Translations under genes and position numbers: made by a program
Notes under the pieces: generated by a model
Databases searched by the model: none
Told to the model about the DNA's origin: nothing
Seen by the model: the letters and a program-made list of their open reading frames with translations, nothing else
Part shown: positions 1 to 64,000 of the stretch, piece after piece
Position numbering within the stretch: the stretch's first letter is position 1
Layout of the letters: every line of letters begins with the position of its first letter
Assembly: GCA_029204225.1 (NCBI GenBank)
Contig: CM055095.1
Coordinates: 54,649,612 to 54,713,611, forward strand
From: Diphasiastrum complanatum
Lineage: Eukaryota > Streptophyta > Lycopodiopsida > Lycopodiales > Lycopodiaceae
Direction of reading: 5' to 3'
DNA: 64,000 nt

Positions 1-300
1 TCAATGTGCTTTGTCCAATGTTAAAGCAATGCGACTTTGTTTTTAAGTTTGAATAATTAGGGAGGCAGAAATGGACCAATAGGATTCAGAGGCTAGGGTC
101 CTCCTCTCTACTATAAAAAGGGACCAACTCAAGTTTCCTACACATGTACATATCTTCATTTCAATAAAGCAAATTGTTTCTCTTGTGAAATGGAATTATG
201 AATGTCCTTGCTCTCTATCACTTTTTTTCCATCTCTCGTGCTTTTATTGTGTTTGCCAATTGATTGATCTGATTGTTATTGGGATTGCATGTTTTTTATA
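1..300 (+). promoter_or_regulatory. LTR-like promoter fragment
   Basis: A TATA-type box (TATAAAAAG, 112-120) is followed about 45 bp later by an AATAAA-type signal and a T-rich leader. This spacing is typical of the U3-R part of a plant LTR. No terminal TG, primer site or coding sequence identifies the element, and the window starts inside it. Confidence 0.3.
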
Positions 301-1503
301 TTTTTTATGAGAGAGAAAGTGTAAGCTATCTTTATTGTGGATCTTAGTGTTAATGGATGTAGTGTTAATGCTTAGGGTTAATGGATGTTAGAGTTAGATC
401 TGGATCTTCCATTCATGCTAAAATCTGAATTATGCTATCACTCTCATGGAAACGAATCTACGCGTGACAACTAACTTCATCTCCTTGATGCTAGATTGAT
501 TAGATCTTGGGTTGAGGATAGGCAAGGAAAGAAACCCACTAAAAGGATGGACTAAGAATAGGCAAGTATTTGATGTAATTGCAATGACCACCTCATCTAC
601 CAAATGCACAATGAGATGCATTTGAACGATGAGAATGGATGTGGGAAAGTGCTTATCGATCAAACACGCTGCCTCGATGGAGCTTTGTCTTGCCACCTCA
701 ATGGATGCCAGCGGTATCTCCTTGGATGAAATGTATCTTCATAAGAAAGAAAAACAACAATGACATACGCATTAGTAAGATCATCACCTTGAATCACCCC
801 CCAAAAAAATGAGGTGAGTCATATGCGCATTCATCGTACCTCACCAAACCACTGATTTTGTATATTGCACTCCTTAACTCTTTGTCAAGAACCCTCTTAA
901 CACCAAGGGAAGCACAAACTGCATGCACACAAACAATTTGGTCATTGAGATACATATATGCACAATTAGATCATCATGAAATCATAGGACATGCTATAAA
1001 ATATAATCCACAATGTTGAGGTGGAAGCAACATCAAAAAACATGCCATGCCAACCTATAAAAATCTATGCCAGTCATGAGACTTAGTCCACTTAGCTTGT
1101 TGTCCCTTGTGAAGGCACCCTTTAGGCATCACATGTGTCCTATCGGAATTTGAAATGAGGTCTATTCCAAGGGTTGTTCCGACCTCCCCTTACATGTTTT
1201 TTTGAGCTTTCCAATGATAGATATGTGAATTTTATGATACCTTTGTGAAGCTTAGTTGTTTTTTTTAGCAAAATCTTCAATTGTGATGAGCAGTTCTATG
1301 ATTTCCCCATGAGGCTATAGTTGTATGAGTTTTTGTTATGAAATTGTTTTGCAGGTTTGTACGCCAATTTTTGGGCTCTAACAGTGTACTTGGCTTTTTT
1401 AGAAGATACATGCAAGTTGAGACCAACAAATCCATCAATAAAGGTTACTTTCACTCCAGCAAGACCTATGAAGTGACCTTAGTAAAACAATCAAAAGCAA
1501 AGA

Positions 1504-1506
<3 letters not shown>
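301..1506. other. Intergenic, no gene seen
   Basis: AT-rich sequence with no ORF resembling a known family. The short reading frames have low complexity and no recognisable motif. It includes a small run of related TTAATGGATGT words near 350-390. Confidence 0.5.
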
Positions 1507-1548
<42 letters not shown>

Positions 1549-2021
1549 TCATGCAATAGTTAAAGGTAACCAACACTCCCAATTCTAGGAAGGTGTGTAG
1601 CCCTTGTTTTCTTTTGTTAAAGGCATGGTTCAAATGTTTCTTGTTAGACGATAAGTTCCACAAGAAAGCCCAAACACCATAGGGAGGGTGCATGTGGTGA
1701 CATTCTGGAATAGGATATAATCGTACAGTTCGGGAGTTTTGATTAGCACTCTACTATGTTCTTTCTTTTTTTTCTCTTTGTGTGTGTTTAGGTTTTAGGG
1801 ATTAGGGTGTGTGTGTGCATGTATGCGTGTGTGTGTAAGTGTGATGCCACTCATTTATGTTTCATAATTACTAGTTCAGCTACCCTAATTCGTATTATCT
1901 TGATTTATGTTTCATGCTTACTAGTTCATGCTACTCTAAATTGTAGGATCTTAATTTACTCCAGTTACTTTAATTTGCAGGATCATAATTTATGTGTTAT
2001 GTATTAGTTATGTTTCATGCT

Positions 2022-2087
<66 letters not shown>

Positions 2088-3010
2088 ATGCAATAGTTAA
2101 AGGTAACCAACACTCCCAATTCTAGAAAGGTGTGGAGCCCTTGTTTTCTGCCGTTAGAGGCGTGGTTCAAATGTTTCTTGTTGTACGACAAGTTCCATAA
2201 GAAAGCCCAAACGTTGTAGGGAGAGAGCATGTGGTGACATTTTGGAATAGGATATAATCGTACGGTTCGGGAGTTTTGATTAGCACTCCACTATGTTCTT
2301 TTTTTTTTTTCTCTTCATGTGTGTTTGAGTTTTAGGTTTTAGGGTGCGTGTGTGCGTGTGTGTGTGTGCATGTAAGCATGATGCCACTCGTTTATGTTTC
2401 ATGATTACTAGTTCACGCTATTTTGATTTATGTTTCATGCTTACTAGTTCATGCTACTCTAAATTGTAGGATCTTAATTTACTCCAATTACTTTAATTTG
2501 TAGGATCATAATTTATGTGTTATGTATTAGTTATGTTTCATGCTTAGAGAGAGAGAGATCATGCAATAGTTAAAGGTAACCAACACTCCCAATTCTAGGA
2601 AGGTGTGTAGCCCTTGTTTTCTTTTCTTAAAGGCATGGTTCAAATGTTTCTTGTTGGACTATAAGTTCCACAAGAAAGCCCAAACGCCATAGGGAGGGTG
2701 CATGTGGTGACATTTTGGAATAGGATATAATCGTACAGTTCGGGAGTTTTGATTAGCACTCCACTATGTTTTTTTTTTTTTTCTCGTGTGTGTTTATGTT
2801 TTAGGGTTTAGGATGTGTGTGTGCGTGTGTGCGTGTGCTTGTAAGTGTGATGCCACTCGTTTATGTTTCATGATTGCTAGTTCATGCTACCCTAATTCGT
2901 ATTATCTTGATTTATGTTTCATGCTTACTAGTTCATACTACTCTAAATTGTAGGATCTTAATTTACTCATGTTACTTCAATTTGTAGGATCATAATTTAT
3001 GTGTTATGTG
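1507..3010. repeat. Three tandem ~0.5-kb units, each led by a (GA)n tract
   Basis: Units at about 1507-2021, 2022-2545 and 2546-3010 share nearly the same sequence: a GA microsatellite (41, 64 and 13 bp), then ATCATGCAATAGTTAAAGG, a TG-rich stretch and a repeated ATTTATGTTTCATGCTTA block. The third copy stops exactly where the copia zinc-knuckle code begins. The unit has no coding potential of its own. The very different GA lengths show that the microsatellite evolves faster than its carrier. Confidence 0.9.
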
Positions 3011-3015
3011 TAAAG

Positions 3016-3870
3016 TGTTTCTTTTGTGGTCATAAAGGAAACTTTGCATCCGAGTGCTACAAAAAGAAGAATGCCCAAGAGAAGGACAACCATGGAAACC
3101 TTGTGCTTGAGGAGGAGGATGAATGCAACTTATCTTTGATGGCTTCCTTGATACAAACATCTAATCATAACACATAGTGGATTGATAGTGGGACTAGCTC
3201 CCACATGACTCACCAAAAAGAGTATTTTTTTACTTTACTTTCTTACAATAATTCTAAGAAGTTTATCTTCACTGCAAGTGATCAAGAATGTGAGATTGTA
3301 GGAATTGGATCCATTCCATTGTGCCTTGGATCATCTAAGAAAGTAGATCTAGAGAATGTTCTTTATGTACCTTCTATTACAAAGAACTTGTTGAGTGTTG
3401 GACAACTTATGGATAGTGGATTAGATGTGCATTTCAAGCATGGAACATGTTTCATCTTGAAAAATGATAAATGTATTGCTAGTGGTCTTAAGCATGGAAG
3501 GTTATTCAAATTTGATGCTAATGTGAAGTGTGAACATGGCAAGGGAGGAGCTCACTCAAGTGGAAATATTGTGGCACAAGAGGTTAGGCCATCTAGTAAC
3601 TTCAAAGCTATGGAGACCATGGTGACAAAGGAGCTTGCAATTGGACTACGCAAAGCCATATCCAAACGTGGCAAGCTTTGTGAAGCTTGTGGACTCTCCA
3701 AATCTCATAAGCAACCTTTCAAGATATCTTTGACAAGATCTAACTCTCCTCTTGATAGTTTATACACTCGGATGTTCATTCATTTTCACATGAATCTAAT
3801 GGTGGATCTCTTATGTATGTCACTTTTATTGATGATAAATCAACATACTCTTTGCTTTACCCCTTTCTAA
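3016..3870 (+). pseudogene. Copia 1 gag C-terminus, protease and pre-integrase
   Basis: The zinc knuckle is at 3016-3057 with Cys, Cys and Cys in place, but the canonical His is Asn, so the CCHC finger is damaged. An in-frame TAG (3175-3177) precedes the aspartic protease motif WIDSGTSSHMT at 3178. Then come the usual protease tail (LYVPSITKNLLSVGQL) and a CxxC pre-integrase pair (CEACGLSKSHKQPF) ahead of the integrase. The frame is lost near 3770, just before the first catalytic Asp region (HSDV in the shifted frame). It would have encoded RNA binding and polyprotein cleavage in the particle. Confidence 0.85.
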
Positions 3871-4642
3871 GAAAAGTAAAGTATTTGAGTCCTCTGTAAA
3901 GTTCAAAACTCCTGTGGAAAAGCAACTTAATGCTAGCTTGAAAGTCGTAAGATGTAATAATGTAGGGGAGTACATATCCAATAGGATGAAAGAGTTTTGT
4001 GAAACTAATGGCATTAGGAGAGAGTTTACATGCACATACACTCCTCAACAAAATGGAGTGGCCAAGAGAAAAAATAGAACACTATGTGAATGTGCTAAAG
4101 CATTGAGATTAGATGCATCTCTTCCTATTTCTTTTTGGGAAGCTATTTTATGTGCAAACTTTCTATGTAATAGAATGGCTAATAGTGTCATTTAAGGACT
4201 CACACCTTTTGAAGCATTGTATGGCAAAAAGCCAAATCTTAGTGATTTGAAAGTTTTTGGATGTTCTTGTTATGTACACATTCCTTTGGAAGTAAGGAAG
4301 AAGGAAGATGCTACTTCATTCAAAGGCATCTTTGTTGGTTATAGTGAAAATAGTAAAGCTTATAAGATATTTGATCCTATTACTAAAAAAGTTGTTGTAA
4401 GTAGAGATGTACTTTTTGATGAATCTTTCAATGTCAAAGAGAAGGTGCTTTCCAAAAACTCTCATCTTATCAATGATCATGCTATGGCCAAGGAGGAGCT
4501 TCAAGGAGTTGAAGACCAAGAGGATCTTGCTCAAGATTCAAAGGAGCCAAGAAGATCAACAAGGGTGAGGTCCGATCCATCAAGGCTTACTTATAGTGAC
4601 AAAGGAAAGATTCTCAACTTCACACGTCTTATTCTTTCTTGA
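3871..4642 (+). pseudogene. Copia 1 integrase core and C-terminal part
   Basis: The DDE integrase core is recognisable from TYTPQQNGVA and the flanking WEAI..FLCNRMAN block, then the copia-specific KVFGCSCYVHIP and FKGIFVGYS segments. The second catalytic Asp (normally in RTDNGGEY) is Asn at 3956-3958. The catalytic Glu of NGVAERK is Lys at 4064-4066. A TAA at about 4193 and other stops break the frame. With both residues gone it could not catalyse strand transfer even if translated. Confidence 0.88.
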
Positions 4643-5385
4643 CTACTATGCTTGAAGAACCAACATGTTTTGAAGAAACAATTAAGTCTCAAAGTTGGAA
4701 GAATGCTATGCAAGTTGAGTTTGATGCTTTGTTGGAAAATCAAACTTGGGATCTTGTTGATCTACCTTATGGAAAGAAGCCTCTTACTTGTAAATGGATA
4801 TATAGATTGAAATATAATCAAGATGGTTCCATTCATTAGTATAAAGCTAGACTTGTAGCAAAAGGATTTTTGAAAAGCATAGATTATGATGAAACCTTTG
4901 CTCTTGTTGCAAAGCTTGTTACCATTAGATTGATTACATGTCCTACTTCTTTCAAGTGGGAGCCCTTTCAACTTGATGTGACAAATGCTTTCTTGAATGG
5001 ATTCTTGGAAGAGGAAATTAACATGTGCCAACCCGAGGGCTTCATCAAAGATGGAGAAGAAGACAAGGTGTGCTTTTTGAAGAAGAGTCTTTGTGGACTC
5101 AAGCAAGCACCTAGAGCTTGGTACTCTAGGTTGCATTCTTATCTTATTTTCATTGGATTTTTTGTAAGTTGTTATGAACCATAGTTGTACTACAAATATA
5201 ATGATGGAAAGATCATCATTTCAGTTTTATATGTTGATGATATAATTCTCACAGGAAATGATCTTGATGGCATTACAGATGTAAAAATTTCCTTGTCTAG
5301 TGAATCTAAGATGGTAGATCTAGGACTTCTAAAGGTCATACTTGGATTAGAAGTCACTGGATGTAATTCCATGCATTTATTGTGA
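4639..5385 (+). pseudogene. Copia 1 reverse transcriptase
   Basis: The RT (RVT_2) domain starts in SQSWKNAMQVEFDALLENQ and runs through CKWIYRLKY, the KARLVAKGF block, the DVTNAFLNG active-site Asp, SLCGLKQAPRAWY and the YVDD box (5230-5241). The catalytic Asp residues are all present, but TAG stops at about 4838 and 5182 cut the frame. After LGLEVTG the sequence jumps to RNase H, so the connection domain is deleted. Confidence 0.9.
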
Positions 5386-5386
5386 C

Positions 5387-5640
5387 AATCAAACAGCCCA
5401 ACAACTTGCCAACAATCTGATCTTCCATGTTCGAACCAAGCACATTTAGATTTCACACCATTTTGTGAGAGAGAAAGTGCAAGCAAAGGAGGTTAAGCTC
5501 ATTCACGTTTCATCTTTAGATTGTATTGCTGATATACTTAGTAAGCCATTGGCAAAGGATCCATTTGTAAAATTAAGATTAGCACTTGAAGTTGTAGATA
5601 GATGCATGCTAGATTTTGAGGAGTGTGAAAATGTCAAAAT
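5387..5640 (+). pseudogene. Copia 1 RNase H, C-terminal half
   Basis: It begins at YCDNQTAQQLANN and continues through FHVRTKHI, an in-frame TAG, HHFVREKV and the CIADILSKPLAKDPF ending typical of copia RNase H. The N-terminal half, with SLSSTEAEY, is absent because of the upstream deletion. The frame meets the opposite-strand gag near 5640. Confidence 0.85.
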
Positions 5641-6145
5641 CATGCTTGATCTACACCAAATCCATGTAATCCATTCAAAATGATTTGAACTAACTCATTG
5701 TCTTGGATCTTATCACCTATAGAAGATAACTCTCTATTCAAAGATTTGATCCTGAGAACATATTCTTGGGCACTTTCATTACTTCCTTTCATGCTACTTC
5801 CTTTCATGCTTTGAAGTATTTCACTTCTTAAATTATTCTTGAAGTATTTTTGGATTCATAAATAGATTTTAGTAAATCCCATTCCTCATTAGATGAGGTA
5901 CAAGATGAGATTTCTTTTAATAGGTCATTACTTACATTCATCTTTAAGCAATGTAATGCCAATCTAGGTCTCTTCTTGTACTTTACTAAATCTTGACTAC
6001 CTTGAGGTTCTTCTTCCACATCAAGGACAATGTCATAAAGATCATGAAGTACTAACAAAGAATCCATTTGAACTTTCCAAATAGCATAATTAGTGGATGT
6101 GATCCTTTCATTGGCGTCAAGCAAAATACCACCCACTGATGCCAT
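5640..6145 (-). pseudogene. Copia gag N-terminus (separate element)
   Basis: Read from 6145 leftwards it starts MASVGGILLDANER and contains the gag signature NYAIWKVQMDSLL, then EEWDLLKSIYE. After a frameshift near 5830 it continues with QEYVLRIKSLNREL and LVQIILNGL, a normal gag capsid order. It stops abruptly near 5640, where the plus-strand RNase H ends, so two copia fragments are joined tail to tail. A tandem CTTCCTTTCATGCT duplication lies near 5787-5815. Confidence 0.85.
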
Positions 6146-6771
6146 TTTTAGTGAAAAAGCACTTGAAACTTAGTTGGTTTCACCTAGAGTGTATCATTTG
6201 ATTTGAGATCTAGTGGCTAAAATGGCCAAAATCTAGTGTTCTAGCTATATGCCACATGACACCTTTTTATTTGTAGAATGTGCTACACCTTGAGTTTAGG
6301 ATTGATCTTCCATGTGTAGAGGTCTGCTCACACATGTGGAAAAATCAGTAGAAGTCAACTTTAGGTTGTAGAATATTTTTGTCTAAGTTCCCATATGTTA
6401 GGGAAATTGCCCAAAATCAAGGAGGTGCCTTAAATCATGGAAGTCAGGGACCATGTGCCAAGTTTGATGTGATTGATGGGGATCCTTAGGTGACTAGGCA
6501 CCCTCACACGTGCCAGATATGATGAATCAGCAGCAGCTCGAGATCCCACTCATGTATATATAGAGCCTCATTTGGCCATAATCAACAAGCAAGCTAAATC
6601 TTGGTTTTGGAGCATTTCTTGAGTTATCTCTCTATTTGTCTTGTGTTTTTATGCATTTATTGGTTTCTAAGCTTAGTGTACTTCATTCTCTTCTGGTTGT
6701 CCATACTCTAACAAGTTTTCACACGTGTGAAACCAGCAGGCATTATTTTTTATCAACATTGATTGTTCTTG
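6146..6771. other. LTR-like stretch with TATA box
   Basis: This lies upstream of the minus-strand gag, where its LTR and primer site should be. A TATATATAG box at 6555-6563 works on either strand because it is nearly palindromic. Pairs of CACATGTGTGA-like words occur. No clean primer-binding site or LTR ends could be found, so assignment to the gag is by position only. Confidence 0.35.
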
Positions 6772-7044
6772 TTAGATTTGTTGATGTAGATTTGATCTAA
6801 AGCTATCTAATCTTGTGTAGATTGTCACTAAGTTGAACAAACTTTCTAGTATTGTAAGGCTTATAGGACTGGAAGCAATCTGAGTGATTCCATAATCAAG
6901 AAACCAAGGATTGTCACCTTGTGCTTTTTGATGATTGATCATGAATACATCTTTATCCACACATTGACTGGGGGCATGAGTTGTCTCTGCAGCTGCATTC
7001 ACTTGCTCGGAGCAAAGTCGCAACACAAATTTTCTTGTTAACAC
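6772..7044 (-). pseudogene. Possible copia protease fragment
   Basis: The minus-strand frame contains NPWFLDYGITQIASSP, which resembles the copia protease entry WILDSGATDHI with Ser replaced by Tyr. Upstream residues show no zinc knuckle. Length and position would fit the degraded minus-strand element, but the match is short and could be chance. Confidence 0.3.
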
Positions 7045-7690
7045 TAGATGTTGACTTAGATGAGAGTCTATCCATACAATCTAACGAAGAAAATGAGTCA
7101 TCAACTTCATCAACCGAAAAGAGAGTCTTGACAAGCACTAAGTTGAGAGGAGCTAGTGAACTCCATGGAATTTGAATTGTAAAAAAATAATATAAAAAAT
7201 ATTGTCAGTGTTTTAAATTTTTTCTGGATTTCGCATATAATGCATCAGATATATCCTATGAGTTATATTTGAAACGTTAATCTAGATTATTAAAATCATA
7301 AATATTAAAGTGTTTTGTTTACATGATGGACATCTTCAATTTTCTAGGTTTAATTGAAAAGTTTTATTTTTAAGAAATGCATGTGTTTGTATTGATATTT
7401 TTTTTTGAAGTTTGAGAAATATTACTCAAAAAGCATGTTTCTGGGCAAGATTTACAAAATTGTTAAATGGCTAATCCCTTTTAGGATTTTGACTAGTTTC
7501 AAAAGATTTTTATCTCTCAATATTGTCGTTGTCATCCTAGTTAAACGCTAACCACATTATTTGAATTACGCTAATTCACAACATAAATAACATAAAACAA
7601 AGGTCCATGACATTATCTCCAATTAAAGTAGAGGATGTTTCTACATCCCATATTATCATAAAAGTTGTTTAATTATTAGAGAATCTTAAA
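7045..7690. other. Intergenic, no gene seen
   Basis: AT-rich sequence without coding motifs, tandem repeats or LTR ends that I can recognise. Confidence 0.5.
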
Positions 7691-7942
7691 AGGTCAACAA
7701 ACAAGCTTATGTTTGGGGGAACCATCCAAAATTGGAGGGAAACCCAACTTTATTCACTAACTTAACATTTAAGCCCTGTGACATTAAAAGTCCCGCAAAA
7801 AGGCCTAAAGTCCTTTTATTGACTTTCAACTAATCAAATCTCTATGTGATCATCGGGTTGGACTTACACACGTAGGGTGCCAAATCCCTCTCACTTATTA
7901 ACTAGGGTTAGAATTGCCTTGGGATCCGCAAACCCTCTAACA
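7690..7942 (-). mobile_element. Putative 3' LTR of the minus-strand gypsy element
   Basis: On the minus strand a purine tract GGTGGGGGATA (7944-7954) is followed by TGTTAGAGGGTTTGCGG, as expected for a polypurine tract and LTR start. It lies downstream of the gypsy RNase H on the same strand. The far LTR end is not defined. Confidence 0.4.
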
Positions 7943-8521
7943 GTATCCCCCACCAAAACTGGTGGCGGTCCCACGACACCTGCCTCAATGCTTGAATCTT
8001 GTAGAATGTTGTGGTGATGAAGTTGGAAAAAAGTGATTATTCATATGCAAAATAAAATTGCCTGCTATAGGAAAAACGTAGATATAGGTTCGCTTACGTA
8101 AAATCTGATGTTTTATTTGTTGATGATTAACAAGAACATGAACTTGCCAGATTCTCAATAGCCATATAGCTCTGGTGGCCATTCTTGATAACCTTGTTCA
8201 TTGAAAAATGGGTAGCCGACATCATCCAGAAAAGGATTTTAATGCTGATTTTGATTCTCGTAGATAGGTGCACATGGCATTGTTGAAGCTTCTCTCAATT
8301 AGTAATGTGAATATGACATGCTTGCTTGACTGCGTTGTCTGTCTAGATATTCATGAAATGCCTGAACCTGAATACTCTCTTTAGCCATCAGCTTTACAAA
8401 TTGAGTACAAGGTGTTGACAATATTGGTGCTGGCTCTTGTTGTATGAATAGTTTTTCTCTGGATCTGTAAGTTGTCTGCTTGCAAATCTCGTATTGGATA
8501 GTCCTTCTTATATTCACCTGG

Positions 8522-8806
8522 CTACATCAAGACTGATCCAATTGCATATTTTGAGACATCAGTTTGAACATGAAACTCAATCGTTTCTAATTTTTCAAAG
8601 GCTTCTAATGCCTCTACTGTCCAAATAGGAACAATAGTCAATTTGTATATAGGTCTTGCTGAATCTGCAAAAAAGATAATAGCAATTTGATAGTAGTTCG
8701 CATGACCTATGAACACATAAACTCCACAAATTGTTGTTGGCAGTGGCAATTCCACAATAACCTTGATTTTAGAATAATTTGTGGCAATGCCATGTCTTGA
8801 TATCAC
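8522..8806 (-). pseudogene. Gypsy RT thumb and start of RNase H
   Basis: The frame has KIKVIVELPLPTTI and FIGHANYYQ, matching the gypsy motif IKAIxELPPPTNVxxVRSFLGHANYY. It is followed by ALEAFEKL and the RNase H opening FHVQTDVSKYAIGSVLM, where the first catalytic Asp (TDxS) is kept. RNase H is not continued beyond this. Confidence 0.85.
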
Positions 8807-8839
8807 ATGTCCAAGAACAACTCTGTGGAAAATCCATAT

Positions 8840-9115
8840 CTAGTATTTTTCTGGATTTAGGAAAATTTGATACTTGCGACATTGTTCAAATACTTTCTGC
8901 AATCGATCCAAGCGGTCTGTATCTATGCTATGGACTCCAAGGTCATCTAAGTAAATTTCAAGGAATTTTTGCAGGTAATCTTTAAAAGCAAATTGCATTA
9001 CTCTTTGGAACGAACTTGGTGCATTACAGAGTCCAAATGACATTACTTTGTAAGCATAGGTGTCCCATTCTGTTGCAAAAGCTGTTTTGTGGTGATCTGT
9101 AGGTGCAATCTCCAA
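8840..9115 (-). pseudogene. Gypsy reverse transcriptase palm
   Basis: It starts EIAPTDHHKTAFATEWDTY, then VMSFGLCNAPSSFQRVM and IYLDDLGVHS. The YLDD catalytic box is RC 8942-8953. All of this is diagnostic for Ty3/gypsy RT. The upstream finger domain is missing: the frame joins directly to the protease-linker text near 9115, so an internal deletion removed the first catalytic Asp. Confidence 0.9.
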
Positions 9116-9664
9116 ACTACATTTAGCACATTCAATGGAAAAGTAATCAGTGTATTTAGGGTTCGATCCAATAATGAAATCTCGCTCAAATCTGATTGAT
9201 TATCTTGTTGACACATATATCCTGCTATACAGTCAATCATTGCAAGAGCTTCATTCCAGTTGACAGTATTGGTTTGAGAGTCATAATGAACTCCCAAATT
9301 TTTTACTGGTCGGTCACAAGTATGATCCGTTGTTGATGAATCATCATCCTCTTTTTGAACCACTGGTTTGATAGTCCAAGTTATATGTTCAACCTTGACT
9401 GCACGTTCACAATTTTCAAAAGTGATTTTCCTGGTACCCCAGTTATGAATTACTTGCGCAACTCGTAACCATGGGCGTTCCAATAGGACTTGGTAGACAT
9501 TTGGTGCTTTTAGTAAGTCCATTACTACGAAAGTAATGATGAACCTGTACTCTGGCAATTCTGAGAAGTATATCTTCAACCATTCTCCGCAAACGAACTG
9601 TCGTTTGATCAGCTAAATGGAAAAAGTCGCATGTTTTATCTTTGTAAGGTCCCATTTTGCACAT
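9116..9664 (-). pseudogene. Gypsy aspartic protease and linker
   Basis: The frame reads CDFFHLADQTTVR, FVVMDLLKAPNVYQVLL, RPWLRVAQVIHNWG and KITFENCERAVKV, the conserved retropepsin-like C-terminal part of plant gypsy polyproteins (family form: LLGRPWLR). A frameshift near 9560 separates the first motif from the rest. The stretch after it, with DCIAGYMCQQDNQ, is the variable linker before RT. Confidence 0.8.
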
Positions 9665-9703
9665 AGCTTTGTAGAAATCAGGTTAACTTCTGACCCCCAT
9701 CTA

Positions 9704-10057
9704 TCACGGTTGTTTCATTAGGAAATTGTCTATGTTGTATCGACAGAGTGATATTTTTTTGTTCATTTTCTCAAGTTGCTCTGACATGGAGTACTTCATT
9801 AGATTCTTCAAATTCGGCACAAAAAAAAGTGGCTCTTGATGGACTTCTGGTTCAGCTTGAGTTAACTTTTGTGGTAATACTTCTTTTGCTTTTGGCACCA
9901 ACTTCAAGAACTCTCCCAACGAAATATTGATCTTACTAGACAACATATTCATGAGCAGTTTTGTTTGCGGTGCTTCCGGTTCAGTCATCTCGAAGGGTTC
10001 TTCATGATAATGCAATTGAGCATTCATATCTGTACGTGGATTATTCGGTGGTTGCAC
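9704..10057 (-). pseudogene. Gypsy gag-pol junction region
   Basis: Contains INISLGEFLKLVPKAKE, the segment seen just upstream of the protease in many plant gypsy polyproteins, followed by a Glu/Pro-rich linker. The zinc knuckle is not visible. Same strand and order as the downstream protease. Confidence 0.65.
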
Positions 10058-10169
10058 TGGTGAAGAATGAACTGTGGCTGTTTCCTAGCAGCTTCAAGCT
10101 CCTCTTCCTCTTGCAAATGTTTAATCCACTGCCTCATATCCTAATATCTTCTCTTTTCTACATGAAGAT

Positions 10170-10550
10170 TTGGATAGACTCCAGATGTTCTCAACATTAC
10201 AACTCTCGGCCTATGAACAATCCGCAACTGCAATTTCGAAATCCCAATTCGTCAAGGTTTTCTCGCTTTGGAAACACTTGGAGTACCTCTCATCAACCAA
10301 TTTGCAAAACTTTTGCAAACGCAGAGTTCATTCAGAGTCTGAGTGTCACACAAAGATGCGATCTCAACAATCACACAATTGTACTCGCAATCAAGCGAAT
10401 CTATTCACAACTGGTGATGAACAAGAAGCAACTGAATCTTCTACTAATGAAATGTCCGCTCTACACCTATTTGTGGCCAATGCCACTTCCTCATGTGATT
10501 CAAATACATGGTACCTTGATAAGGTGCCACTCATAACATGACTGGTTCTC
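10170..10550 (+). pseudogene. Copia 2 gag C-terminus and protease start
   Basis: A half zinc knuckle (CKRRVHSESEC) lacks the first Cys, which is occupied by Gln. The frame goes on to NLFTTGDEQE and SNTWYLD, the usual approach to the protease. One base is lost after YLD: the shifted frame immediately reads GATHNMT, completing the active site. The open frame ends at 10,541. Confidence 0.8.
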
Positions 10551-11500
10551 TTAGAGAAAGTAGAGTGTAGTAGAGAGCATTATTCCACTTGTAATTTGTG
10601 AAATGTGAAAATTCCACTAGGATGCCACCTAAGGAGCTCTCTTGCTTATTTAAGAGACTCTCTCTTTGTGAAGAGGAGCTTTTTGTGTATTGTATCAACT
10701 CCATGATGAAATGAGAAGAGCCTCCACGAGTTAGGTGCATCCATTGAGCTCCTTGATCATGCTTGTTTCTTGAGTGATGCATTCATGATCTTGCCCTTCC
10801 CTCCTTTGTGTGTGGTTGTGGATTGTAGAGTGGATTAGATTTCATGATTTCCTAGAGTGGATTAGTTTTCATTTCTTGTTTGTGGATTAATGTAGGAATT
10901 AGCATTCAGGTAAACTAAATAGGCTGGGTTGTGGTGTAGTTCTTGCATATCTTCTTACAACCCTGTTCTTGATGTTCTTGGGATGTCCAAGAATCAAAAG
11001 ACTAGTTGGTTTCCTGATTCTTGGACGTCTAAATGATGTAGATTAGTTCTTGTTTCTTGTTTTGTCGATTTATACAAGTATATTAGTGTTTAGGATCTGA
11101 TTTCAGTTCATTTTACAGCAAAGTAGAAGTAGATTTCATGGTTGTTCACCAGGACTGCATGCTGATCATTTGGTTGAACGTTTTGGTTACATGATGGTTT
11201 GATTGCATGTGACACGGTTTAAGAGAGATAGGTCTGAGTTGTCCTCTGACAAGCAGGACAAAATACTATAATGATAACCAGTCCCCTCTGTCTGAGCTTG
11301 GACTCTGAAACAAGAAAATAATCTGAACAAGTGCCCACAGTTTCTACTGACAAGCAGAGCACAAACTCAACCTACAAGCAAGAAGAAGTAAGTAGAAAAC
11401 GAGTAGACAGATCCTTCCAAGCAGAGGATCTGTCAACAATCATAGAATGGCACATCACTAGAATTCTATCATTCGTATTGCCTCATCAAAGCCATTAGAT
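10551..11500. mobile_element. LTR-like insertion in copia 2
   Basis: This non-coding segment separates the protease from the pre-integrase domain of copia 2, so it is an insertion or replacement. It has a TATA-like TTATTTAAG at about 10,646, followed by a leader-like stretch, as in an LTR. A short hairpin (ACAGATCC ... GGATCTGT) lies near 11,408-11,434. I could not find target-site duplications or a primer site. Confidence 0.45.
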
Positions 11501-11525
11501 CTATAGGACATACCATACAACTAAA

Positions 11526-12500
11526 GTGTCCACAACAGGAAAAAGTATACCCTTTGAAAGTTACCATCAAGTAACCAAAATGCAATTACACACTGCCACC
11601 TCTGATACAAGTTTAGAAGACACGCTACACTGGCATTATCGCCTTGGGCATCCTTATGTTCAAGTGATCAGTACACAATACAAAACTACAAAATGGCGAA
11701 GAGTATTCAGTGCAAGCTAACACCAATTTGTTGTGTGAGGCTTGTATCTATGGAAAAATGGCTCATTCTCGTTTTCCTAGATCAAAAACAAAATCAACAA
11801 TACTACTTTAGCTAGTCCATTCTGATCTATGTGGTCCATTACCAACTTTATCAATCCAAAAGTCCAAATTTGTACTTACCTTCATAGATGACTACTCAAA
11901 ATTCACTATCATTTACTTTTTGAAACAGAAGTCTGAAGTCTTTAAATTCTTCAAACTCTACCTTGCCATGGCAAAACTTGCAAACATCTCACAAATTGAA
12001 GGTTCTAAGAACAGATAATGGTGGCGAGTATATCTCTACTGAATTTATACATTTTGTTCAACAAAAAGGCATAATACATCAATACACTACTTTCTACATG
12101 CCACAACAAAATGGCGTTGCAGAATGGAAAATATTACATTGTTCAATTCTACTCGAGCTATGTTACAAACAGCTGATCTACCTGCAACCTTTTGGGAAAA
12201 AGTTGTTGCTACTGTTGGTTATCTACAAAATCGATTACCTTCCAAAACTCTTCCCAATGTTACTCCTTATGAAAGATGGCATGGGACCAAGCCTGACCTT
12301 AGTCATTTGCATATATTTGGCTCCAGATCCTATTCATTGGTCCCTGAAGAACTGCGAAACAAGTTATCGTCTCGAGCTCGTCAAGGTGTACTAGTTGGTT
12401 ATGGTGCACGATATGGAGTAAGAGCATACCGCATTTATGATCTTGCTGAACAACAATTTTATTTTGCTCATAATGTCTTCTTTGATGAAGATTTTTTGAT
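11526..12500 (+). pseudogene. Copia 2 pre-integrase and integrase
   Basis: HWHYRLGHP opens the pre-integrase domain. First catalytic Asp in HSDLCGP (11,824-11,826), second in RTDNGGEY (12,014-12,016), Glu in NGVAEWK (12,122-12,124), giving exact D-X35-E spacing. The residue after Glu-Ala is Trp instead of Arg. Stops lie near 11,718 and 11,810, and the frame shifts around 12,125 into the 255-codon frame with FWEKVVATVGYLQNRLP, HLHIFGSRSYS and GVLVGYG. Confidence 0.88.
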
Positions 12501-13059
12501 TAATGGTGCATCATCAACTCCTCCATCGAATATTTATTCTGAACTACAACCTCCTATCGAACTTCTTCAACCTCAAGTGATTGTTTTTCCTGCTGAACAT
12601 CCTAGTTCTAAAATTGAAAACTGGATTGAATCCTCATTTAATTCACCAGACATTCAAGATGATCCACATCCACCTGATCCACCACCTACACCTTTAAATG
12701 AAGAACATCATGTTTTGATAACACACCTGATATACCTCACATCAATATTCCAAATAATTCAGCAAGGCGGGTCCTTCCTATTCGTGGTCATCGCACTTCT
12801 ACTCGACTGCCACGTTCTAATTTATTCTCTATGCATCCAAACAATGATGCGCCATCACCAGACATTACTCAAGGTGTCCAACTCGGTCTAAAATTGCATA
12901 ACAACAGGGCACCGAAACAACACTTTTAGACATTTTAGCTCCTTCCAGCTCAACTAGTTGCAAATTTTGATCTCTAAGTGAGATCCTTGGTTCTGGTAAC
13001 ATGGCTGCAGAAAGATCCTCTTCTTATGATCTCTTCACATAAAATCCTCTTATGGATGA
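12501..13059 (+). pseudogene. Copia 2 integrase-RT linker
   Basis: Poorly conserved Pro-rich linker (DDPHPPDPPPTPL) that links integrase to RT in copia polyproteins, ending with frameshifts. No catalytic residues are expected here. Confidence 0.6.
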
Positions 13060-13873
13060 TACTATTGATGCAGACGATGCCCTCACTTCTCACGAAGCTT
13101 ATTTTTGGTGAATTGCTATGGAATCAGAAATGAAATCCATGTATGCTAATAACACATGGAAATTGGTTCCTCTTCCACCTAGTCGCAAAGCTATCTCTTG
13201 TAAGTGGGTTTTGCGCCGCAAATACAAACCTGATAGATCTATATCACGTTACAAAGCATGATTAATTGCTAGTGGGTTTGTGCAGAAGCAAGGTATTGAC
13301 TATAATCAGACCTTCTCACCTACCTTACTCATTGTTACCTTTCGTTTACTGCTTGCTCTGGGAGTTGAACTGGATCTAGAAATGGACCAAATGGATGTAG
13401 AAACCACTTTTCTGAATGGTCTTCTTGACGAACTCATTTACATGGAAGAACCCCTGTATTTTGTCTCTATTGGGCGACCAACCTATGATTGTATCCTCTT
13501 ATGTGCAATTTATGGGCTTAAATAATCACCTCGCCAATAGAATATTCGCTCTACTGAGTTTACGAAAGCCATTGGTTATCATCGTCTGGTAAATGATGTT
13601 TTAGTCTATCTTAAACAACATGATGATCAATTTGTTATCCTTGCTCTCTATGTTGATGACATTCTTCTTTTGGCATCCTCCAAATCCATGTTACACAGTG
13701 CCAAACAAGCTCTTACTCAAACGTTCTCAGTGACGGATGGGGAGGAAGTATCATATCTTCTTGGAATGCAAGTTTTCCGTCATCGACCATCACGATCACT
13801 CATCTCACTCAATCCAAGTTTGCCAAATGCATACTTCAAAAATTTCAAGTGTCTCATGCGTCCTATTATATGA
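13060..13873 (+). pseudogene. Copia 2 reverse transcriptase
   Basis: MESEMKSMYANNTWKLVPLP, CKWVLRRKYKP, then a stop (KA*LIASGF), FSPTLLIVTFRLLLAL, DQMDVETTFLNG with the first catalytic Asp, AIYGLK, and the YVDD box at 13,649-13,660 followed by LLGMQVFR. Stops at 13,261 and 13,522 and a frameshift near 13,600 break it. Confidence 0.9.
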
Positions 13874-14643
13874 CACCCTTATCTCCAAGGCTACAGTTTA
13901 AAAATCCAACAAAAACATCACAATGGATAAAACATTACAAAGCAAGTCAATACAGACAAATTCTTGGAAGCATTCGATACTTGGTGTCATGTACCTATCT
14001 TGACCTGTCTTTCTCCTTGAGTCTCTTGTCTCGTTACATGAAAGACCCTATAGAAGAACATTTTCTTGCCCTATATCGTCTGATCCAATATCTTGAATCA
14101 ACAAAGGACTTTGGAATCACATATACACATGATCCCTTTTCTCAAACTCTAGAAATCATAGGTTATACCGCTGTTGATTGGGGTTTTGACAAGGAGACCA
14201 GAAAGTCTACGACAAGTTATGTCTTTATGATGGCAGGTGGAGCAATTTCTTGAAAAACAAAACGACAAACAACGATCTCTCTTTCTAGCACTGAAGCTGA
14301 ATATAAAGCTGCATCAGATTCTACTAAAGAAGCTCTATGGATGTCTTCTATTATCAAAGAATTGCAACTCAAAGTTAAACTACCAATCACTTTGTATTGT
14401 GACAGTACATTTGCAATTAATTCTACTAAGAAACCAAGACAATTGGATAAACTTAAACATGTTGAGATTCATTGTCACTTCATAAGACAACAAGTAGAGC
14501 TTAATAAAATTGTTTTAAGATATGTGCTAACAGATCAAAATGTTGCAGACTTTTTGACAAACTCAGAATCAACTAAAAAACATACAAACTATATGAACAT
14601 CATTGGGATGGAGGTTCTTGAAATTCAGACGTGTTTTCATTAA
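13849..14643 (+). pseudogene. Copia 2 RT end and RNase H
   Basis: GSIRYLVSCTYLDLSFSLSL leads into the RNase H core: GYTAVDWGFDKETRKSTTSY, a TGA, LSSTEAEYKAASDSTKEALW, YCDSTFAINSTKK, HVEIHCHFIRQQVE and QNVADFLT. The acidic catalytic positions (D, E, D) remain. The final stop lies at 14,641-14,643, just ahead of the polypurine tract, as in intact copia elements. Confidence 0.9.
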
Positions 14644-14905
14644 GGGGGGGTGTCAGAAATAGACACCGGAATGGGAACGTTCCAGCCCAACTTATTTATT
14701 AGTTTAAGTAAAACATTATTACTGTTACATAGATGTTTTGAAAGGACGCACCTTTTCAGATGGCCTCATAGAGAGACGCGTTCTCTCTTTCTCACTCTTT
14801 CTAAAAACTATATTTATAAATGTTTCAAAAACAAGTTCAAATTTGGTAGGCTTATACCGAGGCCAAACACCGGACCTCAAGGCTCGAGCATTCCGCTCCC
14901 CCCAT
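14642..14905 (+). mobile_element. Polypurine tract and 3' LTR start of copia 2
   Basis: AAGGGGGGG (14,642-14,650) is followed by TGTCAGAAATAGACACC, a textbook plus-strand priming tract and LTR 5' end. TATATTTATAAAT near 14,808 could be the promoter. The LTR 3' end is uncertain; no matching 5' LTR is in the window. Confidence 0.75.
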
Positions 14906-15081
14906 GACTCATTTTAAAAACTATCTTTGAAAGAAACGCTCAAAAAAAGCCTTGGTAATCGCCCGTCCTCTTGTAGTGATTACCAAATAGGAATGGATAC
15001 AAACGCATTTTTCACAATATGCAATTGAATAGTAAATAGGAAAAAAAATCTATAGATGAACACAAACATCTTAGCAATTAC

Positions 15082-15407
15082 CTCTTCAGTCTGTGGAGCA
15101 AGATCAAAGTTCTTCTTGCCTTTCTTTTCGACAATGACATGTGGCTTTTTTGGGGCAACTATACGTATGGACTTCATTGCCACCTGTGTGGCTACTGCAT
15201 CATCATCGTCCTCCACAACTAGGTGTCCCCTCTCATCCAGCTGGTACTATGTTATCTCGGATGGAGGACATTTTCTCTCTTTAAATTCTATCCACCAAGG
15301 ATAGTACCTAGCCTCCCACTCACTCAGGCCACCCTTTCTACTAAGATTGGCCTTCATTGAATACATAATCACTTCTTTCTTTGTGGAGATTTGCACATAT
15401 CCATGAC
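15082..15407 (-). pseudogene. Isolated host-like exon, function not recognised
   Basis: A minus-strand frame of 108 codons is flanked by a possible acceptor (CCTCAG at 15,408) and a good donor (GAAGAG then GTAATTG, donor at 15,080-15,081). The text includes VQISTKKEVIMYSMKANL, RYYPWWIEFKERK, YQLDERGHLVVEDDDD and KPHVIVEKKGKKNFDL. One in-frame TAG (15,247-15,249) interrupts it. It does not look like a retroelement. I do not recognise the family. No neighbouring exon is visible, so it is probably a captured or stranded exon of a host gene. Confidence 0.55.
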
Positions 15408-15984
15408 CTGAGGCATTTACTCTATAATGTGCTTTTTTTTAACTTGAAAGTAATATATGCATAAACAACCACAATATGTCGGCCATAATAAACAAACAAA
15501 AGCGAGGTGGTATTGTACCACAAAGGCCTTGCCATGTCATATTGTCATATTGTTACTTTATGTGAATGCTAGAAGTTAAGTAGTTTGGCATGACATTCAA
15601 GACATAATATTAGAATAATAGATTGTGTTAAGAATTGTTTTGTGCAATGGATGTATATTTCAATTTTGAAATATGTGCATGATCTTCATAAGTTTGTATT
15701 GTATAATTAGAATTCTGATATCAATTACAGAATTTTGATAAAATATGTTGATGATTATAATTTTGTTGTATTAGACAACATAGTCCATGATTGATTATAT
15801 ACATATGTTTGAATATTATTTTTTCAACATAGTTTTAGTTGATTTTATTTGAAAAGATATAAGAAATTGAAAAATTACATCATGATAATGTCCATTACCA
15901 ATGTTTTGTCACATGAGAATGTTAATTTTGTTTACATTGTTGTTTTGGGGATGTACAACTACAACAACATGGTTATACATCAAC
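15408..15984. other. Intergenic, no gene seen
   Basis: Very AT-rich sequence without ORFs or repeats that I can interpret. Confidence 0.5.
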
Positions 15985-16075
15985 TATTATGGCCATATTC
16001 AGTTAAGGACCTGGAATAGTCCTAATATGGTAGACCGGCCCTCCAGTGTTCGAGTTTATTTGTCACGCCTAGATT
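15985..16075 (+). repeat. Gypsy LTR 5' end, copy A (direct repeat)
   Basis: TTATGGCCATATTCAGTTAAGG up to GCCTAGATT matches 17,435-17,519 with few differences, in the same orientation. Copy B begins right after a polypurine tract, so both are starts of the same gypsy LTR. Both copies are cut at the same AGATT and continue into the same LTR family in opposite orientations. Confidence 0.8.
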
Positions 16076-16082
16076 GTACCAA

Positions 16083-16459
16083 TGTAAAGACAGGGAAAAA
16101 CCCCTAAGATGAGGATAGGAAAACACAAGAGAGACTGTGGAGCAAAACCACCCAACCAAACCTAGATCCCTCCTGGAGAATCCTCCTGGATCTAGCCCCC
16201 AAGCCACGCCAATGTGACAGCAAGAGGAGAAGAGCTCATCAGGTAACCTAGACCAAGTCGTCGACGAAATAATCACTACCTCAATATATAGAGAGTAGGA
16301 TACTATGCATGAACACATGCAATCCCCATGCAGGTCAACTATAAATAGGTCACAGCTCTTCATGCATACCTCCTGCCTATATCAGTCACATGTACATGCA
16401 CTACTCCATATGTCTCAATTAGAGTGTCTGGGTCCTCTCAAGGTCATTAGTCACCAACA
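16083..16459 (-). mobile_element. LTR (TGTTGG...TTTACA family), inverted copy A
   Basis: 377 bp bounded by TGTAAAGACAGG and CACCAACA, the reverse complement of 17,538-17,918. A further 21 bp outside (16,460-16,480) also match 17,517-17,537. The left flank reads as a partial primer site (TTGGTA) on the minus strand, which fits the 3' side of a copia LTR. A related LTR with a better primer site is at 27,261. Confidence 0.75.
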
Positions 16460-16479
16460 GGCCTCGATGTGGAATAAAA

Positions 16480-16706
16480 TTGCTCTCTCTCTCAATCCGA
16501 GATTTCATTCACAAAGCAAGCATATAGAAATCAGGTATCATTATTTAAGAGAGAGAGTGCAAAAGGAGGTATCATTAGTCTAATGTTGGATAGAATCAAT
16601 GGTAGCAAATTACCTCACAAAGGCCCTATCAAAGGAGCATCATCTTAGATTCAACGACATATTAAATCTGAAGATCAAAACTTTCTAGGATCCACTTAAG
16701 GGGGAG
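16480..16706 (+). pseudogene. Copia RNase H C-terminus and polypurine tract
   Basis: ALSLNPRFHSQSKHIEIRYH, a frame break, VANYLTKALSKEHHLRFND, then AAGGGGGAG (16,698-16,706) and TGTTGG. This is the standard copia ending, closely related to the fragment at 27,744-28,118. The TAA at 16,580 and small indels inactivate it. Confidence 0.85.
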
Positions 16707-16868
16707 TGTTGGATCTCAATGCTCATTCTTAAATCCTTTTTGTTAATGAGCATCCTGAAAAGCCATTCAAAACAGAGATTTTTTCGGCCATGGGTCGGGT
16801 CGGATTGGTTTTTCTCTGACACTAAATTATCCGAGCGTGTTCTGGATCGATCAAATCGGGTCTAACTT
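16707..16868 (+). mobile_element. Start of a copia 3' LTR
   Basis: TGTTGGATCTCAATGCTC follows the polypurine tract directly. The LTR appears truncated where the gypsy palindrome begins, about 160 bp later. Confidence 0.6.
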
Positions 16869-16924
16869 ATTCGACCCCAAAAAATTTGACCCTTAGCATA
16901 TTTTTTCAACCCAGTGTATATTTG

Positions 16925-17140
16925 AGAACGGGAAAAAGAAAACATGAAACTATTCCTTAAGCTTTCGAATCTTTCCCATGAATCATTATTCTTAGTCCAA
17001 TCTTTCCATCTGAATAAGCATTCAGAGATGCAACAATTCTTTAATTGCTTGCCTCTACTCATGAATACTAATTCAAATTCCAAAAGATACACTAAGCTAT
17101 AAATCTTCCAAATGGGTTGATCTACTCCAAAACAAAAGTT
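16925..17140 (-). pseudogene. Inverted second copy of the gypsy integrase C-terminus
   Basis: Same protein text as the plus arm (EFELVFMSRGKQLKNCC onward) read on the minus strand, ending in a diverged tail instead of the polypurine tract. It is the mirror arm of the palindrome. Confidence 0.7.
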
Positions 17141-17402
17141 CATCACCTTTACGTAATTCTAATTACATAAACCACTGGGTGAATTAACTTTTGTTTTGGA
17201 GTAGATCAACCCATTTGGAAGATTTATAGCTTAGTGTATTTTTTTGGAATCTGAATTAGTATTCACGAGTAGAGGCAAGCAATTAAAGAACTGTTGCATC
17301 TCTGAGTGTTTATTCAGATGGAAAGATTGGACTAAGAATAATGATTCATGGGAAAGATTTGAAAGCTTAAGGAATAGTTTCATGTTTTCTTTTTCCCGTT
17401 CT
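16925..17402. repeat. Long palindrome: 216-bp arms, 45-bp spacer
   Basis: 16,925-17,140 and 17,186-17,402 are inverted copies differing at roughly a dozen positions. Transcription of either strand would give a long hairpin RNA. Both arms carry the same gypsy integrase C-terminal code. Confidence 0.92.
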
Positions 17403-17432
17403 AAGGACAGAAACTGTTTAAGGGAGGAAGAA
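17186..17432 (+). pseudogene. Gypsy integrase C-terminus (chromodomain-like) and polypurine tract
   Basis: SRGKQLKNCCISECLFRWKD and the following NNDSWERFESLRNSFM resemble the gypsy integrase tail, in which a VKWxxxPxExATWE chromodomain-like motif is followed by a Phe-Pro-rich stretch. LREEE... ends at AAGGGAGGAAGAA, a polypurine tract directly before TGTTACGGCC. The rest of pol is absent. Confidence 0.7.
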
Positions 17433-17519
17433 TGTTACGGCCATATTCGGTTAAGGACCTAGAATAGTCCTAATATGGTAGACTGGCCAGTGTTCGAGTT
17501 TATTGGTCATGCCTAGATT
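17433..17519 (+). mobile_element. Gypsy 3' LTR start, copy B
   Basis: TGTTACGGCCATATTCGG follows the polypurine tract. It runs to GCCTAGATT, where LTR copy B of the other family interrupts it. The gypsy LTR may resume after 17,918 (promoter-like CTTATTTATG near 18,002). Confidence 0.75.
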
Positions 17520-17537
17520 TTATTCCACATCGAGGCC

Positions 17538-17918
17538 TGTTGGTGACTAATGACCTTGAGAGGACCCAGACACTCTAATTGAGACATATGGAGTAGTGCA
17601 TGTACGTGTGACTGATATAGGCAGGAGGTATGCATGGAGAGCTGTGACCTATTTATAGTTGACCTGCATGGAGATTGCATGTGTTCATGCATAGGATCCT
17701 ACTCTCTATATATTGAGGTAGTGATTATTTCGTTGACGACCTGGTCTAGGTTACTTGATGAGCTCTTCTCCTCTTGCTGTCACATTGGCATGGTTTGGGG
17801 GCTAGATCCAGGAGAATTCTCCAGGAGGGATCTAGGTTTGGTTGGGTGGTTTTGCTCCACAGTCTCTCTTGTGTTTTCCTATCCTTATCTTAGGGGTTTT
17901 TCCCTAGTGGTCTTTACA
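17538..17918 (+). mobile_element. LTR (TGTTGG...TTTACA family), copy B
   Basis: 381 bp from TGTTGGTGACTAATGACC to GTCTTTACA, inverted relative to copy A. Contains CTATTTATAG-type TATA sequence near 17,648. No polypurine tract precedes it and no primer site follows, so it looks like a solo LTR. Confidence 0.75.
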
Positions 17919-19423
17919 TCAACCATATCTTGTTGTTCTTTAATTGTTTCAAATATTGTCCACGGAGAGAAATGTCCCATAGCTGTGACAAGTAGTCGCT
18001 CCTTATTTATGCTTTGTTCTTTCTCTCTGTTGTTATAAAGTATTGTCTTAGGAAGAACGCGACTCTGTCTGCATTCAGATTGTAACCATTCACAACTGAA
18101 TAATATTTATTCCAAGTGTATATCATGTTGAATGCTTATTTTAGAAAATATCTTATTCATGAAAAATCAATAATAAGTGTCTTTAAAAAAGGATTCAATG
18201 TATTATACACATGACTTTTCTTCCAAACATTTTCAACCCGAGTGATAGTAATAATCATCCATTTGATATCTATCTATGCATAAGAGACCATATGGGTTTA
18301 AGAAATTGAAATACACCTATCTTGGAATGTCTCAAATTCCAAGCTTTAATCATACAAGTAGTGATTCACATGATGATAGCAGTCCTTCAGAAAAGATATA
18401 ATTTTCATGCTAGAAGGATCATATGGATTTAATCTAATGTCTATATTCAAGAAATTCAAAAGAAGTAAGGGTTCTTTAGAAGGTGAGAAATAGCTCTAAG
18501 AGTTAAATCCGATTTGTAAATTATGAGATACCATTAAGGATCCGGATCTATATCTCAAAAATTCACAAATTACCCTGACACGCTTAACCAATGGATTTAT
18601 CCATAAGTATTACCATCACCGTAATTACTAATTACCACCGGTCTACAAATCACTCACACAAAAATTTCTTTTGGAATCAATGATGTTCTAAAGGACCGAG
18701 TTCTTGAAATAAAGTCAGTAGCATTGTGGCAAAGCTGTTTGTGGGCACATATCCCTATAATTTTAGACGTTGACTTTGATGTTAACTTTTGTAAAAACTT
18801 CATTGTCACATTTTAACACAAAGCAATGCCAAAAACCCATCAATAATCCAGCCAAACCAAACCCAATTTCATGTGGTCTGGCCATCACGCATTACTCTTG
18901 TCCTCCATGATCCATGAGATACTACTATATAACTAAAAGTAGTTGAAAAGAAGAGACTTGCAAAGATTAAGACTAATCGATATGTCAACAATTGGCTTGG
19001 AAACTTCTGTACATTTTTTGCAAGCACAGCCCAGTACACACTTTTTGCAAGCACACACTGCCATCGTACTTTAGGCAAGATTTTATCCGTTCTTTGCAAG
19101 CACAGCCATCAGCACAAAGTTACAAACTGCCATTCCAGTGTCACACTCGCGGTCGCTCTAGGCTCTGAGCCCTTACAGGTACTTAGCTTTGTCGAAAACA
19201 AAACCATTTAAGGCCAGAGGAAAGAAAACAACAGGACAGAAAACCAGAAGGCGCACTGGGCAGTCCAGGACGAGTACTCCACCAGCCTGATGATCATGGT
19301 GTCCAAAGAAGATAGGAGAAGTTGCATGTGCGCACGGCGTGCCAACGTGCCAACATGCGATAACAACACACCCGGACTGTAAAGTGCCTTTTGACTGGCT
19401 TTTCTAGATAACGGTACTCTCAA
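17919..19423. other. Mostly unassigned; repeated TTTTTGCAAGCACA words
   Basis: 17,919-18,120 may be the remainder of the gypsy LTR. From 18,120 on I see no genes. Around 19,010-19,110 the words TTTTTGCAAGCACA and TTCTTTGCAAGCACA recur three times. Confidence 0.4.
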
Positions 19424-19655
19424 ACTGCCAAATCCAGGCTAAGAGTTTCTTGAAACTAGTGTGCAAGTGCTATGTTGAAAATTATTGTTTTGGCAGCTTT
19501 CTTCAGGATTATTACAGTAATACCATGTTCGATTAAGCCCCCAACCGCCAATCCCCGAGCTGAGAGCTTCTGGAAACTCCGATTGTCAGGTTGAACATTA
19601 TTACTTTGGCAGCTTCGTTCAGAGTTATTAGAACTTATTACCCTCATCAATGTTC
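19424..19655. repeat. Diverged tandem duplication, two ~115-bp units
   Basis: 19,424-19,541 and 19,543-19,655 share the order CTGCCAAAT..CTAAGAG..TTGAAACT..GTTGAA..ATTATT..TTTGGCAGCTT..CATGTTC with many substitutions. It lies just upstream of copia 3 and is non-coding. Confidence 0.65.
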
Positions 19656-19868
19656 AGTAGTACGAGCTAGCACTGATACACACCGTTGTACGGACACTGG
19701 GAATATACTAGAATTTGGAGACACTTTTCGTCAAGCGCCACCTTTTCAAATTTCGTGTCCCTTGTTAAGTTATGTTGCTCTAATTGACTCACTGCAGTCC
19801 GCAAACATGCAATCTTTCTTAGAGTGAACGGAATTCGGAAGTTTGCAAAAGCGTTCAATCATTAGCAT

Positions 19869-20614
19869 TTGTGCGCGCTGCAGTTCAAAATAAAAGGTTA
19901 CAACTTACATGAATACATAGACCATTTTAAGAGTTCATGTATGCTATTGTCAAACATTGGCCTTCTTATGGCTGTCAAAATGAAAGATTTTTTCTTCACC
20001 AAAGGGAAAGGCAATGGCAAGTGGAAAGGTAAGACTTCTTTTTTCAAGGATAAAAAATCCAAGGAAGTCCAAGATCAAGGATCCAAAAAGAAAGGTAAGT
20101 GCCATTATTGTAAAAAGTTTGGGCACCACATAAAGGAATGTAGGAAGAAGCTTAGTAAGGATAAAGAGAAAGGTATTGATACAAATACAGCCATGATTTC
20201 ATTAGAATATCAAAAGGAGGATGATTCTTTTAATAGTGATTTTGCTTTTGTCACTAACAATCTCATTTCTAATCAAAATGAGATTTCTACCACTTCTCGA
20301 CTTGCTAGTTTTTCAACAAAAATCAGCACTACTTCAACTTTGCAAGTTGCTGTTTTTTCTTCCATTGATTGGGTGATTGATAGCGGAGCTACACACCATA
20401 TGACTCACCATTTAGACGTCTTCACAAAGCTTATGAAAATAAAAGATGGAAGCAAGGTTCAAGGTGTTGACAACACCTCCTATCCAATTGAAGGCATTGG
20501 ATCTATACCACTCATTCTTCCCAATGGAGAAGAAAAGTACATTCGAAATGTACTTTATGTTTCTAAGATTAAGAAAAAGCTCATTTCGGTCTCTACAATC
20601 AAAATCAAGGATTG
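19869..20614 (+). pseudogene. Copia 3 gag end and protease
   Basis: 248 codons open. A shortened capsid piece (NLHEYIDHFKSSCMLLSNIG) joins a Lys-rich stretch and a perfect CCHC knuckle, CHYCKKFGHHIKEC (20,100-20,141). The protease has WVIDSGATHHMT with DSG at 20,379-20,387, then GIGSIPLILPNGE and NVLYVSKIKKKLISV. A TGA ends the frame at 20,612; the next frame overlaps in +1. Confidence 0.88.
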
Positions 20615-21240
20615 ATTGTAGAATTTAAAGAAGACAAATGTCTTATAAAAGACCCAAAGAGATCACTTTTGATTGTTGCTTCGGGAACATTGCGAGGAGG
20701 TTTGTTTTTGTTCGATATTTATGAGCCTAAAGCTTTGACATCCTTTGGTTTTGTTGCTACTAATTCACATGCATTGGAGCTGGCTAAACTATGGCATGCG
20801 AGGTACGGGCACCTCAATTTTAGAAGTTTGAATATGCTGAATAAATTCAACGTGGTGGAAGGCATTCCAAATATGGAGCATCCCGAAGGACATGTATGCG
20901 AAGGATGCATACTTGGTAAGTTTCAACGGAAGTCTTTTCCTATTGATGGGACTATCAAAGTTGGTGATAAGTTTGTCTTAATTCATAGTGATGTATGTGG
21001 TCCAATGACGACCGAATCCATTGGTAAATGCAAGTACTTCGTTACTTTTATTGATGATTTTTCAAGATTTACATGGATCTTTCCTATGAAGGCAAAATTT
21101 GAAGTTTTTCAACGCTTCAAAGATTTTCTAGCTATGATAGAAAATCAATTTGTGCATACTTTGAAGATACTACGTACAGACCGAGGAGGGGAATACATTA
21201 ACGTTCGGCACGTTTCTTCAAAGCAAAGGAATTCTACATC
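20612..21240 (+). pseudogene. Copia 3 pre-integrase and integrase N-part
   Basis: LWHARYGHLNFRSLNML and CEGCILGKFQRKSFP give the HHCC zinc-binding pair. Catalytic Asp 1 is in HSDVCGP (20,990-20,992), Asp 2 in RTDRGGEY (21,179-21,181). A net 5-base loss between Asp 2 and Glu shifts the frame just before PYTPQQNG. Confidence 0.88.
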
Positions 21241-21242
21241 AA

Positions 21243-22352
21243 ATGACTACACCTTACACACCACAACAAAATGGTGTTGCCGAGAGAAAAAATTGCACAA
21301 TCATGGAGATGGCTCGTTGCATGCTTAAGACAAAGGGCGTTTCCCACAAGTTTTGGGCTGAAGCGGTTATTACGGCGGCATACATTAGTAATCGGTGTCC
21401 GACTAAAGCCTTGAAGATTTTGACTCCTTATGAAGTTTGGCATGGTAAGAAGCCATCCGTTTCTCACTTTCGCACTTTTGGTTGCACGGCTTATGCATTT
21501 ATTCCCGATAAGCTAAGATCCAAACTAGATGATAAAGGAGTAAAATGTATTTTTATGGGCTATAGTAGTGAAAGTAAAGGCTATAGATTGTTTAATGTGG
21601 ATACTAACAAAATCATAGTGAGTCGTGATGTTCATTTTGATGAGAAGAACTCCTATGATCTTGCGCCCATTCATGTCATGAAAGGGGACATCCCCCAAGA
21701 TGACTATGTTGAAGTGTTTCCAGATTTGGTAACACCATCTATTGTTGAAAAGGAGGGACTGCCATCATCCTCTAATGGACAGCCCACTGGTTCTTCAAGC
21801 GAACAGCCCATAATTCATCAAGAGGAACGACCTGTTGAAAACTTTGGACGACATAGTCCAATTTCAGAGCACTTTGGACAACAAGGTCCAAGTTCGGAAC
21901 ACTTTGGACAGCAAAGTGTTGACAAAGGTAAGGCTGTTGGACAGCCCAAACCAGTCCCTAAATGGTTGTTGCAGACTTTGCAAGACAACAAAGTTGATCA
22001 TTTCTATGAAGGGAAGACTCGTGCCTCTACTAAATTAGTAGAATTTGTTGATTTTTTTGATTTTGCTCTTTTTCTTATTGAGGATGGTGCAGTAGAACCT
22101 GTTTTTTATGAGCAGGCCAGAGGAGTAAAATGTTGGGAGGATGCGATGCAAGAGGAGTATAACTCACTCATGAAGAACCACACTTGGGTTCTTGTTGATT
22201 TTCCACATGGGGCTGGAATCTTCATCTCTCAACAACGATACATTGAGCAGATGCTGAAACAATCTTCTTTTTCAAGTCACCGCAAGTTGATGCATATGAT
22301 GGATGCATTAATGAAAAGTTTCATGCGAAACCTTTTCAATTTGATGTTTTAG
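21243..22352 (+). pseudogene. Copia 3 integrase C-part fused in frame to RT end
   Basis: 369 codons without a stop. YTPQQNGVAERKNCT holds the catalytic Glu (21,282-21,284). FWAEAVITAAYISNRCPTK, HFRTFGCTAYAFIP and CIFMGYSSESKGYRLF follow, then a Gln/Ser/Gly-rich linker with three EHFGQQ-like repeats, and the RT start WEDAMQEEYNSLMKNHTW. At about 22,208 VDFPHG joins directly to AGIFISQQRYIEQML, which belongs to the end of RT. The whole catalytic palm with YVDD is therefore deleted in frame. Confidence 0.85.
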
Positions 22353-22378
22353 CAAAGGCTGAAAAATTCAAACACTCT

Positions 22379-22996
22379 TTGGTACCTTTTTGTACTAATC
22401 AAGGAGGGAGTCAACATGTATCAATTAGTACTTTTGTTCAAAGTGTTAAGAGTGAGCATTTGTTTGGAGAGAAGTTTTCATTATTTGAAGAATCTTCTAT
22501 GTCATCCCATGCCTCTTCGAGGGATAGCTTTAATGACGCCATCGTTGATGCATCTCTATATAGTTTGCTAAATTTTTATGTTGAAGATGTTGGACAGCAG
22601 GTTCAATCATCTTCTTTTGGTCATTTACAGCCCATTTTACATCATGAGCAGTCCATTATGCTTCAGGAACAGCCTGCGGAAGATTATGGACAACATGGTC
22701 CATGTTGGGAACACTTTGGACAACAAAGTGTTGAACAGCCCATAACAGTTCCTTGTCGGCTATTGGAGACTTTGCAGGACAACAAAGAAATATCTTACTA
22801 CGAAAGGAAGGCACATGCCTCTTTAAAATCAGTACCTCTTGTTAATTTTTTTGGTTCTACACTTACTCTTCATCATGATGTTGGTACATCGCCTATTCTA
22901 TGTGAGCAAGTCATTGATGGTAAGGTTCGGGAGAATGTGATGCCAAAAGGGTTTGGTACTCTTTTTTATTGTCCTTATGATAAGAAGTATTTTTGA
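22379..22996 (+). pseudogene. Extra ORF: diverged duplicate of the integrase-RT linker
   Basis: 205 codons open, between the RT remnant and the 3' LTR, where copia normally has RNase H. Its second half parallels the upstream linker step by step: GQHGPCWEHFGQQSVEQP, RLLETLQDNKEISYYERKA, VPLVNFFG and LCEQVIDGKVRENVMP match the linker and RT start of the preceding ORF. The first half (GSQHVSISTFVQSVKSEHLF) has no match I know. There is no catalytic motif. It is probably a tandem copy kept after rearrangement. Confidence 0.7.
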
Positions 22997-23279
22997 ATGA
23001 TGTGGGAGCCTATGATGGATTATAGGTCTATGTTTCGACTTATTGCCGAGTTTATGTTGGTTCCCTACTTCGGATGGAGCATGCAAATCCTCACCCTTCG
23101 ACTTGATGCTTCATTATTACGCATTCTTTTCCTTTTATATGTTGGACATGATTGGGGATAAGATTTCGACTACTTCGGTGGGAAGTTTATTTGGCGACAT
23201 GAAGTTTGGACAACAAGTTGCATTTTTCTCTTTCGAGAAGTTACTTCATGTTATGTTATGCATTTCCATTTAAGGAGGG
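22997..23279 (+). other. Copia 3 3' untranslated part and polypurine tract
   Basis: Non-coding remainder between the extra ORF and the LTR, containing another linker-like TTTGGACAACAAGTT word. It ends in AAGGAGGG (23,272-23,279), the plus-strand primer directly before TGTTGG. Confidence 0.7.
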
Positions 23280-23960
23280 TGTTGGAATGTAAATGGAATT
23301 GCTTACATTATCATAGGTTACTTTGACCCAAAAGGTCGAGTGTTGTGTAACCATGGTCATTTATTATATTAGGCCTACTAAACTTAGAGTTAGCTAAGTT
23401 AGTATAAAATTAACTTGGTAGGGACTCATGGGTCCACTAGGCCTAATTGTGACATTAAGTACCCCAACTTGACATATTGGAACCTTATTCTTTCTATGTA
23501 ACTTATAGAAAGTTGGATAGCCAATAGTCATGAAGTTGGATAGCCAATAGTTAAGTAGTTGGATAGCCAGTAGTCATGAAGTTAGATAGTCATCTTGGAC
23601 TATATATATGTGTGCATCTCATTTGTATGAGATACTTTTGTTAAGCAATCTACTGTTCATATTGGCTGTCCACAAGTTTCTACAAGAGGGTCATCTAACC
23701 ATCTCTCTCTTCTCTTTAAGAATACTTTGTGTTAATGAATAGTCTTGATTTTGGATTCCTACATATTGTGGAACGAGAGAGAGAGAACAAGAGAATATAT
23801 ATTGATTGTTGTGAATGAGAGCAATAGCTCTTACATGTAGAAAGTGTTCAGAGAGGTGTCTCTCTGAGTATTTCACAGAGGTGCGACGGTTGGGGACCCA
23901 AGTGGTCCACATGGCATATAACAGTCCTTTAAACATTTAGACTATACATTATATTTAACA
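23280..23960 (+). mobile_element. 3' LTR of copia 3
   Basis: Starts TGTTGGAATGTAAATGG after the polypurine tract. A TATATATATG box lies at 23,601-23,610. A plausible end is TTTAACA at 23,960, which pairs with the TGTT start. The start is firm, the end is inferred. Confidence 0.65.
23512..23598 (+). repeat. 23-bp minisatellite in the copia 3 LTR
   Basis: Three full units of GTTGGATAGCCAATAGTCAT plus GAA (23,512-23,534, 23,535-23,557, 23,558-23,580) and a partial fourth, directly upstream of the TATA box. This is the place where LTR enhancer repeats usually sit. Confidence 0.88.
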
Positions 23961-24970
23961 GAAACTATATAAACTTGTTGGGGCTGAGTGTTTTCAAATT
24001 TCAAATTCGTAGAAGATTGTGGCGAGCATCTCAACGTTTTAGTATCACATTCTTTTAAGGGACGCCATGATCTTGTGCGACATCTTATTTTCGTCTAAAG
24101 ACTAGATCACAGAATAGCTTTTCTAATCACGGTTTGATTCAACTAGCGACGAGGGAAGATATTAGCAAGAAATTAAATGTGAAGGTCCTGCACACTGCCA
24201 CTGGATTCAATTAGAGCTTCAAGTTCGAACGCAACCTCTAGGTAGCTCCATGTATAACCCTTCAATATTCATCAAAAGCTTATTCAGCATTGGCAAACAT
24301 TCTTAGCCCATTTGCAGCACGATAGCAGCAGGCGACATACAGCCATGTGCACAACGAAGAAAGAACAACTGTGTTTCCTTGCGAAGCTGATCTGCCATCC
24401 TTTCACCGCCCTCTGTCCACCATGAGATCTCACCTCCTCTGCACATCCATTTACTGCATTAGGTTGTACATCCTCCTCTGCTTCAGCCACACAAATCCAT
24501 TAGATCAGTCAGACATCCGACTTTAACGTCGACCCATCTACGTCATTTCTCTGTCCTCTACTCTCTGTATCGCTCGCCACCATCAGATCGGCGATTGCAG
24601 TGCTACCTCAACCTCATCTGCTCTCTTTTTCCTCACCATCATTAGATCTGCCATGCATCTGCTCTCTCTTCTTCGCAAACATCATCCGATGATCTGCCAT
24701 TGCTAAGCTACATCTACCTGTCCAGTGTCCCCACACATCATGTGCCACATCTCCCTGTCTTCCCAGATCGCGTGATGTGATTCTGTCGTTGCAGGCATGC
24801 ACGTATACAAAGTACTCCTCTTCAGCGGCAAGCGCTCTGAGGTAGAGTCCAAGGCCCCTTTGTGCTAGTGGCGGCGCTCTGCAGTAATAAATGAAATCTA
24901 AGACACCTTTCAAAGCTTTCAAGTTTCATTTACCCAAAGTGATTGATCTATAGGTAGTAGAACTTTTCGT
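23961..24970. other. Intergenic, no gene seen
   Basis: No coding motif. 24,540-24,780 has recurring ATCAGATCTGCC and CATCTGCTCTC words but no clean period. Confidence 0.45.
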
Positions 24971-25064
24971 CTATCTATGTAGTGAAGTATTGACTCTAAA
25001 GCAGGTGCTTGGAAAATCTATCTATGTAGTAAAGTATTGACTCTAAAGTAGGTGCTTGGAAAAT
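24971..25064. repeat. Tandem duplication of 47 bp
   Basis: 24,971-25,017 and 25,018-25,064 are the same 47-bp unit (CTATCTATGTAGT...GGAAAAT) with two substitutions, so the duplication is recent. Confidence 0.9.
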
Positions 25065-27247
25065 CGGCAAAGCATAGGAATGTAATTGGCATGTTTTCTC
25101 AAAAATCGATATGATAAAATATTTGACGACAAATCCTTTTATGAGTAGTAATCTTCAAAAAATTGAGAATAACTCAAAAAGAGGGGCATACTGCCATTAT
25201 GCCCCCTATGCATATTTTAACCTAAAAAGGTCTCAATGTTTGAGGAAGGTCGACGGAATTCGTGAAGAGAGGTGAGTTCAATGCCATTCATTGAAACATG
25301 TGATAAAACATGCTTGATGAGTATTGGCATATTATGAAAGTCAAAAGTGACCTCACCTATTTTCCATGAATTATAAATTTCCAAAGTCTAATTTTTTTCC
25401 CACAAGACCATTATGCTCATAAAGAATTAGAAAAGAGAGAGCATGGCTCATAACAATGTGTAAGTGGGATTTGTAAAAAAAATTCATCTGTTAGAAGGTG
25501 TCTCCCATGGCTAACTAATTAAAGAATGGTTAATATGTACTTTACAATTAGGATTAAGGCACTACGTGTGTTGGTAGTCTCGCCTTCGGATAGTGTCTGG
25601 AGATTCTGTCCGGTTGTGATACAGTGTACTTGTTGATCGGCCGTTAGCTGGATTGCGGCCAATTGTTCAAGGATGGCCGAACGCTGAATAGTCGAAGGTG
25701 ACCGAACAATCGGGGAAACACTGTCACCGATTCCTTTGTATTTCTGTAGACTGTCAGGAAACAAGTGTAATTTTGCAAAGTATGCTAGTGTACAAGTATT
25801 TACAACAACTTAGTAAATGGATCTAGATTAGTAGAAAGATAGGGATGGAGAGGATAGAAATCCAACAAAAAGAGGATGATGCTATATGGCAAGGCTCTCA
25901 TGCAAACCTTAAGGCCACTCAACCCTAAAAAGAGGATTTTCAAACAAACTTTACAAAAGAATGCTTCCCACATAGCCGCAACTCAAGGTCCTACCTCCTC
26001 TCTCTCCATCGATTTCCTCTCACTATCAGCCATAGATGAAAAGACTGATCTATTGTTTCCTCTACTATGCGACCACTACCAATGCCTCTGCCATCGTTGA
26101 AACTCCAGACGACACATCACTACCTCATCCACACTCCACTTTGGCCATTAGAGAAGCTGCGCCCACCCGATTCAACTGAGAAATCATCTATAGGCGAAAA
26201 CAGCTGACCGAAGGCAGTTTTCTGTCAGCTATCAATTCCAGAAAAATCTGACTCAACGATTTTCGCAACATGTGACCATCAACAGATTCTTGCTACTATC
26301 ACACTGGGACAAAGCTGCATTACAATCCTATCCTTTTTCCAGGCGTCCATATGAAGCAAGGTTTTACAAGAATTTTAGGGTCCATACAATATCAAAAGAA
26401 ATAGAACCTTCAAAAAAATCCCTCTGTTCCATCTTGAAGGAACCAGACTCCTCAGGTATAGTGGAAAGACAAATATTATTTTGCTACATGCAGATATCAA
26501 CCTACATTTTACTAGCAAGAATGCTCATCAACTGGGTCTCTAGAATAGAAATCTCACCTAGGAATTTTAGTAGCATGCAAGCTGTTCCTAGTTTATGATT
26601 TTCTATTTGCTTTCCTGTAAAGATTTACAGGTTCAAAGCTGAAGCAAGAAAGAAACCATCCAATGAGGTGAACTCGGTCCTTTTATTCTGCTAAAAGTTG
26701 GAAAAAAATGGAGTACCTACAAATCCAATCTCTGTCCCATAGTATGCAGGTTCACCAGAGGAGTTTGAGAATATGAAATCTCTAATGTTCAACAAGCAAT
26801 CACTACAATCTTGTTTTTCATCCTTTGATTGTTAAACAGTTCATGCCATCAATCTTTCAATGAACAGAAACTAAATAATAGGATTCAGGGCATTATAGAT
26901 TCCAGCATGTTATTCTAAACCTTAGCCAAGTAGAATCAAGCTATAAAACAAGCAACATAATCTTCCACAACAGATCATTCTACATCATTTTGAAAGCTTC
27001 CTTAAGAACAAGAAATGAATAAATTCACACTAATTCTCAACATCATTACCCAAAATCAAACAATTTAAAGAGCACTCTACCACAGATTTTGAAAAGCATG
27101 CTTCAAAACAAGAATTAGTGAATCCATATTCAAACTTCTCCTAAGAAAATTAGCAGTCCATTCCGGGATGCAAATCAAAGTGCTTTTCCCTTTCTAATCC
27201 GATGTAGAGCTTGTCTTCAATCCCATCCAAGATCGCATCTTAGCCGA
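25065..27247. other. Intergenic, possible LTR scrap at 25,600-25,790
   Basis: No genes. TTTCTGTAGACTGTCAGGAAACAAG and a following TTTTGCAAAG near 25,738 resemble the U3 part of the LTR at 30,291-31,065, hinting at a degraded copy. The leader of the minus-strand LTR at 27,261 would lie at about 26,600-27,247 but no gag is readable. Confidence 0.35.
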
Positions 27248-27259
27248 GCTTTGATACCA
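27248..27259 (-). other. Primer-binding site for initiator Met-tRNA
   Basis: On the minus strand TGGTATCAAAGC, one mismatch from the copia consensus TGGTATCAGAGC, starts one base after an LTR end (TTTTTACA). This fixes both the family and the orientation. Confidence 0.75.
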
Positions 27260-27260
27260 A

Positions 27261-27611
27261 TGTAAAAACCACCAAGAAGACTACTAAGATGAGGACAGGG
27301 TCAACACACAATCACCTTAGCCAAAAGCTTAGAATGGAGGAGGGCGTGTGCCTATAGGGGTAGGAAGCATGTGCATGCACCCATGCAACCTCCCATGCAC
27401 TCCATCTAACCATAGGTAACATATCCCATGTCATCCTCATGCATAGACATCACAAGCCATGCATGGTAGTAGTCTCAGGCAATGTAAACGTCTCAAGTAG
27501 CATGGAAAACCTAATCTGTGGGGCCTCAAACAAACTCTAGATTTGTGGCCTAGACCTTTGGTTGTCGAAACTCAATGTCAACTCAAGTAACGCATGCTAG
27601 CTTAAGCTTCA
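27261..27611 (-). mobile_element. Copia LTR (related to the inverted LTRs at 16-18 kb)
   Basis: Plus-strand text begins TGTAAAAACC, followed by CTAAGATGAGGACAGGG, clearly akin to the LTR at 16,083. A primer site abuts it on the minus strand. The far end is guessed at CTTCAACA near 27,611. Confidence 0.6.
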
Positions 27612-27743
27612 ACATATATGCCTATAAGTGTTGTAAATTGGAGTATTTGAAAGTTCAAATTCTTGTCAAACAAGATAAATGTTTTGTGAATCATGCCTCC
27701 AAGGGGTAGGTATATGCACATGCAAGTCTAAATTTCCAAGTCT

Positions 27744-28118
27744 TTGAAAAAATTACGTTTCAATAACTCAAGGCTTTATTATGCCTTGGTAAGTGAGAAT
27801 GAGTTAGAGGCGATCTGGCTAAGGCAACTGCTTGCAGACATCAACCTTGCACAAACACTTCCTACAACAATCTATTGTGACAATCAAAGCACAATAGTCT
27901 TATCTCTCAATTTGAGATTTCACTCTCGAAGCAAACATATCGAAATCAGGTATCATTACCTTAGACAGGAAGTGCATAGCAAGGAAGTAGCATTGGTTTT
28001 CTGCAGAACAAACTACATGGCAGCAAATTACTTCACAAAAGCTCTATCAAAGGAGCAACATTTCAGATTTAACGATATGTTAAATCTGAAGATCAAGGTT
28101 TTTCAGGATCCACATTAA
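27744..28118 (+). pseudogene. Copia RNase H, C-terminal two thirds
   Basis: 124 codons open: AIWLRQLLADINLAQ, IYCDNQSTIVLS, FHSRSKHIEIRYHYLRQEV, then TKALSKEQHFRF and a stop, then a weak polypurine tract (ATTAAGGGTG). The second catalytic Asp (CDN) is present. It belongs to the same family as 16,480-16,706. No LTR is recognisable after it. Confidence 0.88.
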
Positions 28119-28164
28119 GGGTGCGTTTGCTCACAATAGTGTTCTTAAAACTACTCTAGTGTTC

Positions 28165-28167
<3 letters not shown>

Positions 28168-28205
<38 letters not shown>
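28168..28205. repeat. (AT)n microsatellite
   Basis: 38 bp of uninterrupted AT alternation. Confidence 0.95.
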
Positions 28206-28206
<1 letters not shown>

Positions 28207-28556
28207 CAATTTTCAATTGTTGATGTTGTGTAATACAAAATAAGATGGAGGATGCCATTACGAATACTCATCACTATATATTGATGAGGATGTCTTTCTT
28301 GTGAGTGGTTTGAATATCTAACATAACAATACACCTTCTATATCTAATAAAAAAAACATCCCTAAGAGTATACAAAAACTTCTAAAAGATGTGATAACTT
28401 GAATGACATTCTAACAAATAAAGTCAAATTTAAAACAATTCATGTTTTTAAATGAAGTCGAACTTGTAAAAATCCATTATCACATTCTTGTGGAGATAAT
28501 TTAATTTCTAGGTAACTTAGGCTCTTTCTATTCTAAAAAACACTTGCTTTGCTTAT

Positions 28557-28559
<3 letters not shown>

Positions 28560-28637
<78 letters not shown>

Positions 28638-28695
28638 TACACATGTGTTTATATATAAATATAAACATATATATATATGTGTGTGTGTGTGTGTA

Positions 28696-28726
<31 letters not shown>

Positions 28727-28745
28727 ATATGTATGTATGTATACA
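28560..28745. repeat. (GA)n tract and compound AT/GT tract
   Basis: 74 bp of pure GA (28,560-28,633), then ATACACATGTG and a run of TATA, GT and GTAT (28,666-28,745). The Arg/Glu or Ser/Leu frames across it are not genes. Confidence 0.95.
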
Positions 28746-30290
28746 CACATACATTGTGTGAGTGTGCTATATTTTTTAAAAGTTTTATGCACGAGACATT
28801 AATTGGCTACAAATCAACATGAATATGAATCTCATAATTAGGTAGATTTTATTCATTTGGCTCGTTAATTTTTTCTCAGAATAATGTCTTTTTCTTTCAT
28901 ATGTATTAAGCTATTTTTTAAAATGAATTATTATAATTCATCGTGGATATATGTCAAAATTTTTTAGTTTAGTATAAAATATGAATACAATACTATTGGC
29001 TACATGTTTGGTTTGATGCATTACTATGATATGAATTATGCTACTTGCAAATCATATTAAAGAGAACTCTTTGTACGTAGGTCACAGTGATCGTACTCTT
29101 ACGTATATCTAGGCTCAATAGCTTATGAATGAGAAACAAGTACTACATGAGAAATACTTTTAATAAAACTATTATCAATATAAAAGCTTTTCACATTGTA
29201 CATGTTCATTTTACTATTGAATGTTTTTGATACTTTGATTGCAAAAAAGATATTATTATGCATGTGAAAAAAATGACTACGTCCATGTTTTTTGAGAACA
29301 TGAGTAAGTAATTTGGAATTGTATTTCATAGTATAATTTACTGATTTCATGCAAGATCTAGATAAATCTTATCTTATAAAATCACAACTACATATTTCAA
29401 AAATGTAGTGCTTTTTGCTATATTTTTTATGTGGGAAACATAATTTTGTAAGAACTTGTGCTTGAGTACCAAATTAACATACAAAAGAAAAGCATTCATA
29501 AAATTGTATCCATAAAATAGAACTTTAGATTTTAAAAGATTATTAGTATATCGAGTATGTGAGTAATATAAGTTAAAATATTAGTCAACATGTATGTTTA
29601 ACCTCATAATATCGTCATCGAGATCTTGTTTTAAATAAACCCTAGCAATGGCGACTAGGTGGAGGAGATGAGAGATGTAGCTATATAAGGAGATTGGGGA
29701 GTATGTTTGAAAGATTAAATGATGTGCAGGTAATGATGTAAGTGTATTTAGGAAAAGTGGTATATAGACGATGATTTGCTTGAGTGCTCTATAAGAAAAA
29801 GTGTCTCTCATTTTTTATGATTAAGGTGGGTGTTCTTTATTGGAAACTTTAAAGTTGAACTTTTTTCTAATATGTTTTTAATTTCTATTTTAAAGATGCC
29901 TAAATGTGAGGATTTCATATTGCTTATGAAGAATAGATAATACTGAGATTGTAGTCAACATAGTCTAAATAATTGTTTTACATTGAAACAACTATAGACA
30001 TTGTTTTATATTAATAAGATGGTGAGGAGAGCAATGAAAGAGCATGCCTTGTGTAAAGTGAACTTGGTTGCAAAGAGAGAAGTAGATTATATAGTGAGTA
30101 AGAGAGTCATGTCAATGTTAATTGGTGTGTAAGAGATGTGAAAAAAGAAAGATTAATAATGTGGAAATTAAAAAAATTGAGACAACTCATAAATAGGACT
30201 TTTTGAAGTAGTACATATAACGTGGATAACATTATCATTAGTAGTGGGACTGTAGAATGCAAGTGGCTAGTAATAGAGATGATTATTTTG
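28746..30290. other. Intergenic, no gene seen
   Basis: AT-rich, no motif recognised on either strand. Confidence 0.5.
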
Positions 30291-31065
30291 TGCTAGAAAG
30301 AGGGAGGTGCAGTGAATTGGTTCGACAAGTCGAAGATTATACGCGACTTATCGAGCACAGTAGGGGAACTTAGCCTTCTTTCCTAATGCATTCTATGCCT
30401 ATCAATATTGAACAAAACATAATGACAGAAGTCACGTTCAATTTTTTAGCAGCCAACTTTGAAATCATTAGCACTAAAGTGATTTTGTAGCCAAACAATG
30501 ATATGTATTGAATAAATTAGACAAAAATAATAAGAGATTTATCAGTTACAAATAGCTACAGAGAAGCATACATTCTGACATGATACTAAACGCAATAAGA
30601 AGGTAGATTGATTCACTAAGTAGCATGTACAAATCAGATGATGAGAAAAAAATTGAGTTAGAGTTAAAGAGAGTCTTTGATGATCAGCTATTTATACTAA
30701 ACAATAACGTGTATCTAGTAGAAAAACTAATTATGGCGCAGATCGCAATAGCCAGTTGGCTGCATCCATCCAGTTAGGACTTCCCAGAAATTTACTTGCA
30801 AAGTAGTCAGGGCAGGTCTTTAACTTCAAATCAAGCGGAACAATAACTGTCATTCTTCGACATCGTCGACTCCTTTAACTTTTGTTGGCATCATCGATAA
30901 GTCGGATGATGTCCAATATGTCGGATCCACTTGTCGAACAATTCGCAAGTATTTCTGTAGATTGTGAAGAAACAAAAATAAAACTGCAAAACTGGATAAT
31001 AAAGTGGATGAAGATTAAAGATCAATTAATTGGCAGAATCACTTGAATAGTAGAATAATCTAGCA
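30291..31065 (-). mobile_element. 3' LTR of copia 5
   Basis: 775 bp with 6-bp terminal inverted repeats TGCTAG and C-TAGCA. On the minus strand it follows a polypurine tract (AAAGGGGAG, 31,066-31,074). TATAAATAGCTGATCATC on the minus strand near 30,680-30,700 is the promoter box, conserved in the LTRs at 38,272 and 51,101. Confidence 0.85.
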
Positions 31066-31074
31066 CTCCCCTTT

Positions 31075-31583
31075 AATTTGAATCCATGAATGCTTTGACC
31101 TTCAAACTTAGTTCTACACAAAATTTTGTGTGTGCATCCAATCTTAATGCTTTAGTAAAATATCCATTGTCATATCTTGCGTTCAACAATACTGCAAGTT
31201 TACCTCTTTGTCAGAAGCAAAGTCTACCTCTTTGTCTAGGATTGGCTGATAAAGCAATGGCATATTGATTATCACAAAATAAAGCTGTCGGAGCATATTG
31301 TTTTAGACTAACATATGAAAGTAAGTTTCTCAACCATATTGCTTTCGTTGTAGCTTGAGAGGCTGCAATATACTTTGATTCAGTAGAAGATAGAGCTATC
31401 GAAGTTTAATTGCGATTGTTCCATGAAATAGGACCATTGTTGAGGAAAAACGTAAATCCAGAAGTGGATTTACGAATGTCTACATCTTCTGCCCAAATAG
31501 CATCTGAATAACCACTGAGAAATATTGTGTTTGTCATTGTCGACTCCTCCATAACAAATGCATAAGTCCATAGTAGCTCAAAT
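31075..31583 (-). pseudogene. Copia 5 RNase H
   Basis: Minus-strand text YSDAIWAEDVDIRKSTSGF, NNGPISWNNRN, then a stop, SIALSSTESKYI, AIWLRNLLSYVSL and LFCDNQYAIALS, with indels. It parallels copia 4 RNase H residue by residue and breaks off exactly at 31,584, the first base of the inserted LTR. Confidence 0.88.
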
Positions 31584-31707
31584 TGTTGGATTATTCTCCT
31601 TCTTACCACCATGCACGAAAAGTTTTCTTTCTAGATGTTGGAATTATTTTTATTCGAGTTCATTTCTTTTCGAGTTCGACCTATCTTCTGCACACCTCTT
31701 TTCGACA
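31584..31707 (+). mobile_element. Shortened 5' LTR of copia 4
   Basis: TGTTGGATTATTCTCCTTCT is identical to the start of the 3' LTR at 36,039. It ends TTTTCGACA flush with the primer site. About 0.9 kb present in the 3' LTR, including the promoter, is absent. Confidence 0.8.
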
Positions 31708-31719
31708 TGGTATCAGAGC
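31708..31719 (+). other. Primer-binding site, initiator Met-tRNA
   Basis: Exact copia consensus TGGTATCAGAGC directly after the LTR. Confidence 0.95.
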
Positions 31720-31871
31720 GGAATCTCTAATACTTGATATCTTTCGCGATATCAAATTGATAATCATACTCTTCAATTATTTTCAACCTTTCAGTATGAG
31801 AGAATTGATCTCCTATTGTTGGCATTACTACATCTTAGCGTCATCGATACATTTGACAGACTAAGTTCCAG

Positions 31872-32898
31872 ATGGATTTTCAAAGTAAAGCTGGTCTTAT
31901 CACAGACAAGCTGAATGGATCCAATTATCATTTGTGGAAATTTAAGATGAAGACCTTGCTAATCGCCAACAAATTATGGGATGTTGTTACAGGTATAAAA
32001 GTAAAACCTGAAGACAATGACTCAAAGTGGAAATCGAAGGATGGTAAAGCTTTCACGCTTATTGTCCTCAATGTATCAGATACACATATTGGACATATAG
32101 CTGAAGCTAAAACATCAAGAGATGTTTGGGACATCCTGAACTTACTATATGACGTGAGGGACATAACTACTAAGTTACATCTACGAAGGAAATTCTTCAC
32201 ATTCAAGATGTCTACTGTTGATTCTCTTCAAAGTCACATTAACCAGTTTAAGAGTCTCTTGCAACAAATGGCCATTGTTAGATCAGTCATAGACGATCAA
32301 GACGCAATTATGACATTGCTTTCAAGCTTGCCATTATAGGAGTTCTAATTCCAAAAAAGACCCTTTGTAAAGATTCTTTTTATATTTTTTCTTACACATG
32401 GACCAATCAAAACACTCAAATTTGAAATCTACGTAACGTAACTTTTTGAGTCCACATTTTGATTCCACACTAAAAATGACATAACTTTTTAGTGGTAAGT
32501 CCGAATTTAGCGAAGTTTAGTGCATTGGAAAGTGCTCAACAAGGGCTTTCCAATGATATGTTAGATGACATACTTTTAGGCTATGATTAAAACGTTATGG
32601 CAAGTCAAAAGTATTAGTGTTATAATATTTTAATAATATAAACTACATCTTGCACGAATTTTTAAAGGGTCTTTTTGGAGCTCAAAACTTCTCTAATGCC
32701 TCTACATATGAGAACTGGGTGATGATCATATCGACACGCTCAGATTTAACTCTTACTAGAGTTATCACTATGTTGCTGCAAGAAGACAATAGAAGAAGTC
32801 AAGACACTTTGTCTACTTCCTCCTCTCAAGATGTCAACAAAGGCTCTAAGCGACAGAAGCAGAAAGCTCCAAGAAGGCTGCAACAAATCAGTTCTTGA
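31872..32898 (+). pseudogene. Copia 4 gag, interrupted by an insert
   Basis: Starts MDFQSKAGLITDKLNGSNYH; LWKFKMKTLLIANKLWD and LRRKFFTFKM are typical gag capsid motifs. TAG follows SSLPL at 32,337. A 328-bp insert (32,351-32,678) splits it, after which AQNFSNASTYENWVMI and VITMLLQEDNRR continue the capsid. No zinc knuckle is seen before the protease. Confidence 0.88.
32351..32678. mobile_element. MITE-like insert with terminal inverted repeats
   Basis: CCAAAAAAGACCCTTTGTAAA at 32,351-32,371 pairs with TTTAAAGGGTCTTTTTGG at 32,661-32,678. It is AT-rich, non-coding and interrupts a reading frame that continues on both sides. I could not fix a target-site duplication, so the superfamily is open. 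Confidence 0.7.
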
Positions 32899-34200
32899 TT
32901 CTGGAGCAACTCAACACATGACCAATCAACGTGAGATTTTTAACTCCAACACGCCTTAGAGCACGAAGAAATTTGTTCATCTTGGTGACAATAGTATCAC
33001 AGTATTGAAGGTGAAGGTACTGTAAGATTGCAATTTCAGTATGATCAATTCAAACTATTATCAAAGGTCTTATACGTTCCTAAACTCTCTACAAATCTGT
33101 TATCAGTAAGTAGAATTACAGATTTACGTCCTAAGGTAGAATTTGAATCTGGTCAATGCAAAATTATTGATAGGAGTAATAAGATCCTTGCAGTCGACAA
33201 GAGACAGGGTTACTTATATAGATTGGTACATTGTTATTCTGAGTCTAGTCAAGCCTTGAAAACCTCTGTTCTAGTCAATAAAGCATTACTATGGCATCAT
33301 CGCTTAGGACACTTGAATTATGCATCTGTTTTGAACATGTCCAAACAAGTTATGGTTCTTGATCTCGACTATCCTTCTGGTAAGGTCGATCTCCCTATCT
33401 GTCATAGCTGCATCTTTGGAAAGCAAGCTAGGATTCCTTTTAGATCAAACCACATGCATGCAGCAAAAGGTCTGTTAGATGTTGTTCATACAGATATATG
33501 TGGACCTATGCAAATTCCTTTATTGTTAGATGCAAAGTACCTCATTACTTTTATTGACAAATTTTCTAGAAGAACAGCTGTTTATTTCATTAAATAGAAA
33601 TCAGAGGCTTTCATCAAATTTAGACAATTCAAAGAGCATGTTGAGAATCAAACTGGCAAATGAATCAAAGCATTGAGGTTAGATAATGGGGGAGAATACA
33701 TCTCCACCGAATTCAAGGAGTACTGCCTTAGCAACGACATTGAGCAACAATACATTACCTCCTATTTGCCTCAGTCAAATGGTCTTGCTGAGAGAAAGAA
33801 CAAAACCTTAGTTGAATCGGCAAAGTGCATGTTATCACATGTGACACTTCCAAAGTGCTTCTGGGCTGAAGCTGTTTCAACAACAACCTATATTCAGAAC
33901 AGATGTCCTACTAAATGTCTCTCAGACAAAACACCATTTGAAGTTTGGACAGGTACCAAACCTTCTTTATCAAACTTACGAGTTTTTGGATGTACTGCTT
34001 TTGCGCAGATTCCTCGTGATCTCAAGAAGAAGCTCGACTTCTAGAGTATCAAATTTATTTTCATCAGCTACACTACTTCAAATCAAGCTACAAGTTGTTC
34101 GATCCCATCGAGTCGAAGATATTCACTAGTTGGGATGTCATCTTCATCGAAGATCAGTTTCAAGTCCTCAAAGGAAAGGGCAGTCCCCATGTAGCCGACC
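32887..34200 (+). pseudogene. Copia 4 protease and integrase
   Basis: Protease VLDSGATQHMTNQREIF (DSG at 32,897-32,905). Pre-integrase LLWHHRLGHLNYASV and CHSCIFGKQARIPF. Integrase Asp in HTDICGP (33,493), Asp in RLDNGGEY (33,682), Glu in LAERKNK (33,790): exact D-X35-E. Then FWAEAVSTTTYIQNRCPTK and NLRVFGCTAFAQIP. Stops occur at 33,596, 33,661 and 34,042. Confidence 0.9.
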
Positions 34201-35374
34201 TATTAGATTCTCCTGACGCATTGAACTTTCCGGTTCCTTAGTCGACTATTCCCATTAAAGGTCCAAGCTCTGCTACTTCCGACAAACAACAAATCAACAA
34301 TGAATCAGAAGATGATGATGTTGCAATTTAGCAACTATAGTATGATGAAAATGATCAACTTCCTCTATTATCCAGAAGATCATCAAGAACTAGCAGACCA
34401 CCTCACAGATATATCGGCGAGTCTGCAGCCTACCTTGTTCATGAACCGACGTCTGTCCAAGAAGCACTCGGTCAGCCTGATTCAGATATCTGGAAAGAAG
34501 CTATGGATAAAGAGTATTCATCTCTTATCAAGAACCAGACATGGACAATTGTCGAATTACCTGCCAGCAGAAACGTAGTTGATTGCAAATGGATTTTCAA
34601 AGTCAAGTACAATGCAGATGGAAGCATCAATTGGAGAAAGGCATGACTTGTCGCCAGAGGATTTTCTCAAGTATACAACGTCGATTACATTGAGACCTTC
34701 AGTCCAGTAGTCAAGCATTCTTCTATTCGACTTTTGCTATCATTTGCCGCAGCAGAAGATTTGGAAATACATCAAATGTATGTACAGACAGCATATTTCA
34801 ATGGAGTTATCGAAGAAGACCTTTACATGGTGCAACCCAAAGGTTATATTATCGAGGGTAAACACAATCATGTTGTAAACTCCATAAGGCACTTTATGGC
34901 TTGAAGCATACTGCTCGAGCATGGTTTCAAAGGATCAATACGTTCCTTATTGATCACAGCTACACACCTAGCTCTTTAATTTCAAACGTTTACTTCAAAG
35001 CAATGCATGAGTCTTTTATCATTATCACTTTATACATGGATGATACATTGTTTTTCAATAATAGTACCGATCTGATGAAAGAGGCCCAGACAATGCTATC
35101 TTCTGAATTCGACATGACCGATCTGGGCGAAGCTCATTACTACCTTGATATACAAATCCATAGAGACAGAAAACAGAAGTTGGCTTACATTACACAACAA
35201 AGGTACATCTACAACATATTAGTCAGATATAATCTGATTAATTGCAAGTTAAATCTCTCACCAATGGAACCAGGTCTCAAATTGTCAAAGGATTAGTGTC
35301 CCCAAACAATTCATGAGAAGCAGCAGATGCGTGAGTAGCTCTATCATTCTATTATAGGATCTCTTATGTAAGCC
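34201..35374 (+). pseudogene. Copia 4 reverse transcriptase
   Basis: DIWKEAMDKEYSSLIKNQTW-like start, NVVDCKWIFKVKYNADGS, FSPVVKHSSIRLLLSF, then QMYVQTAYFNG, in which the Asp of the usual MDVxTAFLNG motif is replaced by Tyr, and a catalytic box reading YMDD (35,033-35,044) rather than the usual copia YVDD. DLGEAHYYLDIQI follows. Several stops and frameshifts are present. Confidence 0.88.
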
Positions 35375-36031
35375 ATGATCTGTACCAGGCCAGACATAGC
35401 TTTTGCAGTCAGCTCTCTCAGTCAGTTTATGACTAACCCTGGTGTAACACATTGGAAAGCTCTTATCAGAGTCATGAGATATCTTCGAGCTACTATGGAC
35501 TTTTGCATTTGTTATGGAGCAGTCGGCAACGACAAACTCAATTTACTCAGTAATTACACAGATGCAAGGTGGGCAGGAGATGTAGACACTCGTAAATCTT
35601 CTTCCAGATTTCCATTCTTCCTCAACAATGGTCCAATTTCCTGGAACAGTTGCAAACAATCTTCGATAGCTCTGTCTTCCACTGAATCAGAGTATGTTGC
35701 AGTCTCTCGAGCTACAAAGGAAGCAATTTGGTTGAGGAATTTACTCTCAGATATCGGTCTGAATCAATATGCTCCGACAATATTATTTTGTGATAATCAA
35801 AGTGCCATCTCTTTATTAGCCAGCCCTAGATTTCATTCTAGGAGTAAGCACATTGAACTAAAGTATCATTTTGTCAGAAGCAAAGTTCTCAACGAAGAGG
35901 CTAGATTGCAGTACTGTAGAATGCAAGATATGACAATAAATATTTTTACCAAGGCATCAAGTTTGGATACACACAGAAGATTCTGTGTAGAACTAAGTTT
36001 GATGGTCAAGGCATTCAAGGATTCGGATTAA
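35375..36031 (+). pseudogene. Copia 4 RT end and RNase H
   Basis: 218 codons uninterrupted: TRPDIAFAVSSLSQFM, YTDARWAGDVDTRKSSS, SIALSSTESEYVAVSRATK, LFCDNQSAISLLA, FHSRSKHIELKYHFVR. The catalytic Asp, Glu and Asp of RNase H are all there. The stop is followed at once by the polypurine tract AAGGGGGAG (36,030-36,038). Confidence 0.92.
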
Positions 36032-36038
36032 GGGGGAG

Positions 36039-37079
<1,041 letters not shown>

Positions 37080-37139
37080 CTACGGCGACTGTTATGAATG
37101 GGGTCTCATCGGTTCTTCTAGTCTCTCAAAGTAGCTGAA

Positions 37140-37440
37140 GTTACTGAAATAGTTGCGACTAATTATTTAGTGACAAGTCGAGCCTTTCTTTGAATGATGC
37201 TTCCATCTCCCTTGTATTTGATTTTGAATATCCATTTGCAATCAACTACATTTCTGATGGCACGTAATTTGACAATAGTCCAAGTCTAGTTTTTGATAAG
37301 AGATGAATACTGTTATTCCATAGCTTCTTTCCAAAGATCAGAATTGGGCTGACTTAGTGCCTCTTCGACAATAGTCAGCTCTTGGACAAGGTAAACTACA
37401 GACTCATTGATATATCTTATAGGTGGTTTGCGTTCTCTTG
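37140..37440 (-). pseudogene. Copia 5 RT N-terminus
   Basis: On the minus strand: LVQELTIVEEALSQPNSDLW, KEAMEQQYSSLIKN, a stop, then NVVDCKWIFKIKYKGDGSII and KARLVT. RT is cut off here; the palm is missing between this point and the RNase H at 31,583. Confidence 0.8.
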
Positions 37441-37526
37441 TCGATCTTCTGGGTAATGAGCAAAGTTGATTATTTTTATGATGTTGTAGTTGCTAAACTA
37501 CAACATCATCATCTTCGGATTCGTTG

Positions 37527-37902
37527 CTAATAAGCTATTCGTCTAGACGAGCCAGGACCTTCAATAGGAATAGTTGACTTGAGAACATAGGTGTTCGATA
37601 ATTTGGGAGAGTCCGATAGTTTGGCTATATGAGCTTTGCCCTTACTTTTGAGGCCAATAAACTGATCTTTGATGAAGATGACATCCCGGTTAGTGAATAT
37701 CTTCGACTCGACATGATCATACAACTGATAGCTATATAGAAGTAGTGTAGCTGATGAAAATACATTTGATACTCTGGAAGTCGAGTTTCTTCTTGAGATC
37801 TTGTGGTATTTGTGCATAAGCGAGACATCCAAAAACTTGTAAGTTCAATGATGATGGTTTGGAGACTGTCCAAACTTCATATGGTGTTTTCTTGTAGAGA
37901 CC
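37527..37902 (-). pseudogene. Copia 5 integrase C-terminus
   Basis: PYEVW.., LQVFGCLAYAQIPQDLKKKL and SSRRYSLTGMSSSSKISLL in alternating frames, matching copia 4. It is joined to gag at about 37,902 by an internal deletion that removed protease and the integrase core. Confidence 0.8.
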
Positions 37903-38075
37903 CACTTTGAGTCGGTTGTGTCATCTTCAAGCTTCACATCCATACATGTGACAACATCCCACAACTCGTTGGCGATTAGCAAGGTCTTCATCTTAAATTT
38001 CCACAACTAGTAATTGGATCCATTTAGCTTGTCTGGATGAGGCCGACTTTACTTTGAGAATCCATCTGAAACTTT
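37902..38075 (-). pseudogene. Copia 5 gag N-terminus
   Basis: MDSQSKVGLIQ followed by frame-shifted equivalents of the copia 4 gag start; nucleotide identity with 31,872-32,035 is high. The text ends at GACTCAAAGTGG, where the deletion junction lies. Confidence 0.75.
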
Positions 38076-38259
38076 AGTCTGTCGATAAATCAATGACTTT
38101 AAGAATGGCGTCATGCGATGCTACAGTTGGAAATCAATTATCTGATACTAAAATTTGATACCACAAATTGAAGACCATGATACTATGAAAAGTATCTAAT
38201 GATATTGCTATAATATCATGAAAAATATCAAATAGTAGAGCTCTGATATAACAGTATAT

Positions 38260-38271
38260 GCTCTGATACCA
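38260..38271 (-). other. Primer-binding site of copia 5
   Basis: Minus strand TGGTATCAGAGC, a perfect match to the initiator Met-tRNA complement, flush with the LTR end CCAACA. Confidence 0.95.
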
Positions 38272-38770
38272 TGTTGGAAAGGGAGAGGTCAAGTGAATTG
38301 GTTAGACAACTCAAAGACTGTATGCGACTTGTCGAGCGCAGCGGGACTTAGCTTTCTTTCCTAATGCATGACTATGCCTATCAATATTGAACAAAGCATA
38401 ATGATAGAAGTCACATTCAATCTTTTAGCAAGGCTGCAATAAAAAGGTCAACTGATTCAGTAAGTAGCATGTACAAATCAGATGACGAGAGCACAAAACA
38501 ATTGTGGATAGAAATCGCATACTCTAAGCTATCTCTGAGTAGCTGAAAACTCTGTCTGATGCACTTCCCCTGATAAGTAGTAAGCGCGAATAGCAATACT
38601 CTAATAGAACTCTAAAAGAAACTAAGCTAGAAAGCTGAGTTAGAGTTAAAGAGAGTCTTTGATGATCAGCTATTTATACTAAGCAATAATGTGTATCTAG
38701 TAGGATAGCTAGGACTTCCTGAAAATTTACTTGCAAAGTAGTTAGGGCAAGTCTTTAACTTCAAATCAAT
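38272..38770 (-). mobile_element. 5' LTR of copia 5 (U3 truncated)
   Basis: TGTTGGAAAGGGAGAGG onward matches 30,291-30,840, with an extra ~200 bp in the middle that also matches the 3' LTR of copia 4. Homology ends at CTTCAAATCAA, so the distal U3 is missing. Confidence 0.8.
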
Positions 38771-38933
38771 TGATGCAATCAATATTTGCAATGAAAAAAA
38801 TGTAGAAGATCAATGGATACCAAGAATATATCGAAAATATCAATGGATCTTGATGCATCCCTCTGCAAAAGGCTCATTCTGAAAAAGAAAAAGATCGGAT
38901 AACATATATAGAAGCTCTTGGAAAGGCAGGATA

Positions 38934-40085
38934 ATGGATTTTAAAGTATCACTTGCCGGTCAATCTATCACGGAATTTTTAGTCCAGCATGCTTATCTTC
39001 ACAATGAGCTCAACATTCATGATTTGAATCCAAATGATAGAAGAAAATGCAATTGTAAGTTTTCAGATTTAATTTCTTTAAGGTTAACATTTTTTTTGAA
39101 TTATATTTTTCTTGTGATATTTTTGTTGGTTTTGCATATTTGTGTCCATCAAATTTTGTTGAATGGCAAACAGTTCAATCGATTGCATGAAGAATTGATG
39201 TCATACATTTAGATATCGGTATTTTACAATAGAAAGGTCGTTCTCCAAAATCACTTTTAGAGTCGGGAGTTTTTTTTTATGATCACATCTATTTTTCTGA
39301 TAAAAATGGTTTAGTTGGTAGATTAGAGCCATATCCTCTACCAGATTTTTCGAGTGAGGAATGGATTTCTCCTGATGCAGCAATTTCAGAAAGTTTTCGA
39401 TCTAGGCTATATATTGATATTCAGAGTATATTAAAATGTAGCACTGGATCAAAGAATAATAAATTAAGTTGGTATCTACCTTTTAATATTTTCGTTGATT
39501 TTTTTTTCAAATGCAATGTTCGGAGAACAAAAACAATGTTTATTTGTAAGGACTTGAGTGCTGAAATAATCGTCGAGTTGTTGGATGATGGTTGGGATAC
39601 AAAACAAAATCAGCAATTTGAGTGCAGAGTATGTTAGTCATCCATGACATTTAGATATCACATCGAAAAACAAATGCTCACTTTGTTGCTGTATTATAGA
39701 AGATGGATTAAATGCAAAAATGTTTGGAAGCCACTTGATCAAGATTTTGGTATAAACCCTAAAGAGCAACTTCAGATAACAGTGAAAAGAAATGACAACA
39801 TTCTTGCAATGGTTGAGGTCGAGAAAGATTGGTGTCTCAATCACATTCGATCAGAACTAGACATGTTGCAATTTGATCTACCTCAGTACTATCAATTTCA
39901 ATTGAATGGTATAAAGGTACGTTATGCCATATAAAAATATTTTCTTTTTTCTATTTCTAAGTGAATAAGTTTCATAAAATATATTAACTAAAACAATTTC
40001 TCTTGTGCAGGTAAGAGTAAGGCAGGAAGAGCATATAAAATGCAAAGATATTGGAACATCCATCGAAAAGATCCATAGATTATGA
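38934..40085 (+). pseudogene. Spliced pseudogene, family not recognised
   Basis: Exon 1 (MDFKVSLAGQSITEFLVQ...) ends at a GTAAGT donor near 39,057. Exon 2 begins after CAAACAG at about 39,167 in the matching phase and runs to 39,916; exon 3 is 40,011-40,085, with a GTACGT...TGCAG intron of 94 bp (39,917-40,010). The joined frame is open except for a TGA and two TAG codons. Motifs include YFSDKNGLVGRLEPYP, WYLPFNIFVDFFFKCNVRR, EVEKDWCLNHIRSELD and QYYQFQLNGIK. Splice phases agree, so this was a real spliced gene, not a processed copy. I do not know the family. Confidence 0.65.
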
Positions 40086-40390
40086 ACTATGAAATTTTGT
40101 ATTATGTAATACAATTTTTTGTATACATCATTTTTGAAAATATATGAACCACTTTTTCTATGAGGCTCTTTCATTTCTATGATCTCCATTTCCATGGTGC
40201 AAAACACAATGTAATTGCAACTGGATAATATAAGTTTTCGATAACAAGATTCATTGTCTCCTACAGGAAATGCATTATTTCCATTGGAGAGATCTTAAGT
40301 CACTTGAACTCCAGTGACCACTACAATTAGATATCGAATCAATGCTTGCCCTTGTTGATGTCTCGTATATATCGGTTGTATTTTTGGTCT

Positions 40391-40586
40391 TCATTGCCTT
40401 GGTCTGTATTGTCCTTGTCTTGGCATATTTGGATATGTTCAGAAGATGATCTGATCAAAGCTTTGTTGCAACAAATCTAAGTTTGTTGCATGTTTAAATT
40501 GGTTGTGACAAAGGTTTGATCAGATCATCTTTCTGAACTTATCCAAAAAAAAACCATGGTAAAGGCAAGGCAGACCAAGGCTATGA
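40391..40586 (+). ncRNA. Imperfect long hairpin, possible small-RNA precursor
   Basis: The 5' arm (TCATTGCCTTGGTCTG ... GATGATCTGATCAAAG ... TTGTTGCAAC) pairs over about 85 nt with the 3' arm (GGTTGTGACAAAGG ... CAGATCATCTTTCTG ... CAGACCAAGGCTATGAA), with a short AT-rich loop. Size and mismatch pattern are compatible with a plant miRNA foldback or a small MITE. No known miRNA was recognised. Confidence 0.45.
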
Positions 40587-40758
40587 AAAACAAACATGTC
40601 GGAAAACCGTAGAAATTGAAGATGAATGAATCATAACTTGAATTAATAACAGATAAAAAAACAAGTAAGAACAACAATAGAAAAACTATAAATATATTTC
40701 TATTAAAATTTTCTGTACATGTGTCTCATCCACATCAAGTGAGATGAATATTTAATCA

Positions 40759-41935
40759 CTAACAACTATCTATGATCTCTAAATCCATTTCTCTAGTTGG
40801 AAGTAGCTTGGGTGGAGAACACTCGGCCACTGCAACTAGCACAAGAATTGGAGTCCCCAGTCTGACATATTGGAACATATCATCGTGCAGACTTTTGAAA
40901 TCAGGGAAATCAAATACAGCCATGAATTGAAGGGGAAAAAATGCTACATCTATAAAGAATGGGATCTGGAAAAACTCCATCCAGTACTGAATGGCCCCAC
41001 CTCCTACATTGTCACCTAGCATTTTATCCTTACTTTCTAATTCACCTATATCTAAACTAGAAAATGGGAGACCAGCATTGGTCTTCAGCATCCTAAAACT
41101 GCATCGAGGACCTAAAGCTTTAAGATATGTGTTTAACAATTGGTTCAAAATTGATTCTACCTTTACATTAACAAAATCATCTAAATCATTTCCTAGAACA
41201 GGAGAAGGGGAACTAATATTTATGGGGATAGGAGGAGAATTAGGAAGAGGAGATTTATTAGGAGAGGAAGATTTAGCAGGACAAGGTAAAGATAGAGTTA
41301 TGGGAGAAGAAGAAGGAGACTTAGGAGGAGAATTGGGAGGAGAATGCCTAGAAGAAAGAATCTCATCCAGAGGAGATGGCTTGGAAAAATCCCTCGAATT
41401 ATTTGGAGGGTTAAGAGACCTCCTCTTCTTTGAAATACTCCCGCTCTGTATACGAATAACAAGCCGGGATGGTTGAGATTGCTTTCGTTTTCTCCTCTTT
41501 GAATCCTGTTTTGGAGGAGAGGATGAAGCAGGTCTAAAGTATTCTGCAAATTTGTCATATGTGTCCCAAAGCCTGAACACAATGTTGAAATCCTTGGGCA
41601 TGCCTCTTGGCATGGACAACTGCAACAACAGTATCTGAAAAAAATTTCACCTGGAAATCCTCATATGCAGTGTGCAGCGCCTCAATTGTCGTTACCATCC
41701 ATCTCACATCTACAAATAGACTTCTTGTAACGTCTTTGATGGATCTCTGTATGTGAGCTTTCGAAATCATAAGATTATTTGTCTTCTGTAGCTTCCGAAT
41801 ATCCTTGAGCCAGGGTGGGTCTCTTCTTCTGTCCCTTGGCCTAGGAGGAGGTGGTAGTGGTGGATTTCCTTGACCTGCTCCTGAGATTGGTATTCCACCA
41901 GGGTGGCCTCGTGCTATTTGCTTGGTCCACGCCAT
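40759..41935 (-). pseudogene. Histone-H3-like gene with long C-terminal extension (frameshifted)
   Basis: From 41,935 the frame starts MAWTKQIARGHPGG, a variant of the H3 tail, with the H3 Lys4 equivalent kept and the Lys9 position Gly. After a Pro/Arg-rich spacer come the histone-fold helices: WLKDIRKLQKT (residues 42-52), HIQRSIKDVTRSLF (61-74), DVRW (76-79; Trp as in CENH3, where canonical H3 has Phe) and EALHTAYEDFQ to VVHAKR (106-111). At 41,602 eight bases of the H3 VTI codons are missing. The next frame continues with MPKDFNIVFRLWD, the H3 ending, and stays open for 281 codons to 40,759: basic SKRRKRKQ, a long Ser-Pro-rich tract, then a less biased C-terminus. H3 has no such tail. It could be a CENH3-like or transposon-captured histone. 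No intron seen. Confidence 0.7.
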
Positions 41936-41940
41936 TAATG

Positions 41941-43712
41941 TCCAATATCGGATTAGTGTGCAAAGAAGGATAACCCAAGATCAGAAGTTAGGTTGAGTAC
42001 GTCGAACCGATACCTGAGCTCAACCAAACCGATAGCTGGTAGCGGATGGGTGCGCGCAAGTAATAGCGGATCATAGGAAGTTTGTTTTGAGCGCACTGAA
42101 TTGATATCACATGGATGTAGAAAACTGTAAGAACTTTAAGCAAAAAAAATTTAGCGTCGTCCATCAGTATATATAGAGAAAATCCGAAATGATTGCAAAT
42201 GTGGTGAGTTGGATGTCTGAGACTTGGATTACGATGACGATTACTCCGAGGCTTGTCAATCAAATCAAACTAAATATCCATATATCATCAAAATGATTAG
42301 TCGATATCAAATAAACCAAAATTAATTTCAACTAAAGTATGGGCACATCTTCAATTAAATCTACAAAAGTATGGTCACATCTACAATTTATTGCTGAAAT
42401 TGACAAGGTTAAGCTATAAATATCTGACTTTTTTTATATCCAATCATTATAATTTCAAAAAATTCCAATGGCCATTATTTCACCCAATAGCAAATCGATG
42501 TGCATATACTGCATGTGAAAACAAAAGAGGCTATTCTTGTGCGCTGAACCGATATTGGAAGATAATATGAATGATCAAAGCTTGACTCGATAGATTCTCC
42601 TTAGCTTTGGACAGTATGAAGAGTCTATCGAATCAATATTTGATTATGCAAAATACCCTCCAATAATTTCAAGAAAATTCCAAAATCTTTTTTTCCTACA
42701 ATAGCGATTCAACGCGTGCAGTCCAAGTGAAAAATCATTGTCTTCTCCAAAGGCGCGCTGATCTGATAGCCAGTATTTCATCTGATAACTAATCGATGCG
42801 CATATATAGGATGTAAAAGCCAGAGGTGCTATTCTCGCATGTTGAATCGATATTGGATGGAATATGAATGATCAGAACTTGACTCGATAGATTTTGCATA
42901 ATTTTGGACAGTATGAAGAGTCTACCGAATCAAGCTTTGAGCATGCATAATGGGGTCCAATAGTTGCCAATATTTCATAAATATTTTTGTTCCTACAATA
43001 GTGATTTGACGCGTGCAGTCCAAATGGAGAATAACCATCTTTTGTCAGGCACGTTGATCCAATATCTAATATGCAGAAAAATTATATCGGAGAGCATTAT
43101 GAACGACTAATGAAAATGTTCTGAATGAACACTATCTCAAAAGAAAAAATCTTGTCTTTACGGTGCTTAAATAGGACGAGAGATTGTAATAATTCTCCTC
43201 TACATGTTTTTCAATGATGTCCATTTATCATTTGTTTATTATTTGTTTAATGATTATTCAAGGAGGCTATTGATTGAATATTTCATGTATTTCGGTGCAG
43301 GTACAGATTCTAGGGTCAGGGCTAATGATGATTCGTTGAATCTAGTGACAGACTAGTTAATGTATTCCGACGTAGGTACAAATTTGTCTCACTTTGATTG
43401 GTGGATAAATATAGGCTATGTTTCTGAATTCGTTATTTGACAAATGTATGGCTGTGATCAACATGAATTGGCTATAAATATGGGCACCACTTTTATTTTG
43501 AACTCACTAGTCTTTTTGTTTTCTTTCTATCTCGCGATATCGAATCGATGCACGCCTTCCCAAACAGTGCATGGTCAGATTCATTCAGGCGTGCTGAATC
43601 GATATCAGCCACTTCTGATGTGTGTTCGCGACAAATTTCAATCTCGTCCTAACGATATCAGATCAACTTCTTGTCCTCTATCGATATCATTCTATCGCGT
43701 TGAACCGATATC
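41941..43712. repeat. Array of GATATC-type motifs and a 300-bp tandem repeat
   Basis: A degenerate 18-bp word, GYGCGYTGAAYCGATATC, occurs in the same orientation at about 42,091, 42,539, 42,753, 42,836, 43,048, 43,588 and 43,696, with partial copies at 42,001 and 42,024. Related AATCGATGYGCATAT words are at 42,491 and 42,792. About 42,480-42,785 and 42,786-43,075 are two diverged tandem ~300-bp units sharing CTTGACTCGATAGATT, TTTGGACAGTATGAAGAGTC and ACGCGTGCAGTCCAA. The array fills the gap between the minus-strand histone-like gene and the plus-strand gene at 43,720. Confidence 0.75.
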
Positions 43713-43719
43713 AAGTTTA

Positions 43720-45163
43720 ATATGACTAGTTCCTCCATGTCCTCAGATAACAAACTTCTGGATTTTTTTAATGCCAGTGACATTCCATCTGAGAAATTAG
43801 AGTATTTTGCTAGTATTTTTTTTTGCTTACTTCAATATCGATAAGCTAGTTTATGAGAATCGTTATAATTTAATTTCTTATCTTGATAATTTTTCTCAGA
43901 TTATCAGTACTCCTGTTTTGGATATAGATAGTTTTTGTTTCGTTGATTTTCAAGACCTTGTACATTCCCAACCATCCTCTAAGCATAAACACAATAGAAA
44001 GTACTCTAACTTGCATGACCATTTTCAAAGAAATATATGTTGTGATATCCACAAAAGAATATGTCGTCTTCTTATCAAAGGAATGACATTTGTCTTTTAC
44101 ATATCTGCTGAAATTCTGGATGATGAGTCTGTTGAATCTTCAACTTTTCCATTGATCGAAACATCTGCACCTGCTCCAGTTGATGTAGATGATGTAGATG
44201 ATGCAGATACTGATATAGGGGTTGAAGATGAAACATCTATGGCTTCAGATTATCAAAAAACTCTCCCTCATTCTATAATCCTCTCTGATTCTCTTCCATC
44301 TGCATCTCCTGTTAATCAATTAACTCTACTCAATGTTCCCTTATATTTTATAAATAATGAAAGTTATATTTCATTTAATGATATAGAAGATGTTTGAATT
44401 TGAGAGAGGATGAAATCCTCTCAATTTTTGCTCAGAATTTATCTAAATTTTTTGACATTGTTGATTACTCATATAATGACCTTGAAAGTGAGATAGATTA
44501 TGATAAAGATGGCAATTTGAGATCTGGCAATGAGGCCTTGGAGGCCATGACTGAAAAATCTAAAGCCTATGAAAAAACTTTGCCTACAGAGAAGGAATTT
44601 TTGGAATTCCAAAAAATATATCCCCCAAGGCCTAGATATATATTCCCTCTGAAAATGTAGAGGCCATTGGAGGACATGACATTAGCATAGCAAACGTCGT
44701 TGATTACGATGACTATGATCTGGTACGTAGATATTATATTGGTATTGATATTGTTCAGTTTTCTTATTGAGTTTGCAGTGTTATGTATAATTCTAAATTT
44801 ATTTTCTTTTCTCGTTTAGAAGATGCTATTGAAATAGATGCCTTTGGTATGAGACATGGCGTTGTCCGTGGTGTATCAGCCGGGAGAAAAGATGTGTCTC
44901 TATCTCATTATTTGAAACACTTTCAAAATAATGAGATTTGTGTATATCATTCATCTTTTAATCCATATGCAACCATTGTCATTATGGCCATCAAATCATT
45001 ATTAGTTTGTTTAGGAGGCCATAAGTATGCAAGAGGAACATATAAAATATTTTTTGTGAAAAGAGATTTGGCTATTAAGATATTGGATTATACTCCCAAC
45101 GAGACTACGAAAAGATCATTTGCAATGGCCCTTTATTCAGTTTACATTGATATGAGCAAGTGA
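43720..45163 (+). pseudogene. Unknown acidic spliced gene
   Basis: ATG at 43,720 opens MTSSSMSSDNKLLDFFN; one extra T in a T8 run at 43,816 shifts to the long frame with FNIDKLVYENRYNLISYL. An acidic stretch (PVDVDDVDDADTDIGVEDE) follows near 44,180, then, after a frameshift at 44,396, REDEILSIFAQNLSKFFD. A GTACGT donor at 44,722 and a TTTCTCGTTTAG acceptor at 44,819 bound a 98-bp intron-like gap. The last part reads FGMRHGVVRGVSAGRKDVSL and YHSSFNPYATIVIMAIKSLL, ending at 45,163. No family recognised. The density of small frameshifts suggests a pseudogene, though each part is long and open. Confidence 0.5.
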
Positions 45164-45445
45164 AAAAATTTAGAATTTTTGGATCCATATGAAAGGAGAT
45201 TATTCCTTATAACAATACCATCCGTCTGAATCTTTAAGAAGAAGATGATGATAATTAAATAATTTTTTGTAATAGATTTTTGATATATTACAAGGATCTC
45301 TCTTTTGTTATGAATTTGAATGCCTTTCGAAATATCGTAATACTTGGCAAGTTTTTAGCTTGATATCTAAATTGTGCTCTTCTGTAAAACCACTGAAAAA
45401 GTTGAACTAAATATTTATTTCTTGAATTGTGTCCCCCATGGTTTG

Positions 45446-47693
45446 CTATCTATGAAATGCTCCCCTTGCTTTCCAATGAGATTTTTCCATGCCTTGTGAT
45501 GACCACATACTTAAGCTCCCATATTCCTTTGCAAAATAAGTTGCATGATAAAGAAGGATGTGCTGCAAACAATAGTTTTGATTAGTTACATCAATAGAAA
45601 AAAATATAAGCCTGAATGAGAAAAGTACCAGATAATGATATAGATTAGCACCATGTAATGAGTAACGTTGTCTTTTCCCCAACAATCATGTACAAATTTT
45701 ACAAATGTGGTGCAATGATTTTTCAAAGTCCTCATATCTTCTGATGATAGGTTTTCTTTCCTGATAACACCTATGAGTTTGTCTAAGTTGGTCCCTTTTC
45801 CACTCGATTACTTCCTTCCAGTGTTCGTGTGGCTTGAACAATTTCTCTCCAAATTTTGTATCTGACACTTGATTCTTTGCATGTGTGATTGGATAAGAAT
45901 CTTCTTGCTTTAGCACCTCCAATTGATGGCTTATTAGGAACGTTTCTTTTTTTTTCCAGAGAGTCTGTCACTTTTTTCAATCATGACATTCCCTTTATGT
46001 AGTCCTGCATTTGACAGAACTATTTTCAACCTCCTAATTGCTGCTTTAGCCACAGACTCCGGTTTATGATTCCATGCTAGTAGAATATGCAGGTAAATAA
46101 GTTTTTCAATAATACGAACCTCAGAGGCATGCAATGTGCATATGTGAACATATTTTAATGGAATTGGCAGAACACTTTTCATATTTGGATCTTCAGCTTC
46201 TCTTGTTGGGCCAATGTTTGTTGATCGTCCCAAATTCATATTGTAGCAATCCTTCATGCAATAAAGACATGGATGCTTTGATGTTGCCCCATTCGACTGT
46301 AAATTTTTCACCGTCCAAATGTCTCTTTATAATCTCGCCATAATTTGTTCTTGAAAATATCCATGAAAGTATTTTATGGTCCTCTTTCAAGACCTGTAGA
46401 GAAACAAGTAATGCATGACATGTCAATAAAAACTGGCAAGGTATGAATTGTTAATAAAGATATTCTAAATGAAAATTGAAATGTATACCTGAAATGCCGC
46501 CAACCACCATATGTGATTTTTTGATTGAACACTAAACATTCGATCATTTGTATCTGAAATTTTGTTCATCAAAGTGACACTCACTCGTTCCAACTTCTGA
46601 CCCCTGATGATTTCAGATTCATCCAATTTTACTACAATAATGATCTTTTCATTTACTTGATGTTCGTCTAGTTTATAGAATCAAATAATGTATTTTAGAA
46701 CATTTTCAATATCAAAAAAAATATTATTGCAATCATTGTAATTGAGCTCACCATATTCTGATTTGTATAATTCAGTTATATGAAGTGGTTGGCCAACTAC
46801 TTTGAATATTTCGTCATTATAAAAATTTCTTGCTAATCTTACCCTATATGGACGCGAAAGATAAATTTTCTTCACCATCACTTGGGAAAAAGCTTCTTTA
46901 ACTATTCTAAAAAAAATAGAATAAGCATTTTTGCTAATTCCAGATACATCACATGCACCTTGTATCACATTCGCATCCAAGTATGATTGAACCATAATCA
47001 AAACAGTCTCTACAATTTCATTTTTCATTTTTTATCATTTCCTTTGCTGACTTTCTTGATAAAACATGACTTAAAGATGATCCAATGCTTGAACGATCTG
47101 TTAAATAGTTCTTTGCCACCAAACATGATCTGCAACAAACATATGAAACTTAAATTATGTTTAATAAATAAATAATCCATGTTATCAAGTGCAAATCAAA
47201 CTTAAATGACATATACAAATCAAATAAACAGTTTATATGACAACATACTTGAATGCTTGAATTCTTTTTTTCTGATTGCCGCTATGTGTAGATAAGTCAT
47301 GAATATTCTTCATCGATACTCTCTTCCTTTTCCTCTTCATCATTGCCTTATTGATAACTTTTATATCAACAGTAGATTTTAAACTCTCGGATCGCAACTT
47401 TTCCATGATTCTAACATTTCTTGGGTTAATCCCCGAAGAGTAGTGACAGTAGCATTCAACTCTGACATAGCATTCTTGAGTGCATTGTTTTCAGCACTAG
47501 TGTGTTGCACATAATGAAGCAATTGTTCATTTGCACGTTGCAATTGTTGATTAGCAAACTGTAATTGTTGATTAAAACAAGATATGCTATGCATTCCAAT
47601 ATCACGCAACCTTTGACAATATCCAAGTAATCCGCTATTTCCTTCACATACATATATGAGAAGATGAGTTACGGACTTAAAATCTGGACACAA
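45446..47693 (-). pseudogene. Decayed spliced transposase-like gene
   Basis: Right to left: a coiled-coil segment (FNQQLQFANQQLQRANEQLL), a basic MKRKRKRVSMK, intron 47,130-47,248 (GTATGT...TGCAG), AKNYLTDRSSIGSSLSHVLS, QSYLDANVIQGACDVSGIS, VVKLDESEIIRGQKLE, intron 46,394-46,488 (in phase, AFQ/VLKE), then EDHKILSWIFSRTNYGEII and, after a frameshift, NGATSKHPCLYCMKD. HWKEVIEWKRDQL, GKDNVTHYMVLIYI and YGSLSMWSSQGMEKSHWKA end it. The combination of a D-x-K segment, PCxYC pair and GQGxEK motif recalls multicopy transposase-like proteins of eukaryotes; I cannot name the superfamily. Stops and frameshifts make it non-functional. Confidence 0.55.
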
Positions 47694-48274
47694 ATTGGTA
47701 GCTGGGTCATTAGGATCAATGATTGTCCATCATTGGTGGACAACAACTAGCATCATAATTTGTTTGCTCACAATCAATATAGCTCTTACATTTTGTCATA
47801 AATTGAATGTGGACTTACACATTGAGTGAAATATGTCCCTTTCTATATAGCAGCTTATAGTTTGCAGAATTGCACCTCTATTCCTTTTTTATTCCAAATA
47901 CACTCCGTACAGGTATGTATATGGCAAACATCGTGATGTTTATAAGTAATGGTAGCACACATACGATGCTATGCTGTTTAAACTAGTTCAAGAAACAGGT
48001 TTGTTTCAAATCTAAGTATGTGCGTATGTCATTGTTGTTGATATTCGAACTTGTCGATAACCAATTTTTGAAGGAGTCGTCTTTCGTAACAACCATGACG
48101 TCCTCACATGAATCTCTCACGACTGCTATTCAGGTTAGTATTACAAAACGGTATTCAGGTGAATACTTTACAAGCGCAAAACAATGGTCATATCTACATG
48201 AATGTTAGTATCTACATGAATGGACGTGGTAACAAAAGGACTTAATAACACAATGATAGAGAGTAGAAAAATGT
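47694..48274. other. No gene seen
   Basis: AT-rich gap between the transposase-like gene and the next retroelement. No inverted-repeat end matching the left side could be picked by eye. Confidence 0.4.
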
Positions 48275-49680
48275 TTGGACTTTGATTCCATGATCCCCCA
48301 CAAGCCCTCACCTGCACATTCTTCCACCCTACTTGACTCTGTTGTCAATGTAGATGACTTTGCATTACAGCTACTAACAACATGCATTCAGTCACCACCA
48401 CATTCACCTCCTATCATACCTCAATCACCTCCCCCTGCATTTTCTCGCACCCCAACATCTCCCCCCATTTCAGATTTTCTTCCATTCAATCCCATGCCAT
48501 ATACGAATTATATACGCACACTCTCTGACATTGGCCCTTGGGAGCAATTACCCCTAACAGCCCAAAAAGCGATTTAGTTGGTGAATGAGCTCCAGTACAA
48601 CCTATTAGGCACCTTAGGCAGTCAATACACCATGAGGCAGTTCGACGATGGAGCTATGGCAGATCTCTAAAAGGAAAGACAAAGTTGGAGGCGGAATGCA
48701 AGCAACAACAGTAGCAGATTCAAAATCTCACCGCCTATAATCAACATCAACAACAAATGCTTACCCATCTATGGAGCCAACTCCAGTTGAAGGTCTCTAA
48801 CCTGCAAACTGCCATTGACAATCTTATAACAGAACGGGATGAGGCCTCAACAGATGCACAAGCAGCACGTTCCGCTATAAAGGAACAACTGGAATTGGTA
48901 GATTTCAATGATTTCGCACCACCAGATCCACAAACTGAGTATGCCTTAGCTGTTGAAGCACCAACAATAAGACACTAGATCTCTACAAATGCATCGAGCA
49001 AGGAGCAACTCATCTCCCAAGAGTTCACCAAAAAGTATCCACCCAAGGAGCAAGAGGCGGTTACATTTTGCCAAACTTCGACCATTGCAAAACTCACAAG
49101 GAAGCAGTAAAGCTCATGGACTTTCAACCTGCTTGGCGCCATCAGCTAGGTTTACAAAGCAAAACATCCATGGAACGGTATCTCGACGCACCTGCATATA
49201 TGCGCATCAATCCATACTATCATCCGGTGGCGCATTGAGAACCATTTCCTACCAAGAAGAGCACCATGGCAGCTCAAATCGCGACATACGATATTTTGCA
49301 AACAATTGCGGCTTGGTAGCATTTTTGGCAGAATTCAAAGAATATTGGGATAGGGGGCTCCCACCAATTGCCATAGACTTCAACAAGCCTTGCAGACTGA
49401 AGACGATCATATCAACGTTGCACGGCTTTATTACCGGACAGCCCTTACTTCGGCAGTTCATGTCAACATGATCGAACTCTAGAAAATCCATGGATTCCTG
49501 CAAGGCATGCTCCATTATTACAAGCCACTGCCCTTCCTTAATAAATTACGCTAGCAGATGATGGAGAATATTGGCAACAAAATCTATCAAACCCGCCAAC
49601 AACAGTCTCGCCTCCAGGAAGCTCAAACTGAGATCCAAGATTAAAAGCTTCGATTGGTGTGGGACCACCAATCCAATAAG
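48275..49680 (+). pseudogene. Additional 3' ORF of an LTR retroelement (decayed)
   Basis: Pro-rich start (PPHSPPIIPQSPPPAFSRTP), then a coiled coil near 48,757-48,900 (WSQLQLKVSNLQTAIDNLI), then frames with MERYLDAPAYMRINPYYHP and MAAQIATYDILQTIAAW. It is frameshifted many times and ends just before a polypurine tract and an LTR start. Position and coiled coil fit the extra ORF that some plant gypsy elements carry between pol and the 3' LTR. No enzymatic motif. Confidence 0.5.
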
Positions 49681-50300
49681 GAGGGAGAAAATGTTAGCAA
49701 CTGTGCAAACACAGTGATATAAAAAAGAAATACAACTTTGTGGCATGTGTCTTGTAAGCCCACGTATGAATATTGGCCAATAAATTTCTACCATGGCATG
49801 TGTTTTGTAAGTCCATGGGTAGCAGCTTAAAATAATAACATAACTTGACTTAGGATTAGAACTTAGACTTAAAAAACTTAAGCTTAGAAAGATTCTAAGT
49901 TATCTTAAGCCTTAGAATGGCTAGTTTTAAACTAATCCCATAAGTTAGTGGATGCTTATGGAAGACCCTCCTTATTATAAGAGGAGAGGTATTTCCCATG
50001 TACACAACACTTTTGAGATTAAGCTTATTATGCTTCTCTATTTTTGAGATTATCATTCTATTTCATTTGTTTTCCCCTTGGGAAGGTGCATAGCTTGAGG
50101 GAAGGTGCTCGGATGTCCTCTTGCCTCCTTTTCATTGGTTTGTATTGTGGCATGCGTTTTTTTGGTTCTATGTTTAGTATTAGCCGCAATTTCATTTTAT
50201 TGCCCTTTGGGTGTTAAGTAGAATTTAGATTAGTCTTCTTGCTAGTTGGGGAAGCCTTAGCAAGACTTTGTATTTCTTAAGTAAGTTTGCTAGGAAGCTT
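49678..50300 (+). mobile_element. Polypurine tract and 3' LTR
   Basis: AAGGAGGGAGAAAA (49,678-49,691) then TGTTAGCAACTGTGC. A repeated CATGTGT..TTGTAAG..CCA block and a TTATAAG box (49,975) with a downstream leader fit an LTR. The 3' end is not defined; gypsy RT code begins by 50,376. Confidence 0.65.
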
Positions 50301-50375
50301 GTAGAAACTTAAGAAGTGGATGAACCTCTACATCCCTATACTACATTTGTAAGTAGATCTAGCCACCGCATAACT

Positions 50376-51090
50376 AGAAATACTTCCAACAAAATGTGTA
50401 TCGATTATAAGGAATTAAATAAAGTGACTATTAAGAATAAATATCTATTACCTAGGTCGGATGATGTTGTAGATCGCTTGGGTGGGGCTAAATACTTCAC
50501 TAAGATTGATTCCAGAACAATGTACCATCAAATAAGAATTAAGTAAGAAGATGTCCAAAAGAATAGATTAGTACCAAATTTGGCCATTATGAGTTCTTAG
50601 TGTTGCCGTTTGGGTTAACAAATGCTCCAAAAAATGGACCATTTGTTTCGTCCATATTTGGGGAATTCTTTGGTAGTATTTCTAGATGATATTCTCGTCT
50701 ATAGTAAGACCTTCAAGAAACACATAGAGCATATCAAAATTGTCTTCATGAAGCTCCAGGAGAAGTCACTCACACTAAGAAGTCCAAGTATTAATTCTTT
50801 AAACATGAGTTGGTTTCTCTCGGTCATAAGATCATTGCTTATAGGATCAAGATCAACAAGGATAATATCAAGATAGTGGTTGATTGGCCAATCTCGCAAA
50901 CTATCAAGTAAATTAAATCATTTTTATGATTTATAGTTTTCTTATGGAGATTTATTGAGGATTACTCCAAAGTGGTGGCACCACTCAATAATTTGACAAA
51001 AGGCATTGTTAACAAAAAGAAAAAGAGAAACCCATCTAGTCCGCCTGTTGTATGGAATGAGGAACTGAATTAGAGTTTTGAGAAATTTAA
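50376..51090 (+). pseudogene. Gypsy reverse transcriptase
   Basis: [37 protein letters not shown] (first catalytic Asp), YHQIRIK then a stop; GHYEFLVLPFGLTNAP in the next frame; VVFLDDILVYSKTFKKHIEH with FLDD at 50,679-50,690; then the thumb VVDWPISQTIK and the FIEDYSKVVAPLNNLTK block. Four or more stops and frameshifts. Confidence 0.9.
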
Positions 51091-51100
51091 GACCCCGATC

Positions 51101-52110
51101 TGACTTTTAATCTACATCCATTCATTTATCCAGTTGTTGCAGTATTACTCGCGTTATCGCACAATTTATGGAAACACAAGAAAAATTTATTAGTTAGTTC
51201 AAAATTGACATCAATAACAAATCAATAATAACATCGACAAGTAATTATTGAGCGACGATCGAAGGGGGTCAAATAATATCATCAAAAGTTTATAGTCTGC
51301 TTATGACCTCTTACGTGTAGCTACGAGCTCTTACATTACGGGCTTTTACACTTGCTTACGGACCTTCACTCATTATGACTGTTTACGAAATCTTATGATT
51401 ACGACTTCCTAATTGCATAAGTGACAACGCAATATGGCTAAGTTCTAATTGCAACCTGGTTAAACGGCTGCCGTCAACTGTCATTTGGATATGCCCATAC
51501 AACATTCCTAACTAGTATAAATAGCTGATCATTTTCTCAATTAAATATTATAATCAGAGAAAAAAAACGTAGAAATCAATAAAGTCAGTTGATTCAATAA
51601 CTCAATTTCTGATAGGGTATTGCTAGGAACATTTCTCTACTTATTAGCGAAAATGTATTAGACATAAATGATCAATATTCATAATTGTTGACGGGTACGC
51701 AGTTGCATCTGTTATTCTCTTGTGCTCACAATTCATCTAATTTGTACATGTGACTTACTGAATACAATCCTATAATTTTATTGCATTTAGTATTTTATCA
51801 GAATGAATGTATGGCTTTTTTGATCAATCGTTATCTCATTTTGATCTCTTATAGTTTTGTTTGAACATTTAGCACTTACGAATATCAATACTTCTACTCT
51901 GTTTATGTTTGTCTAAATAATCAATCTCATAGATTCTGATGATTTTAAAATTACAATCATGTAGAATCAAACACAACTCTTGTTGTGATAATATGGTTCG
52001 AATTTAATAGGCGCAGTCATGCATGGAAGGAGGCCATTCCGCAGAGTCTGTTTTGCATCTATCCAATGCAGTTTTTGTAGTGTCGGCCTTCTTTACTTTT
52101 TCTGACATGA
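51101..52110 (+). mobile_element. LTR fragment of the copia 4/5 family inside gypsy RT-RNase H
   Basis: CTTTTAATCTACATCCATTC and ATCCAGTTGTTGCAG match U3 of the LTR at 31,065; GTATAAATAGCTGATCATTT near 51,527 is the family promoter box; AATTTGTACATGTGACTTAC and AGTCATGCATG match R-U5 of the LTR at 38,272. The TGTTGG start is missing and no duplication was found. Probably a solo LTR that lost its first ~40 bp. Confidence 0.7.
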
Positions 52111-52134
52111 TTAAATTCAATTCCTGTTTTACAG

Positions 52135-55187
<3,053 letters not shown>

Positions 55188-58100
55188 CTAAGTTACACGG
55201 ATGAGAGCTATCATAAAAATGAAGATGCAACACATTGCAAAAATAAGAAGCCAAGTGAAGCATCCTGTTGCCCAACTCCTGGAAGAGATCTCTGTGGCTC
55301 TAATGTTGGCCCTATTTGTCGTTGCCAAGCTATGTTCCACAGCCTGTTCTGTGGAATCAAGGACCTGTCAATAAAAAACCGCCAGCAATCACAATCAATA
55401 TCAGAGACATCAAGTTGTAGAATTGTGTAAACAAATACAAATACTGTAAAAAGGTTTCGACTTGCTTTTTCAGAATCATGCAAGGACCGCTCCATCCGAA
55501 GACTTGTTTCTTTCATTTGCTGAGCCAGAATGACCATTTCATCAGTTAAATTTTCTTGCAGCTGTCTGTCATCAAGCATGATGTAAAAAGTGCATGTTTA
55601 GTCCAAAATTTCTGTAATTTGTGCTTCCTTTGGTGCTCACACATCGATTTACAGACTTTTTAACAATTAATAATGAAACAGCAACAATTTTCCAGTTCAA
55701 CTCATTGTGATACAATGATGACTGAGGCTGGACCAACACTCAGCAGGCTTATCCATTTTCTTTACTTCTGACCTGTGTTTATCCATCACTTCGTAAGTAC
55801 CAGTCTCCAGCTTTACAACAGGATGAGGTTTGCCAGTGTCAACTTTTCGTTTGTCGATACTTCTCACTCTACATCAAGACGAATTACGGTTGGGTTTAAA
55901 CTTTAAAGTCTCTACCAAATTTTTCCATAGAAGTTTCTCCAGACAAGTAATTTAGCACAATAATACAGCTACATCAACAAGTACATGTACCTTACCAGGC
56001 TAGAATTCCCAAGTACAGAAGTTGTATGTGATAACTGAGACAAGAGCTTAAGCAATGCGACTCTCTTGCAAGCAAACTTGGTAAACCTACAACTCCAATA
56101 AGCCATAAAATATAAAACCAATTCTCAAGGAACAATCATACTCTCGTTTTCGTAGAGCTGGGGAGGAGGATTGGAAAGGCATGTGCGTATATCTCACATC
56201 ACCAGCTTCTCTACTTTTTCTTGCCACAGGATCGTCCAAAGGTCTTCCAGTCACATCTTTCAATGTTTCCCACATATCTGGCTTTATCAACCAAGAAGGT
56301 AAGCAACAATTATAATCACTCTTTAAAACCAGAGGTTAAACATGTACATAAAATAAACAAAGAGTATAATAAAGTCATCAGTTAGTAATTAACTAACATT
56401 GATTCTTGAGAACCTTACCATCAAAGACTTGGGTAGTCCAACATGTTACTTACCAAAGTGCTCAATACTTCAGTTGAAAAGTTCCTCTATTGTGGAACCT
56501 TAATAGCCACACCTATCAATGAGTGGCATGGACTACATTAAACTGCAAAAGAAGGATCTCCAAAATGTGACTCAAGGCACCATGATATATGCGATACAAA
56601 TGGAGAATACCTCTTTACCTTATCAGGTTGTAACAGAACTGGAGCAATCAGTAAGAAAGAACTGAACAGTATTGGTGTGTATCTTTGAAACACCCAAAAA
56701 ACAATTCAATAAAAGCTTGCAGAGAACATGTGGTTTACCACAATGAACATGTAGCAAGAATTTTCTGATATGAAGTCTACTTGATTAGATCATTGTTTTC
56801 GGGGTTCCTGAAAAAGGTTTTTGCGGATAAAGAAATGGTTTATGTTTACGTTGCTTGTGATCCAAGGTTCCTATTCCTAAGTTGAAATTTAAGCTAAAGA
56901 TGCTCTTAGGAACAAGAACAGGAATAGGAATAGGAACAGAACTTAGGAATAGGAACGGAACTTAGGAACAAGAACAGGAATGGGGATAGAAACAGAACTT
57001 GGGATCAAGAACAGGAACAGTCACAGAAAGTTGCTTAGCAACAGGAACAACAGGCCCTAGACAAGAACATAAAGTTAGGAACAGGAACTTAGGAACATGA
57101 CATCCTAGGAACTTAGGTTCAACAAGAACAAGAACAAGAACAAGAGTAGAAACCCTTGAAATTTTAAGCATGGACTCAGAAAGTCAGCTTTCAATGGAAA
57201 TAGGAATAGGAACCTGAAACCCTTCTTCTACAGATGAACTTAAGAATTGTTAGGAATGGGAACCAGATCTACATAACATAATATAGACAATGCTTTAATG
57301 TGCCACAGAGAATCATTAGAGATACAAAAATCAACATGAAAAAAGAGGTCATAAAATCAGATATAAAATTTATACAATACCATACCAAAAGAAAATCCGT
57401 TCAAAAGGAACGGTATCATACCCATTCCTATCCAAAAATTTTAGGAACAAGTATCAATGGTATCCACCATCAATACACCACAAGCCATTCTCCTCAGTCA
57501 AACGAGGTAGCAGAGAGGAACAATAGGCCACTTGTAGAGAGTGCAAGGTGCATGTTAACTCACGATGGGCTACTAAGGATATTTTGGACTGAAGCAGCTG
57601 CTACAGCTACATAGATCCAAAATAGATGCTGCACAAAAGCCCTTCAGATCTCTAGATACATATTTATTAGCTATTCATCTAATTCTAAAGGATATAAGGT
57701 CTATGATCCAACATCATCAAAGATTTTTGTGAGCAAAGATGTGGTTTTTACTGAAAATCAGTTCTCTGATAAGATGAAGGGAAAAGTAACTGAACAAACT
57801 GATTCAGTACGATCTTCCTAAAGAAAAAGGAGTAGCCCCTGACATAAAACAAGCTGGAGAGGGGAATCGGACTCCTGAAAGAAGGTCACTTGTTCAACCA
57901 GATGATGATGAGAGGATCCAGTTTCTTTGCTTTGTTTGGAGGCTATAGTGCACCATTTTGAGTGAATCATGTTGCTAGGATTGGCTGAAGGGTTGCTTGG
58001 GAGAGAGTGATTGCATGTTCCCAAGCTTTTTTTGCATAGTTGGTCACCATGAGCATTCATGTGGTTTAGGTCATGAGGCCCTTTTGCATGGTTTTTTTTG

Positions 58101-59199
58101 GTAGTGTAGGGTTTAGGGTTTAGTGATTTAAGGTACGTCTTAGGCATCCATTGGCATTACCGTTTATGTCTTAGGTGGCTTTAGGGTTGTTTTAGTTCCT
58201 TTTTTTCCACTTATCCACTTTGCATTGAATTTTTGACCTTTTTTATAGCGGCTTGAGGGTTCTATAGCCATGCCTATGGCAGGATGAAGTGTATGGACAT
58301 AGGTGGATCTCTTTTAGGGAGACATTGTAGTTTTTACACGTTCAAGTGCACGCAAAACAACCTTGCTTGTTTTGCAATGCAACCTTTTGCATCAAGGTGA
58401 CGAGGGTCAGATCACATTTGCTTGGTATGACCAAGCCAGATGGGAGGGCCATGGGCATTGCGGCACGTATGGTAGTTCCTGCACCTGAGCAAGAGCGCCT
58501 AATGAGCACATATGGAGGAGGAGCAACGACTGGTGGGCCCAGTTACAGATTGGTGGGTGGACAGGATCAGAGGCTGGCAGTAGCGGTGCACCTTCTAGCA
58601 CCAGGGTTGGTTTAGGGCGACCTATTTCACCATCGCGACCATCATCAGCAACAGCAACAACAAGTCCATCACAACAGAGGTAGATATGGCTGGTTCTCCT
58701 TGTTTGCTTATTGTTGTCTCCAAAGAAGTAATCTGGGCTAGCATGGCTTCCCTTTCGACAAACATAGATTGAATGGTCGATGAAGCTGTCCCATTTCTTT
58801 TCGTAGAGAACTAGATTCTTGTGTGACCTGTTCAACAAAGAGAGAATGTACTGTTCAAAGGATTTAGTAGGGGTATAGATTTCGGGAATAGGAACAGGAA
58901 GAGAGGAGGAAGCAGATGGAGAGTAGGCGGTGTGGGAAAGGGCTGCCAAATCAGCAAGCAGCATTGCATGTGTGCCAGGTAGTCTTGCCACATCAGCAGC
59001 ATCAGCATTGCATGGAGCAGCAGCAGCAGCAGGTGGAGGCACCATTAGCAGCAGCGATGGGTGGAGAGTCCCGCAAGGGGGCCAACAAGGAGGAGACAAG
59101 GATGCGTGGGAGGGGGCGCGGGGAGCATGGGCTCCCCTTCCCTTTTTTAGCCATTGAGAGCGATGGAGAGGGAGAAGCCCTACAGCCCTAGCACCATCC

Positions 59200-59248
<49 letters not shown>

Positions 59249-59717
59249 ACATGTGCATTTGCCATTGGTGATTGTGCATTGGAGTAAAAAATTTTGCCAT
59301 GATTTCATTAAGGGAGGGTTTGGGTTAGTGGATTGTGTTTTATGTTTTGTGCAATGTGCATTTCAAGATCATTGATTGGGCATTGAATCTTGATCATTGA
59401 TGATCATTGAATCTTGATCATTGATGATCATTGATCATTCAACATTGATAACTTGATTGTGATATGTGACATTTGATAGGGTTGAGTCTTGACTCTTAAC
59501 AATGGGCATTGTCAAAGGGGTGTGGGTACTTAGTGGTTTAGATGTGGCAACTAGTTAAGAGTTAGAAGTTAGAAAGTTAGAAGTTAGTAGGTACTAGATC
59601 TTTTTTAGTGGTTACCATTTAGTTAATAGTTGGAACTTGGTGGTTTAGGGTTAGCGCTTTAAGCGTAGTTTCTAGAAATTAGAAAAGGACAGAGAGAGGG
59701 AGAGAGAGATCTATCAT

Positions 59718-59790
<73 letters not shown>

Positions 59791-61275
59791 ACCATGCTGA
59801 GGGATAGGGATCATGTTACCATCGCTGTGGGATCACGTTTGAGAGGGGGTAATAAACTGCACAATTAGTCAATTGCATTGTTGGTGAGTCCTGCCAATTC
59901 TGAACTTCGACTACCAGCTACAATTAGAATTTGACATTTTTCATTCGAGTCTTTGCCTCTTATTTGTTCAGCAGGATGGTCATCCTATACAATGTTACAT
60001 TGGAGTCCATGACATAGTTGCTCACATACCTTCATTGTACAGGAGCAGGACCAAGCTGTAGCTGCAACCATGTGGTTTATAGCCCTAGCCATTAACATAC
60101 TACCTTTGTCGTGTGGATGCAACTACTTCAACATATGCATCTTGTTACTTCATCAGCTTTTACATTTTTCAGCATTCACATTTTGCAACATTTTCAGCAT
60201 GTATTGTTTACTCCCTACTATTGGAGAAAGATTAGGGACAATGATTTTCTCAATAGGGAAAGTTACGAACATGTTTCTAGTCATTATTCAATATGATACA
60301 TCGTCCCAACTATGAAGTGTACCTCCTTGGTGCACCAATGACCATAAACCTTTTATTGACGCCCCCATGGTATGATGTCGATTTTCACTCTCTTCAACAT
60401 CTTCATCCATGCACGTACTCATGCTCCTCACCTTCTCCACTTCTCCCGACGCTCATAGCATTGTACACTCTGTCGTAGAAAGCGTGCCCATAATGACTCC
60501 GATGGAAAACGTCTTGATAGGAGAGAATGGGGACTCATGACAAGATACTGTGCCCTGACATTGCAAGCACAATTCTAGAGTTCCGGAAATGATAAAAGCG
60601 TTCCAAAATGGTGTAATGTAGGTAAATTGTTCATCGTTTGGTAGTTCCCCAAAACAAATAAGTTACCGGGATTCCTAGATAACATTAAAGGCACATATTA
60701 CAAGTGAACATGCTTGTAATTCTATACATAGTACATATATAGGAAACTGTTAAAAACCAGTTCTTTTTAGTAGACCAGCATGGCTTGATATTTCCAGATT
60801 GTAAATATAAACTTGGCAAACGAATTTTAAAGCTAACACAGCTCACAAATACTACAAATTGGACATACAATTTCAAGGGCATTGATCTTCTCAGCAAACG
60901 TCTCAACCTTTTGTGCATATTCTTTTGCCTTCTCTGGTGATATACTGCAAAAGAAGAAGGCATTGCCTTGTCATGTGAACAAGTTACTAACAATCCCCAT
61001 TCTTAAAAGGCAAATAGTTTGGTAAGATTTTAGCAGCAAAAGAGAGGCCCAAATTTGAGGGGTTTGGCATTTTTCCTTCCAAAACTCCCACTTCTGGAAG
61101 GAAAAACTTGCAATTTTGGAGGAAAACTCGCAAAACTCGCAGAAAATTTACTCGCAGATTGTCAAAACCCCAAATTTGATAGCACTTGATGAAGGTAGGC
61201 ATAAAACCTGGGTAGGCTTTGTTCACCACTGTCTCCAGTTAGTTCCAATAAAAGCTCCTTTGCAGTCGCCACATA
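55188..61275 (-). CDS. USE1: USE1, ER-Golgi Q-SNARE (first exon not located)
   Basis: Six exons read leftwards with consistent phases: 61,208-61,275; 60,869-60,944; 56,142-56,281; 55,773-55,868; 55,466-55,565; 55,188-55,364 (TAG at 55,188). Family knowledge: Use1 is a tail-anchored SNARE in retrograde Golgi-to-ER fusion. Seen here: [15 protein letters not shown], then [28 protein letters not shown], then the SNARE segment [18 protein letters not shown] and [20 protein letters not shown], and a C-terminal membrane anchor ([20 protein letters not shown]) ending IRVT. No stop or frameshift in any exon. The intron after the SNARE exon uses GC instead of GT as donor (AAA/GCAAGT, 55,464-55,465). 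The fourth exon has two in-frame acceptors 6 bp apart. The N-terminal exon, expected upstream of 61,275, is not found. Confidence 0.85.
56900..57215. repeat. Purine-rich GGAACA/GGAATA simple repeat in USE1 intron
   Basis: Dozens of imperfect AGGAACA, AGGAATAGGAAC and ACAAGAACA words in a row. No protein meaning; within the 4.6-kb intron. Confidence 0.85.
57300..57822 (+). pseudogene. Copia integrase fragment in USE1 intron
   Basis: [20 protein letters not shown] holds the integrase Glu; [20 protein letters not shown] and a stop follow; after NRCCTKALQ a deletion joins to [20 protein letters not shown]. Antisense to USE1. No LTRs nearby. Confidence 0.85.
58346..58615 (+). pseudogene. Possible BED-type zinc finger of a hAT transposase
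   Basis: [20 protein letters not shown] followed by LG gives C-x2-C ... TR-x2-HL-x-G, the start of the BED fingers found at the N-terminus of plant hAT transposases. The rest is Gly/Ala-rich and shows no dimerisation domain. Low support because only the finger is readable. Confidence 0.4.
59202..59247. repeat. (GA)n microsatellite
   Basis: About 46 bp GA tract in the USE1 intron. Confidence 0.95.
59365..59440. repeat. Short tandem repeat of TTGAATCTTGATCATTGATG
   Basis: Two to three copies of a 24-bp unit built from the palindromic word TGATCA, in the USE1 intron. Confidence 0.8.
59720..59788. repeat. (GA)n microsatellite
   Basis: About 69 bp GA tract in the USE1 intron. Confidence 0.95.
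59789..60868. other. USE1 intron sequence, nothing recognised
   Basis: No coding or repeat structure beyond AT-rich intron-like sequence. Confidence 0.5.
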
Positions 61276-61843
61276 CTTCAATAACAAACGACATCATAAG
61301 TGGTGACATCATAACACAACTTTACATGAACATCTACAATCTGCCCATAGTCATATGACTTAAACAAGTAGAATTCTTCTAAACATAGCAACAGAGGTTA
61401 GATTCTAGCACTAGCAGACTTCCGTTCTTATAAGCAAAATCCACATTACTTCTTTCCCCAGAAAAATCAACTTACAGAACTGTGCAGAGGCAAAAGCACT
61501 AACAGAGATAGCAATTCATTAGGAGAATAAAACTTGCGGAAATCTCAAGACAAGGATAAAATTATTAACCATGGACAAGATAAAAACCACCATCTGTAAA
61601 ATCAAAAACAAGACTAGAATGGTGCAATGTAAAGGCTGGCGGTCCTAAAGACTATGCACTAGCAAAACATCAGTCACGAGTACATATGCATTGTTGACCA
61701 TACATGTGCCAGGCCGTCCATGTTTGAGTTTTCGACTTCTTTTGTCCAAACTCACATCATAATCTTCTATAAACATCAAAGTTATACCACAAATGACAAA
61801 GCCAAGTCGTGTGTCAAATTCATTTGGTCCTAACATAATAACA

Positions 61844-61846
<3 letters not shown>

Positions 61847-61911
<65 letters not shown>

Positions 61912-61933
61912 ATATATATATATATATATATAT
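61847..61933. repeat. (CT)n-(AT)n compound microsatellite
   Basis: CT tract of about 62 bp joined to about 24 bp of TA. Confidence 0.96.
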
Positions 61934-61934
61934 C

Positions 61935-62030
61935 AAAGGAAGCGGGGGCTGGGCGCGAACGCGCGTCCGGGCGTGCCTGGGTGCACCCGGGGTGGGCGCG
62001 TCCACCCCGGGCGCAATTTTTTTTTTTTTT
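61935..62030. repeat. GC-rich island with perfect hairpin
   Basis: Roughly 80 bp of mostly G and C in an AT-rich window. CCCGGGGTGG (61,986-61,995) pairs perfectly with CCACCCCGGG (62,002-62,011) across a 6-nt loop. It is followed by a T15 run and lies next to a microsatellite. Confidence 0.85.
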
Positions 62031-62403
62031 TGGGTTCAAAAAAAAGAAAAATACAGGACCCTCCCAGCTCGCTCCCACATGCCCAAAAACAATTAAAAGT
62101 AATTTTCCCAACCCTAACCCCCCCCCGGAATTGATTATCAGGGGTGGACGGCGATTGCCTGCCCCTTCCGGTCAAAAAAAATGAAAAAATTTGCAAAAAA
62201 ACCTTTCCATTGCCCATGCCTCCCATAGCTGAGATGCCACATAATCGGGCTTGAAAAAGCAAACAATTTGTAACTTTGACAGGCAAACTTTCCCTCGCAC
62301 TCGCAGTCTATCTCTCTTTGGCAAGAAGAGCAAGCATCTGTGTCAGGCTTTCCCGTGTGAACTAGTTTCCAGAACAGAACAAACTTTTGTACAAGCTTCA
62401 TCA

Positions 62404-62471
62404 TCAGATGTGGTTTAGGGTTTCAGCAGCGTAGATCTTAAGTGTGATGAAATCGACCTCTTCGATTTATA
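62404..62471 (-). promoter_or_regulatory. Candidate promoter and leader on the USE1 strand
   Basis: On the minus strand TATAAAT (62,465-62,471) lies about 45 bp before a telo-box-like AAACCCTAAAC (62,413-62,423), a leader element common in plant housekeeping genes, and an ATG at 62,404. The 88-codon frame that follows (62,138-62,404) does not resemble the Use1 N-terminus, so the link to USE1 is only by strand and position. Confidence 0.3.
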
Positions 62472-62594
62472 CCACCACATAGCCTTGGCAAATATTTGCT
62501 TGCGTTCAAATTCATCTCTGACTATGTATGTTATTTCATATTTACCTCTCAGAATGCAATGCAGTGACCGGTGCCATTTGATTCAGAAAGGGAA

Positions 62595-62838
62595 GTGAAT
62601 GCTCACCAGTAGAATGACTCGCTCAAGACCAGAAGATTTGAAAGAAGTGAATGCTCACCAGAAGAGTGACAAGCAAATGAAGACCACAAGTTTCTAGGAG
62701 AAATGAATGCTCACTAGAAGAGTGACAGGCTCTGAAGACCACAAGTTTTTAGGATAGGTGAATGCTCGCCAGAAGAGTGTCAAGCTCTCAAGGCCACAAG
62801 TCTCTGGGAGAAATGAATGCTCACCAGAAGAGTGACAA
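62595..62838. repeat. Tandem repeat, ~55-bp unit, four full copies and a partial fifth
   Basis: Unit core GAATGCTCACCAGAAGAGTG plus ACCACAAGT, starting near 62,595, 62,647, 62,703, 62,758 and 62,813. Non-coding and upstream of the ORF at 63,443. Confidence 0.9.
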
Positions 62839-62856
62839 TACAGAAACTATGTAACG

Positions 62857-63045
62857 ATGCACTCCCCGGATGAACATCAACAACTTACTAATTACTACCC
62901 TAAATTGTGCCATGAACTGCAAGGAACCACAGGACCTAAACACTACTATGTCTTATATTATGAGATCGGGATCTCCGCGGATGAACTTCAACAGCTTACT
63001 AATTATGGTTGCAGAGCTGCGTCATTCACTGCAGGGAAATACTAA
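62857..63045. repeat. Two diverged ~75-bp repeats
   Basis: 62,857-62,928 and 62,963-63,045 share CCGCGGATGAACxTCAACA and ACTTACTAATTA followed by a CTGCAxGG box. Confidence 0.7.
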
Positions 63046-63186
63046 GCATAATTGTGGTGGTACCTGAGACGCGTTCTCAAATGTGCTCGTACCCAGGACG
63101 CGTTCCCTCCCAACTCTTTCCAACAAAAAGGGCAACACCACTTTCTATCGGACAACATCTCCACCTCGTCCCAAATAGGAAAAGCG

Positions 63187-63286
<100 letters not shown>

Positions 63287-63442
63287 GGAGGAGCCGAAAT
63301 ACAATCTATCAGATCCTGTACTTATCGAAAGGATCTAAGAATCTGAGCGGACCTATAACCTGAGCGCGGATCTGGACATGTGGTTCTGACCACTTGCTGA
63401 CCAGACCTACAGGGTTCTTGCTGCAACCTTCAAAGTTGTCCT

Positions 63443-64000
63443 ATGGCTCCACGCAACAAACGAGGGGGAGGTAACTCCCCCCACTCTCCACCACGCCCTG
63501 CTTTGGAAGGCCCGGCAAACACCCCCCTGTCCCTCACACCTGAGTTTTTGGTACCTGCTCCTACCATCATACCTGCTTTAAGTCTATCCATCACATCCAC
63601 TTCTGATCTGTCCACCGCATCTGCATCTGAATCCAAGACAGATGCCCGCTCTGCTGTCGAAACATTTGCGGTGAATCAACTGCCCACAGTTGATTATACC
63701 CCTTCCAAACCTACTGAAGGCCTCTTTGCTTATGACATCAGCTTTATTCGACAAGAAATCATCGGACTCAAAAGACAATTACACTTCTTTGAAATTGAGA
63801 ACGGCAAGTTGGTTTTGGATCTCGGTGGGGTTAAAGAGCGAATGAAGCAGCTTGAACAAGAAAATGTAGATCGTAAGCAAAGGATTGCGGAACATATCCC
63901 TCAAAAGAATGTATTGGAGGAGACGTCGAACAAAATATCCAGTCTTGGAAAACAAGTGGAGGAAACGAAGACATGGGCAGCACGTCTCAAAAACGATGGT
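63443..64000 (+). CDS. Coiled-coil ORF, retroelement gag-like, runs off the window
   Basis: ATG at 63,443 opens 186 codons with no stop to the window end. It begins MAPRNKRGGGNSPHSPPRP (basic, Pro-rich), continues through a Ser/Thr/Pro-rich stretch, and ends in a predicted coiled coil (VKERMKQLEQENVDRK, NKISSLGKQVEETKTW). The tandem repeats upstream would form its 5' leader. This layout suits a retrotransposon first ORF (LINE ORF1 or LTR-element gag), but no zinc knuckle or RRM is reached, so a host gene is possible. The upstream short frame at 63,285 ([10 protein letters not shown]) would act as a uORF. Confidence 0.5.
   Translation, partial: MAPRNKRGGGNSPHSPPRPALEGPANTPLSLTPEFLVPAPTIIPALSLSITSTSDLSTASASESKTDARSAVETFAVNQLPTVDYTPSKPTEGLFAYDISFIRQEIIGLKRQLHFFEIENGKLVLDLGGVKERMKQLEQENVDRKQRIAEHIPQKNVLEETSNKISSLGKQVEETKTWAARLKNDG

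Follow-up and report, generated by a model that had tools for sequence, protein, structure and literature searches.

The window, a stretch of 64,000 nucleotides from the Diphasiastrum complanatum genome, carries on its minus strand a broken histone H3-like gene that runs on into a Ser/Pro-rich tail (Table 1). The minus-strand frame from position 41935 begins with MAWTKQIARGHPGG, and the fold then runs to HAKR. This part (41935-41603) matches Pfam family PF00125 with an E value of 3.7e-11 (43.8 bits, cut-off 26.4), whereas none of five shuffled versions matched a Pfam family. The comparison of profile with shuffled sequence upholds the H3 homology that an earlier note on this DNA had claimed. 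In a PDB search with the window histone ORF, H3 and CENP-A chains scored alike, with E values of about 1e-11.

Helix α3 (MPKDFNIVFRLWD, MPKD) follows directly after HAKR, but in the next frame. Among the 61,716 stop-free 13-residue stretches in the six-frame translation of the window, the MPKD stretch is the top match to H3 helix α3, and the relatives C5 (HAKRVTIMPKD) and C11 (HAKRMTIMSKD) keep the junction intact. The earlier note had placed the MPKD ending in the next frame after a loss of 8 bases, and both results confirm this. The fold is otherwise of the H3 type, with αN, loop 2 and α3; the loop 2 residues VTI are missing from the window copy. Splicing or recoding around the frameshift was considered and, judged from the sequence alone, is unlikely, since VTI would stay missing. 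The 8-base loss is absent from all 32 other aligned rows, which represent 31 distinct copies. Three of these rows (L003, L005 and L006) carry different 8-base losses near the same site; copies of this kind were favoured in sampling because the query itself carried the shifted frame.

Counted from MPKD, the second frame stays open for 280 codons until a stop that ends at 40759. The observed stop-free stretch measures 295 codons, whereas 500 dinucleotide shuffles of the locus produced none longer than 174. Its last 74 codons lie beyond the C5/C11 stop point, past which the C17 copy likewise continues in a longer open frame (417 versus 364). The earlier note regarded so long a frame beyond a frameshift as unexpected for a pseudogene. 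The terminal branch of the window copy in the tree described below is ~4% and its gene contains one net frame break; it is therefore a plain dead copy, and the open frame needs no special reason.

Table 1. Features of the H3-tail gene and of the surrounding element remnant in the window.
Feature	Positions	Strand	Basis or remark
H3-like histone (N-terminal tail, αN, α1, α2, to HAKR)	41603..41935	-	Pfam and PDB matches, alignment
Continuation of the histone ORF	to 41555	-	out of the histone frame past 41603
8-base loss, frame-shifting	41602..41603	-	aligned rows; private among the copies compared
Remainder of the H3-tail gene in the next frame: α3, basic stretch, QSQP..KKRRSL block, Ser/Pro-rich part with SPxK, C-terminal part to GAIQY	40984..41601	-	
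87-base deletion, in frame, compared with other copies	site 41144	-	
74 codons past the C5/C11 stop point (GAIQY), and stop codon	40759..40983	-	other copies are homologous as far as 40838
TATA box of the H3-tail gene	42168..42175	-	~235 bases before the ATG
Element remnant	38769..47720	-	homology with the C5 and C11 copies
Frame T pieces, transposase candidate	45449..47720	-	common to copies C5, C11, C2 and C16
Frame B pieces	43801..45163	+	
Frame A pieces	38934..39931	+	

A repeated gene with a fused tail

The H3-like frame is a repeat. We searched the D. complanatum genome (1,744,706,496 bases) with the window histone frame, and all 150 places scored match it at 72-100% identity, some of them duplicating one another on unplaced contigs; a first look gave 5842 candidates, which is a loose count. 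For detailed comparison we used 32 copies, made up of 30 loci less one (it is the C5 copy) and three longer copies (C5, C17 and C11). The set includes three near-identical duplicates, and its copies were selected for resemblance to the window's histone protein, a choice that tends to enrich conserved residues.

The histone part and the QSQP block of the tail occur together in 30 of the 32 copies, and 27 have the C-terminal part as well. Other copies with the same tail thus exist, and the fusion of fold and tail suggested in the earlier note stands. A complete open frame is present in three copies (C5, C17 and C11); the other 29 lack one in the alignment, and small frame-breaking indels are frequent among them. 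The C5 protein (MAQTKQTARGHSGG ... HAKRVTIMPKD ... GAIQY) has 351 residues and aligns with PDB H3 chains over residues 1-131 with an E value of 1.2e-18. In the better-kept copies, the gene is apparently intronless and encodes a protein of ~350 residues, in which an extension of ~215 residues follows a complete H3 fold.

The extension is rich in Ser and Pro and contains SPxK motifs. Four [ST]Px[KR] motifs are present in the window tail, compared to a mean of 0.67 in shuffled sequences, of which a fraction of 0.003 reached four. SPxK-type motifs bind the minor groove of DNA in other histones. Upstream of the gene, 28 of 31 aligned rows (the row of the query copy included) retain the TATA box TATATATA, in an aligned stretch that differs by 6-29%. 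The 32 copies form a star-like tree whose tips are long and which has one clear split. The two subfamilies so defined have the same fusion, the same Gly at position 9 and the same TATA box, and must therefore have split after the fusion arose.

In a protein search with the tail, the sole match was P0001 from D. complanatum, with an E value of 0.035. The likeness is beyond chance: the alignment score of 192 compares with maxima of 77 in 1000 shuffles and 116 in 1000 local shuffles. P0001 lies on contig C16 (100% identity over 243 residues) and is a hybrid, with residues 1-146 matching another repeat and residues 145-243 matching the tail family. It contains seven [ST]Px[KR] motifs, a number reached in none of 2000 shuffles, and is 67% identical to the C5 tail at the DNA level. 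No histone match was found within 1.5 kb of P0001, which is a more distant, tail-only relative. The earlier note had named a tail unlinked to the histone in other copies as evidence against the fusion; no such separation occurred in 30 of the 32 copies, while P0001 provides a distant example of the tail by itself. The annotated gene O6H91_16G009700 (L061, C16:4838227-4838955) combines two repeats, of which one supplies the QSQP and Ser/Pro tail without the histone.

A protein search with P0001 matched only P0001 itself, and one with the histone ORF gave two candidates, neither of them a match at E 0.001. Rfam, tRNA and NCBIfam searches returned nothing, and no viral relative was confirmed among viral contigs.

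Element ends and other frames

Four stretches downstream of the gene share one end point, ...GGGCCCATTTTGAGTTCTAATATCCCCTAATG. In the C2 copy, the left end (CATTAGGGGAAATATGGGCTCAAAATGGGCCC...) is an inverted repeat of that end, and 30 of 35 bases are alike between it and the right end of C7. Both inverted-repeat ends are present in three copies, 11,319 bases apart in C2, 10,534 in C8 and 9,093 in C6; the right end of C8 is reduced to its last 21 bases and that of C6 has diverged. One set of seven copies retrieved with ends showed both ends in two, and single ends were detected for further copies. The three copies with both ends thus have terminal inverted repeats (TIRs). The earlier suggestion of a mobile element was right.

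In CACTA/EnSpm elements the TIR starts with CACTA and the insertion is flanked by a 3-bp target duplication. The ends found here read CATTAG or CACTAG, and no target site duplication was seen in any of the three copies with both ends, which may be decayed or rearranged. Within the window, a TIR scan found neither element end adjoining the remnant, and no LTR or TIR lies directly around the gene; the ends came from other copies only. A Copia LTR (30296-30834 and 38277-38769) cuts the remnant at 38769. The Copia element at this edge spans 30296-38769, its LTR pieces being 85-93% alike, and short pieces of this LTR recur twice in inverted orientation, at 51513-51532 and 51733-51763.

The window copy is a truncated, dead copy of the element, in which the H3-tail gene is broken. 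An assembly error at the frameshift, with the copy in truth intact, is very improbable. It would account for a gene with one net frame break only, but the window copy also has the 87-base deletion, shows no element end and is cut by Copia, and small frame-breaking indels are common in the other copies.

Frame T, a transposase candidate with 11,404 first-look candidates by a loose count, lies upstream of the H3 gene on the same strand in four of the seven long loci (C5, C11, C2 and C16); it is not beside the H3 gene in the stretches retrieved for C17, C7 and C11:3.79M. Among the matches listed, 19 of the 150 H3 places, counted by eye, have T on the same strand at a distance of 2.5-4.4 kb upstream, some of these being duplicates on unplaced contigs. 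At C16:7.65M it is on the opposite strand. Frames T, A and B matched no Pfam family above the cut-off, and no hAT dimerisation or other known transposase domain was found in the T pieces tested. A ratio test on T, B and A gave values not clearly lower than those of wrong frames. The better-kept copies would appear to combine frame T with the H3-tail gene and with two frames, A and B, on the other strand.

Just downstream of the gene is a 218-base palindrome (40380-40597, ~75% paired), also present in the C17, C5 and C11 copies, which could be a MITE or some structured end. Upstream of the gene, 42468-43072 holds two tandem units of ~297 bases that are 76% alike, and the unit cross-matches in many other copies. 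Elsewhere, three repeat units at 1507-2816, ~0.5 kb apart and 81-91% alike, contain long GA runs, and the window holds many long simple repeats.

Taken with the other copies, the locus is almost certainly part of an element that carries an H3-tail gene. A different origin is conceivable, in which the host encodes a long H3 variant whose gene was repeated by duplication or by the transposon while a functional host member persists. Copies with intact fold and tail would fit such a gene. At least 150 dispersed places, together with the element surroundings at the six long loci compared (C5, C11, C2, C16, C7 and C11:3.79M), speak against it, and we consider it improbable.

Histone residues

Lys4 is present in all 32 copies, and position 9 is Gly in all 31 copies with letters there. 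A single lysine precedes the fold in 24 of the 32, and the conserved N-terminal tail lysines of H3 other than Lys4 are mostly absent. In the fold, His113 is present in 32 of 32 copies and Asp123 in 30 of 31.

The earlier note took the Trp of DVRW as a sign of CENH3 kinship. This Trp is a trait of the whole family (31 of 32 copies), and loop 1 has H3 length, two residues shorter than in AtCENH3 and CENP-A. Among the 60 matches listed of 172 in the PDB search with the C5 copy, all are H3. Judged from these features, the protein belongs to the H3 family by its fold and lacks the longer loop 1 of CENH3, and the kinship is not supported. We also rejected a lone fusion gene or a lone CENH3-type variant at the window locus, which is extremely improbable. 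A CENH3-type variant would fit the Trp that loop 1 shares with CENH3 and the equal scores of CENP-A and H3 with the window copy, but the high copy number by itself already refutes a lone gene, and the H3-length loop 1 and the best match of the open copy to H3 point the same way.

Substitution patterns

For the subfamily comparison, we set 13 copies against 15, with four left out, using a 70% majority. In the histone part the differences between subfamilies fall 2, 0 and 11 times on the first, second and third codon positions (11 of 13 on the third; P = 2.1e-4), whereas in the rest of the gene the counts are 5, 7 and 6 (6 of 18; P = 0.59). The pattern is similar with a 60% threshold (3, 1 and 13 in the histone part; 6, 7 and 10 in the rest), with an 80% threshold (1, 0 and 10; 4, 5 and 5), and without the three duplicates (2, 0 and 11; 5, 7 and 7). 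Between the subfamilies, the histone part shows 10 synonymous and 2 nonsynonymous changes. Among singleton changes the third position is not in excess (33, 34 and 26), the outcome that decay following insertion would give; this speaks against protein-similarity sampling as the cause of the excess. A weaker test, restricted to sites whose minor letter occurs in four or more of 29 copies, placed 33 sites of the histone part on third positions against 23 on first and 16 on second (P = 0.018); for the C-terminal part the counts are 5, 9 and 10 (P = 0.25).

Pooled dN/dS ratios are 0.40 for the histone core, 0.39 for the N-terminal tail, 0.90 for the basic and QSQP part, 1.55 for the Ser/Pro part and 0.52 for the C-terminal part. 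For pairs drawn from the three open copies, the core gives 0.48-1.18 and the N-terminal tail 0.73-2.05. We put no weight on these ratios, since wrong frames of the element's other genes gave values of 0.29-1.94. No constraint was seen within the family on the tail, with its ratio of 1.55 in the Ser/Pro part.

The codon-position pattern suggests that the histone part is likely under selection within the element. The main rival reading is that the H3 gene was captured once and amplified passively, without use, the third-position excess reflecting chance, the choice of copies or a small number of source copies. It can draw on the 29 copies without a complete open frame, the unconstrained tail and the open-copy pairs without clear constraint. 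There is also a fungal precedent, a hAT element that amplified an H3 gene of which all copies except the original are described as inactivated (PMC6710886). On the other hand, the subfamilies split after the fusion, and third positions account for most of what separates them in the histone part. We regard passive amplification as rather unlikely.

Discussion

Combining the repeat data, the element ends and the comparison of subfamilies, we conclude that the window probably holds an inactive copy of a high-copy TIR element with an H3-tail gene, the histone part of which has been under selection. The extra part of the histone variant macroH2A is C-terminal, as is the extension found here.

H3-like genes in DNA transposons are already known from fungi (PMC3538342, PMC6710886). 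H3L of Pyrenophora tritici-repentis, for which ESTs exist, belongs to a hAT-like element with 26 very similar copies (PMC3538342). Like the element described here, that element is a TIR DNA transposon whose H3-like gene can be classed with neither H3 nor CENH3; it also has a further ORF and a transposase, for which frame T is the candidate here. It differs in its fungal host, its hAT transposase and the insertions in the N-terminal histone tail, and no long C-terminal extension is mentioned in the passages available (PMC3538342). The hAT transposon that carries H3 in Pseudocercospora fijiensis and its relatives differs from ours by its 8-bp target duplications and its hAT domain; 90% of its H3 copies are truncated, and the sections available mention no tail (PMC6710886). 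Outside transposons, the H3 of Medusavirus likewise extends the fold beyond α3, but that protein is viral and its C-terminal extension has 29 residues compared to ~215 here (PMC11500106). A dinoflagellate H3 of 167 residues is also reported to have a C-terminal extension (PMC4751559). MacroH2A is likewise a core histone with a large extra part, although it is an H2A, carries a macro domain and occurs in animals (PMC3380720). In the literature searched, the extension of the present H3 is the longest encountered, and no plant host, long tail or sign of selection was found for a transposon-borne H3.

A role for the histone can be proposed from the residues that are kept and lost. The H3-tail protein would pair with host H4 and enter nucleosomes. 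H3K9 methylation, a main mark of silenced plant transposons, could not be placed on a protein with Gly at position 9, while Lys4 would still be modifiable. Element chromatin might thereby be kept transcribable, since the H3K9 mark could not be placed while Lys4 could be modified. The Ser/Pro tail may serve as a DNA-binding or recruiting arm. An anti-silencing role for the element-borne H3 is a tentative suggestion: a plant transposon would have its own H3, with Lys4 kept, Lys9 and nearly all other tail lysines gone and an SPxK arm added, which could possibly act as an anti-silencing histone in element or host chromatin and be selected in its histone part during the spread of the element.

If this suggestion is true, the spread of the element to at least 150, perhaps thousands, of places with a working, Lys9-less histone fold would represent a transposon's direct answer to silencing at the level of chromatin. 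It would then become possible to test why histone genes are captured by transposons.
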